64,000 nt of DNA from Cellulomonas soli (lineage in GTDB: Bacteria > Actinomycetota > Actinomycetes > Actinomycetales > Cellulomonadaceae). Shown in pieces: positions 1-64,000 of this stretch. Made by a program: the position numbers and the translations under genes. The DNA lies in the NCBI RefSeq assembly GCF_013409305.1, contig NZ_JACBZJ010000001.1, forward strand, positions 744,001-808,000. The letters run 5' to 3'. Under the pieces are notes generated by a model that ran no database searches, was not told the DNA's origin, and saw nothing but the letters and a program-made list of their open reading frames with translations. Position 1 is the stretch's first letter, and the number at the start of each line of letters is the position of its first letter.

Positions 1-571
1 GGCGCAGGAGCCAGTCGACGACGAGTCCGATGAGGATGCCGCCCACGACGCCCGCCGCGATGGCGATCAGCGGGTGGTCGTGCAGCCAGATGCCCGCGCC
101 GATGCCGATCGCGGTGCTGTACGCGGCCCAGGTCACGGCGGCGAGACCGGTCAGGAGCATGAACCGTCGCCGGCGGAAACCCAGCGCGCCGGCCGTCATG
201 TTGACGGCGACCCGGCCGATCGGGATGTACCGCGCCGCGATGATGAACGACGCGCCCCGCCGGGCGAGCGCCCGTTCGGCCCAGTCGATCGTGCGCTGCG
301 CCGCAGGGCGCTGCAGGAACCGCACCCTGCGCACGTCGACCTTGCTGCCGATCTGGTACGCGATCTGGTCACCGGTGAACGCCCCGGCCGAAGCCACGAG
401 CATGACGAGCCACAGGTTCGGCTCGCCCGACGACATGGCGAGCGCGGCGAAGGCGATGATGACGGACTCGCTCGGGATCGGCGGGAAGAACCCGTCGATG
501 GTCGCGAACAGGTACACCACGAGGAACACCCATGGTGACCCTGCCAGGGCCAGCGCCCACGCCTCGATCAA
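1..571 (-). CDS. DedA family membrane protein (C-terminus outside window)
   Basis: The visible 190 residues are a polytopic membrane protein of the DedA/SNARE-associated (VTT) family. These proteins act in envelope homeostasis, and many are thought to flip or carry undecaprenyl phosphate or phospholipids. Family signatures seen are an early FPPIPSE segment, GAFTGDQIAYQIG in the first half, and the amphipathic RYIPIGRVAVNMTAGAL motif that carries the conserved arginines. The last hydrophobic segment runs off the window edge. I chose the TTG at 569-571 because the frame opens there with an AGGAG about 10 nt upstream and the reading begins with a hydrophobic stretch. An overlapping ATG frame in the same place gives an Arg-rich shadow. 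It lies downstream of def on the same strand but 240 bp away. Confidence 0.8.
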   Translation of the reverse strand, partial: MIEAWALALAGSPWVFLVVYLFATIDGFFPPIPSESVIIAFAALAMSSGEPNLWLVMLVASAGAFTGDQIAYQIGSKVDVRRVRFLQRPAAQRTIDWAERALARRGASFIIAARYIPIGRVAVNMTAGALGFRRRRFMLLTGLAAVTWAAYSTAIGIGAGIWLHDHPLIAIAAGVVGGILIGLVVDWLLR

Positions 572-734
572 CGTCCATCAGCTCCTGCGGTCGTCTCGTT
601 CGTCGCACGCGGACAGGTGTGACGAGATGGCCGACCACGTTCGTCGGTGGTGCGCCCCCAGAGCACAACGGTAGGTCGCGCCCGCGCGTTCCGACATCGG
701 GGATCCCCCCGAGTCCACCCCGGAGTCCCCGACG

Positions 735-763
735 GCCGTCCGGGGGGACACCCCGACGACGGC
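735..763 (-). terminator. possible terminator after def
   Basis: An imperfect GC-rich hairpin (gccgtccgggg pairing with ccccgacgacggc, with a small bulge) lies about 48 nt after the def stop. The rest of the 572-810 gap shows nothing recognisable. Confidence 0.35.
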
Positions 764-810
764 TCACGCCGCGACGGGCCCGGGGCGGCATGGCGCCGGC
801 CCGGTCGACG

Positions 811-1476
811 TCAGTCCAGCGGGAAGCCCAGGACCTGCGCGGCGGTCGTCGGACGCGGCTCGAGCAGCCAGCGCGCACCCTGCTCGTCGGACGCCGCCAA
901 CGACCGCAGGAGCGCCCTGTCGACGTAGAGCGTGCCGCCGAGATGGTCCGTCTCGTGCTGCACGATGCGCGCCGCCCACCCGTGCACGTGCTCGTCGAGC
1001 ACCGTGCCGCGCTCGTCGAACCCGGTGAGCCGCACCTGCCGGGCGCGGGGCACGACCGCCTGGTAACCGATCACGCTGAGGCAGCCCTCGTAGAACCCGA
1101 CCCGCTCGTCCCCGACCTGGGTGTAGGAGGGGTTGACGAGCACCCGGAACGGCACTGCCTCACGCTCGCGCACCCGCGCAGCCTCGGCGTCGACAGTGCC
1201 CGGGTCCTCGACCACCGCGATCGCGAGCGGCAGCCCGATCTGGGGCGCCGCCAGGCCCACTCCGGGTGCCGCGCGCATCGTGCGGTGCATCACGGCGAGC
1301 AGGCGCGCGAGCTCCTCGTCCGCGAGCTGCCCGTCGAACGGTGCCGCGACGGCCCGGAGCGCCGGGTGCCCGACCTGCACGATCGGCGCGATCCCTCGCT
1401 CGTCGGCCGCATCGAGCAGCCGGAGCGCCAGGTCGCGCAGGGCGACGTCACGCTCCCGCGCACCTGCGGTGGTCAC
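811..1476 (-). CDS. def: peptide deformylase
   Basis: Metal-dependent cytosolic hydrolase that removes the formyl group from the N-terminal methionine of new proteins. All three family motifs are present: [10 protein letters not shown] (about 72-81), EGCLS with the metal-binding Cys132, and HETDH (174-178) with the two metal-binding histidines and the catalytic glutamate. At 221 residues it is longer than the roughly 170-190 of most deformylases. The extra length is an N-terminal helix-rich stretch of about 30 residues and a C-terminal tail. Its start codon overlaps the glmM stop by 4 nt (1473-1476), so the two are probably translationally coupled. The same window carries map, the next enzyme in N-terminal processing. 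Confidence 0.95.
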
Positions 1477-2822
1477 AGCGCCAGCCGAGTCCGCACGACG
1501 TCCGCCAGCGTGTGCGCGACGCGGTCGGCGTCCGCCTGGGTGGCCGCCTCGACCATGACCCGCACGAGCGGCTCGGTGCCCGAGGGGCGCAGCAGGACCC
1601 GGCCCGTCTCCCCGAGACCGTCCTCGGCCTCACGCACCGCGTCGGCCAGCGACTCGTCCGTCCCGGCACGTCCCTTGTCGACGCCGGGCACGTTGACCAG
1701 CGTCTGCGGCAGGCGACGCACGATCCCGGCGAGCGCGTCGAGGGGACGACCGGTCGTGGCGACCCGTGCCGCGAGCTGCAGCGCGGTCAGCACGCCGTCA
1801 CCGGTCGTCGCGTGCTCGGCGAGGATGATGTGCCCGGACTGCTCGCCACCGAGACCGAAGCCACCGGCCCGCATCGCCTCGAGCACGTAGCGGTCACCGA
1901 CACCGGTCTCGACCGTGCGGATGCCCGCGTCCCGCATCGCCAGGCGCAGCCCGAGGTTGCTCATCACGGTGGTGACCAGGGTGTCGTGCGGCAGGACGCC
2001 CGCCTCGTGCAGCGCCACGGCGAGCACGCCCATGATCTGGTCGCCGTCGACGAGCACCCCGTGGCGGTCCACTGCGAGGCAGCGGTCCGCGTCGCCGTCG
2101 AACGCGACGCCGAGTGCGGCCCCCGAGGCGACCACGACGGCCTGCAGCTGCTCCGGGTGGGTCGACCCGCACTGCTCGTTGATGTTCCGCCCGTCGGGCG
2201 AGGCGTTGATGACCACCACGTCCGCGCCGGCCGCACGCAGCGCCGCAGGACCGACCTCGCTTGCCGCGCCGTTCGCGCAGTCGACGGCGATGCGCAGGCC
2301 CGCCAGGGGGGCGTCGATCGTCCCCACGAGGTGCTGGACGTACTGGTCCCCGGCGCTGCCGGTGTCGATGCGGATCCGGCCCACCTCGGCACCGAGCGGC
2401 CGTTCCCAGGTCTCGCCGATGCGCGCCTCGATGGCCGCCTCGAGCTCGTCGTCGAGCTTGTTGCCGCCACGGGCGAGGAACTTGATGCCGTTGTCCGGCA
2501 TGGGGTTGTGCGACGCGGAGAGCACGACGCCCAGGTCGACGCCCATGGCCGCCGTCAGGTATGCCACCGCAGGGGTGGGCAGCACGCCGACGTTGACGAC
2601 GTCGACCCCGGCGGAGGCCAGTCCGGCGGTCACCGCGGCGGACAGGAACTCGCCGGAGGCACGCGAGTCCCGCCCGACGACGGCCCGCGGCCGGTGGCCG
2701 GCGAACTCACCTTGCGAGCCGAGCACGTGCGCCGCCGCCACGGACACGTCGAGCGCGAGCTCGGCCGTCACGTCGCGGTTCGCGAGCCCCCGGACTCCAT
2801 CGGTCCCGAACAGTCGAGCCAT
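1473..2822 (-). CDS. glmM: phosphoglucosamine mutase
   Basis: Interconverts glucosamine-6-phosphate and glucosamine-1-phosphate on the way to UDP-GlcNAc for peptidoglycan. The 449-residue length is normal. The N-terminus [12 protein letters not shown] is the family hallmark. The phosphorylated serine is in SASHNP (Ser104), the metal loop is DGDADR in the middle of the protein, and the C-terminal phosphate-binding loop is [11 protein letters not shown]. The ATG at 2820-2822 is preceded by GGAAGGA; an upstream in-frame extension to 3128 has no family similarity and was rejected. It sits after rpsI, separated by a terminator hairpin at 2882-2921, and is coupled to def downstream. Confidence 0.96.
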
Positions 2823-2881
2823 CCTGTGCTTCCTTCCGCCGTGCTGTCGTGCCCTCGTGCCGTCGACCACCCGCAGGTACG

Positions 2882-2921
2882 CCGATGGCCCCGCAGGTCT
2901 GTCGACCCGCGGGGCCATCGG
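2882..2921 (-). terminator. terminator after rpsI
   Basis: A perfect 13-bp stem (2882-2894 with 2909-2921, core gatggccccgc) closes a 14-nt loop just after the rpsI stop codon. It ends the rplM-rpsI unit ahead of glmM. Confidence 0.75.
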
Positions 2922-2937
2922 GCCGCCACGCCAGGGA

Positions 2938-3426
2938 TCAGCGCTTGGAGTACTGAGGTGCCTTGCGGGCCTTCTTGAGACCGGCCTTCTTGCGCTCGAC
3001 CACGCGTGCGTCACGCGTGAGGAAGCCGGCCTTCTTGAGCACCGCACGGTTGTGCTCGGCGTCGATGGCGTTGAGCGCGCGGGCGATGCCCAGGCGGAGC
3101 GCACCGGCCTGGCCGGAGACGCCACCACCCGTGATGCGGGCGACGACGTCGAAGCGACCCTCGACGTCGACCAGCTTCAGCGGGGAGTTGACCAGCTGCT
3201 GGTGCACCTTGTTCGGGAAGTAGTCCTCGAGGGTGCGGCCGTTGATCTTCCACTGGCCGGTGCCGGGCACCAGGCGCACGCGGGCGACGGCTTCCTTGCG
3301 GCGACCGAGGGCCTGCCCCGGTGCCGTGATGCTCTGACCGCGACCCGTGGGGGCCACCGTCTCGGAGGTGTAGCTCGTGGGCGTGTCGTCGCCCTCGAGG
3401 TCGATGTCGACCGTGGTCTCGGCCAC
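2938..3426 (-). CDS. rpsI: 30S ribosomal protein S9
   Basis: Component of the small-subunit head whose C-terminal tail reaches toward the P-site tRNA. The core reads [15 protein letters not shown] and [19 protein letters not shown], and the C-terminus ends in the conserved QYSKR. The 162-residue form includes an acidic N-terminal extension of about 35 residues typical of actinobacterial S9. I chose the GTG at 3424-3426 because GAGG lies 7 nt upstream. A longer GTG at 3471 that overlaps the rplM stop has poor ribosome-binding spacing. It is the second gene of the rplM-rpsI operon. Confidence 0.93.
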
Positions 3427-3467
3427 TGGTGTCCTCGCGTCCTGTGTCGTCGCGTCTCTCAGCGGGC

Positions 3468-3917
3468 TCACGCCTGCTGGGAGACCTGGGTGATCTCGAA
3501 GGGCTTGGGCTGCTGAGCGGCGTGCGGGTGCGCGGCACCCGCGTAGACCTTCAGCTTGCCGATCTGCTGACGGGCGAGGGACGTCTTGGGGAGCATCCCG
3601 CGGACAGCCTTCTCGATCGCGCGCTCGGGGTGCTTCTCGAGCAGGTCCGAGTACGCCGTCGCGCGCAGACCGCCCGGGTAGCCCGAGTGTCGGTACGCGA
3701 GCTTGGTCTCGCGCTTGTTGCCGGTGAGGGCGACCTTCTCCGCGTTGATGACGATGACGAAGTCACCGCCGTCGACGTGGGGGGCGAAGGTGGCCTTGTG
3801 CTTGCCGCGCAGCAGCGTGGCCACGTGAGTGGCCAGGCGGCCCAGGACGACATCGGTCGCGTCGATGACGTACCAGTTCCGCTCGACGTCGCCGGGCTTC
3901 GGGGTGTACGTACGCAC
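3468..3917 (-). CDS. rplM: 50S ribosomal protein L13
   Basis: Early-assembly protein of the large subunit that binds 23S rRNA. It is 149 residues, close to the usual 142-147. Family segments visible are [15 protein letters not shown] near the N-terminus, [16 protein letters not shown] and the SGYPGGLR loop. The start is the GTG at 3915-3917 (reading [10 protein letters not shown]), the standard actinobacterial start with AAGG about 10 nt upstream; an in-frame ATG at 4019 would add a basic stretch foreign to L13. It is first in the operon with rpsI and has a well-formed promoter at 4087-4116. Confidence 0.95.
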
Positions 3918-4086
3918 GGGTCGTAGCCTTCGTTTCGTGTTGCGTCGTGTTCGTGCGGCCGCAGGGCGGCCGTCCGAGGATGGCTGTCGAGGCATCCCAT
4001 CCGGCGAGTGGGCTCGCACCGGACCGCCATCGGTTCAGCTGGTGAGAAGCCAGCCGCGCTCGACAGGGGACGCACAACGACACAAC

Positions 4087-4116
4087 AGAGTAGCGGCCCC
4101 CGCGGGAGGGGGTCAA
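4087..4116 (-). promoter_or_regulatory. promoter of rplM-rpsI
   Basis: On the minus strand a -35 TTGACC (4111-4116) and a -10 TACTCT (4087-4092) are separated by 18 nt. This implies a leader of about 165 nt before the rplM GTG. The -35 box overlaps the 3' end of the LysR-type gene. Confidence 0.6.
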
Positions 4117-5042
4117 AACGCGGGAGAACCGGCCCCCGTCGGCGACCGCCGACCGGACGCCGGACGCAGCCCTGACCGCGCCGCCGAGACCACCCGCGAC
4201 GTCAGCAGGTCGAGCGTCGGCGTGCGCAGCGACCAGTGCTGCCAGTGCAGCGGCACCTCGAGCCACTGCCCCGGTGCGAACGGCACCAGCCCGCCGGCCG
4301 CGAGCGCCTGCGCGGCAGCACGCTCGGGCACCATGCCCCAGCCGAGCCCGGCCCGGACCAGGTCGACGAACGCCTGCTGCTCGGGCACGTGGTGCGCGGG
4401 AGGTCGCAGCCCGGGGCCGACCAGCTGCTCGACGAACCGGTCCTGCAGCGCGTCCTGCCGGTTGAAGGCCACGACCGGCGCGACCGCGAGCGCCTCGCGG
4501 GTGGGTCCGTCGGGAAGGTGCCTGCCCAGGTAGGACGGCGCGGCCACCGCGACGTAGCGCATGGCGCCCAACGGACGGCTCCGGCAGCCCTGCACCGGCT
4601 CGGCGTCGGCGGTGACGGCCGCCATCGCCGTGCCGTCCCGCAGGAGCCGCGCCGAGTGGTCCTGGTCCTCCCGGTGCAGCTCGACGAGGACGCCTGCGGG
4701 CAGGTCGACGAGCGCAGCGGGGAACCACGTGGACAACGAGTCGGCGTTGACGGCCACGGCGAGGCGGGTCGGGCCGCCGAGCACCTCGAGAGCATCGAGC
4801 GCGTCCTGGGCGAGCAGGTCGACCTGCCCGGCGAGGCGGACCAGCGCCTCGCCCGCCGCGGTCGCCCGGCACGGTCGGCTGCGGCGCACCAGGACGTGCC
4901 CGGCCTGCTGCTCGAGCGCCTTGATGCGCTGACTGACGGCCGAGGGTGTCACGTGCAGCCTGCGCGCGGCCGCATCGAAGCTGCCCTCGCCGACCACGGC
5001 GGCGAGGGCCTCGAGCTGGGCGAGGTCGAACGGGACAGTCAC
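4113..5042 (-). CDS. LysR-type regulator, ArgP/LysG class
   Basis: DNA-binding activator of basic amino acid export. The first 65 residues form the LysR winged helix (QLEALAAVVGEGSFDAAARR, then TPSAVSQRIKALE), followed by an effector-binding domain to residue 309. It is divergent from a LysE/ArgO-type exporter 72 bp away. That arrangement defines the ArgP-argO and LysG-lysE pairs, in which the regulator senses lysine, arginine or histidine and switches on the exporter; the substrate here is inferred. The start is the GTG at 5040-5042. It follows TAGCAT by 7 nt with no Shine-Dalgarno, so the mRNA is probably leaderless. An inverted repeat in the gap could be its operator. Confidence 0.88.
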   Translation of the reverse strand: MTVPFDLAQLEALAAVVGEGSFDAAARRLHVTPSAVSQRIKALEQQAGHVLVRRSRPCRATAAGEALVRLAGQVDLLAQDALDALEVLGGPTRLAVAVNADSLSTWFPAALVDLPAGVLVELHREDQDHSARLLRDGTAMAAVTADAEPVQGCRSRPLGAMRYVAVAAPSYLGRHLPDGPTREALAVAPVVAFNRQDALQDRFVEQLVGPGLRPPAHHVPEQQAFVDLVRAGLGWGMVPERAAAQALAAGGLVPFAPGQWLEVPLHWQHWSLRTPTLDLLTSRVVSAARSGLRPASGRRSPTGAGSPAF

Positions 5043-5047
5043 CTGAG

Positions 5048-5091
5048 CGATGCTAACGGACCTGCAGAAACCTGAACTGGACGCAGCATCG
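5048..5091. promoter_or_regulatory. inverted repeat and leaderless -10 box between regulator and exporter
   Basis: CGATGCT (5048-5054) is mirrored by AGCATCG (5085-5091) across the short divergent region. The left arm overlaps a minus-strand -10 TAGCAT (5050-5055) placed 7 nt before the regulator GTG. This fits autoregulation plus exporter activation by the regulator, but binding is inferred. Confidence 0.45.
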
Positions 5092-5100
5092 TGGCGTCCC

Positions 5101-5106
5101 TAGCGT
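5101..5106 (+). promoter_or_regulatory. -10 box of lysE-type gene (leaderless)
   Basis: TAGCGT ends 8 nt before the GTG at 5115. This spacing places the transcript start at the start codon. Confidence 0.5.
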
Positions 5107-5114
5107 CGGTGGAC

Positions 5115-5729
5115 GTGACCGAACCGCTCGTGCCCGCAGCCGTCGCCGGGCTGCTCACCGGCCTGTCCCTCATCGTCGCGATCGGCGCGCAGAACGCGTT
5201 CGTGCTGCGTCAGGGCATCCGGCGCGAGCACGTCCTGCCCGTCGTCCTCGTGTGCGCGGGCGCCGACGCCCTGCTGGTCACCGCAGGCGTCGCCGGGCTG
5301 GGCAGGCTCGTCTCCGAGCACCCGGACGTGCTGGCGGCTGCCCGGTGGGGCGGTGCGGCGTTCCTGCTCGCCTACGGCGTGCTCGCCGCCCTGCGTGCGG
5401 GACGGCCGGCCACCCTGGAACCCGCCGACGCCGGCCCGGCGAGCCTGCGTGCCGTGCTCGCCGCCGCCCTCGGGTTCACCTTCCTGAACCCGCACGTGTA
5501 CCTCGACACCGTCGTGCTGCTCGGATCGCTCGCGCAGCAGCACGGGCCGGGCGGCGGCACCGTGGCGTTCGGGGCGGGCGCGGTGACCGCGAGCGTGCTC
5601 TGGTTCGGCGCGCTGGGCTTCGGCGCCGCGCGGCTCGCCGGGGTGTTCGCCAGGCCGGCGGCGTGGCGGGTCCTCGACGGCACCGTCGCCGTCCTCATGG
5701 TCGGGCTCGCGGTCTCGCTCGTGCTGTGA
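5115..5729 (+). CDS. LysE/ArgO family amino acid exporter
   Basis: Inner-membrane exporter of the LysE superfamily, about 204 residues with five to six hydrophobic segments. The N-terminal signature GLSLIVAIGAQNAFVLRQG is nearly identical to known LysE/ArgO proteins, and GFTFLNPHVYLDTVVLLG is the second conserved block. Basic amino acids (Lys/Arg) are the expected substrates because the divergent neighbour is an ArgP/LysG-type regulator. I chose the GTG at 5115 because it gives the short N-terminus usual in the family and follows TAGCGT by 8 nt. In-frame GTGs at 5091 and 5109 would add 8 or 2 residues and cannot be excluded. Confidence 0.88.
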   Translation: MTEPLVPAAVAGLLTGLSLIVAIGAQNAFVLRQGIRREHVLPVVLVCAGADALLVTAGVAGLGRLVSEHPDVLAAARWGGAAFLLAYGVLAALRAGRPATLEPADAGPASLRAVLAAALGFTFLNPHVYLDTVVLLGSLAQQHGPGGGTVAFGAGAVTASVLWFGALGFGAARLAGVFARPAAWRVLDGTVAVLMVGLAVSLVL

Positions 5730-5750
5730 CCTCGGCCGGAGCCCGACCGC

Positions 5751-7439
5751 TCAGCGCACGCGGTCCACGCGGGCCACGTCCCAGACGGGTTCCGGCGTCT
5801 CGACGACCTCGCCGTCCGCGCCGAAGACCAGATAGCGGTCGAACGTCCGCGTGAACCACCGGTCGTGGGTGACGGCCAGGACCGTCCCCTCGAACCCCGC
5901 GAGCCCCTCCTCGAGCGCCTCCGCCGAGTGCAGGTCCAGGTTGTCCGTCGGCTCGTCGAGCAGCAGCAGCGTCGCACCGCCCAGCTCCAGCAGCAGGATC
6001 TGGAACCGCGCCTGCTGACCCCCCGACAACGTCTCGAAGCGTTGCTCCGCGGCCGCGACCAGGTCGTACCGGTCGAGCGCCTTGCTGGCCTGCTCCCGAC
6101 CCAGCCCCGACCGGTGCTCGTCACCCCGGTGCAGGATCTCCAGCAGCGTGCGGCCGGCGAGGTCACGCTGACCGGCGCCGGCGTTCTGCGCGAACCAGCC
6201 CGGGCGGACCCGCGAGCCGAGCACCACCGTCCCGGTGTGCGGCACCGGCACGACCGGCGCGTCGTCCGCCGGCAGGTGCTCAGGACCCGGGTCGGAGCCA
6301 CCACCGGCGAGCAGCCGCAGGAAGTGCGACTTGCCCGACCCGTTCGACCCGAGCACCGCGACCCGCTCCCCGAACCACACCTCGAGGTCGAACGGCCGCA
6401 TCAGCCCGGTCAGCTCCAGGCCCGCGGCCACCACGGCCCGCTTGGCCGTGCGACCGCCACGCAGCCGCACCCGCACCTGCTGCTCCCGGGTCCGCACGGT
6501 CGGGGGCCCGGCCTCCTCGAACTTGCGCAGGCGGGTCTGCGCCGCCTGGTACCGCGACGCCAGCCCGTCGTTGAACGCCGCCTTCGTCTTGAGGGTCAGC
6601 ACGAGCTCCTTGAGCTTGGCGTGCTCCTCCTCCCACCGGCGCAGCAGCTCCTCGAGGCGGTCGAGGCGGTCCTGGCGGGCCTGCGCGTAGGTGCCGAACC
6701 CTCCGCCGTGCACCCACACCTGCGCCCCGAGCACCGTCGGCTCGAGGGTGGCCACCGCCGTCGCCACGCGCGAGAGCAGCTCGCGGTCGTGGCTGACGAA
6801 CAGCACGGTCTTCGACGAGGCGACCAGCCGCTCCTCGAGCCAGCGCTTGGTCGGCACGTCCAGGGCGTTGTCCGGCTCGTCGAGCAGCAGCACCTCGTCC
6901 GGCCCCGTGAGCAGCGCCTCGAGCACGAGCCGCTTCTGCTCGCCGCCGGACATCGTGCGCACCTGCCGGTCCTGGACGCGCTCGAACGGGATCGACAGCA
7001 CCGCCTGCGTGATGCGGTCCCAGCCGGCCTCCGCCTCGTAGCCGCCGACGTCGGCCCAGTCGACCAGGGCGTGCGCGTAGCGCATCTGGGCGGCCTCGTC
7101 GTCGACCTCCATGATCCCGAGCTCGGCCACCGTCAGCTCGGTCGCCGCGTCCCGGACCGCCGGCGAGGCCAACGAGGCCAGCAGGTCCCGGACCGACCGG
7201 TCGTCGTCGATCCGACCGACGTCCTGCCGCATGACGCCGAGGCCGCCGCTGCGGACCACCGAGCCCGCGTGCGGCTGCTCGTCGCCCGCCACGATGCGCA
7301 GCAGCGTGGACTTGCCCGTGCCGTTCGGACCCACGAGCGCGACCCGCGAGCCCTCGGCGACGCGGAACGACACGTCCTCGAGCAGCGGACGTCCGTCGGG
7401 CAGCACGTAGCCGATGCCGCCGATGTCGAGATGACCCAT
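5751..7439 (-). CDS. ABC-F family ATPase with atypical Walker B loops
   Basis: Soluble protein of 562 residues with two ABC ATPase domains joined by a charged linker and no membrane segments, the layout of ABC-F proteins that act on the ribosome (translation factors or antibiotic-resistance proteins). Domain 1 has the P-loop GPNGTGKST (37-45) and signature MSGGEQKR; domain 2 has GSNGSGKS and LSGGQQAR. The post-Walker B motif, normally DEPTNHLD in ABC-F, reads DEPDNALD in domain 1 and DEPTDNLD in domain 2. This marks a divergent actinobacterial subgroup whose role is unknown to me. The ATG at 7437-7439 follows CAGACT by 6 nt, which suggests a leaderless mRNA. It converges on the lysE-type gene with a 21-nt gap. 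Confidence 0.85.
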   Translation of the reverse strand: MGHLDIGGIGYVLPDGRPLLEDVSFRVAEGSRVALVGPNGTGKSTLLRIVAGDEQPHAGSVVRSGGLGVMRQDVGRIDDDRSVRDLLASLASPAVRDAATELTVAELGIMEVDDEAAQMRYAHALVDWADVGGYEAEAGWDRITQAVLSIPFERVQDRQVRTMSGGEQKRLVLEALLTGPDEVLLLDEPDNALDVPTKRWLEERLVASSKTVLFVSHDRELLSRVATAVATLEPTVLGAQVWVHGGGFGTYAQARQDRLDRLEELLRRWEEEHAKLKELVLTLKTKAAFNDGLASRYQAAQTRLRKFEEAGPPTVRTREQQVRVRLRGGRTAKRAVVAAGLELTGLMRPFDLEVWFGERVAVLGSNGSGKSHFLRLLAGGGSDPGPEHLPADDAPVVPVPHTGTVVLGSRVRPGWFAQNAGAGQRDLAGRTLLEILHRGDEHRSGLGREQASKALDRYDLVAAAEQRFETLSGGQQARFQILLLELGGATLLLLDEPTDNLDLHSAEALEEGLAGFEGTVLAVTHDRWFTRTFDRYLVFGADGEVVETPEPVWDVARVDRVR

Positions 7440-7445
7440 CGGGCC

Positions 7446-7451
7446 AGTCTG
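7446..7451 (-). promoter_or_regulatory. -10 box of ABC-F gene (leaderless)
   Basis: CAGACT on the minus strand lies 6 nt before the ATG at 7439, and no Shine-Dalgarno is present. Confidence 0.4.
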
Positions 7452-7535
7452 CCGTCCGCGCGGGCAGTCCGGCGACGACATTCACCGCGGTCGCAATGGC
7501 TGGCGCCGGACGGCGGCGGGTGCGAGGGTCAGAGC

Positions 7536-7988
7536 ATGAGCGAGCAGACCGAGGGCTTCCAGGGCCTGACACCGGACGTGGGCGGCGAGGGCGACACCGA
7601 CCAGATCCCCCGTGAGGACAGCCTGCTCGAGCGCGGCGTCGACGACCTGCTCGACGAGGGCTACACGCTTCCCGAGCGCCCGCGCCCCACCCATTACGGC
7701 GAGACGCCGTGGGAGGAGGCGCACCGCGAGACGATCGACCAGCGCGTGCTGCAGGAGGAGCCCGAGGTCTGGGACGTCCGCCCGCACGTCTCGGGCGACC
7801 GCGAGGTGGGACGTGCCGGGCGCCTCGTGCAGGACGAGGCCGCCGTCCGGGCCGGGACGACCGACACGTTCGCCGTCGACGCCGGCGTCTCGGGCGGTGG
7901 CGCCAGCGCCGAGGAGGCCGCGGTGCACCTCGTCGAGGAGGAGTACGTGGACGACACCCGCTACGTCGAGGACGACGAGCAGGCCTGA
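7536..7988 (+). CDS. DUF5709 family protein
   Basis: Small, acidic, soluble protein of 150 residues with no signal peptide or membrane segment. It reads as an actinobacterial DUF5709-type protein: an N-terminal DSLLERGVDDLLDEGYTLPE block followed by a PWEEAHRET block and a tail rich in Glu and Asp (EEAAVHLVEEEY). Its function is not known. Very similar proteins occur widely in actinobacteria, often with no fixed partners. It is divergent from the ABC-F gene, with 96 bp between the two starts. GAGGG lies just upstream of the ATG. The stop codon sits at the edge of a 13-bp tandem repeat, and truA converges on it. Confidence 0.8.
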   Translation: MSEQTEGFQGLTPDVGGEGDTDQIPREDSLLERGVDDLLDEGYTLPERPRPTHYGETPWEEAHRETIDQRVLQEEPEVWDVRPHVSGDREVGRAGRLVQDEAAVRAGTTDTFAVDAGVSGGGASAEEAAVHLVEEEYVDDTRYVEDDEQA

Positions 7989-8023
7989 GGCCCGCGTCTG
8001 AGGCCCCAGGCTGAGGCCCCAGG
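7985..8023. repeat. 13-bp tandem repeat, three copies
   Basis: Three consecutive 13-bp units begin with ctgaggccc (7985, 7998, 8011). The last two are identical (ctgaggccccagg). The first unit contains the TGA stop of the DUF5709 gene. The array fills the gap between two convergent genes. Confidence 0.8.
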
Positions 8024-8039
8024 CTGCGCAGGAGGTCGC

Positions 8040-9023
8040 TCAGCCCTCCGCCGGCACCGCCGACGGGTGGACGTCGTCGGCCGCCCGTCGAGCACGGGTC
8101 TGCTCGGCCCGTGCCGCGAGCTCGGCGTCCGCCGGGTACGTGACCTGCTCGAGCGTGAGCCCGTGCGCCGCCACGACGGCACCCGCCGGGTCACGGCGCC
8201 CGGCGACCAGCACCCGCGCGGGCCAGTCCACAGGGCGGCGCCCCTCCCCCACAGCGAGGCTCGCGCCGACCAGGGCACGGACCATCGAGTGGCAGAAGGC
8301 GTCCGCCTGGACGTGGGCGACGACCAGGCCCGCGTCCGGCCCGCCCTCCGGGCGGGTCCACGTCAGCTCCTCGAGGGTCCGGATCGTGGTCGCGCCCTCG
8401 CGCTGCTTGCAGTACGCGGCGAAGTCGTGGCGCCCCACGAGCATCCGGGCGGCCTCGTCCATCGCCGCCACGTCCAGCGCGCTGCGGTGCCACAGCACGT
8501 GCCCGCGCGTCAGGGGGTCGCGCAGGACCGGGTCGTCGCAGACCCGGTACGCGTACCGGCGACGCAGCGCCGAGAACCGCGCGTCGAAGCCGACCGGCGC
8601 GTACGTGACGCGGTGCACCACCACGTCGGCAGGCAGGACCCCGGCCAGGCGGGTCAGGAGGGCGCCGGTCGGCTCCCGGTCGGAGCGGCCGGGCGTGGCG
8701 AGCAATGCCTCCCGGACCACGTCGACGTGGGCGACCTGCCCGCGCGCGTGCACACCCGCGTCGGTCCGGCCCGCGACGGTCACGCGCGGCGCGCGGTCCC
8801 CCCGGTGCGCCGAGCGCAGCACGACACCCAGGGCGTCCTCGAGCTCACCCTGCACGGAGCGCAGCGTCGGCTGACGCGCCCAGCCCGCGAAGGCGGTGCC
8901 GTCGTAGGCCAGATCGAGCCGGAGGCGGACGGTCACTCCCGATGCGGCGAGCTCGGCCGCGGCGACCGCCACGGGGGCGGAGGGCGACGGGAAGGGCGGT
9001 TCGTGGTCCGACGGCGTGCTCAC
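8040..9023 (-). CDS. truA: tRNA pseudouridine(38-40) synthase
   Basis: Converts uridines 38-40 of the tRNA anticodon stem to pseudouridine. The catalytic aspartate lies in [10 protein letters not shown], preceded by the N-terminal fold [16 protein letters not shown]. Later conserved blocks are [18 protein letters not shown] and [11 protein letters not shown]. At 327 residues it is slightly longer than the usual 250-290 because of N- and C-terminal tails. The start is the GTG at 9021-9023, which follows TACCGT by 8 nt and has no Shine-Dalgarno, so the gene is probably leaderless. In many actinobacteria truA directly follows rplQ. Here a hydrolase and a ROK gene stand between them and truA is in its own unit. 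Confidence 0.94.
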
Positions 9024-9031
9024 GGGCGACC

Positions 9032-9055
9032 ACGGTAGCCGCCCGGCGATACCGT
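9032..9055. promoter_or_regulatory. back-to-back -10 boxes for truA and ROK gene
   Basis: The 38-bp gap between two divergent GTG starts holds TACCGT on the minus strand (9032-9037) and the identical TACCGT on the plus strand (9050-9055). They lie 8 nt and 6 nt before their start codons. Each -35 region must fall in or next to the other gene. Confidence 0.6.
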
Positions 9056-9061
9056 GGCGGC

Positions 9062-9832
9062 GTGCCGACCCCCGCACCCGACCCGTTCACGCTCTCCGTC
9101 GACTGCGGCGGCGGCGGCATCAAGGCGTCCGTGCTCGACGCCGCGGGCACGCTGCACGCACCGGCGGTCCGCGTACCGACCCCCTACCCTCTGCCGCCGT
9201 CACGCCTGGTCGAGACCATCGCCGCGATCGCCGCAGACCTGCCGACGGCCGACCGCGTCACCGTCGGCATGCCGGGCATGATCCGGCACGGCGTCGTGGT
9301 CGCGACCCCGCACTACGTGACCCGCTCGGGCCCCCGCAGCGCCGTCGACCCGATGCTCGTGGCCGCCTGGGCCGGCTGCGACGTGCGCGCCGCCGTCGAG
9401 GCGCGGCTCGGTCTCCCCACGCTCGTGCTCAACGACGCCGAGGTGCACGGCGCGGGCGTCATCTCGGGCACCGGGGTCGAGCTGGTCCTGACGTTCGGCA
9501 CCGGGCTCGGCTCCGCGCTGTTCGACGGCTCGCGACTGGCACCGCACCTGGAGTGGTCCCACCACCCGGTCCGGTGGGGTGTCACCTACGACGCGTACAT
9601 CGGCCAGCCCGAGCGCGCACGCCTCGGTGACGGGCTGTGGTCCCGCCGGGTCCGGCGGGTCGTCGAGGGGCTGCGACCCGTCGTGCACTGGGACCGCCTC
9701 TACCTCGGAGGGGGCAACGCGCGGAAGATCACGCCCCAGGTGCTCGCCCGGCTCGGCGACGACGTGGTCGTCGTCCCCAACCAGGCCGGCATCGTCGGCG
9801 GGGCCCGCGCCTGGACGCTCGAGGCGACCTGA
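9062..9832 (+). CDS. ROK family sugar kinase, polyphosphate-glucokinase-like
   Basis: Cytosolic protein of 256 residues with the ROK ATPase fold. It shows the N-terminal phosphate loop [15 protein letters not shown], the catalytic aspartate in LNDAEVHG, and the nucleotide loop [12 protein letters not shown]. The C-terminal half has [15 protein letters not shown], as in actinobacterial polyphosphate/ATP glucokinases (PpgK). The usual GHxxx(E) sugar-contact region is represented by EWSHHPV, which is less canonical, so the substrate is uncertain. Glucose phosphorylation from ATP or polyphosphate is the best guess. The GTG at 9062 follows TACCGT by 6 nt (leaderless). It is divergent from truA. 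Confidence 0.75.
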
Positions 9833-9971
9833 CGCCCACGCCCTCGGCCCGTGGCCCCCGCACACCCGTGTCGTAGGCCCTGGGCCGGCTGCCGGGTGCC
9901 CGAGCCGGACCTCGCACCGCTGCACCCGTCCCGGTGCACCCGTCACCGAGGGCGCGGAACGCCGACCACGA

Positions 9972-10700
9972 TCAGGACACGCGCGTCCGCTCGGCGGCAT
10001 CGACCACGTCCGCCGCCTCGAGCACGACCCTGGTGAAACGCTCGGGCGCGACGAGGCTCACCAGGTGCGTCGCCCCGGGGACGACCACCAGCCGCCCGTC
10101 CTGGCACGCACGAAGGAACCGACGCTCCTGGGTCCTGAAGTGGTCGTAGCGACCGTTGACGAGCCAGACCGGCACCTGCACGCGGGCCAGGTCGCCGAGC
10201 GGGTCGACGCCGCGGGCTTCCTTCAGCACGCCGGGCACCACGTCCAGCGCGTAGCCGCCGGCCGCCACGTCAGCAGCACCCGCGGGCGGGAGCATCCGGT
10301 GCGCCAGTCGTTCGTTCAGCGCCGCTCCGGCGTCCGGCAGCCGACCGATCCCTCGGGCCGCGACGGACCAGCCCTGCAGCACGGGCCCCCACGGCACGGT
10401 CGAGCACGCCGCTGCGACGAGCCCGCTGACCTGCTCGGGGTGACGCGCCGCATGCGCGATGCCCGTGTAGCCGCCGAGCGAGAGACCGACCACCAGCGCC
10501 CGCCCGCCGAGCTCGTCGACGCCTTGGCGGACGGCGTCGATCGCGTCCTCCTGCGTGAACGCCTCGCCACGGCGCAGCCCGTGCCCCGGCAGGTCGATCG
10601 CGAGCGCGGTCCGCCCCGCGCGTTCCAGCGCCTCGACCTGCGCGCGCCACATGGTCCGCGACGAGCGAAGCCCGTGCACGAGCACCACGGGTGTCCCCAT
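9972..10700 (-). CDS. alpha/beta hydrolase
   Basis: Soluble alpha/beta-fold hydrolase of 242 residues. It has the oxyanion-hole segment VVLVHGLRSS near the N-terminus, then LAIDLPGHGLRRG, the nucleophile elbow GLSLGGYTG with the catalytic serine, an acid in NGRYDHFR and the histidine in GATHLVSL near the C-terminus, giving a complete Ser-Asp-His triad. The ester or amide substrate cannot be told from sequence. I placed the start at the ATG at 10698-10700, six nt after TACGGT (leaderless). An in-frame upstream extension is Arg- and Pro-rich repeat DNA. It converges on the ROK gene; the 139-bp gap shows no strong hairpin. Confidence 0.85.
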   Translation of the reverse strand: MGTPVVLVHGLRSSRTMWRAQVEALERAGRTALAIDLPGHGLRRGEAFTQEDAIDAVRQGVDELGGRALVVGLSLGGYTGIAHAARHPEQVSGLVAAACSTVPWGPVLQGWSVAARGIGRLPDAGAALNERLAHRMLPPAGAADVAAGGYALDVVPGVLKEARGVDPLGDLARVQVPVWLVNGRYDHFRTQERRFLRACQDGRLVVVPGATHLVSLVAPERFTRVVLEAADVVDAAERTRVS

Positions 10701-10706
10701 CCCCCG

Positions 10707-10712
10707 ACCGTA
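10707..10712 (-). promoter_or_regulatory. -10 box of hydrolase gene (leaderless)
   Basis: TACGGT on the minus strand lies 6 nt upstream of the ATG at 10700. Confidence 0.5.
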
Positions 10713-10800
10713 GGGGCGCCCTCCGCGGGTCACCACCCGGACGCCCAGGCCTGCGAGCCGCAGCCGAGCCCGTCTGCCGTGGCGAGCACGACCACGCGCG

Positions 10801-10926
10801 CAGGGCGACGTGGCGGCGCGGACAGGACGGCAGGGCGGACGTGGTGGCGGCGCGGACAGGACGGCAGGGCGGACGTGGTGGCGGCGCGGACAGGACGGCA
10901 GGCCCACGAGCCGGCAGGGCGGACGT
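10801..10926. repeat. 34-bp tandem repeat array
   Basis: The unit beginning ggcggcgcggacagg recurs at 10812, 10846 and 10880 with an exact 34-bp period, flanked by partial copies (cagggcg-acgt at the left, ggcagggcggacgta at the right). It fills the non-coding gap between the hydrolase promoter and the rplQ terminator. Copies are adjacent with no unique spacers, so this is not a CRISPR array. Confidence 0.9.
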
Positions 10927-10954
10927 ACCGGCGCCGGCGGGTGGGTCGGGACGC

Positions 10955-10991
10955 CGAAGGCCCGGTCCCCTCGCGGGAAACCGGGCCTTCG
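10955..10991 (-). terminator. terminator of the alpha operon (rplQ)
   Basis: A perfect 12-bp stem (cgaaggcccggt with accgggccttcg) lies about 20 nt after the rplQ stop codon. Confidence 0.8.
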
Positions 10992-11012
10992 AAGCGTGCT
11001 GCGGGTGAGGGA

Positions 11013-11534
11013 TCAGGCCTTGTCGGCGTCGCCCTCGGTGGTGTCCTCGACGACCTCGTCGGCGGGCGCCGCGGTCTCCTCGACGACGTCCTCGACGGGC
11101 GCCTCGACCGGAGCGGCCTTGGCAGCCTTGGCGGCGGCCTTCGTGGCCTCCTTGACGACGGCCTGCTTGGGCGAGACGGGCTCGAGAACGAGCTCGATCA
11201 CGGCCATGGGCGCGTTGTCGCCCTTGCGGGCACCGATCTTGGTGATGCGCGTGTAGCCACCCTGACGCTCGGCCATGGCCGGGGCGATCTCGGTGAACAG
11301 CACGTGCACGACACCCTTGTCCCTGACGACGGTCAGGACGCGGCGGCGGGCGTGCAGGTCACCGCGCTTGGCGAACGTGATGAGGCGCTCGGCGAGCGGG
11401 CGAAGGCGCTTGGCCTTGGCCTCGGTCGTCGTGATCCGCTTGTGCTCGAACAGCGACGTCGCGAGGTTCGCGAGGATCAGCCGCTCGTGCGCCGGTCCGC
11501 CACCGAGCCGGGGACCCTTGGTGGGCGTAGGCAT
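11013..11534 (-). CDS. rplQ: 50S ribosomal protein L17
   Basis: Large-subunit protein near the exit tunnel. The conserved core is [36 protein letters not shown] and [16 protein letters not shown]. The total length is 173 residues against about 118-127 in many bacteria. The excess is a C-terminal tail rich in Ala, Glu, Pro and Val after about residue 128, common in actinobacterial L17 and probably disordered. It ends the rpsM-rpsK-rpoA-rplQ unit, 80 nt after rpoA, and is followed by a terminator at 10955-10991. Confidence 0.95.
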
Positions 11535-11614
11535 GATTCGTACTCCTTGAGTTCCAGTGATGGGCGCCGCGCCGGCCCCGGTCGGTCAGACCTGGGTCGG
11601 CGCGTTCCCCGGCG

Positions 11615-12625
11615 TCAGTACTGCTCGTCCTCGGTGAAGTCACCCTCGTCGTCGCTGTAGTACGCGGCGGCGGTCGGGTCGAAGTCGAGCGGGCTGTCCT
11701 TGAGCGTCAGGCCGAGCTCGGCGAGCTTCTCCTTGACCTCGGTGATCGACTTCTGGCCGAAGTTCCGGATGTCCAGCAGGTCCGCCTCGGACCGCGCCAC
11801 GAGCTCACCCACGGAGTGGATGCCCTCGCGCTTGAGGCAGTTGTAGGACCGGATCGTCAGCTGCAGGTCCTCGATCGGCAGCGCGAGGTCGGCGGCGAGA
11901 GCGGCGTCCGTCGGGGACGGGCCGATCTCGATGCCCTCGGCCTCGACGTTGAGCTCGCGGGCGAGCCCGAACAGCTCGACGAGCGTCTTTCCGGCCGACG
12001 CGAGTGCGTCGCGCGGGCTGATCGCGGCCTTGGTCTCGACGTCGACGATGAGCTTGTCGAAGTCCGTGCGCTGCTCGACACGCGTCGCCTCGACCTTGTA
12101 GGTCACCTTGAGGACCGGCGAGTAGATCGAGTCGACCGGGATCCGGCCGATCTCGGCGTCGAACGACTTGTTCTGGTTGGCGGACACGTAGCCGCGCCCA
12201 CGCTCGACGGTGAGCTCGATCTCGAGCTTGCCCTTGTCGTTGAGCGTGGCCAGGTGCAGGTCGGGGTTGTGCACCTCGACACCGGCCGGCGGCACGATGT
12301 CGGCGGCGGAGATCTCGCCCGCACCCTGCTTGCGCAGGTACATCACGACCGGCTCGTCGTTCTCCGAGGAGACGACGAGGTTCTTGATGTTGAGGATGAT
12401 CTCGGTGACGTCCTCCTTGACACCCGGCACGGTGGAGAACTCGTGCAGCACGCCGTCGATCCGGATGGACGTGACGGCGGCACCGGGGATGGAGGACAGC
12501 AGCGTCCGGCGCAGCGAGTTGCCGAGCGTGTAGCCGAAGCCGGGCTCGAGCGGCTCGATGGAGAACCGCGAGCGGTTCTCCGAGATGACCTCTTCGGTCA
12601 GGGTGGGGCGCTGTGCGATCAGCAC
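11615..12625 (-). CDS. rpoA: DNA-directed RNA polymerase subunit alpha
   Basis: Alpha subunit that nucleates RNA polymerase assembly (N-terminal domain) and contacts promoter UP elements and regulators (C-terminal domain). It is 336 residues. The N-terminal domain contains [16 protein letters not shown]. The C-terminal domain contains LNCLKREG-type and [17 protein letters not shown] motifs, followed by an acidic tail ending TEDEQY. The start is the GTG at 12623-12625 ([12 protein letters not shown]) with AGAGGA 7 nt upstream, the standard actinobacterial start. The gene directly follows rpsK; rpsD, which lies between them in many bacteria, is absent. Confidence 0.96.
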
Positions 12626-12765
12626 GGTGTGTTTCCTCTCAGCGGGCGTCCGCCATATGACGCTCCGCAGGTACTGCGGTCCGACCCGGTCTCGGTCCAC
12701 CTGGTCGGGGAGCGGGTGCGGGACCGGTGCGGGTCAGAGCCCGCACCGGTCCCGGAAGACGGTCG

Positions 12766-13167
12766 TCAGACGCGGCGACGCTTCGGCGGACGGCAGCCGT
12801 TGTGCGCCTGGGGCGTGACGTCCTGGATCGAGCCGACCTCGAGGCCCGTCGCCTGCAGCGAACGGATGGCCGTCTCACGACCCGAACCCGGGCCCTTGAC
12901 GAAGACGTCGACCTTCTTCATGCCGTGCTCCTGCGCACGACGCGCGGCGGCCTCGGCGGCGAGCTGCGCGGCGAACGGGGTCGACTTGCGCGAACCCTTG
13001 AAGCCGACCTGGCCGGACGACGCCGACGCGATCACGGCGCCGGACGGGTCGGTGATCGAGATGATCGTGTTGTTGAACGTGCTCTTGATGTGCGCCTGGC
13101 CGTGGGAGACGTTCTTCTTCTCCTTGCGACGCGGCTTGCGCACGGCGGTGCGGGACTTCGGAGGCAT
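12766..13167 (-). CDS. rpsK: 30S ribosomal protein S11
   Basis: Platform protein of the small subunit that lies near the mRNA in the E site. It has the normal length of 133 residues. Family segments are [38 protein letters not shown] and the basic C-terminus [11 protein letters not shown]. It sits 81 nt after rpsM and 140 nt before rpoA. The rpsK-rpoA gap is too short for rpsD and shows no other gene. Confidence 0.96.
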
Positions 13168-13248
13168 CTGCTTCTTCTCTCGTGGTCTACGGGGCGAGGC
13201 GTCCGGGACGGGTTCGCGCGAGGGCGCGTGGCGTCACCGGGCGGAGGG

Positions 13249-13629
13249 CTACTTGCGCCCGGCCTTCTTCTTGCCGGCGACGGTGCGCTTGGGGCCCTTG
13301 CGGGTACGCGCGTTGGTCTTCGTGCGCTGACCGCGCACGGGAAGGCCGCGGCGGTGACGCAGGCCCTCGTAGCAGCCGATCTCGACCTTGCGGCGGATGT
13401 CCGCGGCAACCTCGCGGCGGAGGTCACCCTCGAGCTTGTAGTTGCCCTCGAGGTAGTCGCGCAGCGCGACGAGCTCGGCGTCGCCGAGGTCCTTCACGCG
13501 GACGTCCGGGCTGATGCCGGTGGCGGCCAAGGTCGCCTGGGCGCGCGTGCGACCGACCCCGTAGATGTAGGTGAGCGCGATCTCGAGCCGCTTCTCGCGG
13601 GGGAGGTCGACGCCGATAAGACGTGCCAT
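13249..13629 (-). CDS. rpsM: 30S ribosomal protein S13
   Basis: Head protein that forms intersubunit bridges and contacts the P-site tRNA through its basic C-terminal tail. It is 126 residues. Conserved blocks are [59 protein letters not shown] and a Lys-rich tail. The ATG at 13627-13629 was chosen over an in-frame upstream start that would add about 64 unrelated residues. The 214-bp gap toward rpmJ has several GC-rich short repeats but no gene. Confidence 0.95.
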
Positions 13630-13843
13630 GTGCCTGGTGGCTCCTGTACTGCGTCGGAGGTCTTCCGCACCGCCCTCCCGCGTGTCCTCGCGGGCCCCGG
13701 CCTCCGACCGGGGGTTCGCCGTCCGGTTCGGGCCCGAAGGCCCACTCCGTCCGGAGTGGTGGTGCGCTTGCTGCCCTCCTGCGTCGCCGGAGGGCGGGTG
13801 GTGCTGGTTCGACCCGTGCACCCACGTGCACGGCGTCAGGGCA

Positions 13844-13957
13844 TCAGCCCTGGCGCTGCTTGTGGCGCAGGTTCTCGCAGATCACCTGGACGCGACCGTG
13901 CCGGCGGATCACCTTGCACTTGTCGCAGATCTTCTTGACGCTGGGCTTGACCTTCAT
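13844..13957 (-). CDS. rpmJ: 50S ribosomal protein L36 (zinc-binding type)
   Basis: The smallest large-subunit protein, 37 residues. It begins [16 protein letters not shown] and ends LRHKQRQG. Three cysteines plus the His in ICENLRH form the C4/C3H zinc ribbon of the zinc-requiring L36 paralogue (L36 C+). Organisms with a second, zinc-free copy often switch under zinc limitation; no second copy is visible here. It lies between infA and rpsM in the usual order, 64 nt after infA. Confidence 0.95.
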
Positions 13958-14021
13958 CGCGTGTTCCTCCGCCGCCGCACTCTCCGGGAGACCGGAATCC
14001 GACGGCGTGTTCGAGTGGTGG

Positions 14022-14243
14022 TTACTTGTAGCGGTAGACGATCCGACCGCGGGACAGGTCGTACGGGCTCAGCTCGACGACGACACGGTCCTCCGGAAGG
14101 ATCCGGATGTAGTGCTGCCGCATCTTGCCCGAGATGTGGGCGAGCACCCTGTGGCCGTTCGTCAGCTCCACGCGGAACATCGCGTTCGGCAGTGCCTCGA
14201 CCACGCTGCCCTCGATCTCGATGACACCGTCCTTCTTCGCCAT
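14022..14243 (-). CDS. infA: translation initiation factor IF-1
   Basis: OB-fold factor that binds the A site of the 30S subunit during initiation. It is 73 residues, the standard length. The sequence opens [19 protein letters not shown] and contains [13 protein letters not shown] and [16 protein letters not shown]. The start codon has GGAGG upstream. It is the first gene of the infA-rpmJ-rpsM-rpsK-rpoA-rplQ unit. An in-frame extension to 14333 was rejected because the ATG at 14241-14243 carries the family N-terminus. Confidence 0.97.
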
Positions 14244-14412
14244 GTCCTCCGCTAACTGTTGTCCGGGACGATCTGCCCACGGAAGGACCCGACCGCGCGG
14301 TCGCGACATTCCATGGAGGACGAGGCGCCTCATCGGCCCGACGCTCCCCCGACCTCAGAACGAGGTCAGACAGACGGCGAGGATCGATGCGGGCGCACAC
14401 ACCCAACGGACG

Positions 14413-14441
14413 ATTCTACGCTATGGACCACACGCTGCGAA
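14413..14441 (-). promoter_or_regulatory. promoter of infA operon
   Basis: -35 TTCGCA (14436-14441) and -10 TAGAAT (14413-14418) on the minus strand, 17 nt apart. They imply a leader of about 160 nt. The promoter lies just after the double terminator of the surface-protein gene. Confidence 0.6.
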
Positions 14442-14462
14442 ACCGGGGCCGGCGGCACGCAC

Positions 14463-14498
14463 GACGGCGCCCGTGGGAGCAGCTCCCAGGGCGCCGTC
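14463..14498 (-). terminator. second terminator after LPxTG-type gene
   Basis: A 16-bp stem (gacggcgccc with gggcgccgtc, extended by tgggag with ctccca) has one bulged base and a short loop. Confidence 0.75.
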
Positions 14499-14508
14499 GG
14501 GTGACTCT

Positions 14509-14538
14509 CGAGCTCGGCGGAGCGACCCGCCGAGCTCG
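14509..14538 (-). terminator. first terminator after LPxTG-type gene
   Basis: A perfect 12-bp stem (cgagctcggcgg with ccgccgagctcg) and 6-nt loop start 12 nt after the stop codon. With the hairpin at 14463-14498 it forms a tandem terminator that isolates infA. Confidence 0.8.
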
Positions 14539-14549
14539 TCAGGTGAGGG

Positions 14550-15428
14550 TCAGCGAGCCGCTCCACGGCGGCGCAGGACGAGCAGCACGCCACCCGCGGC
14601 GAGCAGCAGCACGGCCGCGACGGCCCCTGCGAGGGGCGCGGCACCGGTCGACGCGAGCTGCGCACCGGCCGCCTTGCCTGCCGTTTCGTCCGCGAGCACC
14701 TGCGTCACGACGGACGAGGTCGCCGTCGCGCTCGGCGAGGGCGCGGCGAGCACCTCGGTCACACCGGTCGACGGGGAGGCCGTCGGCGTCGGGGTCGCCG
14801 AGGGAGTAGCCGGCGCCACGGAGACGACCGGCGTCGGGGCGGCAGCGGGCGCCTCCGGGGTAGCCGTCGGCGCCGGTGTCGCCGCGTCGCACTCGGGCAC
14901 GGTGACGAACTCGTCGAGGTTCCCGTGCCACGCGTCGTAGATCGGGCCGCCCGCCGTGTACCAGCCGATCCAGGAGTCGGGGTAGCTGGGGGCAGGGTTG
15001 TCGGTGAAGATCTCGACCCCGCCGTGGACGATGTCCTCCTGGATGCCCCACATGCCCGGGCCGCACACCACCAGTCCCGCCGCATCGACGGCCGCCTGGG
15101 CGCTCTCGAGCGTCACCGGGACGAAGTCGAAGGTGGTGCCTTCCCAGGCGGTGACGAAGTACTGCTGGGTCGAGTTCGGCCAGGAGCCGCGGATCGAGGG
15201 GTCGCGCTTGAGGTAGACGTAAAGACCGACCGAGCTTCCGCCGGACTTCACCGCAGCGGACGCCTGCCCCGAGCCCTGACCCCCGCCCCCTTGCTGGGCG
15301 CCGTCGTGGTCCGTGGCGGACGCCGCCGTTCCCAGCCCGATCACGGCCAACGCGGCGCCGGTAGCGACAGCCGTGACGACCGCGACGCTGCGGCGCAGGA
15401 CAGAGACTCCAGGAATACCTCGCTGCAT
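14550..15428 (-). CDS. putative secreted, sortase-anchored surface protein
   Basis: Protein of 292 residues that I do not recognise as a named family. A signal peptide (basic start, hydrophobic core, cleavage near ASA-TDHD) is followed by a Gly/Gln/Ser-rich stretch and a folded domain of about 125 residues. That domain has many aromatic residues (VGLYVYLKRDP, SYPDSWIGWYTAGG) and two cysteines. An 80-residue Pro/Thr/Ala/Ser linker leads to LASTG, a hydrophobic helix and RRRG, the sortase cell-wall sorting arrangement with a variant LPxTG. I chose the ATG at 15426-15428; a start 14 codons upstream is possible. It interrupts the usual map-infA neighbourhood and is closed by two terminators. Function unknown; a wall-attached protein is inferred. 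Confidence 0.75.
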   Translation of the reverse strand: MQRGIPGVSVLRRSVAVVTAVATGAALAVIGLGTAASATDHDGAQQGGGGQGSGQASAAVKSGGSSVGLYVYLKRDPSIRGSWPNSTQQYFVTAWEGTTFDFVPVTLESAQAAVDAAGLVVCGPGMWGIQEDIVHGGVEIFTDNPAPSYPDSWIGWYTAGGPIYDAWHGNLDEFVTVPECDAATPAPTATPEAPAAAPTPVVSVAPATPSATPTPTASPSTGVTEVLAAPSPSATATSSVVTQVLADETAGKAAGAQLASTGAAPLAGAVAAVLLLAAGGVLLVLRRRGAAR

Positions 15429-15677
15429 GGTCCACCCATCGGATGCGGGCAGGCGCGAGCGATCGAGCACCTGCCGGAGGACGCAGGCCCCGACGTCCCG
15501 CCCACGCGTCGCCGCACGAGCGCCCGTCCCCCCGACCCGCGGCGGGATCGTTCCCGCCAGGATCGACCATATCGGACATTTCTGGCATCAGGCCAGGACT
15601 TCGCGGTGCTGACCTGCGGAGATCCCGAGATCACCCGAATGGCCGCACGAGTGGTGCGGGGAGACGTACCCGCCCGG
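15429..15677. other. intergenic region upstream of surface-protein gene
   Basis: No gene is seen in this 249-bp gap. It holds a 7-bp perfect hairpin (15541-15558, ggcggga with tcccgcc) and a minus-strand TATGGT (15566-15571) that could be a -10 box, without a good -35. Confidence 0.4.
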
Positions 15678-16532
15678 TCAGCCGACCGGCGCGACGATCA
15701 CCCCGTGATCGGCGAGCCGTCCGGCCCCACCGTCCTGCGAGGTGAGGACCCAGATGCCGTGCTCACCGATCGCGACCGTGTGCTCCCAGTGGGAGGCCCG
15801 CGCGCCGTCGTCGGTGACGACCGTCCAGTCGTCCTCGAGGACCTGGGTGAACCGGGAGCCGCGGACCAGCATCGGCTCGACGGCCACGCACAGCCCCGGG
15901 CGCAGCCGTGCGCCGCGGTCCCTGGTCCGGTAGTTGAGCACGTCCGGCGGCTGGTGCATCGCCGTGCCGATGCCGTGGCCCACGTACTCCTCGACGATCC
16001 CGTACCGCTGACCACCGTTGCGCCCGGTCTCGAGCGCTGTGTCGACGACGTCCTCGACCGCCTCACCGACGTCGCCGAGGCGCGTCCCGAGCGCGAGCGC
16101 CGCGATCCCCGCCCACATGGCGTCCTCGGTCGTCGCCGCGAGCTCCAGGTCCAGCGGGTCGGCACCGCCGTCCGCGTCGAGAACGACGGTGATGGCCGAG
16201 TCGCCGTGCCACCCGTCGACGATCGCCCCGCAGTCGATGGACACCACGTCGCCGGCCTCGAGGGTCCGGGCGCCCGGGATGCCGTGCACCACCTCGTCGT
16301 TCACCGACACGCACAGCGTCGCCGGGTAGCCGTGGTAGCCCAGGAACGACGGTGTCGCCCCGGCCTCGGCGATCACGTCGGCCGCGACCCGGTCGAGATC
16401 GGCCGTCGTCAGGCCCGGCTCCACGGCCGACCGCACGGCGGCCAGCGCGTCCGCGACCACCAGGCCCGCGGCTCGCATCCGCAGCACCTGGTCCGGAGTC
16501 TTGTACTCGATGCGCTCGCGCCCGAACACCAC
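15678..16532 (-). CDS. map: methionine aminopeptidase, type I
   Basis: Removes the initiator methionine after deformylation. The 284-residue protein has the pita-bread fold motifs: SVNDEVVHGIP, the metal aspartates in SIDCGAIVDGWHGDSA, the histidine in EEYVGHGIG and glutamates in VAVEPML and HWEHTV. The N-terminus FGRERIEYKTPDQV is typical of actinobacterial MetAP1. The start is the GTG at 16530-16532. It lies 17 nt after adk, so secY-adk-map form one unit, an arrangement conserved across many bacteria. It works on the same substrates as the def product encoded in this window. Confidence 0.96.
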   Translation of the reverse strand: MVFGRERIEYKTPDQVLRMRAAGLVVADALAAVRSAVEPGLTTADLDRVAADVIAEAGATPSFLGYHGYPATLCVSVNDEVVHGIPGARTLEAGDVVSIDCGAIVDGWHGDSAITVVLDADGGADPLDLELAATTEDAMWAGIAALALGTRLGDVGEAVEDVVDTALETGRNGGQRYGIVEEYVGHGIGTAMHQPPDVLNYRTRDRGARLRPGLCVAVEPMLVRGSRFTQVLEDDWTVVTDDGARASHWEHTVAIGEHGIWVLTSQDGGAGRLADHGVIVAPVG

Positions 16533-16549
16533 GTCTGCCCGCTGACCGA

Positions 16550-17128
16550 TCAGACGGCGGGGCGGGCGATCGCCGCGAGCAGACGCTCCGTGACCTCGTC
16601 CACCGCACCGATGCCGTCGACCTGCACGAGCAGGCCGCGGTCCGCGTACACCTGCGAGATCGGAGCGGTCTGCTCGGCGTAGACGTCGAGCCGGTGCCGG
16701 ATCACGTCTTCCGTGTCGTCCTCGCGGCCCTCGATCTGCGCGCGATTGAGCAGCCGGTCGATGACCGCCGCAGGGTCGGCCGTGATCTCCACGGCGAGGT
16801 CGAGCGCAAGGCCCGCCGCCGCCAGGATCGTGTCGAGCTCGACGACCTGGGCGACGTTGCGCGGGTAGCCGTCGAGCAGGAAGCCCTCGACCGTGTCCGC
16901 CTGGGCGAGCCGGTCCTGCACCATCGCGTTCGTCACCGAGTCCGGGACGAGCTCTCCGCGGGCCGTGTAGGCCTGCACGGTCCGACCGAGCTCGGTGCCG
17001 CCCTTGATGTTCGCGCGGAAGATGTCACCCGTCGAGATGGCGGGAACGACCAGCCGTTCGGCCAGCCGGACCGCCTGGGTGCCTTTGCCGGCTCCGGGAG
17101 GACCGAGGAGGACGAGACGTGCGCTCAA
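16550..17128 (-). CDS. adk: adenylate kinase
   Basis: Interconverts ATP plus AMP and two ADP. The P-loop GPPGAGKGT lies at the N-terminus. ISTGDIFRANI is the AMP-binding region, FLLDGYPRN is the central conserved block, and DDTEDVIRHRL follows the lid. At 192 residues it is the short-lid form, without the four-Cys zinc lid of longer enzymes. The start is a TTG (17126-17128) that overlaps the secY TGA stop as TTGA, which indicates translational coupling. Confidence 0.95.
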   Translation of the reverse strand: MSARLVLLGPPGAGKGTQAVRLAERLVVPAISTGDIFRANIKGGTELGRTVQAYTARGELVPDSVTNAMVQDRLAQADTVEGFLLDGYPRNVAQVVELDTILAAAGLALDLAVEITADPAAVIDRLLNRAQIEGREDDTEDVIRHRLDVYAEQTAPISQVYADRGLLVQVDGIGAVDEVTERLLAAIARPAV

Positions 17129-18420
17129 CGCAAGAACCCTTCGTAGTGCCGCTGCTGCAGCTGGGACTCGATCTGCTTGACGGTCTCCAGGCCCACACCG
17201 ACGACGATGAGGATCGACGAACCGCCGAACGGGATGTTCTGACCGACACCCAGCACCAGGAACGTGATGGTCGGGATCAGTGCGACGAGGGCCAGGTAGA
17301 TCGAGCCCGGCGCCGTGATCCGCGAGATGACGTAGTCGAGGTACTCCGCCGTCGGACGGCCGGCCCGGATGCCCGGGATGAAGCCGCCGTACTTCTTCAT
17401 GTTGTCCGCGACCTCGTCCGGGTTGAACGTGATCGCCGTGTAGAAGTAGCAGAAGAAGATGATCAGCAGCACGTACAGGGCGATGTGCAGCGGCGAGCTC
17501 GTGCTCACCACGTACTGCTGGACCCACTGCACCCAGCCCGCCGTCTGGTCGGCGAACTGCGCGACCAGACCGGGCACCGCGAGCAGCGACGAGGCGAAGA
17601 TGACCGGGATGACGCCGGCCATGTTGATCTTGATCGGGATGTACGTGCTCGACCCGCCGTACATCTTGCGGCCGACCATGCGCTTGGCGTACTGCACCGG
17701 GATGCGCCGCTGAGACTGCTCGACGAAGACCACCAGGGCGATGACCAGCACGATGATCGCGAGCACCACGATGAACTTCGAGATGCCGTTGGCGCCACCG
17801 GCGATCGACCACATCGCCGTCGGGAACGAGGCCGCGATCGACGTGAAGATCAGCAGCGACATGCCGTTGCCGACACCGCGCTCCGTGATGAGCTCGCCGA
17901 GCCACATGATCAGGCCCGTGCCGGCGGTCATGGTGATCACCATGATGACCAGCGTGATCCAGCTGTCGTCAGGGATCACGTCGACGGTGCAGCCGGTGAA
18001 GAGCTGACCGGAGCGGGCGACCGTGATGATCGTGGTCGACTGCAGGATCGCCAGGGCGATCGTCAGGTACCGCGTGTACTGCGTCAGGCGGGCCGTGCCG
18101 GACTGACCCTCCTTGTGCAGCTCCTCGAACTTGGGGATGACCACACGGAGCAGCTGGATGATGATGCTCGCCGTGATGTACGGCATGATCCCCAGCGCGA
18201 AGACGGAGAGCTTGAGCATGGCCCCGCCGCTGAACAGGTTCACCAGCCCGAGCAGGTCGTTGTTCGCCGACTGGTCGATACACGTCTGCACGTTCGGGTA
18301 GGAGACGCCCGGCGTCGGCAGGAAGGAGCCGAAGCGGAACACGACCATGATGCCGATCGTGAAGAGCAGCTTGCGCCGCAGGTCGGGCGTCCGGAACGCC
18401 CGCACGAATGCGCTGAGCAC
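17125..18420 (-). CDS. secY: preprotein translocase subunit SecY
   Basis: Central channel of the Sec translocon with ten membrane helices in 431 residues. Conserved parts are the N-terminal AFRTPDLRRKLLFTIG, the plug region PGVSYPNVQ, ALGIMPYITASIIIQLL, LITERGVGNGMSLLIF, the cytosolic IPVQYAKR loop and FNPDEVADNMKKYGGFIPGI. The GTG at 18418-18420 has AGGAGG 4 nt upstream. A terminator at 18537-18568 separates it from rplO, so secY-adk-map probably has its own promoter. A minus-strand TATGGT at 18506-18511 is a possible -10 box with a weak -35. Its partner secE is at 54300. Confidence 0.97.
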   Translation of the reverse strand: MLSAFVRAFRTPDLRRKLLFTIGIMVVFRFGSFLPTPGVSYPNVQTCIDQSANNDLLGLVNLFSGGAMLKLSVFALGIMPYITASIIIQLLRVVIPKFEELHKEGQSGTARLTQYTRYLTIALAILQSTTIITVARSGQLFTGCTVDVIPDDSWITLVIMVITMTAGTGLIMWLGELITERGVGNGMSLLIFTSIAASFPTAMWSIAGGANGISKFIVVLAIIVLVIALVVFVEQSQRRIPVQYAKRMVGRKMYGGSSTYIPIKINMAGVIPVIFASSLLAVPGLVAQFADQTAGWVQWVQQYVVSTSSPLHIALYVLLIIFFCYFYTAITFNPDEVADNMKKYGGFIPGIRAGRPTAEYLDYVISRITAPGSIYLALVALIPTITFLVLGVGQNIPFGGSSILIVVGVGLETVKQIESQLQQRHYEGFLR

Positions 18421-18536
18421 CTGTCCTCCTGGGCCGCCGCAGCGGCATCTCGTGCGACCGGCACGTCCCGGTCGGTTCGTCCCGCACTCAGGCGGGCACC
18501 GCCGAACCATAACGGATCGTCGGTGAGGTACGGAAA

Positions 18537-18568
18537 GGGGCCGGTGGGAACTGTGCCCCACCGGCCCC
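18537..18568 (-). terminator. terminator after rplO
   Basis: A perfect 12-bp stem (ggggccggtggg with cccaccggcccc) lies 10 nt after the rplO stop and separates the S10-spc genes from secY. Confidence 0.75.
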
Positions 18569-18577
18569 GTCCATGGA

Positions 18578-19246
18578 TCAGTCCTGCGCGACGCTCCCGC
18601 CGGCAGCCACGATCTTCTCCTTCGCGGACGCGGAGTACGCGTCCACCGCGACGGAGACCTTGACCGTGATCTCGCCGGTGCCGAGCACCTTGACGGGCTC
18701 GCCCTTGCGGACGGCGCCCTTCGCGACCAGGTCGGCGACCGTCACGTCGCCACCGTCCGGGTACAGCGCCGAGAGCTTGTCCAGGTTGACGACCTGGTAC
18801 TCGACACGGAACGGGTTCTTGAAGCCACGGAGCTTGGGCAGCCGCATGTGCAGCGGCATCTGCCCGCCCTCGAAGCGGTCCGGCACCTGGTAGCGGGCCT
18901 TGGTGCCCTTGGTACCACGGCCGGCCGTCTTGCCCTTCGACGCCTCACCACGACCCACGCGGGTCTTGGCGGTCTTGGCGCCGGGGGCCGGACGCAGGTG
19001 GTGCACCTTGAGGGTGCCACCGGCACCCGGGGCCGCAGCGGCCTCGGCCGCCTTCTGCGCAGCCTCGGACTTGACCGCCTTCGTGGGGGCGGCCTCGGCC
19101 TTCGCCGCAGCCGCCTTCTTGGCCGGAGCCTTCTTGGCGGGCGCAGCCTCGGCGGCCTCCGCCGTGGCGGCGGCCTTCTTGGCGGGAGCCTTCTTCGCCG
19201 GGGCCTTGACCTCGGCGACCTCCTCGACGTTCTTCTCGTCGGCCAT
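18578..19246 (-). CDS. rplO: 50S ribosomal protein L15 with Ala/Lys-rich N-terminal extension
   Basis: Late-assembly large-subunit protein. The conserved body starts at about residue 75: [54 protein letters not shown]. Normal L15 is about 145-150 residues, but this one has 222. The extra 75 N-terminal residues are repeats of [12 protein letters not shown] type, like histone H1 or mycobacterial HupB tails. The ATG at 19244-19246 overlaps no gene but follows the rpmD stop closely; a GTG two codons upstream overlaps that stop and is also possible. It ends the spc transcription unit. Confidence 0.93.
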
Positions 19247-19248
19247 GG

Positions 19249-19431
19249 TCACTCGACCTCCTCGACCGCGACGAGGTGCGTCACCGTCTTGACCATGCCG
19301 CGGATCTCAGGACGGTCCTCCTTGACGACGACGTCGCCGATCCGCTTGAGGCCCAGGGTGCGCAGCGTGTCGCGCTGGTTCTGCTTGCCGCCGATGGCGG
19401 ACTTGGTCTGGGTCACCTTCAGACGGGCCAT
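19249..19431 (-). CDS. rpmD: 50S ribosomal protein L30
   Basis: Small large-subunit protein of 60 residues, standard for bacteria. It opens [20 protein letters not shown] and continues [15 protein letters not shown]. Its ATG overlaps the rpsE stop by one base (TGATG), and the start of rplO follows at once, so rpsE-rpmD-rplO are tightly coupled. Confidence 0.95.
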
Positions 19432-20081
19432 CACGCACCCACCTTCGCCGCAGCGGCCGCTGCCTGGCCCGCCGCCTGGGCGCGCAGCAGCGCGGCCGGG
19501 ACGACGTGCTCGACCGGCAGACCGCGGCGCGCGGCCACGGCTTCCGGCTGCTCGAGGCCACGCAGGGCCGCGACGGTCGCGTGCACGATGTTGATCGCGT
19601 TCGAGGAGCCGAGCGACTTGCTCAGCACGTCGTGGATACCGGCGCACTCGAGCACGGCGCGGACCGGACCACCGGCGATCACACCGGTACCCGGCGAGGC
19701 CGGACGCAGGAAGACGACACCGGCAGCGGCCTCACCCTGGATGGGGTGAGGGATGGTGCCCTGGATGCGCGGGACGCGGAAGAAGTTCTTCTTCGCCTCC
19801 TCGACACCCTTGGCGATCGCCGCGGGCACCTCCTTGGCCTTGCCGTAGCCGACACCCACGGTGCCGTCGGCGTCGCCCACCACGACGAGCGCGGTGAAGC
19901 TGAACCGACGACCACCCTTGACGACCTTGGCCACGCGGTTGATCGTCACGACGCGCTCGACGAACGCGCTCTTCTCGGCGGCGTCGCCGCGGCGACCGCC
20001 GTCACGACGGCCGCCGTCGCGGCGGTCGCCGCCGGTGCCGCCCTGGGCGGCACCGGTGTTGCTGCGCTGAGGAGCAGCCAT
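19431..20081 (-). CDS. rpsE: 30S ribosomal protein S5
   Basis: Small-subunit protein with roles in translational accuracy and mRNA unwinding. It is 216 residues. The first 45 are a Gly/Arg/Asp-rich extension ([14 protein letters not shown]), seen in other actinobacteria. The conserved body has [40 protein letters not shown] and [17 protein letters not shown]. The ATG at 20079-20081 was chosen over an upstream in-frame start. The downstream rpmD ATG overlaps its stop. Confidence 0.95.
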
Positions 20082-20118
20082 CAGTGAGTCCTCTTCTTCA
20101 GTGCGGAGTTCGTCGTCG

Positions 20119-20490
20119 TCACAGCGCCAGACCACCCTCGCGGGCACCGTCGGCCACCGCGGCCACACGGCCGTGGTACTTGTTGCCGCCGCGGTCGAAG
20201 ACGACCGAGTCGATGCCGGCAGCCTTAGCACGCGCGGCGACGAGCTCGCCGACCTTGCGGGCCTTCGCCGACTTGTCGCCGTCGAGCGCCCGCAGGTCCG
20301 CCTCGAGCGTCGACGCCGACGCCACGGTCTGCCCGATGCTGTCGTCGACGACCTGAGCCGTGATGTGCCGGGCGGACCGGGTCACGACCAGGCGCGGACG
20401 AACCGGCGAACCCTGGACCTTCTTGCGCAGGCGCAGGTGACGACGCTTGCGGGCGATGGACTTGCCCTTGCCCTTGATGCTGATCGCCAT
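20119..20490 (-). CDS. rplR: 50S ribosomal protein L18
   Basis: Binds 5S rRNA together with L5 and anchors it in the central protuberance. It is 123 residues. Family blocks are [54 protein letters not shown] and the C-terminal REGGL. It lies 3 nt after rplF and 37 nt before rpsE. Confidence 0.95.
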
Positions 20491-20493
20491 GGC

Positions 20494-21033
20494 TTACTTC
20501 CCAGCCTTTCCGACCTTGCGGCGCACGTTCTCGCCCGCGTACCGCACGCCCTTGCCCTTGTAGGGCTCGGGCTTGCGGATCTTGCGGATGTTCGCTGCGA
20601 CCTCGCCGACCTGCTGCTTGTCGATGCCCTGGACCGAGAACTTGGTCGGGCCCTCGACGGCGAACGTGATGCCCTCGGGTGCGGCGACGAGCACCGGGTG
20701 GCTGAAGCCGAGCGCGAACTCGAGGTCCGTGCCCTTCGCCGTCACGCGGTAACCGGTTCCGACGATCTCGAGCTTCTTGGTGTAGCCCTCCGTGACGCCC
20801 GTGACCAGGTTGGCCAGGAGCGTGCGGGTCAGGCCGTGCAGCGAACGCGAGGCGCGCTCGTCGTCGGGACGGGTGACCGCGAGGGCACCCGACTCGTCAC
20901 GGGTGACCGCGATGGGCGTGGGGATCGTGTGCGTCAGAGTGCCCTTGGGGCCCTTGACCGTCACGAGCGCGCCGTCGATGGTGACGTCGACGCCCGCCGG
21001 CACCGGGACGGGGATCCTGCCGATTCGGGACAT
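20494..21033 (-). CDS. rplF: 50S ribosomal protein L6
   Basis: Large-subunit protein near the factor-binding site. It is 179 residues. It begins [20 protein letters not shown], contains [10 protein letters not shown], and ends with the signature [19 protein letters not shown]. Spacing to rpsH is 24 nt and to rplR 3 nt within the spc gene string. Confidence 0.96.
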
Positions 21034-21057
21034 GGCTGTTCTCCTCTCGTCTCGGGA

Positions 21058-21456
21058 TTACCAGACGTAGGCGAGGACTTCCCCACCCACGCCCTTCTTG
21101 GCGGCCTGCTTGTCGGTCAGGAGGCCGGAGGACGTGGACAGGATCGCCACACCCAGGCCGCCGAGAACCTTCGGCAGGTTGGTCGACTTGGCGTACACGC
21201 GCAGGCCCGGCTTGGACACGCGCTTGATGCCGGCGAGCGAACGCTCGCGGTTGGGGCCGTACTTCAGCGTGACGATGAGGTTCTTGCCCACAGGGGCGTC
21301 CTCCACCGTCCAGCCCGCGATGTAACCCTCTGCCTGGAGGATCTCCGCGATGTGCGACTTGAGCTTCGAGAACGGGATCGTCACCTGGTCGTGGTGCGCC
21401 GAGTTCGCGTTGCGCAGACGTGTCAGGAAGTCTGCGATCGGGTCGGTCATGGTCAT
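21058..21456 (-). CDS. rpsH: 30S ribosomal protein S8
   Basis: Central-domain 16S rRNA-binding protein and, in enteric bacteria, the translational repressor of the spc operon. It is 132 residues. It has [16 protein letters not shown], the RNA-binding segment [20 protein letters not shown] and [20 protein letters not shown]. The start may be the ATG at 21454-21456 or the second ATG two codons later; GAAGG upstream favours the first. Confidence 0.95.
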
Positions 21457-21533
21457 CGGGCTTCAGCCCTTCCTCGCCGGGGTATCCCTCCCCGCGCAGT
21501 GCAGGGAGGGACCTACCGACGGTCGTGTGGTTC

Positions 21534-21719
21534 TTACCAGCTGCTCTTGGTCACGCCGGGCAGCTCACCGCGGTGAGCCATCTCGCGCACGCAGATACGG
21601 CACAGGCCGAACTTGCGGTACACCGAGTGCGGACGACCGCACCGCTGGCACCGCGTGTACGCGCGGACACCGAACTTCGGCTTGGCCGCGGCCTTGTTGA
21701 TCAGGGCGGTCTTCGCCAT
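21534..21719 (-). CDS. rpsZ: 30S ribosomal protein S14, zinc-binding type Z
   Basis: Small-subunit head protein of 61 residues. It is the short form with two CxxC pairs (CQRCGRPH and CRICVRE) that bind zinc. Many actinobacteria keep a second, zinc-independent rpsN elsewhere that is derepressed when zinc is scarce. It starts [17 protein letters not shown] and ends GVTKSSW. It lies one base after rplE and 77 nt before rpsH. Confidence 0.96.
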
Positions 21720-21720
21720 G

Positions 21721-22290
21721 TCAGTTCTCCTTGAACGGGAAGCCGAGGAGCTTGAGGAACGCGCGTCCCTCAGCGTCGGTGCCGGCCGTGGTCACGACGG
21801 TGATGTCCATGCCGCGGACCCGGTCGATCTTGTCCTGGTCGATCTCGTGGAAGACGGACTGCTCCACGAGGCCGAAGGTGTAGTTCCCGTTCCCGTCGAA
21901 CTGCTGCGGCGAGAGGCCACGGAAGTCACGGATGCGGGGCAGGGCCGTCGAGAGCAGACGGTCCAGGAACTCCCAGGCACGGTCGCCACGCAGCGTGACG
22001 TGCGCACCGATCGGCATGCCCTCACGGAGCTTGAACTGTGCGATCGACTTGCGGGCCTTGGTGACCTGCGGCTTCTGACCCGTGATCTGGGTCAGGTCGC
22101 GGATCGCGCCCTCGATGAGCTTGGAGTCCTTCGCGGCCTCTCCGACACCCATGTTGACGACGACCTTGACCAGGCGCGCGACCTGGTTGATGTTCTCGTG
22201 ACCGAACTCCTCGCGGAGCGCGGCACGGATCTCGTCGTTGTACTTGGACTTCAGGCGCGGCAGCGCCGGTGCGGTGATCGTGTCGCTCAT
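21721..22290 (-). CDS. rplE: 50S ribosomal protein L5
   Basis: 5S rRNA-binding protein that touches the P-site tRNA. It is 189 residues. Conserved blocks are [40 protein letters not shown] and the C-terminal [18 protein letters not shown]. Its ATG overlaps the rplX stop by one base (TGATG). Confidence 0.96.
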
Positions 22291-22631
22291 CAGATGTCCT
22301 TACCGGAGCGCTTGGCGACGCGGACGCGAACCGTCCGGGTGCGGCCGTCACGCTCGACCTGCTCGGTGCGGTAGCCGACCCGGGTGCCCTTCTTGGTCTC
22401 CGGGTCCACGAGCATCACGTTGCTGATGTGGATGGGGGCCTCGATGGTCTCGATGCCGCCGGTCCGGGTGCCGCGGGCGGTCTGGCCGGCCTTCACGTGC
22501 TTCTGCACGCGCTGGACGCCCTCCACCACGACACGCTGGGACTCGACGAGCACCTCGAGGACGCGGCCCTGCTGGCCCTTGTCCCGGCCCGAGATGACGA
22601 CGACGAGGTCGCCCTTCTTGATCTTCGCCAT
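22290..22631 (-). CDS. rplX: 50S ribosomal protein L24
   Basis: Assembly-initiator protein near the tunnel exit with an N-terminal KOW motif. It is 113 residues. The KOW segment is [20 protein letters not shown], and [12 protein letters not shown] and [20 protein letters not shown] follow. It lies 2 nt after rplN and overlaps rplE by one base. Confidence 0.96.
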
Positions 22632-22633
22632 GG

Positions 22634-23002
22634 TCAGAGCACCTCCGGTGCCAGCGAGATGATCTTCATGAACTTCTTGTCGCGCAGCTCGCGACCGACC
22701 GGACCGAAGATGCGGGTCCCGCGGGGCTCACCGTCGTTCTTGAGGATGACCGCGGCGTTCTCGTCGAACTTGATGTACGAGCCGTCCGGACGCCGGCGCT
22801 CCTTGCGGGTGCGCACGATGACCGCCTTGACGACGTCGCCCTTCTTCACGTTGCCACCGGGGATGGCGTCCTTCACGGTGGCGACGATGACGTCACCGAT
22901 CCCGGCGTAGCGGCGGCCGGAGCCGCCGAGGACACGGATGCAGAGGATCTCCTTGGCACCCGTGTTGTCGGCGACACGAAGTCGCGACTCCTGCTGAATC
23001 AT
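22634..23002 (-). CDS. rplN: 50S ribosomal protein L14
   Basis: Intersubunit-bridge protein of the large subunit, 122 residues. It begins [20 protein letters not shown] and contains [20 protein letters not shown] and [20 protein letters not shown]. It follows a 152-bp gap after rpsQ that holds a strong hairpin (23083-23128). This gene may therefore have its own promoter or be under attenuation. Confidence 0.96.
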
Positions 23003-23082
23003 CTGTTGCTCCTGTCGTCTGGCGGGTTCTCACACCGAGGCGTGAGCCTGGCCGAACGGATAGTTGCCGTGATGCACACGTC

Positions 23083-23128
23083 GCGTGGGTGCCGGCTCGT
23101 TCCGGACGGACCGGACCGGCACCCACGC
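23083..23128 (-). other. hairpin in the rpsQ-rplN gap
   Basis: A perfect 13-bp stem (gcgtgggtgccgg with ccggcacccacgc) and 20-nt loop lie between two genes that are usually contiguous. It could end or attenuate S10-operon transcription before rplN, or mark RNA processing. Confidence 0.55.
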
Positions 23129-23154
23129 CCGTGGGCAACTGGGGGTGGTGCTGC

Positions 23155-23454
23155 TTACTTGGCCTTCTCGAGGATCTCGACCAGACGCCACCGCTTGGTG
23201 GACGACAGGGGCCGGGTCTCCATGATGACGACCAGGTCGCCGATGCCGGCGCTGTTCTGCTCGTCGTGGGCCTTGATCTTGCTGCTGCGACGGATGACCT
23301 TGCCGTAGAGCGGGTGCTTGACCCGGTCCTCGACCTCGACCACGACGGTCTTGTCCATCTTGTCGCTGACCACGTAGCCACGCCGCGTCTTGCGGTGCGG
23401 ACGTGCCTCGCTGACCGCGGTGGTGGTCTCCGCGTTCTTCTCGTTCGCGCTCAT
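23155..23454 (-). CDS. rpsQ: 30S ribosomal protein S17
   Basis: Primary 16S rRNA-binding protein with an OB fold. It is 99 residues, including a 20-residue N-terminal extension rich in Glu, Ala and Thr before the conserved [39 protein letters not shown] and [20 protein letters not shown] complete the family pattern. It lies 7 nt after rpmC. Confidence 0.95.
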
Positions 23455-23461
23455 CGTGACC

Positions 23462-23701
23462 TCACTCGCTCGCGCTCGGGGCGGTACGGATGCCGAGCTC
23501 GCGCTCTCGCAGGATCGTGTAGATCCGGGCGATGTCCTTGCGGACGGCCTTCAGACGCCCGTGGCTCTCGAGCTGGCCCGTCGCCGACTGGAAGCGGAGG
23601 TTGAACAGCTCCTCCTTGGCCTTCTTCAGCTCGGCGACCAGCTTCTCGTCGTCGAAGGCGTCCAGCTCGCTGGGAGCCAGATCCTTGGTTCCGATAGCCA
23701 T
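23462..23701 (-). CDS. rpmC: 50S ribosomal protein L29
   Basis: Helical-hairpin protein at the tunnel exit, close to the SRP and trigger-factor docking site. It is 79 residues with [18 protein letters not shown] and [20 protein letters not shown]. The ATG overlaps the rplP stop by one base. The C-terminus [12 protein letters not shown] is slightly longer than usual. Confidence 0.95.
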
Positions 23702-24117
23702 CAGTTACCACCCTCGCGAACCACGAAACGGGTCTTCATCGGGAGCTTGTGCTGCGCGCGGCGCATGGCCTCGCGAGCCAGCGGCTCCGGGACGCCGGCG
23801 AGCTCGAACATCACTCGGCCGGGCTTGACGTTGGCGATCCACCACTCGGGCGAACCCTTACCGGAACCCATGCGGGTCTCGGCAGGCTTCTTCGTGAGGG
23901 GGCGGTCCGGGTAGATGTTGATCCAGACCTTCCCTCCACGCTTGATGTGGCGGGTCATGGCGATACGCGCAGCCTCGATCTGCCGGTTCGTGACATACGC
24001 AGGCTCGAGGGCCTGGATGCCGAACTCACCGAACGTGATCGACGTGCCACCCGTGGCGGCGCCGGAGCGCCCGGGGTGGTGCTGCTTGCGGTGCTTCAGC
24101 CTGCGCGGGATCAGCAC
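23701..24117 (-). CDS. rplP: 50S ribosomal protein L16
   Basis: Binds near the A site and helps position tRNA. It is 138 residues. Recognised by [58 protein letters not shown] and [19 protein letters not shown]. It lies 3 nt after rpsC and overlaps rpmC by one base. Confidence 0.96.
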
Positions 24118-24120
24118 GGC

Positions 24121-24960
24121 TCAGGCCTCCGTTCCGGTCTCGGTCGCGGCCTCGGCGGCCGGAGCCGACTCGGTCGCGGTGGCCTCAGCCGGGGCGTCGG
24201 ACCGCTCGGGGCGACGACCCGCAGTACGCGGGCCGCGGTCGCCACCGCGCTCAGGACGGTCGCTGCGCGGACCACGAGCCGGGCGCGGGGCCTGGCTCGC
24301 CTGCTCGCGGGCGAACTCCTTCTCGGTCATGTCGCCCTTGTAGACCCACACCTTGACGCCGATGCGCCCGAAGGTCGTGCGGGCCTCGAAGAAGCCGTAG
24401 TCGATGTTCGCGCGGAGCGTGTGCAGCGGCACGCGACCCTCGCGGTAGAACTCCGTGCGGCTCATCTCCGCGCCGCCGAGGCGACCGGAGACCTGCACGC
24501 GGATGCCCTTGGCGCCGGCGCGCTGCGCCGACTGGATGCCCTTGCGCATGGCACGACGGAACGACACACGGCTCGCGAGCTGCTCGGCGATGCCCTGGGC
24601 GACCAGCTGAGCCTCGATCTCGGCGTTCTTGACCTCGAGGATGTTCAGCTGGACCTGCTTGCCCGTGAGCTTCTCGAGCTCGCCGCGGATGCGGTCGGCC
24701 TCCGCGCCACGACGCCCGATGACGATGCCCGGGCGGGCGGTGTGGATGTCGACGCGGACGCGGTCACGCGTGCGCTCGATCTCGACCTTGGCGATGCCCG
24801 CGCGCTCCAGACCCGTGCCCATGAGCTTGCGGATCTGCACGTCCTCGCGGACGTAGTCGCGGTACCGCTGACCCGGCTTGGTCGAGTCGGCGAACCAACG
24901 CGAACGGTGGTCGGTCGTGATGCCCAGGCGGTACCCGAGCGGGTTGACCTTCTGTCCCAC
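24121..24960 (-). CDS. rpsC: 30S ribosomal protein S3
   Basis: Head protein lining the mRNA entry channel, with a KH domain. It is 279 residues. The core is [20 protein letters not shown], the KH region [20 protein letters not shown], and [20 protein letters not shown]. After about residue 215 the sequence becomes a low-complexity Arg/Pro/Gly/Ala tail ending ATETGTEA, typical of actinobacterial S3. Its ATG overlaps the rplV stop. Confidence 0.96.
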
Positions 24961-25337
24961 TAGCGGTTCCCTCCCTTGGTTGTGGCCTTCTCGCGCTCGG
25001 CGACGACGACCGTGATGTGGCTCGTACGCTTGAGGATCCGGCCGGCGCGACCCTGCGCGCGCGGACGGAACCGCTTCATCGTCGGGCCCTCGTCGACGAA
25101 GACCTCAGAGATGTAGAGGTCCTTCTCGTCCAGACGCTCGTTGCTGCGCTTGGCAGCTTCACGAGCGTTCGCGATCGCCGACTCGACGACCTTGAGGACG
25201 GTCTCCCCCGCGGCCTGCGGTGCGAACTTCAGCACCGCCACGGCCTCGCCGGCCTGCTTGCCACGGATGAGGTCCACGACGCGCCGGGCCTTCTGGGGCG
25301 TGACGCGGACGAACCGCGCCTTCGCCTTGGCTTCCAT
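24960..25337 (-). CDS. rplV: 50S ribosomal protein L22
   Basis: Its long beta-hairpin lines the peptide exit tunnel and is the site of macrolide-resistance changes. It is 125 residues with [40 protein letters not shown] and the hairpin [20 protein letters not shown]. The hairpin matches the normal family pattern with no insertion. It lies 52 nt after rpsS. Confidence 0.96.
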
Positions 25338-25389
25338 TGCTGTCCTGCCTTCTGTCTTGTGCCGTCAGGGCGTCACCAGCTGACCGAGG

Positions 25390-25671
25390 TCAGCGGCGAC
25401 GACCCTTCCGGTCGTCCTTCTCGTGGCCGCGGAAGGTCCGCGTGGGGGCGAACTCGCCGAGCTTGTGGCCGACCATCGACTCGGTGACGAACACCGGGGC
25501 GTGCTTGCGACCGTCATGCACGGCGAACGTGTGACCGAGGAAGTCCGGCGTGATGACCGAACGACGCGACCACGTCTTGATGACGTTCTTGGTCCCGGCC
25601 TCGTTCTGGACGTCGACCTTCTTCTGGAGGTGTCCGTCGACGAACGGGCCCTTCTTCAGGCTGCGTGGCAT
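25390..25671 (-). CDS. rpsS: 30S ribosomal protein S19
   Basis: Head protein close to the A-site finger of 23S rRNA. It is 93 residues: [40 protein letters not shown] and [18 protein letters not shown]. It lies 12 nt after rplB. The C-terminus DDRKGRRR is basic, as usual. Confidence 0.96.
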
Positions 25672-25683
25672 CTCGGGCTCCTA

Positions 25684-26520
25684 TCAGCGCTTCTTGCCGG
25701 TACGCCGACGGCGCACGATGAGCTTGTCGCTCGGCTTGTTCGGACGACGGGTACGGCCCTCGGGCTGACCCCACGGGCTGACCGGGTGGCGACCACCGGA
25801 GGTCTTGCCCTCACCACCACCGTGCGGGTGGTCGATCGGGTTCATGGCGACACCACGGACGGTCGGGCGCTTGCCCTTCCAGCGCATGCGGCCGGCCTTG
25901 CCCCAGTTGATGTTCGACTGCTCGGCGTTGCCGACCTCGCCGATCGTCGCGCGGCAGCGCAGGTCGACGTTGCGGATCTCGCCGGACGGCATGCGCAGCT
26001 GCGCGTACGGGCCGTCCTTGGCGACGAGCTGCACCGACGTCCCGGCCGAACGTGCGATCTTCGCGCCGCCGCCGGGCTTGAGCTCGATGGCGTGGATGAC
26101 CGTACCGGTCGGGATGTTGCGCAGGGGCAGGTTGTTGCCCGGCTTGATGTCGGCACCGGCACCGGCCTCGACGACATCGCCCTGCGACAGCTTGTTGGGC
26201 GCGATGATGTAGCGCTTCTCGCCGTCCGCGTAGTGCAGGAGCGCGATGCGCGCCGTGCGGTTCGGGTCGTACTCGATGTGCGCGACCTTGGCGGGCACGC
26301 CGTCCTTGTCGTGGCGACGGAAGTCGATGACGCGGTACGCACGCTTGTGACCGCCACCCTGGTGGCGGGTCGTCACACGACCGGTGGAGTTGCGGCCACC
26401 CGTCTTGTGCAGCGGACGGACGAGCGACTTCTCCGGCTGCGAGCGCGTGATCTCGACGAAGTCGGCGACCGACGAGCCACGACGGCCCGGCGTCGTCGGC
26501 TTGTACTTACGGATTCCCAT
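25684..26520 (-). CDS. rplB: 50S ribosomal protein L2
   Basis: One of the most conserved ribosomal proteins, needed for peptidyl-transferase assembly. It is 278 residues. It begins [20 protein letters not shown] and contains [40 protein letters not shown] and the C-terminal [20 protein letters not shown] carrying the functionally important histidine. The ATG at 26518-26520 was preferred to a 30-codon upstream extension. Confidence 0.97.
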
Positions 26521-26551
26521 GGGGACTAGTCCTCTTCTGCTCTCGGGCCGC

Positions 26552-26854
26552 TCAGCCGACCGGTCCGCCGAAGATGTCGATCGTTCCCTCGCGGAGGGTG
26601 ACGATCGCACGCTTCGTGTCCTTGCGGCGGCCGATTCCGAACCGGGTCCGTCGGGCCTTGCCCTGACGGTTCGCGGTGTTGACCGAGTCGACCTTGACGC
26701 CGAAGACCTGCTCGACGGCGATCTTGATCTCGGTCTTGTTCGCCCGCGGGTCGACGAGGAAGGTGTACTTCCCCTCGTCGAGCAGGCCGTAGCTCTTCTC
26801 CGAGACGACCGGCGCGATCAGGATGTCGCGCGGGTCCTTACCGACGGCGGTCAC
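26552..26854 (-). CDS. rplW: 50S ribosomal protein L23
   Basis: Tunnel-exit protein that docks trigger factor and SRP. It is 100 residues with [39 protein letters not shown] and [19 protein letters not shown]. The start is the GTG at 26852-26854, overlapping the rplD stop (GTGA), which indicates translational coupling. No closer Shine-Dalgarno start exists. Confidence 0.95.
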
Positions 26855-27543
26855 TTGGTCTCCTCCTGCGCCTCGGACTCGGTGGCGACAGCAGTAGCAC
26901 CGCGACCCTTGGTCGGGCCGGCGAGGAACGCGTCGAGCGCGCCCTGCGTGAAGACCACGTCGTCCGAGATCAGCACGTCGTACGTGTTGAGCTGGTCGGC
27001 GACGAGCAGGTGGACCCGCTCGACGTTGCGCAGCGACTTCCACGTGATCTCGTCGGAGCGCTCGACCACGACCAGGACGTTCTTGCGACCCGACAGGTTG
27101 TCGAGAACCGCCAGAGCGGACTTGGTCGACGGCGCGGCGCCCGGGGCGAACCCGGAGACGACGTGCACGCGGCCGGCGCGGGCGCGGTCCGAGAGAGCAC
27201 CGCGGAGCGCCGCGGCCTTCATCTTCTTCGGGGTCCGCTGGCTGTAGTCGCGCGGGGTCGGGCCGTGGACGACGCCACCACCGGCGAACTGCGGCGCACG
27301 GGTCGAGCCCTGACGGGCGCGGCCGGTGCCCTTCTGCTTGTACGGCTTCTTGCCGCCACCGGAGACCTCACCACGGGACTTCGTGTCGTGGGTTCCCTGG
27401 CGCGCCGCGGCGAGCTGGGCGACGACGACCTGGTGGATCAGCGGGACGTTCGTCTGCACGTCGAAGACGTCACCGGGCAGGTCGGCCGTACCGGCCTTCT
27501 TGCCCTCGGAGTCCAGGACGTCGACGGTCAGCGTGTCGCTCAT
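26851..27543 (-). CDS. rplD: 50S ribosomal protein L4
   Basis: Large-subunit protein lining the tunnel; in enterics it also represses its own operon. It is 230 residues. Conserved parts are the extended loop [20 protein letters not shown] with [20 protein letters not shown], then [15 protein letters not shown]. The start is the ATG at 27541-27543. A GTG three codons upstream (27550-27552) has better Shine-Dalgarno spacing and overlaps the end of rplC, so the true N-terminus may be three residues longer. The C-terminus carries a short acidic tail. Confidence 0.95.
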
Positions 27544-27548
27544 GCGGT

Positions 27549-28208
27549 TCACGCCCCCTTCGCTGCGGAACGCACGACCACGACGCCACCCTTGGGGCCC
27601 GGGACCGCGCCCTTGACGAGCAGCAGACCCTTCTCGGCGTCGACCGCGTGCACGGTCAGGTTCTGAGTGGTCTGGCGGTCGACACCCATGCGACCGGCCA
27701 TGCGCAGGCCCTTGAAGACGCGCGACGGGGTGGAGGCCCCACCGATCGAGCCGGGCTTGCGGTGGTTGCGGTGCGAACCGTGGGAGGCCGAGACGCCCTT
27801 GAAGCCGTGACGCTTCATGACACCTGCGGTGCCCTTGCCCTTGGTCGTACCGATGACGTCGACGACGGTGCCGGCCTCGAAGGCCGCCGCCGTGATCTCC
27901 TGCCCGAGCGTGTACTCGGCAGCGTCGGACGTACGGATCTCGGCCACGTGCCGGCGGGGGGTGACCCCGGCCTTCTCGAAGTGGCCCTTGAGCGGCTTGG
28001 TGACCTTGCGCGGATCGATCTGGCCGTAGGCCAGCTGCACCGCGGCGTAGCCGTCAGCCTCAGCGGAGCGCACCTGGGTGACGACGTTCGTGCCGACCGA
28101 GACGACCGTGACCGGGACGAGACGACCGTTGTCGTCCCACACCTGGGTCATGCCGAGCTTCGTGCCGAGCACCGCCGTGACGGGGCGCGCGTTCTGCTGG
28201 GTAACCAT
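27549..28208 (-). CDS. rplC: 50S ribosomal protein L3
   Basis: Early-assembly protein reaching toward the peptidyl-transferase centre. It is 219 residues with [40 protein letters not shown] and [20 protein letters not shown]. The ATG at 28206-28208 is preceded by a purine-rich site and lies 22 nt after rpsJ. Confidence 0.96.
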
Positions 28209-28230
28209 GAAGATCAGTTCCTTCCCAGCG

Positions 28231-28539
28231 TCAGAGCTTGATCTCGATGTTCACGTCCGCGGGCAGGTCGAGACGCATGAGCGAGTCGACTGCCTTCGGC
28301 GTGGGGTCGATGATGTCGATCAGCCGCTTGTGCGTGCGCATCTCGAAGTGCTCACGGCTGTCCTTGTACTTGTGGGGCGACCGGATGACGCAGAAGACGT
28401 TCTTCTCCGTCGGCAACGGCACCGGACCCACGACCGACGCACCAGCGCGAGTCACCGTGTCGACGATCTTGCGCGCCGAGCTGTCGATGACCTCGTGGTC
28501 GTAGGACTTGAGCCGGATGCGGATCTTCTGTCCCGCCAT
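28231..28539 (-). CDS. rpsJ: 30S ribosomal protein S10
   Basis: Head protein and transcription antitermination partner of NusB (NusE). It is 102 residues: [40 protein letters not shown] and [20 protein letters not shown]. It is first in the S10 operon. The ATG at 28537-28539 sits after a leader of about 230 nt with a promoter-like pair at 28772-28801 and a leader hairpin at 28671-28690. Confidence 0.96.
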
Positions 28540-28670
28540 GGCGTCGTCTACTTCCTTCTTCTCGAACCGGTCCATCCGACCCCCGCACTCGGGCGTGTCG
28601 CTTTGCACGACGCACTCTTGCGCTGTGTGCCGTTCCCGGCACGGGGTGGTTGGCTGCAGCGGGACCCCGC

Positions 28671-28690
28671 CCCGCGGATCACTCCGCGGG
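28671..28690 (-). promoter_or_regulatory. S10 leader hairpin
   Basis: A perfect 8-bp stem (cccgcgga with tccgcggg) is closed by a 4-nt loop in the long untranslated leader of rpsJ. A regulatory role such as r-protein autocontrol is possible but not shown. Confidence 0.45.
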
Positions 28691-28771
28691 TTCGTGGAGC
28701 CCTCCACGTTTTCCCTGCCCTTCGTCCCGGCGAGCGCACGACGGCACCCGCCCGCGACGGGCAACCTGAAC

Positions 28772-28801
28772 AGTGTGCCAGACCTGGCCGGGATACTCCA
28801 A
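28772..28801 (-). promoter_or_regulatory. candidate promoter of S10 operon
   Basis: -35 TTGGAG (28796-28801) and -10 CACACT (28772-28777) on the minus strand, spaced 18 nt. It lies directly after the terminator of the upstream accessory cassette. The -10 is weak. Confidence 0.4.
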
Positions 28802-28824
28802 TCCGCCCGGGCTGGGCGTCCGCG

Positions 28825-28861
28825 CCGACGACGCCGGAGCACCCCGCTCCGGCGTCGTCGG
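28825..28861 (-). terminator. terminator after the WXG-calpain cassette
   Basis: A perfect 16-bp stem (ccgacgacgccggagc with its complement) and a 5-nt loop begin 7 nt after the stop codon at 28869. Confidence 0.85.
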
Positions 28862-28868
28862 TCGCGGG

Positions 28869-29288
28869 TCAGCCCTGCGTCCCGACCCAGAACGTGGCCT
28901 CGAACGCCCCGCCGACGGCCTCGGAGCCGGCACGTCGGGGCTCGACGCTCAGCAGCATGACCGGCGTGCCTCCCACGTCGGTGAGCGCGCCGACCTCGAG
29001 CTGCTCGACGGCGCCGAAGACGCTCACGGCGCAGCCGTCCTCGGACAGGTCGCTGCCCACACCGAGGGTCACGTCCCCCGCGACGAGCTGAGCGCCCTGC
29101 GCGACCGTCCGGACCACGCCGCCCACCGGCGCAGCGGCGGTGCGCCCACACGTCGCGACCGACGAGCGACCGAACCGAGTCAGACCGAACACACCCGCGA
29201 CCACGAGCGCGACGACCACAGCGAGCCCCACCGCCAGACCGGCCCGGGATCGGCGGCGCCTCGGCACGCCCGTCCCCGGCGCGCTCAC
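28869..29288 (-). CDS. small membrane-anchored protein of the calpain cassette
   Basis: Unrecognised protein of 139 residues. A basic N-terminus (GVPRRRRSR) precedes one hydrophobic helix (about 17-37). The rest is predicted outside and has two cysteines (VATCGR and EDGCAVS) that could form a disulfide, with a beta-rich pattern ([18 protein letters not shown]). It is the last of four overlapping genes; its GTG overlaps the upstream stop as GTGA. Position after a protease-toxin-like gene makes an immunity or membrane-partner role possible, but this is inference only. Confidence 0.7.
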
Positions 29289-29554
29289 GCCGCACCGTCC
29301 TCGCCCGCCGGGGCGAACTCGAGCACGGCCAGTCCCGGTCCGGCGGCCACGACGTCGCGCAGCGTGAGCGTCCCCCATCCCGGCACCGCGAGGGCCCTCC
29401 CCCGGTCGACCCAGGCGCGATGCTGGTCCCCGCGCACACCGACCGCGAGACGTGCCCGGAACGCGCCGTCCATGACATCCAGCCCGACGACCCCGACGAG
29501 CGCGCCGCCCACCTCTCGCTGCGTACCCCGCTGCAGCTCGAATGACTCGCTCAC
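29285..29554 (-). CDS. small beta-rich protein of the calpain cassette
   Basis: Unrecognised 89-residue soluble protein without signal peptide. The sequence alternates hydrophobic and polar residues ([31 protein letters not shown]), as in a small beta-barrel or sandwich. It vaguely resembles short actinobacterial DUF6406-type proteins, which I cannot confirm. It overlaps the calpain-domain gene upstream (GTGA at 29551-29554) and the membrane protein gene downstream by 4 nt each. Being made directly after the protease, it is the best candidate for a specific inhibitor or chaperone. Confidence 0.65.
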
Positions 29555-30765
29555 GGCACCTCCGAGACCGTCACGCGGCCGAACACCCGCTGGAACTCGT
29601 CCGGGGCCAGGCGAAACACCTGGCCGCCATCGGCCCCGTTGCCCTGGCCCCACGGGTTGCGCACCCACACACCGCCGTCGTCGTCGATCCGCTCGACCAT
29701 GTAGGCATGGCGACCGACGACATCGACCGTGGTGTCGACCCGCGAGCCACCACGCTCGACCTGCACGGCCAGATCGTCGACGTTCGGGCGGCCGCCGGTG
29801 TCGGCGGTGACGGAGGCTCCGCGCGCAAGCCGGTCGGCGATGTCGTCCCGTTCCTCACCGAACTCGTCGTCGAAGGGCCACCACGAGTGGGATGTCGTGT
29901 ACTCCTCCCCCGCCTTGCCCGTGATCAGCTGCATCGCGTCCTTGGAGTACCCCCCGTCGTTGAGGTCGGCGTAACCGAGCTGGATGCCGACGGCGGCCTC
30001 GTAGACCGACGCGACCCCGACGACGCTCGCCGGCTGACGGACGCCCCCGTCGTACACGCCGTCGACGAACACCTGCTTGGGCTTGCCGTCGACGTAGAGG
30101 GTCACCCAGTACCCCTGCTCCTGCTCGTCCCAACGCACGTTCTTGCGCAGCAGCGCATCGCCCGCGTCGGTCCGCAGGTAGCCCATGAGTGACGACAGGA
30201 GGTAGCACGACCCGATGCCCTGCTGCTGGACGTCCTGCTGCGACATCGACCCGCTGTCGAGGATGTCGTCGGGCACTGCCGTGTCGCGGCGCGCGGCGTC
30301 GGTCAGACCGGCGATCGCCTCGGCCCCGGTGCCGAGCGCCGCGCGCACGGCCGCTGCGGCGCGTCCTGCCGCTGCCTCCGCGCCCTGCACCGCCGACCAC
30401 ACGCGACTGCGTGCCCGGAGGTAGTCGAGCCACGCGGGAAGGTCGAGCGGGCTCGCGTCGACCTTGGTCTTGGCCCGGCGTCGGTCGTCATCCGCGTTCT
30501 GCGCGTCCGACTGCGCCACCGCCAGGTCGGCTGCGTACCGTGACAGCGCCTGCGCGATCGCGGTCATGCTCTGGGTCACGGCATCGGCGCCGCCCTCGAC
30601 CGCGCCCAGCCTGGCGTCGCACGCGTCGGCTGCCGCACCGGTCCAGTCCATCGCCCCGCGTTCGCGGTGCACGAGCATCCGAGCGGCCTCCACCGCCGCG
30701 GCGGCACGCTCCACCGACGTCGCCGTCCCCGCCACCGCCGTCGCATCACCGGGGAGCACGCTCAT
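29551..30765 (-). CDS. WXG/LXG-like N-terminal helical domain fused to calpain-type cysteine protease
   Basis: A 404-residue protein with two parts. Residues 1-150 are a long Ala-rich helical hairpin with a WTG turn at 41-43, like type VII (ESX) secretion substrates and polymorphic-toxin N-termini. Residues 165-404 match a calpain (peptidase C2) domain: catalytic Cys187 in QQGIGSCYLLSSL, His353 in GRHAYMVERI and Asn370 in VWVRNPWGQ, the canonical Cys-His-Asn triad. There is no signal peptide. Its ATG overlaps the WXG100-like gene upstream by one base. An exported protease toxin is the inference; an internal role is possible. ESX machinery is not in this window. Confidence 0.85.
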   Translation of the reverse strand: MSVLPGDATAVAGTATSVERAAAAVEAARMLVHRERGAMDWTGAAADACDARLGAVEGGADAVTQSMTAIAQALSRYAADLAVAQSDAQNADDDRRRAKTKVDASPLDLPAWLDYLRARSRVWSAVQGAEAAAGRAAAAVRAALGTGAEAIAGLTDAARRDTAVPDDILDSGSMSQQDVQQQGIGSCYLLSSLMGYLRTDAGDALLRKNVRWDEQEQGYWVTLYVDGKPKQVFVDGVYDGGVRQPASVVGVASVYEAAVGIQLGYADLNDGGYSKDAMQLITGKAGEEYTTSHSWWPFDDEFGEERDDIADRLARGASVTADTGGRPNVDDLAVQVERGGSRVDTTVDVVGRHAYMVERIDDDGGVWVRNPWGQGNGADGGQVFRLAPDEFQRVFGRVTVSEVP

Positions 30766-31079
30766 CAGCCGGGGCCCAGCAGCAGGCCCTGGAGACGGCG
30801 AAGGCCCTCGTTCACGCGCTCGTCGACCTCCCGGTAGGCCTCCGCGCACGCCTGCAGCTGCGCCCCGGCGCCGACGACGACGCTCTGCAGGTCGCCCACC
30901 CGCGTGGTCATCGCGGAGCGCGCCTCGCCCATGGCGTTCGCGAGCGACACGAACCCGTACGTGCCCTCGTCCGTGGACCAGCTTCCCGGGTCAGCGGGGC
31001 GCAGCGTGCCGACCACCTGGAGCAGCGCGCTCGCCGACGTGTCCATCGAGTCCGCGCTGGCCGCGAAGCCCTCGCTCAT
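30765..31079 (-). CDS. WXG100-like small helical protein
   Basis: A 104-residue, Cys-poor (one Cys), Ala-rich helical protein of the size and pattern of ESX/WXG100 substrates: a first helix (ASADSMDTSASALLQVVGTL), a turn with SWSTDEG, and a second helix with LANAMGEARSAMTTRVGDL and YREVDERVNEGLRRLQ. Such proteins usually pair with a larger WXG or LXG effector, here the calpain fusion whose start codon overlaps this stop (TGATG). The ATG at 31077-31079 has GAGGGG 7 nt upstream. It is first in the cassette, with a -10 box and palindrome 85-110 nt upstream. Confidence 0.75.
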   Translation of the reverse strand: MSEGFAASADSMDTSASALLQVVGTLRPADPGSWSTDEGTYGFVSLANAMGEARSAMTTRVGDLQSVVVGAGAQLQACAEAYREVDERVNEGLRRLQGLLLGPG

Positions 31080-31161
31080 CCGCACGCCCCTCACGCATCG
31101 TCCGTCCGGGACACGAGCCGGCGGACTCGGGAAGAGAGGCCGCGGCCGGCACGGTCGCGAG

Positions 31162-31191
31162 AATCTACCACCCGCGGTTCCGGTGAACCGC
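31162..31191 (-). promoter_or_regulatory. promoter with operator-like palindrome for the calpain cassette
   Basis: A minus-strand -10 TAGATT (31162-31167) lies next to a perfect inverted repeat GCGGTTC-N4-GAACCGC (31174-31191) that spans the spacer and -35 region. The arrangement suits repressor control; no regulator gene is adjacent. Confidence 0.5.
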
Positions 31192-31270
31192 TCCTGCTGG
31201 AGGCCCGGTCGAGCGCCGGACGGCAGGAGGCGTCGTCCAGCTCCTGCAGCACGGGACGGCCCCCTGACGC

Positions 31271-31308
31271 ACGAAAGGCCCGGGAGCCTGAGCTCCCGAG
31301 CCTTTCGT
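31271..31308 (-). terminator. terminator of tuf
   Basis: A 17-bp stem with one mismatch (acgaaaggc-c-cgggagc pairing with gctcccg-a-gcctttcgt) and a 4-nt loop lies 26 nt after the tuf stop. Confidence 0.85.
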
Positions 31309-31334
31309 CGATCAGCTGCCCCGAGGGGCGAACG

Positions 31335-32528
<1,194 letters not shown>

Positions 32529-32652
32529 TGGGTGTCCTCCTCAGGACTGGTAGAGATTGCCGGACGACTGCAGGTGCCGTGAGGGTACCTGCCGGACGTG
32601 CGGTCCTACGGGTCGGGTTGTTGCGTGGAACTACAGGGTTCGACCTGTGGGA

Positions 32653-34755
<2,103 letters not shown>

Positions 34756-34789
34756 GAGTGTTGCCCCTTGTCGGTTGGCGGTTCGGGTG

Positions 34790-34851
34790 GCGCCGCCGGT
34801 CCGGTCCGCGCAGGGCCCCGAGGGGCTCCTGGGATCGCGGACCGGCGGCGC
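34790..34851 (-). other. intercistronic stem-loop between rpsG and fusA
   Basis: gcgccgccggtcc at 34790 pairs with ggaccggcggcgc ending at 34851, enclosing a smaller GC-rich helix. It sits in the 116-bp rpsG-fusA gap and could be an RNA processing or attenuation site. Confidence 0.5.
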
Positions 34852-34871
34852 AGACGCCCTTGGTGCCGGTG

Positions 34872-35342
34872 TTACCAGCGGTAGTGCGCGAAGGCCTTGT
34901 TCGACTCGGCCATCTTGTGCATGTCCTCACGGCGCTTCACAGCGGCACCCAGGCCGTTGGAGGCGTCGAGGATCTCGTTCATCAGGCGCTCGGTCATGGT
35001 CTTCTCGCGACGGGCGCGCGAGTAGTCGGTGAGCCAGCGCAGGGCGAGGGTCGTCTGGCGGACCGGACGGACCTCGACGGGCACCTGGTAGGTGGCGCCA
35101 CCGACGCGGCGCGAACGCACCTCGAGCGAGGGACGCACGTTGTCGAGCGCGCGCTTGAGCACGACGACCGGGTCGCCCTGCGTCTTCTCACGCACGCCCT
35201 CGAGGGCGCCGTAGACGATCGACTCGGCGACCGACTTCTTGCCGTCGAGCAGGACCTTGTTGATCAGCTGCGTGACGACCGGGGACCCGTAGACCGGGTC
35301 GACGATGAGCGGCCGCTTCGGGGCCGGACCCTTGCGAGGCAT
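34872..35342 (-). CDS. rpsG: 30S ribosomal protein S7
   Basis: Head-assembly protein and, in enterics, translational repressor of the str operon. It is 156 residues. Family blocks are [60 protein letters not shown] and the C-terminal [13 protein letters not shown]. Its ATG overlaps the rpsL stop by one base (TGATG). Confidence 0.97.
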
Positions 35343-35713
35343 CAGCCCACCTTCTTCGCGCCGTAGCGGCTACGCGCCTGCTTGCGGTTCTTGACGCCCT
35401 GCGTGTCGAGCGCGCCACGGACGATCTTGTAGCGGACACCGGGCAGGTCCTTCACACGGCCACCGCGCACGAGCACGATCGAGTGCTCCTGCAGGTTGTG
35501 ACCGACACCCGGGATGTACGCGGTGACCTCGACCTGCGAGGAGAGACGGACACGGGCCACCTTGCGGAGGGCCGAGTTCGGCTTCTTGGGGGTCGTGGTG
35601 TAGACGCGGGTGCACACACCGCGTCGCTGGGGGGAGCCCTTGAGGGCAGGCGTCTTCGACTTGTTCGTCTTCGCCTGCCGGCCCTTGCGGACCAGCTGCT
35701 GGATCGTAGGCAC
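35342..35713 (-). CDS. rpsL: 30S ribosomal protein S12
   Basis: Decoding-site protein. It is 123 residues, start GTG at 35711-35713 ([12 protein letters not shown]) with GGAG 5 nt upstream. The two segments where streptomycin-resistance changes occur, [13 protein letters not shown] and [12 protein letters not shown], show the usual lysines, so no resistance substitution is seen. It is first in rpsL-rpsG-fusA-tuf, with a good promoter at 36009-36037 and a long leader. Confidence 0.97.
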
Positions 35714-35873
35714 TACGTCTCCGTCTGTTGGTGATCTCTGGTCGACCGGATCCGTCACCCAGGACGGCCGGCATGGTCCGGATCGTCGCCCGTCGCGCGA
35801 CTACCCCGAGGGTCTTTCCTCCCGCACCGACCCCCGCACCCGGGCGTGTCGCCCCGGCCTTCCGCGGCGCGTC

Positions 35874-35895
35874 CCGTCACGGAGTTCCGTGACGG
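35874..35895 (-). promoter_or_regulatory. perfect dyad in the rpsL leader
   Basis: ccgtcacgga-gt-tccgtgacgg is a 22-bp perfect inverted repeat in the untranslated leader of the str operon, about 160 nt before the rpsL start. With only 2 unpaired bases it looks more like a protein-binding dyad than a terminator. Nothing else is recognised in the 35714-36008 leader. Confidence 0.5.
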
Positions 35896-36008
35896 AGGCT
35901 GTGCGGTGGAGGGGGAACCACCCGGTGCTCCCCGACCAGCCTCCCGCCTCGGCGAGGGGCGTGCCCGGGTGCACGCATGAGGGCCCGACGGCGCGGGCAC
36001 GGTATCCA

Positions 36009-36037
36009 ACGTTACCTGGCGCCTTCGGGACCGTCAA
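36009..36037 (-). promoter_or_regulatory. promoter of the str operon
   Basis: -35 TTGACG (36032-36037) and -10 TAACGT (36009-36014) on the minus strand with ideal 17-nt spacing. It implies a leader of about 290 nt before rpsL. Confidence 0.7.
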
Positions 36038-36086
36038 AGAGACTTCTGTCTCGCCGTCGATCCCTCCGGCCGTCGCCGTGCTGCCA

Positions 36087-36329
36087 TCAGGAGGCGACCG
36101 ACGCCCACTCCGGCCACTCCCCGGTCCGTTCGTGCTGAAGCCAGGCCCGCCCGACCACCTTCTTCGCAGACACCGGTCGGTCGGCCCGGTCCTCGACGAA
36201 CCAGGCCTCGGCGTCGTCGAGCGGGATCACGACGACACCTCGGTCAGGGTCGTCCGCCGTCAGCCCGAACTCGTAACGGACCGCGTCGGTCGAGATCGAC
36301 AGTCGATGCCCAAACGCGACAATCGCCAT
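36087..36329 (-). CDS. small paralogue A, possible immunity protein
   Basis: Unrecognised 80-residue soluble protein. It aligns along its whole length with the 79-residue product of the next upstream gene (36420-36659): both have AVRYxxG, then VVIP or LVIP, AWFVED or AWYIED, RP near the middle, and GEWPE close to the C-terminus. The ATG at 36327-36329 has GGAGG 8 nt upstream. The pair follows a frameshifted toxin-like gene, so tandem duplicated immunity genes are the most likely explanation. That role is inference. Confidence 0.7.
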   Translation of the reverse strand: MAIVAFGHRLSISTDAVRYEFGLTADDPDRGVVVIPLDDAEAWFVEDRADRPVSAKKVVGRAWLQHERTGEWPEWASVAS

Positions 36330-36419
36330 CACACCAACCTCCGGGCACCGTCCCCCTGCTGCAGCGGCAACGCCTCGCTGACGGATCGACGCCTCCGCAC
36401 CAGTGCGCTCCGGCGCAGA

Positions 36420-36659
36420 TCAGGCATAGAACGAAGAGCGCTCGGGCCATTCTCCGCTGGCACGCCACGCCCTGTACGCCTTGATGAACACCCATGACGC
36501 GTGCATCGGCCTCTCGTCTGAGTCTTCGATGTACCACGCGTCGGGGTCCTCGGTGGGGATGACCAGCGTGCCCTCTACCGTGTCAGGCTCACGTCCGTAG
36601 GTGTATCGGACAGCCGCCATGGTCTCCGCGATCTTCCGCCCATAAGCCGCGCCAGCCAC
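36420..36659 (-). CDS. small paralogue B, possible immunity protein
   Basis: Unrecognised 79-residue soluble protein starting at the GTG at 36657-36659 (VAGAAYGRKIAET), preceded by GGAGGAGG with about 6 nt spacing. It shares AVRYTYG, LVIPTEDPDAWYIED and GEWPE with paralogue A. Its start codon overlaps the TAG stop of the last toxin-like fragment by one base (TAGTG), the arrangement expected when an immunity gene is coupled to its toxin. A much longer open frame extends upstream to 37562, but its upstream part runs through the rpoC terminator and was rejected. Confidence 0.7.
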   Translation of the reverse strand: MAGAAYGRKIAETMAAVRYTYGREPDTVEGTLVIPTEDPDAWYIEDSDERPMHASWVFIKAYRAWRASGEWPERSSFYA

Positions 36660-37200
36660 TACACCCCTCCTCCTCGCGGTGCGATCGCGGACTCCCAGTC
36701 GGCGACCCGCTTCGCCGCCTCGTGCGCCGCCGCATACGTCGCGTCTGGATGATCCATCCGTGTACCTCGATTCGGCGACCTCGTGCCGCAGGAGCAGCCC
36801 GTGGACGTCGTCTCCCTCCCCCGACCTCAGGCGCAGCAGCGCCTCCGCCATGTTGGGGTCGGCATCGAAGCGCCCTACCCCGGGTTCCCCGTACTCGGCG
36901 CCCAGCTGGACGTCACGCCCGAAGCCCGTCCCGGCTGATGCACGAGCCGGGCCCGGTGCGGGCACCTCGATCCGCCACGTTGGCCCACGTCCCGGCGAAC
37001 CGGAGCACCGCCGCCGCGTCACCTGTGGCGTCGTCCAACCAACCCTTGAGCGGTTCCAGGTGCTCCAACAGCCAGCCCAGACCGGCGGCGAACAGCGATC
37101 CGAGCAGGTCGACAACGCTCGCCGCGACGCCCAGTGCGGCTCCTGCGCCGGAAAGACCTGCGGCGGCCCACGAACCTGACCGGAGTGCCGAACAAAGCTC
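36659..37200 (-). pseudogene. frameshifted WXG/pre-toxin-type gene remnant
   Basis: Three consecutive pieces in different frames read as one protein. Piece 1 (about 37200-36975): GVAASVVDLLGSLFAAGLGW, LEHLEPLKGWLDD, AAAVLRFAGTWANVAD, typical of actinobacterial polymorphic-toxin N-terminal regions. Piece 2 (about 36975-36758): RIEVPAPG, FGRDVQLGAEYGE, DADPNMAEALL, LLLRHEVAESRY. Piece 3 (36757-36659): MDHPDATYAAAHEAAKRVAD up to a TAG stop. Joined, RHEVAESRY-MDHPDATYAAAHEAA is smooth. The gene has no start and begins right beside the rpoC terminator, so the 5' end is lost. Two frameshifts suggest decay; assembly error is possible. Confidence 0.65.
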
Positions 37201-37210
37201 CAGGAACGGC

Positions 37211-37243
37211 CGAGGGGGCCCACCGGGACGGTGGACCCCCTCG
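37211..37243 (-). terminator. terminator of rpoBC
   Basis: A 14-bp stem with one mismatch (cgagggggcccacc with ggtggaccccctcg) and 5-nt loop lies 28 nt after the rpoC stop. Confidence 0.8.
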
Positions 37244-37270
37244 GGTCGTTCGTGCAGGGAGGAGCAGACG

Positions 37271-41140
<3,870 letters not shown>

Positions 41141-41257
41141 GGGGGGTCCTACTTCCTTCGCTTGCCGGCGGCGGCAGACCTGCCGGCGGGATGGAGTGTC
41201 ACAAGGGTGTCGGCGCCGGTGCGGTCCTCACGGGGAGGACCGCACCGTTGCTCGGCG

Positions 41258-44200
41258 TCAGATCTCTTCGATGCTGCTCGCGTTCGGGCGGCGGCTCAGG
41301 TCGATGCCGAGCTCCTCCGCCGCGCGGTAGACCTCGTCGTCGTTCTCCTTCATGTCGATGGAGACGCCGTCCGCGGACAGCACCTCGACGTTCAGGCAGA
41401 GCGACTGCATCTCCTTGAGGAGGACCTTGAAGGACTCCGGGATGCCCGAGTCGGGGATGTTCTCGCCCTTGACGATGGCCTCGTACACCTTCACGCGGCC
41501 GGGGACGTCGTCGGACTTGATGGTGAGCAGCTCCTGCAGGGTGTACGCAGCGCCGTACGCCTCGAGGGCCCACACCTCCATCTCACCGAAGCGCTGACCA
41601 CCGAACTGCGCCTTACCACCCAGCGGCTGCTGCGTGATCATCGAGTACGGGCCGGTCGAACGGGCGTGGATCTTGTCGTCGACCAGGTGGTGCAGCTTGA
41701 GGATGTACATGTAGCCGACGGCCACCGGGTCCGGGAACGGCTCGCCGGAACGCCCGTCGAACAGGCGCGCCTTGCCGTCGGGCTGGACCATGCGGTCGCC
41801 GTCGCGGTTCGGCAGCGTCGACTGCAGCAGACCCGACAGGGCGTCCTCCTGCAGGCCGTCGAAGACCGGCGTCGCCACAGGGTTGCGGGGATCGCTGGTC
41901 GACGCGGGGGCCGGCACGTGGTCCTTCCAGGACAGGTCGCCCTCGGTCGCCAGCGAGATGTCCCAACCCTGCGACGCGATCCACCCGAGGTGGACCTCGA
42001 GCACCTGGCCGACGTTCATACGGCCGGGGACACCCATCGGGTTGAGGATGATGTCGACCGGGGTGCCGTCCTCGAGGAACGGCATGTCCTCGACGGGCAG
42101 GATCGTCGAGATGACGCCCTTGTTGCCGTGACGGCCGGCGAGCTTGTCACCCGCGGTGATCTTGCGGCGCTGGGCGATGTACACCCGGACCAGCTCGTTC
42201 ACGCCGGCGGGCAGCTCGTCGCCGTCCTCACGGCTGAACGTGCGGACCTCGATGACCGTGCCGGACTCGCCGTGCGGCACCTTGAGCGAGGTGTCGCGGA
42301 CCTCACGGGCCTTCTCGCCGAAGATGGCGCGCAGCAGGCGCTCCTCCGGGGTGAGCTCGGTCTCGCCCTTGGGCGTGACCTTGCCGACCAGGATGTCGCC
42401 CGCGTTGACCTCGGCACCGATGCGGATGATGCCGCGCTCGTCCAGGTCGGCCAGGACCTCCTCGGAGACGTTCGGGATGTCCCGCGTGATCTCCTCGGGG
42501 CCGAGCTTGGTGTCGCGCGCGTCGACCTCGTGCTCCTCGATGTGGATCGAGGAGAGCACGTCGTCCTGCACGAGGCGCTGCGACAGGATGATCGCGTCCT
42601 CGTAGTTGTGGCCCTCCCACGACATGAACGCCACGAGCAGGTTGCGGCCGAGCGCGAGCTCGCCCTCGTCCGTCGCGGGGCCGTCGGCGAGCACCGAGCC
42701 GACCTCGACGCGCGCGCCGGTGTCGACCAGCACGCGCTGGTTGTAGGACGTGCCCTGGTTCGAGCGGCGGAACTTGGCGACCCGGTGGGTCGTCGTCGTC
42801 GCGTCGTCGTTGGCGATGGTGATGAGGTCGGCCGAGACCTCGGTGACCACACCGGGCTTCGTGGCGACGATGACGTCACCGGCGTCGACGGCGGCACGAC
42901 GCTCCATGCCGGTCCCGACGAACGGGGCCTCGGAGCGGACCAGCGGAACGGCCTGGCGCTGCATGTTCGCGCCCATGAGGGCACGGTTCGCGTCGTCGTG
43001 CTCGAGGAACGGGATGAGCGCGGTCGCGACCGACACCATCTGGCGCGGGGAGACGTCCATGTAGTCGACGGCGGTGCCGGTGACGTAGTCGATCTCGCCG
43101 CCCTTGGTGCGCACGAGGACGCGGTCCTCGGCGAACACGTTGTCGGCGTTCAGCAGCGCGTTGGCCTGGGCGATGACGTGACGGTCCTCGTCGTCGGCGG
43201 TGAGGTAGTGCACCTCGTCCGTGACGCGGCCGTCGTCAACCTTGCGGTACGGGGTCTCGACGAAGCCGAACGGGTTGATGCGCCCGTAGGTGGCCAGCGA
43301 GCCGATCAGACCGATGTTCGGGCCTTCAGGGGTCTCGATGGGGCACATGCGGCCATAGTGCGAGGGGTGGACGTCACGGACCTCCATGCCGGCACGGTCA
43401 CGGGACAGACCACCGGGGCCCAGCGCGGACAGACGACGCTTGTGCGTCAGGCCGGCGAGCGGGTTGTTCTGGTCCATGAACTGCGACAGCTGGCTCGTCC
43501 CGAAGAACTCCTTGATGGAGGCCACGACGGGGCGGATGTTGATCAGGGTCTGCGGCGTGATGGCCTCGACGTCCTGCGTCGTCATGCGCTCGCGCACGAC
43601 GCGCTCCATCCGGGACAGGCCCGTGCGGACCTGGTTCTGGATGAGCTCGCCGACCGCGCGGATGCGACGGTTGCCGAAGTGGTCGATGTCGTCCGGCTCG
43701 ACGCGGATCTCGACAGCCTGACCGCCACGCACGCCCGGGAGGGCGGGCAGGTCGATGTGCAGCGACGCGAGGTACTTGATCGTCGCGACGACGTCGGCCA
43801 GCGAGAGGACCGAGTCGGCGAGCGGCACGTCCAGGCCGAGCTTCTTGTTCACCTTGTAGCGGCCGACCTTCGCCAGGTCGTAGCGCTTGGGGTTGAAGTA
43901 GAAGTTCTCCAGCAGGGCGCGTCCGGCCTCGACGGTCGGCGGCTCGCCCGGGCGGATCTTGCGGTACAGGTCGAGCAGTGCCTCGTCCTGGGTCTGGACG
44001 TGGTCCTTCTCGAGCGTGTCGATGACGGCCGGGTAGTTGGCGAACTCCTCGCGGATCTCCGACTCCGTCATACCGAGCGCCTTGAGCAGGACCGTGGCGT
44101 TCTGCTTGCGCTTGCGGTCCACGCGGACGCCGACGTTGTCGCGCTTGTCGATCTCGAACTCGAGCCAGGCACCACGGCTCGGGATGACCTTGGCCGTGAG

Positions 44201-44767
44201 GATGTCCTTGTCGGACGTCTTGTCGGCGACACGCTCGAAGTACACGCCCGGCGAACGGACCAGCTGCGAGACGACGACGCGCTCGGTCCCGTTGATGATG
44301 AACGTGCCGCGCTCGGTCATGAGCGGGAAGTCGCCCATGAAGACGGTCTGCGACTTGATCTCGCCGGTCGTGTAGTTGACGAACTCGGCCGTGACGAACA
44401 GCGGGGCGGCGAAGGTGAAGTCCTTCTCCTTGCACTCCTCGGCGGTGTACTTCGGCGGCTCGAAGCGGTGCTCGCGGAACGACAGCGACATGGAGCCGCC
44501 GAAGTCCTCGATCGGCGAGATCTCCTCGAAGATCTCCTCGAGACCGGCGGTCTCGGGGACGTCCTGACGGCCGTTCTCGAGGGCGGCGGCGACACGTGCC
44601 TGCCAGCGCTCGTTGCCCAGCAGCCAGTCGAAGCTCTCGGTCTGCAGACCGAGGAGGTCGGGGACCTCGAGCGGCTCGTGGATCTGTGCGAAGGAGATGC
44701 GGCGGGATGCGGTGCGGTTCGCGATGGCGTCGGCGGACGGTGCAGAAGGGGTGCGCGAGGCAGCCAA
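41258..44767 (-). CDS. rpoB: DNA-directed RNA polymerase subunit beta
   Basis: Second catalytic RNA polymerase subunit, 1169 residues. The rifampicin region reads [31 protein letters not shown], with the usual Asp, His and Ser residues and no common resistance substitution. [16 protein letters not shown] and the C-terminal [24 protein letters not shown] block (here [17 protein letters not shown]) are intact. The start is a TTG (44765-44767, [13 protein letters not shown]) with AAGGA 6-7 nt upstream, matching the TTG start of rpoB known in other actinobacteria; a longer in-frame start at 44857 was rejected. Confidence 0.98.
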
Positions 44768-44917
44768 GAGGGGTCCTTCCCTGCGGATCGAGTGCACTCT
44801 GCGCAGGTCCCGGCGGGGTGCGATCCCCCGGCCGCACAGTCCCCAGGCGTCGCGCACGGTCGACTACGGGGGGCTCGGGTTATACGGGATCGCGGGCACA
44901 GGCCAGCGCAAAGCGCT

Positions 44918-44946
44918 AGCGTAGTCGAGGCGCGCAGCAAAGTCCA
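44918..44946 (-). promoter_or_regulatory. promoter of rpoBC
   Basis: -35 TGGACT (44941-44946) and -10 TACGCT (44918-44923) on the minus strand, 17 nt apart, about 150 nt before rpoB. A second -10-like TATAAC (44879-44884) lies downstream without a clear -35. The rest of the 44768-45099 gap shows no gene. Confidence 0.5.
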
Positions 44947-45099
44947 GCACACGTACTCAGCACCGACACCCCGCGGACCCCGCCGGGTGGTGCCGATGTG
45001 TTCTGACGGGCTGCCCTCCCGTCCGGACGACTACCTCGTCGCCGCGCACATGGTGGCACACGCCACCGACACCGAGGAAGTCGGGTCCACAGACCACGA

Positions 45100-45135
45100 C
45101 GAAGGCCCGCACCCCGGAGGGGGTACGGGCCTTCG
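45100..45135 (-). terminator. terminator of rplJ-rplL
   Basis: cgaaggcccg-c-acccc pairs with ggggt-a-cgggccttcg (one C-A mismatch) around a 4-nt loop, 39 nt after the rplL stop. It separates rplJL from rpoBC. Confidence 0.85.
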
Positions 45136-45174
45136 TGCACAGCCGCCGGCCCCGTCAGGACGGGACCGGTGAGA

Positions 45175-45564
45175 TCACTTGAGGGTGACCGTGGCGCCAG
45201 CGCCCTCGAGAGCGGCCTTGGCCTTCTCGGCGGCGTCCTTGTTGACACCCTCCAGGACGGCCTTGGGGGCGGCGTCGACGAGGTCCTTGGCCTCCTTCAG
45301 ACCGAGGGAGGTGAGGGCGCGCACCTCCTTGATGACCTGGATCTTCTTCTCGCCGGCGGCCTCGAGAACGACGTCGAACGAGTCCTTCTCCTCCTCGACC
45401 TCGGCCTCGGCACCGGCACCGGCACCGGCCGGGGCGGCCACGGCGACGGGGGCGGCGGCGGTGACCTCGAAGACGTCCTCGAACGCCTTCACGAACTCGG
45501 AGAGCTCGATGAGGGTGAGGCCCTTGAACTGCTCGATGAGCTCTTCGGTGCTGAGCTTCGCCAT
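45175..45564 (-). CDS. rplL: 50S ribosomal protein L7/L12
   Basis: Stalk protein that recruits translational GTPases as multimers on L10. It is 129 residues. The N-terminal dimer domain ([20 protein letters not shown]) is joined by an Ala/Gly hinge to the C-terminal domain [35 protein letters not shown]. It follows rplJ by 111 nt. Confidence 0.96.
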
Positions 45565-45675
45565 GATGGCGTTCCTTTCTTCGGTGCTCGGTCGGCCCGG
45601 TCAGCGGGTCCGCCGAAGCAGGGTGTGGGGGGTGTCGCGTCGCGCGACCAGGACGGCCCGGGGGGCCGCACCGGG

Positions 45676-46206
45676 TCAGGCAGCAGCGACTTCCGATTCC
45701 TGCTTCAGGCGCAGGGCATCGATGACACGAGCAGCCTGAGCGGTGTTCGCGGTGAAGACGTAGGCAGCCTGGTAGAGCTTGGCCTTCATCGCACCGGCCG
45801 CCTTGGCCAGGAGGACCTCACGGGACTCGAGGTCCGCGAGCTTGGTGATGTCCGCAGCGGTCAGGGCGCGTCCTTCGAGGACACCGCCCTTGATGACCAG
45901 TGCGGGGTTCGCCTTGGCGAAGTCACGCAGACCCTTGGCGGCCTCGACCGGGTCACCAGAGACGAAGGCGATCGCCGACGGGCCTGCAAGCGCGTCGTCG
46001 AGGCCCTCGAGGCCGGCTTCCTTGGCCGCGATCGCGGTCAGCGTGTTCTTCACCACGGCGTAGGTTGCGTTCCCGCCGAGCGCCTTGCGCAGCGACTTCA
46101 GCTGCGCGACGGTGAGCCCGCGGTACTCGGTCAGCACGGCCGCGTTCGACCCACGGAACAGGTCCGTGAGCTCTGCGACAGCGGCTGCCTTGTCCGGCCT
46201 CGCCAT
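45676..46206 (-). CDS. rplJ: 50S ribosomal protein L10
   Basis: Stalk base that anchors L7/L12 and, in many bacteria, represses its own mRNA leader. It is 176 residues with [40 protein letters not shown] and [17 protein letters not shown]. The ATG at 46204-46206 was preferred to one 11 codons upstream. The leader of about 220 nt contains a hairpin (46260-46286, agagccccg with cggggctct) where L10 control could act. Confidence 0.95.
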
Positions 46207-46259
46207 GGCAATCCTTCCGATGGTGGTGCCACCGGTCATCCCTGGTCCCGGACGCAGAA

Positions 46260-46286
46260 AGAGCCCCGGCGCAGGCGCGGGGCTCT
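46260..46286 (-). promoter_or_regulatory. hairpin in the rplJ leader
   Basis: A 9-bp stem (agagccccg with cggggctct) lies about 55 nt before the rplJ start. It may be part of the L10 autoregulatory leader, or the terminator of the CHAT gene upstream. Confidence 0.45.
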
Positions 46287-46431
46287 CGGTGACACACCGT
46301 TCGTGAGGAACGGACGGCCGTACGTGAACTCTCGCCTGCGCTGGCCTCCGCTGCTGCGGGACTTCGGGCGACGGGTCCTGGGCGCTGCGCGTCCGGAACC
46401 ATGTCGACGACCGGCGGTCTTGGGCGGGACA

Positions 46432-46460
46432 AGGCTACGGCACGGGCCCCGGGCGGCCAA
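46432..46460 (-). promoter_or_regulatory. promoter of rplJ-rplL
   Basis: -35 TTGGCC (46455-46460) and -10 TAGCCT (46432-46437) on the minus strand, spaced 17 nt, just after the CHAT gene stop. Confidence 0.5.
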
Positions 46461-46507
46461 ATCCAGGGGCGCACCCGTCCCGAGCACGCCGGAGCGGGCG
46501 ACGGCGG

Positions 46508-49201
46508 TCAGGCAGCCCCGTGGGCGCCGAAGGTGCACCAGTTGACGTAGCCGCCCGGCGTCTGCCGGTCGATGCCCGCGCGAGCCGCGTGCAGGGCGTG
46601 GGCCAGCGTGTCCCCCGACCGCAACCGGCGGTGCAGACCCACCATGAGGTCCACCGCCTCGACGTCCGGGATCGCGGCGATGCTCGCCACGACGCCCTGC
46701 GTGCCCTGGGCCAGCATCGCGCTCACCAGGCCCAGCACCTCGCCACCCGCGTACGCGACGTCCGCCCCGCCGTGGCACGACGCCAGCACGAGGCGCCGCG
46801 GGGCCGCGCCCGCCGCGTGCAGCTCCTGCACGGTGACCGGGCCGTCCGCGAGCGCCAGCGAGGAGAACATCGGGTTGTCCGCGCGCAGGGCGCCGTGGCA
46901 CGCCAGGTGCCCCAGGTCGGCCTCGGCGAGCGCCCCGAGGACGACCTCGGCGGTGCTCTCCTGCGGCCCCAGCACCGTCGCGGCGGGGTGCAGGGCCGCG
47001 AGCGCGTCGACCTCCTCCCGCGCACCGTCCAGCTCCGGGCCCGCGACCAGGACCGTGCCGCCATCCCGGACCGTCGCGGCCTCGGCCGTACGCGCCCACA
47101 GCGTCGCCGACGGCGCCATCGCCACCGGCCCCTCGTGCAGGGCCGACCACGGCACACCGTGCAGCAGCCCGGCGGGCACCACCACGAGCTCGTCGTCCGG
47201 CCGCAGCCCGAGCGGCGCGACCAGCATGCGGTGCAGCTCGTCGACACGCAGGTCGGCGCTCGCGCGTGCCGCGTCCGACGAGGCCGACGCCCGCGGGTTG
47301 GCCAACCGACGCAGGGCGAAGAACAGGGCACGGAGCTGGTCGTCGACCTCGGCCTCCTGCCCGAGCTCGACGACCCGGCTGCGCGAGCGCCGCACGACCA
47401 CCGCCACGAGGCGTCCCCCGTGCCGTCCGTACTCGACGAGCACGCGGTCGCCCAGCGCGTCGCGCAGCGGGCCCAGGCCGAAGACCTGCGCACGCTCGAC
47501 GCCGCGCTCGTCCTGGACGACATCCCTCGTCCAGGACGACGCCCTCTCCCGGACCTGCTCCTCGACGTCCGCCACGACCTCCGCCGTCGCGCCGGCACGG
47601 GTGGTCGTGTCGAACCCGCTCGCGAGCCGCTGGCGTCGATCCCGGGCCCGCGGGCTCGTGGTCGGCTCGGCAGGGACCCGGGTGAGCAGGGCTGCGGCGC
47701 GCGTGCGCTCCATCCACTCCAGCACCCGGGCGGGCGAGCTCTGCCGCAGCACGACGCCCAGACCGAGCTCGCCGAGCTCGGCACCGTGCCCGGAGGCCAG
47801 GGCGCGCAGCTCCATCGTCGGCAGGCTCGCCCGGTGGCCCGCCAGATCGCGCAGCCCTGCCCGGCAGGCCGCGAGCACGTCGGTGTGGCGGTCGGCCACC
47901 CGGGCGGCCAGGGCGACGGCCAGTCGCCCGCGCACCCGCACGAGCACGGCCCCGCCCGAGGCCAGCCGACCCGCCCGGCCGAGCTCGGTGAGCGCGACCT
48001 CGCGACGGTCCTCCGCCATGGCGAGCCGACCGGCCACCAGGTGGGCCTGCACGGCGCCCGGCAGGTTCCCGCCGCGCTCGAGCCGGGCCGCCGCGCGACG
48101 GACCGCCGCGAGCTCCGTCGCCGTGGCCTCCCCCGCCAGCCGCCGGGCCTCGACGCCCACGAGCAGAGCCCGGTCGCGCCACGCCCCCCGACGTTGCCGG
48201 TCGAGCGCGGCGACGGCCGTCTCGGCCGTCACTCGCGCGGCCTCCAGGTCACCCTCGAGCAGCGAGATCTGCGCGAGGCGCAGCCGTGCCTCGGCCCCCA
48301 TGAACGGCACGTGCGCGGCCTCGAACTCCTCGACGGCACGCCGCGCCGCCGTGGACGCCTCCGGGAGCAGGCGCAGGTCGGCCATCGTGTCGGCGTACTC
48401 CGCGTAGTACTCCCCCAGCGGCAGGCCGGCGTCGGCGTACACGCGGGCCGCCTCGTCGAAGTCGCGCAGCCCGAGCGCGAGCCGACCGGACTGCACCCGG
48501 ATCCACGCGCGGCTCTGCAGCACCGGGGCCAGCGCCGCCGGCCCCAGCCGTGCCGCGACCTCCACGGCCTGCTCGACCCACTCCAGGGCCTCGTCGTACG
48601 CGCCGCGGTGCGCGATGACGAACCCGAGGTTGTTCAACAGCTTGTACCGGTCGGTGTCGGTGAGCCACGGGTCGCGCGCGAGCTCGCGCAGCCGCGGCTC
48701 GGCCCTCTCCATACGGCCGGCATTGGCGTCCGACGTCGCCTGCTGCATGCGGATGCGGGCCGCCGCGAGGCTGCGCTCCTCGCCCTCGGGGGCGTCCACG
48801 AGCGCCTCGAGGGCCGCGTCGAGGTCCCGGCGGGCGGCGGCCGCACGACCCATCTCCTGCCGGACGGCATGCCGGGTCATGCGCACGTGCACCACGAGGA
48901 GCCCGTCGCCCGAGCGCCGACCCAGGCGCAGCGCCTCCGCCAGCAGCCGATCGGCCGTGCCGTGGTCCCAGCGGGACCGGTGCGCCCAGGCGAGCGCACG
49001 CAGCGACCAAGCCAGCGCGCGCAGGTCCCCCGCAGCCCGGCTGGCCACGACGGCCTCCTGGGCGAGCTGCTCCCCCCGACGCGGATCGGCTCCGACCGTG
49101 TCGAAAAGTAGGCGCGCGTGTATCAGGAGCGACTCTGGGCGCTCTGAAGAGGTGGACCGGCCCCCCGCCAGGGGTCGGTCGGGTGGGGACCCGTCCGACA
49201 C
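46508..49201 (-). CDS. TPR-CHAT caspase-like protease
   Basis: A soluble 897-residue protein. About residues 20-560 are helical TPR-type repeats (LAWSLRALAWAHRSRWDHG; YDEALEWVEQAVEVAARLG). Residues of about 600-897 form a CHAT domain, a caspase-like cysteine protease fold, with catalytic His769 in LGHLACHGALR and Cys809 in LVLASCHGG. CHAT proteases act in bacterial signalling, conflict and cell-death systems, often switched on by a ligand bound to the TPRs. It is divergent, 34 bp away, from a cytoplasmic subtilisin-like protease, a sigma factor and a beta-sandwich protein. The GTG start follows TAAGAT by 7 nt (leaderless). The substrate is unknown; one of the neighbours is a good candidate. 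Confidence 0.88.
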   Translation of the reverse strand: MSDGSPPDRPLAGGRSTSSERPESLLIHARLLFDTVGADPRRGEQLAQEAVVASRAAGDLRALAWSLRALAWAHRSRWDHGTADRLLAEALRLGRRSGDGLLVVHVRMTRHAVRQEMGRAAAARRDLDAALEALVDAPEGEERSLAAARIRMQQATSDANAGRMERAEPRLRELARDPWLTDTDRYKLLNNLGFVIAHRGAYDEALEWVEQAVEVAARLGPAALAPVLQSRAWIRVQSGRLALGLRDFDEAARVYADAGLPLGEYYAEYADTMADLRLLPEASTAARRAVEEFEAAHVPFMGAEARLRLAQISLLEGDLEAARVTAETAVAALDRQRRGAWRDRALLVGVEARRLAGEATATELAAVRRAAARLERGGNLPGAVQAHLVAGRLAMAEDRREVALTELGRAGRLASGGAVLVRVRGRLAVALAARVADRHTDVLAACRAGLRDLAGHRASLPTMELRALASGHGAELGELGLGVVLRQSSPARVLEWMERTRAAALLTRVPAEPTTSPRARDRRQRLASGFDTTTRAGATAEVVADVEEQVRERASSWTRDVVQDERGVERAQVFGLGPLRDALGDRVLVEYGRHGGRLVAVVVRRSRSRVVELGQEAEVDDQLRALFFALRRLANPRASASSDAARASADLRVDELHRMLVAPLGLRPDDELVVVPAGLLHGVPWSALHEGPVAMAPSATLWARTAEAATVRDGGTVLVAGPELDGAREEVDALAALHPAATVLGPQESTAEVVLGALAEADLGHLACHGALRADNPMFSSLALADGPVTVQELHAAGAAPRRLVLASCHGGADVAYAGGEVLGLVSAMLAQGTQGVVASIAAIPDVEAVDLMVGLHRRLRSGDTLAHALHAARAGIDRQTPGGYVNWCTFGAHGAA

Positions 49202-49208
49202 ACAGCGG

Positions 49209-49214
49209 ATCTTA
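49209..49214 (-). promoter_or_regulatory. -10 box of CHAT gene (leaderless)
   Basis: TAAGAT on the minus strand lies 7 nt before the GTG at 49201, inside the 34-bp divergent gap shared with the S8 protease gene. Confidence 0.5.
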
Positions 49215-49235
49215 GGCCGACGAACAGGAGCAGAC

Positions 49236-50648
49236 GTGACGACAACCGGCGACGTCGGGCGCGAGGGAGCACCCTTCGGGGACGACTACCGCGACCTGGC
49301 CGAGGGGCGCCCGAGCTCGCGCACCTATCAACGCGTGCAGCAGCAGGTGACCGACCTGCGGGTCAGCAGGTCGAACCCGGGCGTGCAGCGCGAGCTGAGC
49401 AGGGCCATCTCCAGCCGGTACCAGGAGCGGCGCGACCGCCAGCTCGGCTGGATCGCCGGGACCGGCGGCGTCGACGTGCTGCTCGTCGACGGCGAGGTGC
49501 TCATCACCGACCGCACGTGGGCGCACCGCGGCGCCCGCGAGTACCTGCTGCGACGCGGGCTGCGGGAGGCCGAGCTGGGGTGCCCCGAGCTCGAGTCGCG
49601 CCTGACCAGGCTGGTCACCGACGACCCCGACAACCCCGTCGAGCTCGAGCGGCTCGACGACACCGTGGCCGAGCTGCGCGCCCGTGGGTTCGCGGCCTCC
49701 CTCACGCACGTCACCCCGATGTCCCCCATCATCAAGAACCTCGGCGGGCCGGCCCTCGGCGAACCGCTCGGCGCCTTCGCCGACTACCCCGCGTTCGGGC
49801 GGGACGGCAGCGGCCAGGCCGCCAAGGTCGCCGTCATCGACACCGGGATCGACGGCAAGCTCCGCGGCGACGGCTGGCTGAACGGCGTCGTGCGCTACCG
49901 GGACGACCCGGCCACGCACGCCAACGAGTCGAACATCGACCTGCTCGACAACGACCCGCCGGACGGGTTCCTCGACTTCGCCGCCGGGCACGGCACGTTC
50001 GCGGCAGGGATCGTCGCGCAGGTCGCCCCAGGCGCCGACATCTCCGTCTTCCGCGCGTTGCGCGGCGGCGGTGCGGGCAGTGAGCTCGAGGTCGCATGCG
50101 CACTCGTGCGAGCCGTCCGGGAGGGCGCGCAGATCGTCAACCTGTCGCTCGGGTCGCACACCCGGTACGACCAGCCCTCGCTGGCGATCGCGGCCGCGCT
50201 CGAGGTGGTCGGCGAGATCGAGGCCGAGCGAGGCGAGGAGGTGCTCGTCGTGTGCGCCGCCGGCAACTACGGCGACACGACACCCACGTGGCCCGCGGCC
50301 TTCCGCCGCGTCGTCTCCGTCGGTGCGGTCTCCGCGAACCTCAAGCCGACCACGTGGTCGAGCCGCGGGTTCTGGGTCGACTGCTCGACCGTCGGCGAGG
50401 GCGTCCTGTCCACGTTCGTCGAGGGCAGCGAGTCGTACGAGTACACGTCCGAGCCCGACACGTTCGGGGAGGACGCCTTCGCCCGGTGGAGCGGCACCTC
50501 GTTCGCAGCCCCGCAGATCGCCGGCGGTGTCGCACGACTCGTGCAGGAGCACGGCCTGTCGCCGCGGGAGGCCTACACGCGGCTGCTCGCCGCGGGTGTG
50601 CCCGTTCCCGACTTCGGGCAGGCCATGAGCATCCTCCCTGGGCTGTGA
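49236..50648 (+). CDS. S8 (subtilisin-like) serine protease, probably cytoplasmic
   Basis: A 470-residue protein with an intact subtilase triad: Asp202 in AVIDTGID, His252 in GHGTFAAG and Ser422 in GTSFAAP. Asn344 in AAGNYG is the oxyanion-hole residue. There is no signal peptide or membrane segment, unlike most secreted subtilisins. The first 190 residues are a polar domain of unknown fold that may be an inhibitory prodomain or a recognition domain. The GTG at 49236-49238 has AGGAG 5 nt upstream. It is followed within 80 nt by the sigma-factor gene and is divergent from the CHAT protease. Confidence 0.9.
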   Translation: MTTTGDVGREGAPFGDDYRDLAEGRPSSRTYQRVQQQVTDLRVSRSNPGVQRELSRAISSRYQERRDRQLGWIAGTGGVDVLLVDGEVLITDRTWAHRGAREYLLRRGLREAELGCPELESRLTRLVTDDPDNPVELERLDDTVAELRARGFAASLTHVTPMSPIIKNLGGPALGEPLGAFADYPAFGRDGSGQAAKVAVIDTGIDGKLRGDGWLNGVVRYRDDPATHANESNIDLLDNDPPDGFLDFAAGHGTFAAGIVAQVAPGADISVFRALRGGGAGSELEVACALVRAVREGAQIVNLSLGSHTRYDQPSLAIAAALEVVGEIEAERGEEVLVVCAAGNYGDTTPTWPAAFRRVVSVGAVSANLKPTTWSSRGFWVDCSTVGEGVLSTFVEGSESYEYTSEPDTFGEDAFARWSGTSFAAPQIAGGVARLVQEHGLSPREAYTRLLAAGVPVPDFGQAMSILPGL

Positions 50649-50725
50649 TCATGGCTGACACCGTGCTCGTGGGGCGGGATGATGGCCGCCACGGGCACGT
50701 CACGACGAGCGAGAGGGGGTGGGTC

Positions 50726-51364
50726 GTGGACGTCACCGATGTCGACGACCCCTACCGGGGCTGGGGCACCACCGCCCTGGTCGCGGGGGCGCTCACAGGG
50801 GACGAAGGCGCGTGGAACGAGATCGTCCGCCGGCACGTGCCGGCGGTGCTCGCGCAGATCCGCCAGTTCCGGCTCGCGCCGGAGCACGCGGAGGACGTCG
50901 CGCAGACGGTCTGGCTGAACCTGCTGGAGAACCTGGACCGGCTCCGGGACCCGGCGGCACTGCCCGGCTGGATCTCGACGACCGCCCGCCACGAGTGCAT
51001 CCGGATGACCAACCGCAACAAGCGGTCGGTCCCGGTGGACCCGCAGACGGGCAGCCTGGACGTCGGCGTGCACCAGGACCTCGACGAGGGCATGGACCAG
51101 GTCGAGCGCTACCGCGCGCTGCGCGAGGGGCTCGCCCAGCTGCCCGACCACCAACGCGAGCTGCTGCTCATGCTCGCCACCGATCCACCGCTCAGCTACC
51201 AGGAGATCTCCGCACGACTGGGGATCCCCATCGGCTCGATCGGACCGACCCGGGGTCGCGGGCTCGCCCGCCTTCGACAGACCCCAGCCATCAAGAACTA
51301 CCTCGCGGCGAACGCCCACGCCGCGTTCGGGGAAGGGGGCGACAGTGTCCTGGCACTCGACTGA
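50726..51364 (+). CDS. ECF-type RNA polymerase sigma factor
   Basis: A 212-residue sigma-70-family factor with only regions 2 and 4. Region 2 covers EGAWNEIVRRHVPAVLAQIR, the core-binding APEHAEDVAQTVWLNLLEN, and PGWISTTARHECIRMTNRNK. Region 4 has LPDHQRELLLMLATDPPLS, YQEISARLGIPIGSIGPTRG, the helix-turn-helix. I chose the GTG at 50726 because GAGGGGG lies 6-7 nt upstream; an in-frame ATG at 50651 with no ribosome-binding site would add 25 residues. It lies after the S8 protease and overlaps the next gene by 20 nt. No classical anti-sigma (zinc-binding or membrane) is adjacent. Confidence 0.88.
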   Translation: MDVTDVDDPYRGWGTTALVAGALTGDEGAWNEIVRRHVPAVLAQIRQFRLAPEHAEDVAQTVWLNLLENLDRLRDPAALPGWISTTARHECIRMTNRNKRSVPVDPQTGSLDVGVHQDLDEGMDQVERYRALREGLAQLPDHQRELLLMLATDPPLSYQEISARLGIPIGSIGPTRGRGLARLRQTPAIKNYLAANAHAAFGEGGDSVLALD

Positions 51365-51872
51365 CGGAGCCGACGGCACCGATCGGAGCACCGGCGTCCG
51401 CTGGGCGGACGACGACCACCTCGGCGAGGACCTCGCTGCGGCGCTGGCGGACGGCCCGCTGTACGAGCGGGTGGTCGGCAGCGCGCAGACGGCCTTCCGG
51501 GCGCACCGCGGCATGCTCGCCGCACGGGAGGACCTCGACCTGGACCTCCTGCTGCTCTCGCTCGTGTACGACTCGAGCGAGAGTCCGCAGGCTTCCGGCG
51601 TCCGGGACCGCACGGGCGGCAGCTCGCGGGTCCTGGCCTTCCAGGGCAACGACCTGGGCGTCGAGGTGGAGGTCGAGGCGACCTCCATCGAGGGGCAGCT
51701 GATCCCGCCGCGACCCGGCCGGATCAGCCTGCAGTCCCCCGACGCCGTGGTCACGACCCTGGAGACCGACGCCGTCGGCTACTTCCGGATCGACGTGCGT
51801 CCCCAGGGGCCGCTGCGGCTCGTGTGCGACAGCATCGACGGCACGTGCGTGACCCAGTGGCTGCCGTGGTGA
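51345..51872 (+). CDS. carboxypeptidase-regulatory-like beta-sandwich protein, sigma-factor partner
   Basis: A 175-residue soluble protein. The first half is helical and acidic (WADDDHLGEDLAAALADG, LYERVVGSAQTAFRAHRGML) followed by a short Leu-rich helix (LDLDLLLLSLVYD). The second half reads as a carboxypeptidase-regulatory-like or Ig-like sandwich: VEVEATSIEGQLIPP, RISLQSPDA, ETDAVGYFRIDVRPQGPLRL. The GTG at 51345 lies inside the sigma gene with AAGGGGG just upstream, so the two are coupled. Position suggests an anti-sigma or sensor role, perhaps the element cut by the S8 or CHAT protease. That is inference. A terminator follows. Confidence 0.75.
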   Translation: MSWHSTDGADGTDRSTGVRWADDDHLGEDLAAALADGPLYERVVGSAQTAFRAHRGMLAAREDLDLDLLLLSLVYDSSESPQASGVRDRTGGSSRVLAFQGNDLGVEVEVEATSIEGQLIPPRPGRISLQSPDAVVTTLETDAVGYFRIDVRPQGPLRLVCDSIDGTCVTQWLPW

Positions 51873-51912
51873 CCGGCTGACCCTGGGCCCGGTACGCATG
51901 GCGTACGGCACG

Positions 51913-51952
51913 GACGAAGGCCCGGACCCCCTCGGGGGTCCGGGCCTTCGTC
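51913..51952. terminator. bidirectional terminator
   Basis: A 19-bp perfect inverted repeat (gacgaaggcccggaccccc and its complement, 2 nt between) lies between the plus-strand sigma-partner gene and the minus-strand rplA. It can serve both. Confidence 0.9.
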
Positions 51953-51992
51953 GTCCAGCGTGCCGCTCAGGCGGCGAGGTCGACGGTCACCG

Positions 51993-52706
51993 TCAGGCCT
52001 CGTCCTCCGTCAGGTTCCGCGTCTTGTTCTGGTCGACGAGGATGCCGGGGCCGTTCGTCGTCGAGAACGTCGCCTTGGTGATGTAGCGACCCTTCGAGGC
52101 GGACGGCTTCAGACGCAGGACCTCGTCGAGCGCGGCGGCGTAGTTCTCCACCAGCGAGGTGTCCGAGAAGGAGGTCTTGCCGATGATGAAGTGCAGGTTC
52201 GCGTGCTTGTCGACGCGGAACTCGATCTTGCCACCCTTGATGTCGGCGACGGCCTTGGCCACGTCCATCGTCACGGTGCCGGTCTTCGGGTTCGGCATGA
52301 GACCGCGCGGGCCCAGGACCTTGCCCAGTCGACCGACCTTGCCCATGAGGTCCGGCGTCGCGACGGCGGAGTCGAAGTCGGTGTAGCCGGCCGCGACCTT
52401 CTCGATGAGCTCGTCGCCACCGACCTCGTCGGCACCCGCGGCGCGGGCCTGCTCGGCGCGCTCACCCGTCGCGAAGACGATGACGCGGGCGGTCTTGCCG
52501 GTGCCGTGAGGCAGGTTGACCGTGCCACGGACCATCTGGTCCGACTTGCGCGGGTCGACACCGAGGCGGAAGGCCACCTCGACGGTCGCGTCGTACGTGG
52601 TCGTGGACGTCGCCTGGGCCAGGCGGACGGCCTCGAGGGGCGAGTACAGCCGGCCGGCCTCGATCTTCTCGGCGGCGGTGCGGTACGCCTTGCTGTGCTG
52701 TGCCAT
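51993..52706 (-). CDS. rplA: 50S ribosomal protein L1
   Basis: L1-stalk protein that controls E-site tRNA release, and a translational repressor of the L11 operon in many bacteria. It is 237 residues. Recognised by [59 protein letters not shown] and [19 protein letters not shown]. It follows rplK by 122 nt and shares the terminator at 51913-51952. Confidence 0.97.
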
Positions 52707-52828
52707 CTGCTCGTTCTCCTTGATCAGCAGTCGTGGTCGTCGGGCCGCACGCGGGCCCTGCCACTGGTGGTTCCTTGCGGAGCCGCGGCACGTCGGGTGA
52801 CGTGCCGCGGCGGTGTCGTGCGGCTGGG

Positions 52829-53260
52829 TCAGCCCTCGACGGTGATGCCCATCGACCGGGCGGTGCCGGCGATGATCTTCTCGGCGGCCGCGATGTCGTT
52901 CGCGTTGAGGTCCTCGAGCTTGGTGCTCGCGATCTCGGTGACCTGCGCGGCGGTGAGCTTGGCGACCTTCACCGTGTGCGGCGTCGGGGAGCCCTTGGCC
53001 ACACCGGCGGCCTTCTTGATGAGCTCGGCGGCCGGCGGCGTCTTCGTGATGAAGGTGAACGAGCGGTCCTCGTACACCGTGATCTCGACGGGGATGACGT
53101 TGCCGCGCTGGGCTTCCGTCGCCGCGTTGTAGGCCTTGCAGAACTCCATGATGTTGACGCCGTGCTGACCGAGCGCCGGACCGATCGGCGGCGCGGGGGT
53201 GGCCGCGCCGGCCTTGATCTGGAGCTTGATCAGGCCGGTGACCTTCTTCTTCGGGGGCAT
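52829..53260 (-). CDS. rplK: 50S ribosomal protein L11
   Basis: Protein of the GTPase-associated centre and target site region of thiostrepton. It is 143 residues: [55 protein letters not shown] and the C-terminal [12 protein letters not shown]. The N-terminal proline-rich switch is intact. It lies 73 nt after nusG. Confidence 0.97.
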
Positions 53261-53333
53261 GTGCCTTCCGTTCGTGTCGTGGGCCGACGCCGTGGGCGAT
53301 GACCCGGTTGCAGTGCTGCCGTCCGGCGTGGGA

Positions 53334-54206
53334 TCAGATCTTGGCGACCTGGCTGAACGAGAGCTCGACCGGGGTCTCCCGGCCGAAGATCGAGACGAGC
53401 ACCTTGAGCTTCTGGCTCTCGGCGTTGATCTCCGAGATCGTCGCCGGCAGGGTGTCGAAGGGGCCGTCGGTGACGGTGACCGACTCGCCGACCGTGAAGT
53501 CGACCTCGACGGCCGGGGCGGACTTGGAGGCCCCACCGGCCGCGGCGGCCGCGGCCTTCGGCTGCAGCGACGAGGCGAGCATCGAGAAGACCTCGTCGAG
53601 CGTGAGCGGCACCGGCTGGTGGGTGTGGCCGACGAAGCCGGTGACGCCCGGCGTGTGCCGGACGGCGCCCCACGACTCGTCGGTCAGGTCCATGCGCACG
53701 AGGACGTAGCCGGGGATACGGACGCGCTTGACGACCTTGCGCTGCGCGTTCTTGATCTCCACGACCTCCTCCATGGGGACCTCCACCTGGTAGATGAAGT
53801 CCTCCATGTTGAGGCTCTGCGTGCGGTTCTCGAGGTTCGCCTTCACGCGGTTCTCGTAGCCGGCGTACGAGTGGATGACGTACCAGTCGCCGGGCTGACG
53901 ACGCAGCTGGGCCTTGAACGCGGCGACCGGGTCCTCGTCGGGGTCGTCCAGGACGTCGGCGGTCTCGACCGCGCCGTCCTCGTCGGTCTCGGGCTCCTCG
54001 TCGGTGCCCTCCTCGTCGGAGCCGTCCTCGTCGCCGGTCTCGGCGTCCTCGTCCACGGACGACTCGTCCGCCGGCTCCGCGCCGACCTCGTCGACATCGG
54101 CGTCGGTGCCCTCGACGACGGGTGCCTCGACGGCCTCGACCGACGCGACGGCGTCCTCGAGCTCGATCTCGGCGCCCACGGTGGGCTCCTGCGACTCCTG
54201 CGACAC
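53334..54206 (-). CDS. nusG: transcription termination/antitermination factor NusG with long acidic N-terminus
   Basis: Binds RNA polymerase and couples transcription to Rho or the ribosome. Of 290 residues, only the last 190 are the usual NusG: NGN domain ([50 protein letters not shown]) and KOW domain ([39 protein letters not shown]). The first 100 residues are almost entirely Glu, Asp, Ala, Val and Ser, the type of acidic extension known from some actinobacterial NusG proteins. It lies 93 nt after secE. Confidence 0.96.
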
Positions 54207-54299
54207 GGGCGAACCTGCTTCCTCGTTTGGCGTGCTGTGCGGACCGCGGTCAGCGGCGGTGGCGTGGCGGGGTCGACCCCGGCCGCCGGTGGCGACGGA

Positions 54300-54587
54300 T
54301 CAGCCGCCGAACGCCCAGAGCGTCAGCTGGCCGATGCCGAGGTCCACCACGGTGACGAACGCCATGACCACCGCGACGAACACGAGCACCACCGAGGTGT
54401 AGGTCACCAGCTCCGAACGCGTCGGGCGGACGACCTTCTTCAGCTCGGCGACGACCTGACGCACGAACAGGGCGATGCGCCCGCCGAGGCCGCGCTTCTT
54501 CTCGTCCTTGCCGGCGCCCTTGGGCGCGAGGGCGCCAGCCGCCGAACCCTCGGCGTCGGACGCTGCCGCCGCTGCGGTATCGCTCAC
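54300..54587 (-). CDS. secE: preprotein translocase subunit SecE
   Basis: Small clamp subunit of the SecYEG channel. It is 95 residues: an Ala/Gly-rich cytosolic start, an amphipathic helix [20 protein letters not shown], and one membrane helix ([20 protein letters not shown]). The conserved [11 protein letters not shown] boundary is present. Standard order trpT-secE-nusG-rplK-rplA. Its partner secY is at 17125. Confidence 0.95.
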
Positions 54588-54686
54588 GTCTGGCCCCTAC
54601 GTCTCGTCGTGTGTCCTCAGTGGTGTGCCATGACACCGTCTGGACCGACGCGAGGCGCCGGACCGGCCGGCGGTCCTGCTCACACA

Positions 54687-54711
54687 CCCCGCTCCGGTCA
54701 CCGGAACGGGG
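54687..54711 (-). terminator. possible terminator after tRNA-Trp
   Basis: ccccgctccggt and accggaacgggg form a stem with one mismatch about 10 nt after the tRNA 3' end. The loop is very short. Confidence 0.4.
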
Positions 54712-54720
54712 TCGCGTGCG

Positions 54721-54793
54721 CAGGGCAGACAGGACTCGAACCTGCAACCTGCGGTTTTGGAGACCGCTGCGCTACCAATTGCGCCACTGCCCT
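54721..54793 (-). tRNA. trpT: tRNA-Trp (anticodon CCA)
   Basis: A 73-nt cloverleaf on the minus strand: acceptor AGGGCAG pairs with CTGCCCT, discriminator G, anticodon loop CTCCAAA with anticodon CCA, T-arm GGTTCGAGTCC. The CCA end is not encoded. It precedes secE, its usual place in actinobacteria and many other bacteria. Confidence 0.97.
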
Positions 54794-54982
54794 ACGACGG
54801 CTCCACCACCATGCCGGACGCGCCGGGGCACGACCGATCATGGCGGACGTCAACCGCCGGGCGCCCACTGTACGCGACACGAGGACCGAGGTCGAACCGG
54901 ACGACAGACCTACGACGGGACGACGCCAGACCTGTGCCGGACGGACGACGGACACGCCCCGCGACCCGTGGTGCACCTCTGC

Positions 54983-54988
54983 CAGTAT
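54983..54988 (+). promoter_or_regulatory. -10 box of aminotransferase gene (leaderless)
   Basis: CAGTAT ends 6 nt before the GTG at 54995, and no Shine-Dalgarno is present. Confidence 0.4.
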
Positions 54989-54994
54989 GGACCG

Positions 54995-56227
54995 GTGAGC
55001 GAGCACGCATCGACCTCGTCCTCCGTCCGCCCCCGCGTCTCGGCGCGCCTGGCCGCGATCGCCCCGTCGGCGACGCTGGCCGTCGACGCGAAGGCGAAGG
55101 CGCTGAAGGCCGCCGGCCGGCCGGTCATCGGCTTCGGCGCCGGCGAGCCGGACTTCCCGACGCCCGCCCCGATCGTCGCCGCCGCGGTCGCCGCCGCGCA
55201 GGACCCGGCGAACCACCGGTACACACCGGCCGCCGGGCTGCCCGCGCTCAAGGAGGCCATCGCCGCCAAGACGCTGCGGGACTCCGGCTACGCGGTCGAC
55301 CCGGCGTCCGTGCTCGTCACCAACGGCGGCAAGCAGGCCGTGTTCCAGGCGTTCGCCGCACTCGTCGACCCCGGCGACGAGGTGCTGCTGCCCGCGCCGT
55401 ACTGGACGACCTACCCCGAGGCGATCCGGCTGGCCGGCGGCGTGCCCGTCGAGGTCTTCGCCGGCGTCGACCAGGGCTACCTGGTCACGGTCGAGCAGCT
55501 CGAGGCCGCACGGACCCCCCGGACCAAGGTGCTGCTGTTCAACTCCCCGTCCAACCCGACCGGTGCGGTGTACTCCCCCGAGCAGACCGAGCAGATCGGC
55601 CGCTGGGCGCTCGAGCACGGCATCTGGGTCATCACCGACGAGATCTACGAGCACCTCACCTACGACGACGCCGTGTTCACGCCGATCGTGCGCGCCGTGC
55701 CCGAGCTGGCCGACACGACGATCGTGCTCAACGGCGTCGCCAAGACCTACGCGATGACCGGCTGGCGCGTGGGCTGGATGATCGGGCCGAGCGACGTCAT
55801 CAAGGCGGCGACGAACTTCCAGTCGCACCTGACCTCGAACGTCGCCAACGTCTCGCAGCGGGCCGCGATCGCCGCGCTGAGCGGCGACCTGGCCGCGGTG
55901 CACGAGATGCGCACCGCGTTCGACCGTCGTCGGCGCACCATGGTCGAGATGCTCTCGGCGATCGACGGGGTCGTCTGCCCTGCGCCGCAGGGCGCGTTCT
56001 ACGCCTACCCGTCGGTCGAGGGCGTGCTGGGGCGGACGATCCGAGGCGTCACCCCGACCACGTCGGCCGAGCTCGCCGCGCTCATCCTCGAGCAGGCCGA
56101 GGTGGCGGTCGTGCCCGGCGAGGCCTTCGGGCCCAGCGGGTACCTGCGCCTGTCGTACGCGCTGGGCGACGAGGACCTGGTCGAGGGCGTGGCCCGCATC
56201 CAGCGCCTGCTGGCCGAGGCCGAGTGA
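54995..56227 (+). CDS. pyridoxal-phosphate aminotransferase, aspartate aminotransferase class
   Basis: Class I/II aminotransferase of 410 residues (fold type I) that moves amino groups between aspartate, or a related amino acid, and 2-oxoglutarate. Family features are [11 protein letters not shown] near the N-terminus, [11 protein letters not shown], the aspartate contacting the cofactor ring in ITDEIYEHL, the Schiff-base lysine in [16 protein letters not shown], and the substrate arginine in [10 protein letters not shown]. The GTG at 54995 follows CAGTAT by 6 nt (leaderless). The amino donor is not certain. A perfect palindrome at 56272-56299 ends the unit. Confidence 0.92.
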
Positions 56228-56271
56228 GGTCAGGGCACCCCGACCGCCTCGCACGCCCGTGAGGACCGACG

Positions 56272-56299
56272 CGGCCGTCCACCGATCGGTGGACGGCCG
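56272..56299 (+). terminator. terminator after aminotransferase gene
   Basis: A 28-bp perfect palindrome (cggccgtccaccga with tcggtggacggccg) lies 45 nt after the stop codon. Confidence 0.7.
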
Positions 56300-56340
56300 T
56301 AGCCGTCGGTCGGCCCTCGCGCGGGTGCGGGCGACAGGGC

Positions 56341-56346
56341 CAGGCT
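56341..56346 (+). promoter_or_regulatory. -10-like box of ABC transporter operon
   Basis: CAGGCT lies 6 nt before the ATG at 56353, the same spacing as the other leaderless genes here. GGGGG between them could instead serve as a Shine-Dalgarno. Confidence 0.3.
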
Positions 56347-56352
56347 GGGGGC

Positions 56353-57324
56353 ATGACCACCACCCAGGCTGACGCACCCGCGGTCGACGTCCGCGGCCTG
56401 CGCAAGCGCTACGGCACCAAGCAGGCCGTCGACGGTCTCGACCTGACGGTCCACCGGGGCGAGATCTTCTCGATCCTGGGTCCCAACGGCGCCGGCAAGA
56501 CCACGACGGTCGAGATCCTCGAGGGGTACCGGCACCGCGACGAGGGGCACGTGCGGGTGCTCGGCCAGGACCCGCAGACCGCGGATCGCGCCTGGCGGTC
56601 CCGGATCGGCGTCGTGCTGCAGAGTGCGAACGACCTGGCCGAGGCCACCGTCGCCGAGCTTGTCCACCACTTCGCCCTGTACTACCCCCGCCCGCGCGAC
56701 CCCGAGCAGGTGATCGACGCGGTCGGTCTGCGGGAGAAGACCGGCACCCGGGTGCGGCAGCTGTCCGGCGGGCAGCGGCGGCGCCTCGACGTGGCCCTCG
56801 GCATCATCGGCGGCCCCGAGCTGCTGTTCCTCGACGAACCGACCACCGGGTTCGACCCGCAGGCACGACGCTCGTTCTGGGACCTCATCGAGGCGCTCCG
56901 CGACGAGGGGACGTCGATCCTGCTGACCACGCACTACCTGGACGAGGCCGAGCGGCTGGCCGACCGCGTCGCCGTGGTGCGCGACGGGCAGGTCGTCGCC
57001 CTGGGCAGCCCGCAGGAGCTCGGTGGGCGCGACGCCCGGCTCACCGTGGTGCGCTGGACCCAGGACGGGCAGGTGCGCGAGGAGCGCACGAGCAGCCCGA
57101 CCCGCGCGGTGGCCGCGCTGGCCGCGACCTTCGACGGTGAGGTGCCGGGGCTGCAGGTGCTGCGGCCGACCCTCGAGGACGTGTACCTCGGGCTGATCGC
57201 CGACGCCGACGGGGAGCACCCGGCCGGTCGGCACGACCCTGCGACCGAGGGCAGCCCCACCGGATCCCCCGGTCCGACCGACCCCGCCTCCGGACGGGTC
57301 GACACGACGGAGGCGGTCCGATGA
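56353..57324 (+). CDS. ABC-2 type transporter ATP-binding protein
   Basis: ATPase subunit of a two-gene exporter of the DrrA/CcmA class. It is 323 residues with Walker A GPNGAGKTT, signature LSGGQRRRLD, Walker B LLFLDEPTTGFD and the switch histidine in LTTHYLDEAER. The last 100 residues hold a regulatory domain and a Pro/Thr-rich tail. It overlaps the permease gene by 4 nt, and both precede a histidine kinase and response regulator, a common layout for drug- or lipid-efflux pumps under their own two-component control. The substrate is unknown. Confidence 0.9.
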   Translation: MTTTQADAPAVDVRGLRKRYGTKQAVDGLDLTVHRGEIFSILGPNGAGKTTTVEILEGYRHRDEGHVRVLGQDPQTADRAWRSRIGVVLQSANDLAEATVAELVHHFALYYPRPRDPEQVIDAVGLREKTGTRVRQLSGGQRRRLDVALGIIGGPELLFLDEPTTGFDPQARRSFWDLIEALRDEGTSILLTTHYLDEAERLADRVAVVRDGQVVALGSPQELGGRDARLTVVRWTQDGQVREERTSSPTRAVAALAATFDGEVPGLQVLRPTLEDVYLGLIADADGEHPAGRHDPATEGSPTGSPGPTDPASGRVDTTEAVR

Positions 57325-58187
57325 CCACGACGCTCACACCGGCCCGCCACGGCGGGGCGGGTACCGGCGGCCCGAACCGGCTGCCCGGGGTGCTGCGGCT
57401 CGCTGCCGCCCGCACCGTGCACGAGCTGCGGCTCTACTTCCGCGAGCGCGACGCCGTCGTGTTCATCTTCGCGTACCCGGTCATCATGCTCGCGATCTTC
57501 GCGACGGTGTTCGGCAGGGACGGGGCGACGGTCGGCGACCCGGCGATCCCGTTCTCGCAGTACTTCCTGCCGGGCATGGTCGCCACCGGCGTCATGCTGT
57601 CCAGCTTCCAGAACCTCGCGATCTCGATCGCCGTCGAACGGGACGAGGGTTCGCTCAAGCGGTTGCGCGGCACGCCGATGCCCCCTGCCGCCTACTTCCT
57701 GGGCAAGGTCGGGCAGGTGCTCGTCAGCTCGCTCGTCCAGACAGCGCTGCTGCTCGTGGTCGCGGCCGTCGTGTTCGGCGTGCCGATGCCGTCGACCACG
57801 CAGGCGTGGGCGACGTTCGCCTGGGTGTTCGCCCTGGGCACGGCGACCGGGTCGGTGTGCGGCGTCGCCTTCTCCTCCGTACCCCGGTCCGGCCGGGCCG
57901 CGAGCGCGGTCGTCACCCCGGTGGTCCTCGTGCTGCAATTCATCTCCGGGGTCTTCTTCCAGTACGACCAGCTGCCGACGTGGATGCAGCAGGTGGCGTC
58001 GCTGTTCCCGCTCAAGTGGATGGCGCAGGGCATGCGCTCGGTGTTCCTGCCCGAGCAGGCCGAGGCGTGGGAGGTCTCGGGCTCGTGGCAGCACCCGCAG
58101 ACCGCGATCGTGCTGACCGTGTGGCTCGTCGTCGGGCTCGTGGTGGGCGTCAAGACGTTCCGGTGGCAGCGCCGTGACGACGGCTGA
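57321..58187 (+). CDS. ABC-2 type transporter permease
   Basis: Membrane subunit of 288 residues with about six hydrophobic segments. It begins after a short cytosolic stretch (ARTVHELRLYFRERDAVVFI) and contains YFLPGMVATGVMLSSFQNLA and the family segment LKRLRGTPMPPAAYFLGK. SGVFFQYDQLPTWMQQVASL, FPLKWMAQGMRSVF is the conserved C-terminal block. Its ATG lies in the end of the ATPase gene (ATGA overlap), and the kinase gene starts inside its last codons. Confidence 0.9.
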   Translation: MTTTLTPARHGGAGTGGPNRLPGVLRLAAARTVHELRLYFRERDAVVFIFAYPVIMLAIFATVFGRDGATVGDPAIPFSQYFLPGMVATGVMLSSFQNLAISIAVERDEGSLKRLRGTPMPPAAYFLGKVGQVLVSSLVQTALLLVVAAVVFGVPMPSTTQAWATFAWVFALGTATGSVCGVAFSSVPRSGRAASAVVTPVVLVLQFISGVFFQYDQLPTWMQQVASLFPLKWMAQGMRSVFLPEQAEAWEVSGSWQHPQTAIVLTVWLVVGLVVGVKTFRWQRRDDG

Positions 58188-59544
58188 GACCCCCTCGGCA
58201 CGCGCCGACTTCTGGGAGCGGTCGCTGCAAGGGTGGGACGTCGCGTTCTACGCGATGACCGCCCTCGCGGCGGTCGCGGCGTTCGCCGACCCGCGTGGTG
58301 TTCCACCGGTGCCGCTGGCCCTCGCGTTCGCGGTGCTCGTCGCGGCCTACACGCTGCTCGGCCGCCGCGGCGCGCGACGCGGCGATCGTCGGCTCGCCGA
58401 CGCGTACCTCGCGGTGCTCATCGTCGTGACCGTCACTGTCGTCGCGCTGGCCGACCAGGGGCAGGTGCTGCTGTTCGTCGCGTACTCCCAGATCTGGTAC
58501 CTCGCGGAGAACCGTCGGATCGGGGTCTGGCTGGTCACCCTGCTCACGGCGGGCGTCGCCGTGCCCGTGCTCGTGCAGACCGACGGCGGACCCGCCGCGC
58601 TGCTGACGACCGTCGCCCAGCTCGCGCTCGCGCTCGCGTTCAGCATCGTGCTCGGCCTGTGGCTCACCCAGGTCGCCGAGCGCGGCGAGGAGCGGGCGAT
58701 CCTGCTCGAGCAGCTCGAGGCGGCGCAGGCCGAGCTGGCGGCGACCCACCACGGGGCGGGCGTGCTCGCCGAACGGGCACGCGTCGCCCAGGAGATCCAC
58801 GACACGCTCGCGCAGGGCTTCACGAGCGTCGTGATGCTCGCCCAGACCGTCACCGCCGAGCTCGAGGCCGACCGCACCGCCGAGGCGCTGGACCGGGTCG
58901 CGCAGATCGAGCAGGTGGCCCGGGAGAACCTCGCCGAGGCTCGTGCGCTCGTCGCAGCCTTCGGGCCGGCGGCCTTGCAGGACGGCGGACTGGTGGAGGC
59001 GCTCGGGCGGCTCGCGCGGCGGTTCGAGGCGGAGACGGGCGTGCAGGTCGAGGTGCAGGTCGTGGGGCACGTGACGGGCACGGGCGAACGGCTCGGGAAG
59101 GACACCGAGGTGGTCCTCCTGCGTGCCGCGCAGGAGGCGCTGGCCAACGTGCGCAAGCACGCGCACGCACGCCGGGTCGTCCTGCACCTCGCACTCGACC
59201 CTGCCGGGGCGGCCGACGCGGTCGATGCGGGCGACGGGCCGCAGGTGCGGCTCGAGGTCGTCGACGACGGGCGGGGCCTGCCCGCAGGCACGGTCGAGGG
59301 CGTGGGCCTGCGCGGCATGCGCGACCGGGTGCACGCCGGGGGCGGGTCCGTCGAGGTCGGCGACGCACCCGGCGGCGGGGCGCGGGTGCTGCTGCGGCTT
59401 CCGGTCGACGGGCCCCGCACCGGTAGCCGACCTGGACCTGACTCCGGGGCTGGCTCCGCTGCCGGCTCCGGATCTGGAGCCGTGCCCGGGCCCGATGCCC
59501 CCCGACCGCCCTCACCGACCCCGACCCCTGGAGGCCACCCGTGA
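58174..59544 (+). CDS. sensor histidine kinase, NarL/DesK class
   Basis: A 456-residue kinase. Residues of about 15-165 contain four to six membrane helices with little outside the membrane, as in intramembrane sensors of lipids, antibiotics or bilayer state. The HisKA_3 phosphoacceptor is in RVAQEIHDTLAQGFTSVVML, and the HATPase has LEVVDDGRGLPAG and GVGLRGMRDRVHAGGG. A Pro/Ser/Gly-rich tail follows. The GTG at 58174 overlaps the permease gene by 14 nt. It is coupled to the response regulator by a 4-nt overlap. It probably controls the ABC exporter (inference). Confidence 0.9.
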   Translation: MTTAETPSARADFWERSLQGWDVAFYAMTALAAVAAFADPRGVPPVPLALAFAVLVAAYTLLGRRGARRGDRRLADAYLAVLIVVTVTVVALADQGQVLLFVAYSQIWYLAENRRIGVWLVTLLTAGVAVPVLVQTDGGPAALLTTVAQLALALAFSIVLGLWLTQVAERGEERAILLEQLEAAQAELAATHHGAGVLAERARVAQEIHDTLAQGFTSVVMLAQTVTAELEADRTAEALDRVAQIEQVARENLAEARALVAAFGPAALQDGGLVEALGRLARRFEAETGVQVEVQVVGHVTGTGERLGKDTEVVLLRAAQEALANVRKHAHARRVVLHLALDPAGAADAVDAGDGPQVRLEVVDDGRGLPAGTVEGVGLRGMRDRVHAGGGSVEVGDAPGGGARVLLRLPVDGPRTGSRPGPDSGAGSAAGSGSGAVPGPDAPRPPSPTPTPGGHP

Positions 59545-60173
59545 CCCGGATCCGCGTGCTCGTGGTCGACGACCACCCGGTGGTCCGGTCGGGTCTGGTC
59601 GGCATGCTCGGCGTGGAGCCCGACATCGAGGTCGTCGGCGAGGCCGCCGACGGCGACGAGGCCGTCACGCTCGCCACCGCGCTGCGTCCCGACCTCGTGC
59701 TCATGGACCTGCGGATGCCGGGCACGGACGGAGCCACCGCGACCGGGCGCATCGTCGCCGAGCTCCCCGGGGTGCACGTCCTGGTGCTGACGACCTACGA
59801 GACCGACACCGACATCCTGCGGGCCGTCGAGGCCGGGGCAACCGGCTACCTGCTCAAGGACACCCCGCGCGACCAGCTGGTCGCCGGGGTGCGGGCCGCG
59901 GCCCGGGGCGAGGCCGCGCTGTCCCCCTCGGTCGCACTCCGGCTCGTGCAGCAGGTCCGGGGCGGAGACATCGAGCGGGTGACGCCCCGCGAGCGCGAGG
60001 TGCTGGCCGGGGTCGCGCGCGGGCTGTCGAACGCCGCGATCGGACGCGAGCTGTTCATCACCGAGGCGACCGTGAAGACCCACCTGCTGCGGGTCTTCGC
60101 CAAGCTCGGGGTCGACGACCGGACCAGGGCCGTGACGATCGCGATCGAGCGCGGGATCCTGCCGACCTCCTGA
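59541..60173 (+). CDS. response regulator, NarL/LuxR class
   Basis: A 210-residue regulator. The receiver domain has Asp10/Asp11 and phosphoacceptor Asp56 in LVLMDLRMPG, Thr in LVLTTYETD and Lys in YLLKDTP. The LuxR helix-turn-helix follows: VTPREREVLAGVARGLSNAA, IGRELFITEATVKTHLLRVF. The GTG at 59541 overlaps the kinase stop (GTGA) with GGAGG upstream. It is cognate to the kinase at 58174 and likely regulates the ABC operon. Confidence 0.93.
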   Translation: MTRIRVLVVDDHPVVRSGLVGMLGVEPDIEVVGEAADGDEAVTLATALRPDLVLMDLRMPGTDGATATGRIVAELPGVHVLVLTTYETDTDILRAVEAGATGYLLKDTPRDQLVAGVRAAARGEAALSPSVALRLVQQVRGGDIERVTPREREVLAGVARGLSNAAIGRELFITEATVKTHLLRVFAKLGVDDRTRAVTIAIERGILPTS

Positions 60174-60206
60174 TCGCGGGCCTGTCGGAGCGCGTCCACG
60201 CTCCCC

Positions 60207-60212
60207 CATACT
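60207..60212 (+). promoter_or_regulatory. -10 box of second two-component operon (leaderless)
   Basis: CATACT lies 6 nt before the ATG at 60219, without a Shine-Dalgarno. Confidence 0.45.
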
Positions 60213-60218
60213 GGGCGG

Positions 60219-61829
60219 ATGCCCCAGCGCGTCGCGTCCGGTGAGCCGCCGCGCGCCGAGGCCCGGCCCGCGGGTTCGTGGAGCGCCCGGCTCACGGTGC
60301 GGGCGCGCGTCATGGCGGCGTCCATCGCGATCGCGGCGATCACGGTCCTCGTGGCCGGGACCACGGCCTACGGGCTGCAGACGCAGCAGACCGACGACAG
60401 GATCGACGACTCGCTGCGCCGCGCCGTCACCGCGTTCGAGTCGCTCGCCGCGCAGGACGACCCGCAGACCCACGAGCCGTTCACGTCCGTGTCACGGCTG
60501 CTGAACGAGGCCGTGCGCAGCCGGGTGCCCGGCGAGCACGAAGGGGTGCTGACGCTGCAGGGCGGCATCCCGCTGTGGCTGCCGGCCCCCGAGACACGCG
60601 GCGTACGGCTCGAGCAGGACCCCGAGCTCGTCGCCGCGCTCGACGCGCTCGGCCCCGACGCGCCGGCCGTCCCCCGGACCGTGCGCACCTCCGCGACCGA
60701 GTACCGGCTCGTGGCCGTGCGCGTACAGGTCGGCGAGGACACCGCGGGGATGTTCGTCGTCGCGACCGACAGGTCGGCCGAGCTCGGCGGGCTGACCCGC
60801 ACCTACGCGCTGTACTCCGTCGTCGGCATGTTCACCCTCGTCCTGGTCGGCGCGGTGTCGTGGCACGTCGTCGGCCGACTGCTCGCGCCGATCCGGTTGC
60901 TGCGGGACACGGCCCGGAGGGTCACCGAGTCGGACCTGTCCGAGCGCATCGAGGTCACCGGGCACGACGACCTGTCGGACCTGGCCCGCACGGTCAACGC
61001 GATGCTCGACCGGCTGCAGCGCGCCTTCGGCTCCCAGCGCGAGCTCCTCGACGACGTCGGCCACGAGCTGCGCACCCCGCTGACCATCGTGCGCGGTCAT
61101 CTCGAGCTGCTGGACCCGCACGACCCGGAGGACGTGCAGGCCACGCAGGCCCTCGCGCTCGACGAGCTCGACCGCATGCACCGGCTGGTGGACGACCTGG
61201 TCACGCTCGCCACGGCCGACCGACCGGACTTCGTGCGGTTCGCACCGACCGACGTGGGTCGGCTCACCGACGACGTGCACGACAAGGCGCGCGGCCTCGG
61301 TGACCGACGGTGGGTCGTCGGGGCGCGCGCGGACGTGACGGTGCTGCTCGACGAGCAGCGGGTCACGCAGGCGTGGCTGCAGCTCCTGGCGAACGCCGTG
61401 CGGTTCTCGTCGGACGGCAGCACGGTGCGCATCGGCAGCGAGGTCGCCGGGGACCGCCTGCTGCTGTGGGCGCGCGACGAGGGGCGCGGCGTCCCGCCGG
61501 ACCAGGTGCCGCTGATCTTCGAGCGGTTCCACCGGGGGCAGGCCGACCGCACGGCGCACGGCGCGGGCCTGGGGCTGCCGATCGTGGCCGCCATCGCCGC
61601 CGCTCACCAGGGCAGGGTCCTGGTCGAGCAGCCGCCCCCAGGGCGCGGACCCGGTGCCGTGTTCGTCCTGGACCTGCCGGCACGCGACCGCGTGGACGGT
61701 GCTGCACCAGGGGTGCGGGACGGACAGGACGAGCACGACGGGCGGGACGGGACGCACGGGGGCGACCTGGACACAGGGGGCGCTGACCAGGGATCCTTCG
61801 TCGACGCCGAGCTCGTGGAGAACGCATGA
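60219..61829 (+). CDS. sensor histidine kinase, HisKA class with HAMP
   Basis: A 536-residue kinase. One membrane helix at about 29-50, an extracytoplasmic sensor of about 145 residues, a second helix at about 198-218, HAMP, then HisKA with His282 in DDVGHELRTPLTIVRGHLEL and HATPase motifs LLANAVRFSSDG, DEGRGVPPDQ and AHGAGLGLPIVAAIA. A hydrophilic tail rich in Asp and Gly (about 45 residues) follows. The product is of the type that senses envelope or external signals. It has its own leaderless-type start, and its stop overlaps the start of the OmpR-type regulator. Confidence 0.92.
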   Translation: MPQRVASGEPPRAEARPAGSWSARLTVRARVMAASIAIAAITVLVAGTTAYGLQTQQTDDRIDDSLRRAVTAFESLAAQDDPQTHEPFTSVSRLLNEAVRSRVPGEHEGVLTLQGGIPLWLPAPETRGVRLEQDPELVAALDALGPDAPAVPRTVRTSATEYRLVAVRVQVGEDTAGMFVVATDRSAELGGLTRTYALYSVVGMFTLVLVGAVSWHVVGRLLAPIRLLRDTARRVTESDLSERIEVTGHDDLSDLARTVNAMLDRLQRAFGSQRELLDDVGHELRTPLTIVRGHLELLDPHDPEDVQATQALALDELDRMHRLVDDLVTLATADRPDFVRFAPTDVGRLTDDVHDKARGLGDRRWVVGARADVTVLLDEQRVTQAWLQLLANAVRFSSDGSTVRIGSEVAGDRLLLWARDEGRGVPPDQVPLIFERFHRGQADRTAHGAGLGLPIVAAIAAAHQGRVLVEQPPPGRGPGAVFVLDLPARDRVDGAAPGVRDGQDEHDGRDGTHGGDLDTGGADQGSFVDAELVENA

Positions 61830-62548
61830 CGCACATCCTGATCGTCGAGGACGAGGAACGCATCGCCGCGTTCGTCGCCAAGGGGCTGCGCGCGGCCGGC
61901 TACACCACGACCGCTGTGACGAGCGGCCGCGAGGCCCTGGCCCTGGTCCGCAAGGGCGGGGTGCACCTGGTGATCCTCGACCTCGGGCTCGTCGACGTGG
62001 ACGGCTTCGAGGTGCTCCGGCGCATCCGCGACGACCAGAACCCCGTGCCGGTCGTGGTGCTCACGGCCCGCACGTCGGTCAGCGACACCGTGGCGGGGCT
62101 CGAGCACGGCGCCGACGACTACGTCCCCAAGCCGTTCCGGTTCGAGGAGCTGCTCGCGCGGGTGCGGCTCCGGCTGCGGGCGCAGGGATCGACCGGCGAG
62201 GTCGCCGTGCTCACGCACGGCCCGTTGCAGCTGGACCTGCACGCCCGACGGATGCGGGTGCGTGATCGCGAGGTGGACCTGTCGGCCCGGGAGTTCGCAC
62301 TGGCCGAGACGTTCCTGCGCCACCCTGGGCACGTGCTGACGCGCGAGCAGCTCCTCTCGCTCGTGTGGGGGTACGACTTCGACCCGGGCTCGAACGTCGT
62401 GGACGTGTACGTGCGCTACCTGCGCCGCAAGCTCGGGGCCGAGCACTTCGAGACGGTGCGCGGGCTCGGCTACCGCCTGGTCGACGCCGAGGCCCGCGAC
62501 CGCGGCACCGCCGGCGCTGCCGGCGCTGCCGGCGCTGTCCGGGTCTGA
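61826..62548 (+). CDS. response regulator, OmpR/PhoB class
   Basis: A 240-residue regulator. The receiver has acidic residues in IVEDEER, phosphoacceptor Asp52 in LVILDLGLVD, Thr in VVLTART and Lys in DDYVPKPFRFEELLARV. The C-terminal winged helix has LSAREFALAETFLRHPGHVL, NVVDVYVRYLRRKLG and VRGLGYRLV. The ATG overlaps the kinase stop (ATGA). The last residues are three Ala-Gly-Ala units encoded by an exact 9-bp triplicate. Confidence 0.94.
   Translation: MTHILIVEDEERIAAFVAKGLRAAGYTTTAVTSGREALALVRKGGVHLVILDLGLVDVDGFEVLRRIRDDQNPVPVVVLTARTSVSDTVAGLEHGADDYVPKPFRFEELLARVRLRLRAQGSTGEVAVLTHGPLQLDLHARRMRVRDREVDLSAREFALAETFLRHPGHVLTREQLLSLVWGYDFDPGSNVVDVYVRYLRRKLGAEHFETVRGLGYRLVDAEARDRGTAGAAGAAGAVRV
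62510..62536 (+). repeat. 9-bp tandem repeat in response regulator 3' end
   Basis: gccggcgct is repeated three times without change and encodes AGA three times, near the C-terminus of the OmpR-type regulator. Confidence 0.9.
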
Positions 62549-62594
62549 GCGAGCTCCGCGCGAGCGCACGGTCGGGGCATGCGACCCTGCCTGG

Positions 62595-62600
62595 CAGACT
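62595..62600 (+). promoter_or_regulatory. -10 box of deaminase-like gene (leaderless)
   Basis: CAGACT lies 7 nt before the GTG at 62608. Confidence 0.4.
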
Positions 62601-62607
62601 GACGCCC

Positions 62608-63645
62608 GTGCGCGACCTGGCCCTGCTCCCCAAGGCCCACCTGCACCTGCACTTCACGGGGTCGATGCGCCCGGGCACGCTGGCCGAGCTGGCCGCGGCC
62701 CACCGGGTCCGCCTGCCGTCGGCGCTGCTCGACGACGACCCGCTGCACGTCCCGGCGGACGAGCGCGGCTGGTTCCGGTTCCAGCGCCTGTACGACGCGG
62801 CCCGGGCGTGCGTGCGGGGCGAGGCGGACATGCGCCGGATCGTCGCGGAGGCCGTGGCGGACGACGCCGCGGAGGGTTCGGGCCGGCTCGAGATGCAGGT
62901 GGACCCGACCTCGTACGCCCCGTTCGTCGGGGGCATCACGCCGGCTCTGGAGATCGTGCTCGACGCGGCCCGTGAGGCCGGCGCGCGGCACGGGGTGAGC
63001 GTCGGGGTCGTCGTGGCGGCCTCGCGCATGCGGCACCCGCTCGAGGCGCGGACCTTGGCCCGGCTGGCCGCGCGGTATGCCGGCGACGGCCAGGGCGAGG
63101 TCGTCGGCTTCGGGCTGTCGAACGACGAGCGCCGGGGCGAGACCGCCGCGTTCGCGCCGGCGTTCGCGATCGCCCGGCGGGCGGGGCTCGCGTCCGTGCC
63201 GCACGGTGGTGAGCTGCTCGGCCCGGGGCACGTCGAGGACGTGCTGGGGCACCTGCACCCGGACCGGCTCGGGCACGGGGTGCGTGCCGGCGAGGACCCC
63301 CGCGTGCTCGAGCGGGTGGTCGCCTCGGGCGTCGCACTGGAGGTCTGCCCGGCCTCGAACGTGTCGCTGGGCGTGTACGACGACGCACGGCACGTGCCGT
63401 TGCGGGCGCTGGTGGCCGCGGGGGCGACCGTGGCGCTGGGGGCGGACGACCCGTTGCTGTTCCGGTCGCGTCTGCTCGCGCAGTACGAGACGGCGCGGAC
63501 GGTGCACGGCTTCTCGGACGACGAGCTGGCCGGGCTTGCGCGGGCGTCGATCCGGGCGTCACGGGCGTCGGCGGACGTGCGGGCACGACTGCTGGCCGGT
63601 GTCGACGCCTGGTTGGCGACGCCGGAGCGGGTGCCCACGGCTTGA
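62608..63645 (+). CDS. adenosine deaminase family protein
   Basis: A 345-residue metal-dependent amidohydrolase of the adenosine/adenine/AMP deaminase family. The N-terminal metal motif is KAHLHLHFTGS. Later motifs are SVPHGGELLG (family usually HAGE), DRLGHGV, LEVCPASN and the aspartate pair in LGADDPLLF. The overall order matches purine deaminases, but HGGE in place of HAGE and GADDP in place of TDDP suggest an actinobacterial branch whose substrate (adenosine, adenine or a modified purine) is unsure. The GTG at 62608 follows CAGACT by 7 nt. Confidence 0.85.
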   Translation: MRDLALLPKAHLHLHFTGSMRPGTLAELAAAHRVRLPSALLDDDPLHVPADERGWFRFQRLYDAARACVRGEADMRRIVAEAVADDAAEGSGRLEMQVDPTSYAPFVGGITPALEIVLDAAREAGARHGVSVGVVVAASRMRHPLEARTLARLAARYAGDGQGEVVGFGLSNDERRGETAAFAPAFAIARRAGLASVPHGGELLGPGHVEDVLGHLHPDRLGHGVRAGEDPRVLERVVASGVALEVCPASNVSLGVYDDARHVPLRALVAAGATVALGADDPLLFRSRLLAQYETARTVHGFSDDELAGLARASIRASRASADVRARLLAGVDAWLATPERVPTA

Positions 63646-63690
63646 CAGGTCGGCCCGACACCGTTTGTATCAATGTACTGACTCATTGAT
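63642..63690 (+). promoter_or_regulatory. promoter with operator-like inverted repeat
   Basis: A consensus -35 TTGACA (63642-63647) is followed by an AT-rich stretch with TATCAA (63668-63673), although the 20-nt spacing is long; a shorter-spaced -10 such as TTGTAT is weaker. An inverted repeat ATCAATG-N8-CATTGAT (63669-63690) overlaps the -10 and start region, as expected for a repressor site. Confidence 0.6.
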
Positions 63691-63703
63691 CGAAGGGTGC
63701 CTC

Positions 63704-64000
63704 ATGCACGTCCTCGTCCTGCTCGTCGGGCTCGCCGTCCTCGCGCTGGCAGTCGGCGGCACCGTGGCACTGGTCGTGCTCGTGGCCGGCGGGCGCCAGG
63801 GACCCGCCCCGGCGAGCGCCGCCTGGACCCCGCCACCGGTGAGCGTGCCCGCCGCGTTCGCCGCCGCGCGCCGCCACGCCGCCGCGACCACCACACTCGC
63901 CTGGGCAGCGCTGCTGCTCGCCCCCTGGCTGCTGCTCCCGCTCGCCCGGAGCACCGGCGGGCTGCAGGCAGGGGTGCTGATCGGCCTGACCCCCGCCGTC
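63704..64000 (+). CDS. membrane protein, N-terminal part
   Basis: The first 99 residues are in the window. A hydrophobic helix (HVLVLLVGLAVLALAVGGTV) starts at residue 2, a 30-residue linker rich in Pro and Ala follows, then a second hydrophobic segment (LAWAALLLAPWLLLPLAR). No family is recognised. The ATG at 63704 has AAGGG about 6 nt upstream. It lies behind an AT-rich promoter with a palindromic operator-like site, unusual in this genome, so it is probably regulated by a small repressor encoded beyond the window. Confidence 0.65.
   Translation, partial: MHVLVLLVGLAVLALAVGGTVALVVLVAGGRQGPAPASAAWTPPPVSVPAAFAAARRHAAATTTLAWAALLLAPWLLLPLARSTGGLQAGVLIGLTPAV

Follow-up and report, generated by a model that had tools for sequence, protein, structure and literature searches.

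What brings a caspase-like protease, a cytoplasmic subtilisin, an ECF-type sigma factor and a small beta-sandwich protein together in one actinobacterial locus, and could proteolysis there be coupled to transcription? We address this in Cellulomonas soli, within a 64,000-nucleotide stretch of contig NZ_JACBZJ010000001.1 (the window, whose own coordinates are used below). The initial annotation had reported the four genes, and all are confirmed: a TPR-CHAT gene, a gene for a cytoplasmic S8 protein that resembles a pro-subtilisin, the sigma factor gene (SIG) and a gene for a 175-residue protein (P175).

46508..49201, minus strand: TPR-CHAT caspase-like cysteine protease, 897 aa, H769/C809 (Pfam CHAT)
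49120..49145, plus strand: predicted sigma-dependent promoter GTATCA-N16-CTCT of the S8-SIG-P175 operon (motif conservation)
49209..49214, minus strand: probable housekeeping -10, TAAGAT, 7 nt before the CHAT GTG
49236..50648, plus strand: S8 protease, predicted pro-subtilisin, 470 aa, GTG start (Peptidase_S8)
50651..51364, plus strand: SIG, ECF-type sigma factor, up to 237 aa (PF04542, TIGR02937)
51345..51872, plus strand: P175, candidate sigma partner (anti-sigma) (AlphaFold; family adjoining SIG; PF13620 weakly)

The starts of CHAT and S8 are separated by 34 bp (49202-49235), SIG begins at ATG 50651 or GTG 50726, and P175 overlaps SIG by 20 bp. By Pfam, the locus is flanked by the genes for ribosomal proteins L10 (rplJ) and L1 (rplA).

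Conservation of the four-gene neighbourhood

The proposal that these genes form one system was to be judged by a check set beforehand, namely whether they adjoin in other genomes, and they usually do. Among 80 sampled neighbourhoods of SIG relatives, drawn from 70 genomes of the class Actinomycetes, all four genes occur together in 52, and 59 of the 70 genomes carry the four when unlinked copies are included. At least seven different gene orders are found. At E<=0.001 the whole 4.26 Mb genome of C. soli holds a single CHAT match and ten S8 matches, and the grouping of CHAT with S8 is therefore not a matter of chance. Judged by these neighbourhoods, TPR-CHAT, S8, SIG and P175 form one module. 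Within the genus, only 14 of 36 genomes yielded an S8 protein close to the module type.

Insertion between rplJ and rplA, which had also been pointed out at the outset, holds here but not class-wide, as neither gene was matched in any of 80 stretches reaching up to 8 kb per side of SIG relatives; the site is, as far as seen, a Cellulomonas trait. The same site is found in those Cellulomonas loci whose flanks extend far enough. We rejected a mobile element as the setting: S8 has no plasmid match at 1e-20, its viral relatives are distant, and the Cellulomonas site is constant. One scan of viral contigs returned 27 subtilase relatives, all at 24-34% identity over residues 157 onwards only, and none of the 27 covers the N-terminal part of S8.

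The two proteases, SIG and P175

The CHAT gene product matches Pfam CHAT at E=1.1e-29, while its TPR matches in Pfam lie below their cut-offs. H769 and C809 are a conserved pair, with His and Cys kept in all 53 readable homologues (58 in all, 5 of them ending before the catalytic site), so that the His-Cys dyad of a TPR-CHAT protease, as used in testing for Craspase, is present. Of 18 Cellulomonas loci, 11 have a TANNNT element 6-8 nt ahead of an in-frame CHAT start and the other 7 gave none, which suggests a leaderless, constitutive CHAT transcript made from a probable housekeeping -10.

The S8 protein (Peptidase_S8, E=6.2e-31 in Pfam) carries catalytic residues D202, H252, N344 and S422, and the triad is invariant in 58 of 58 homologues. 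It consists of an N-terminal extension (about residues 1-66), an I9-like pro-domain (about 70-161) and the S8 domain match (193-440); Pfam has no I9 match and leaves both the extension and the pro-domain unmatched. The pro-domain is seen in a structural model that is weak as a whole (mean pLDDT 57), in which residues 81-160 reach pLDDT of about 75-93 and the strands and helices ahead of the S8 domain are ordered as in a subtilisin pro-domain. Its best VIA matches are pro-forms, including pro-subtilisin E, EpiP and PatA, with model residue 85 aligned to chain residue 7. On this model, S8 is predicted to carry an I9-like pro-domain and looks like a zymogen. It shares the S8 fold and, by prediction, an N-terminal pro-domain with pro-subtilisins, intracellular ones included (here pro-subtilisin E, EpiP and PatA), and differs from them in its Pfam-unmatched extension and pro-domain and in its steady partnership with CHAT and a sigma factor. 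The export check bore out a cytoplasmic location: no signal peptide was seen, and peak 19-residue hydropathy within residues 1-60 was negative in all 25 aligned S8 sequences, taking start codons as given by the source. A secreted protease was thus ruled out, with a hydrophobic N-terminus in 0 of 25. An apparent S8-sigma fusion from a metagenome (P0102, 679 aa) was set aside by eye as frameshift-like, its S8 end being swapped for unrelated letters.

SIG matches sigma regions 2 and 4, with PF04542 (E=1.1e-11), PF08281, PF04545 and TIGR02937 (E=3e-17) all above cut-off. A 237-aa protein (P0140) was considered as a fusion and dismissed by eye, its extra N-terminus resembling a wrong start. In all 71 loci holding both genes, P175 directly follows SIG and is read in the same direction. 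This upholds its earlier nomination as a sigma partner, and P175 is the strongest candidate for that vacant role. The two genes overlap in 51 of these loci, by exactly 4 bases in 34 of the 51, when P175 is started at the start codon closest to the SIG stop.

Alone, P175 has no family match at E<=1 in Pfam, NCBIfam or PADLOC. Among 20 aligned relatives, 14 reach CarboxypepD_reg (PF13620) with E<=0.5, the lowest value being 2e-5, and in one inspected member the score was below the Pfam cut-off. AlphaFold (mean pLDDT 77.8, pTM 0.55) predicts a long helix at residues 23-63 and an Ig-like beta-sandwich at about 68-169. A peptidase role was rejected, as no catalytic family was matched, and so was a known anti-sigma fold, the best PDB hits (E 0.024) being generic Ig-like sandwiches. 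In profile searches for anti-sigma likeness a biofilm surface protein came up (E 0.0025), and a broad-profile search gave nothing below E 0.14. We regard P175 as a candidate anti-sigma of SIG.

These features place the locus beside a printed group. PMC8999054 gives carboxypeptidase, subtilase and CHAT proteins as the neighbours of ECF group 54 in Actinobacteria, names Huang 2015 and Casas-Pastor 2021 as sources of the group and SFT86700.1 as its reference protein, and only proposes proteolytic control of its activity. By domains and neighbours the present locus is of this type, having sigma regions 2 and 4, no classical anti-sigma, CHAT and subtilase neighbours and, by inference, one of carboxypeptidase type. 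The printed 'carboxypeptidase' is probably P175, a non-enzymatic Ig-like sandwich. Relative to ECF54 as described there, the locus adds the non-enzymatic partner P175, a zymogen S8 and a promoter motif, all proposed or predicted.

The promoter motif

All 18 Cellulomonas loci carry the motif GTATCA-N15-17-CTC upstream of the S8/SIG operon. Class-wide, its exact form occurs in 46 of the 67 P175-bearing loci versus 2 of 13 SIG loci without P175; in the 67, permuted hexamers averaged 0.3 and the antisense motif 3. Permitting GTATCT as well still leaves 12 of the 52 loci with all four genes without a motif. In C. soli the predicted promoter falls within the CHAT gene, towards its 5' end, and coincides with the sole ATA codon among its 897. 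Where S8-CHAT pairs are unlinked from SIG (L044, L178, L180, L181, L184-L190, L196 and L200), the motif precedes S8 in 3 of 13 genomes, and the other 10 pairs lack the exact motif at S8, L184 having the GTATCT variant. Both units bear it in two of these genomes (L044 with L156, L181 with L063); in the third (L178) the SIG-side copy (L066) is 718 bases off and doubtful. The shared promoter motif suggests that SIG activates S8 and itself.

The motif is broader than the module. Genus genomes without a close module (n=22) hold 52 sites versus 14 for the control, and those with one (n=14) hold 57 versus 12; because the excess extends to module-free genomes, other sigma factors probably read the motif too. 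A match occurs in 51 of 58 relatives, and the short pattern alone is thus not diagnostic. The C. soli genome has 2 exact sites versus 1 for the reversed control, and a regulon beyond the module was rejected, as the second of these, upstream of a gene for a ThrE-type exporter, does not exceed chance. We also set aside the motif as a promoter into CHAT: in L016 and L017 an extra copy separates S8 from SIG and is oriented like these two genes. The motif is also carried by LuxR-type AAA ATPase genes near some modules.

How the module may work

As a working idea only, the suggested link from protease to sigma factor survives. The reading we consider best, at a little under an even chance, is that CHAT, once activated by a signal, cuts P175, pro-S8 or both and thereby releases a sigma factor that regulates itself and raises S8. 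In this cytoplasmic signal-transduction module of ECF54 type, TPR-CHAT would be pre-made from its presumed leaderless housekeeping promoter and its TPR part would sense the signal, while the co-translated partner P175 would keep SIG silent. Activated CHAT would then cleave P175 and/or the S8 pro-domain, and the released SIG would read its own operon's GTATCA-N16-CTC promoter, giving more S8, SIG and P175. Such a self-amplifying switch would chiefly make a cytosolic subtilisin zymogen, which either CHAT or the zymogen itself would then activate. The sequences show the module with its catalytic residues intact, the promoter motif, its presence at S8 in some genomes where S8 lies apart from SIG and, by prediction, the pro-domain; that SIG reads the motif, that P175 is the anti-sigma, that CHAT is the trigger, and the order of cleavage are what we infer. 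Several results count against this relay: the exact motif is absent in 21 of 67 loci with P175 and at S8 in 10 of the 13 unlinked pairs, 12 four-gene loci are without it even in the GTATCT form, it is in excess in module-free genomes too, and fold and profile searches gave P175 no likeness to any known anti-sigma domain.

There are parallels for such a relay. In RseA/DegS, anti-sigma proteolysis gates an ECF sigma factor. The logic of a protease-gated ECF sigma is shared (PMC8103513, PMC10028731), but the components here all look soluble and a membrane step is absent. Closer is Craspase/CASP (type III-E Csx29-Csx30-CASP-sigma), where, according to PMC10028731, the TPR-CHAT protein Csx29 cleaves the ECF-sigma inhibitor Csx30; TPR-CHAT, ECF sigma, a small-locus protein beside the sigma and possibly a cleavage-to-transcription relay are in common. 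P175 sits where a Csx30-like sigma inhibitor might be expected, and it has no NCBIfam match. Unlike Craspase, the locus has an extra S8 protease and a partner of only 175 aa. CHAT falls outside the Csx29 family (NF041237 at E=0.28, scoring 9.9 bits where the cut-off is 300), and the whole genome has no match to PF03787 for a Cas7-11 (RAMP) effector, control matches arising in 4 of 14 genomes. On this comparison the locus would work like Craspase and is not a Craspase member. We hold it possible, if doubtful, that it is a CRISPR-free chromosomal counterpart, in which the TPR-caspase cuts P175, a sigma partner present in stoichiometric amount, and the freed sigma amplifies a caspase-activated subtilisin zymogen.

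Rather unlikely, in our estimate, is the printed ECF54 idea that S8, and perhaps CHAT, degrades SIG at rest until a signal halts proteolysis, with P175 as adaptor or substrate marker. PMC8999054 puts ECF54 among sigma factors held inactive by peptidases, and S8 and SIG share one operon and one motif as negative feedback would require. One of the supposed peptidases, the 'carboxypeptidase', is however probably the non-enzymatic P175, and a zymogen-like S8 behind a seemingly inducible promoter is better suited to being an 'on' product.

Known defence systems include CHAT and S8 proteins, and positive feedback onto a cytosolic protease would suit a lethal output: CHAT would detect infection, SIG would boost S8, and the mature protease would digest the cytoplasm in an abortive response. 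The motif-bearing LuxR-type ATPase genes would also fit, as would the weak, partial match of S8 to IetS models (best 1.1e-5). In PADLOC at E<=1, however, S8 otherwise matches only subtilase (3.7e-14), CHAT, SIG and P175 match nothing, and the four genes complete no curated defence model beyond generic subtilase. With S8 lacking plasmid matches, its viral relatives remote and the fixed Cellulomonas site indicating vertical inheritance, we consider this role unlikely. Quite improbable is an ordinary proteotoxic or cytoplasmic stress response, with S8 removing damaged proteins and CHAT tuning it: the module is chromosomal and widespread and its cytoplasmic subtilisin has an intact triad, but a close S8 in so few genomes of the genus would be odd for a core response.

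The association of CHAT, subtilase and carboxypeptidase with an ECF sigma is already in print as ECF54 (PMC8999054). As far as the open-licence literature shows, where we found the neighbourhood and the proposal but not a worked-out mechanism, the probable identity of P175 with the printed 'carboxypeptidase', the predicted I9-like pro-domain of S8 and the GTATCA-N15-17-CTC motif are new. A likely sigma partner in P175, a putative zymogen in S8 and a specific promoter make the mechanism directly testable. If the relay is true, caspase-type control of transcription would be a common actinobacterial device, reaching beyond CRISPR; and were the locus a CRISPR-free counterpart of Craspase, it would represent a caspase-to-zymogen cascade in bacteria, reinforced by positive feedback at the level of transcription and widespread in Actinomycetes.

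The four-gene module and its conservation

In Cellulomonas soli, all four genes of the module lie where the initial annotation placed them, and the catalytic residues, the 34-bp gap between the two protease genes and the 20-bp overlap of the last two genes are confirmed. The features, in window positions, are as follows.

46508-49201, minus strand: TPR-CHAT protease (CHAT)
49236-50648, plus strand: pro-subtilisin (S8)
50651-51364, plus strand: ECF sigma factor (SIG)
51345-51872, plus strand: 175-residue protein (P175)
49120-49145: promoter motif GTATCA-N16-CTCT (predicted), overlapping the only ATA codon among the 897 codons of CHAT

The genome, a single 4.26-Mb contig that includes the window, gives one CHAT match and 10 S8 matches. 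By Pfam, ribosomal L1 lies on one flank of the module, and ribosomal L10, L7/L12 and RNA polymerase beta lie on the other. One scan returned five named relatives, four from Cellulomonas and one from a Mycobacteriales MAG. Within the genus, 14 of the 36 genomes searched, C. soli counted, encode a close S8 (E below 1e-120), and the 13 others among these all have CHAT, S8, SIG and P175 in identical order. rplA adjoins the module in 10 of these 13 loci, the remaining three having been examined with short flanks. On the minus strand, Cellulomonas sp. 73-92 carries a further, distant set of CHAT, P175 and SIG (L043:1310-5235). This partial copy, which sits between rplJ and the first module copy, inside the rplJ-rplA interval, includes a GTATCA-N16-CTC site of its own at 5214, and a second S8 was not found in L043 between rplJ and rplA.

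Relatives matching the SIG profile (E<=1e-22) occur in at least 135 of 394 genomes of the class Actinomycetes. We surveyed 80 neighborhoods from 70 genomes, hand-picked among the matches listed and comprising mostly top-ranking matches plus a sample of lower ones. S8 and CHAT lie beside SIG in 52 of the 80. First profiles, built mostly from Cellulomonas sequences, found P175 in 40 of these, and a second P175 profile, based on those hits, detected the gene in 52 of 52; the four genes are thus neighbors in other genomes, as the proposal of a single system anticipated. The other 28 loci comprise 13 with SIG and P175 only, 13 with SIG only, and two with three of the four genes on short contigs. 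We looked for CHAT elsewhere in 21 genomes, which cover 23 of the 27 loci lacking it under the first profiles (short-contig loci L071, L084, L087 and L109 were set aside), and found it in 17. A linked module is present at a different site in six of the 21; among the other 15, CHAT is unlinked from SIG in 11, with S8 adjoining it in 10, and it was not found in G303, G146, G140 or G252. Counted per genome with unlinked copies included, all four genes are present in 59 of 70. Short contigs or low completeness account for seven of the 11 exceptions and less easily for G140, G146, G252 and G364. The four-gene loci show at least seven gene orders (that of L072, an artefact of ORF midpoints, is excluded), and this variability argues for a functional association and against frozen synteny.

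A predicted promoter signal

GTATCA is unbroken in 15 of 15 aligned CHAT-S8 boundary sequences, and CTC[TC] lies 16-17 bases past it in all 18 Cellulomonas loci, which represent about 16 genomes because L011/L041 and L015/L043 are apparently duplicate pairs from one genome each. Two loci (L016, L017) have a second copy ahead of SIG. We take GTATCA to be the -35 element of a predicted SIG promoter and CTC to be its -10 element, and we infer that SIG reads this motif. Across the class, the 700 bases upstream of SIG, S8 or P175 contain the motif in 46 of 67 loci with P175 (52 when GTATCT is allowed) and in 2 of 13 without it; in one of these two (L063), P175 and S8 are found at another place in the genome (L181). 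When the GTATCA letters are permuted, the 179 alternative hexamers average 0.3 loci, including TATCAG (32), which is the GTATCA site shifted by one base, and the antisense control gave 3 of the 67. A 500-base version of the scan found 36 of 80 loci, against 0.18 for other orderings.

Evidence in trans, from S8-CHAT pairs unlinked from SIG, is positive but partial, since the motif precedes S8 in 3 of 13 such pairs (L044, L178, L181) and the S8 units of Jiangella-like genomes (a name inferred from protein matches) have neither GTATCA nor GTATCT. SIG units in the Jiangella-like genomes do have one or the other. The exact motif is absent before S8 in the remaining 10 pairs, of which L184 has the GTATCT variant and L196 is cut inside S8. 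The partner SIG units of L044 and L181 have the motif 163 (L156) and 300 bases (L063) before the sigma domain; in L066, partner of L178, it lies 718 bases away and is counted as doubtful.

Motif sites outside the module

In C. soli, exact motif matches are confined to the module and one chance-level site. The latter, at G000:C1:1283540-1283565 (L126), precedes a ThrE-type threonine/serine exporter gene by 105 bases and is not above the control count. The 14 genus genomes with a close module hold 57 sites versus 12 for the reversed-pattern control, and the 22 without hold 52 versus 14; other sigma factors therefore probably use the pattern as well. By eye, the motif stands just upstream of a large ATPase gene close to the module in eight loci from across the class. 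All four tested (L088, L091, L094, L108) are LuxR-type with GerE and AAA_16 domains, AAA_16 falling below the Pfam cut-off in one; the other four are L085, L086, L092 and L110. This ATPase is a possible fifth component. The motif also precedes orthologous small membrane protein genes in six Cellulomonas genomes (L158-L162, L164), three of them without a close module; the one tested (L158) is DoxX by Pfam. A small protein gene divergent from SIG, at L047:7438-7872 and L048:8713-9093, has its own motif copy, and the L047 protein has no Pfam match.

A candidate proteolytic circuit

A sigma factor driving its own gene would need a brake, and P175, translated directly behind SIG and often from an overlapping gene, is the obvious candidate. 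The predicted CHAT start is housekeeping-type and leaderless in 11 of 18 Cellulomonas loci, which fits a pre-made sensor, and S8 would be the inducible product. The order we tentatively favor, at slightly below an even chance, runs from a signal to CHAT, to P175 and/or pro-S8, to SIG and then to more S8; we infer every cleavage step. A metagenomic 679-residue ORF joining S8 and sigma (P0102) was set aside because a frameshift has probably altered its S8 end.

A working precedent is Craspase, whose TPR-CHAT protease cuts Csx30, an inhibitor of an ECF sigma factor (PMC10028731). The present module may work alike, but it is not filed under Craspase because defining features are missing: there is no RAMP protein in the whole genome, and CHAT is not Csx29. 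The same set of neighboring genes is described in a review passage on the ECF54 group (PMC8999054), where proteolysis is the proposed means of control; the portion consulted of PMC8103513 has nothing on ECF54 or CHAT. The module is real and conserved, and its gene association has previously been noted in print. As far as the literature searched shows, the novelty lies in the promoter and in what the parts probably are; together these turn a neighborhood into a testable circuit.
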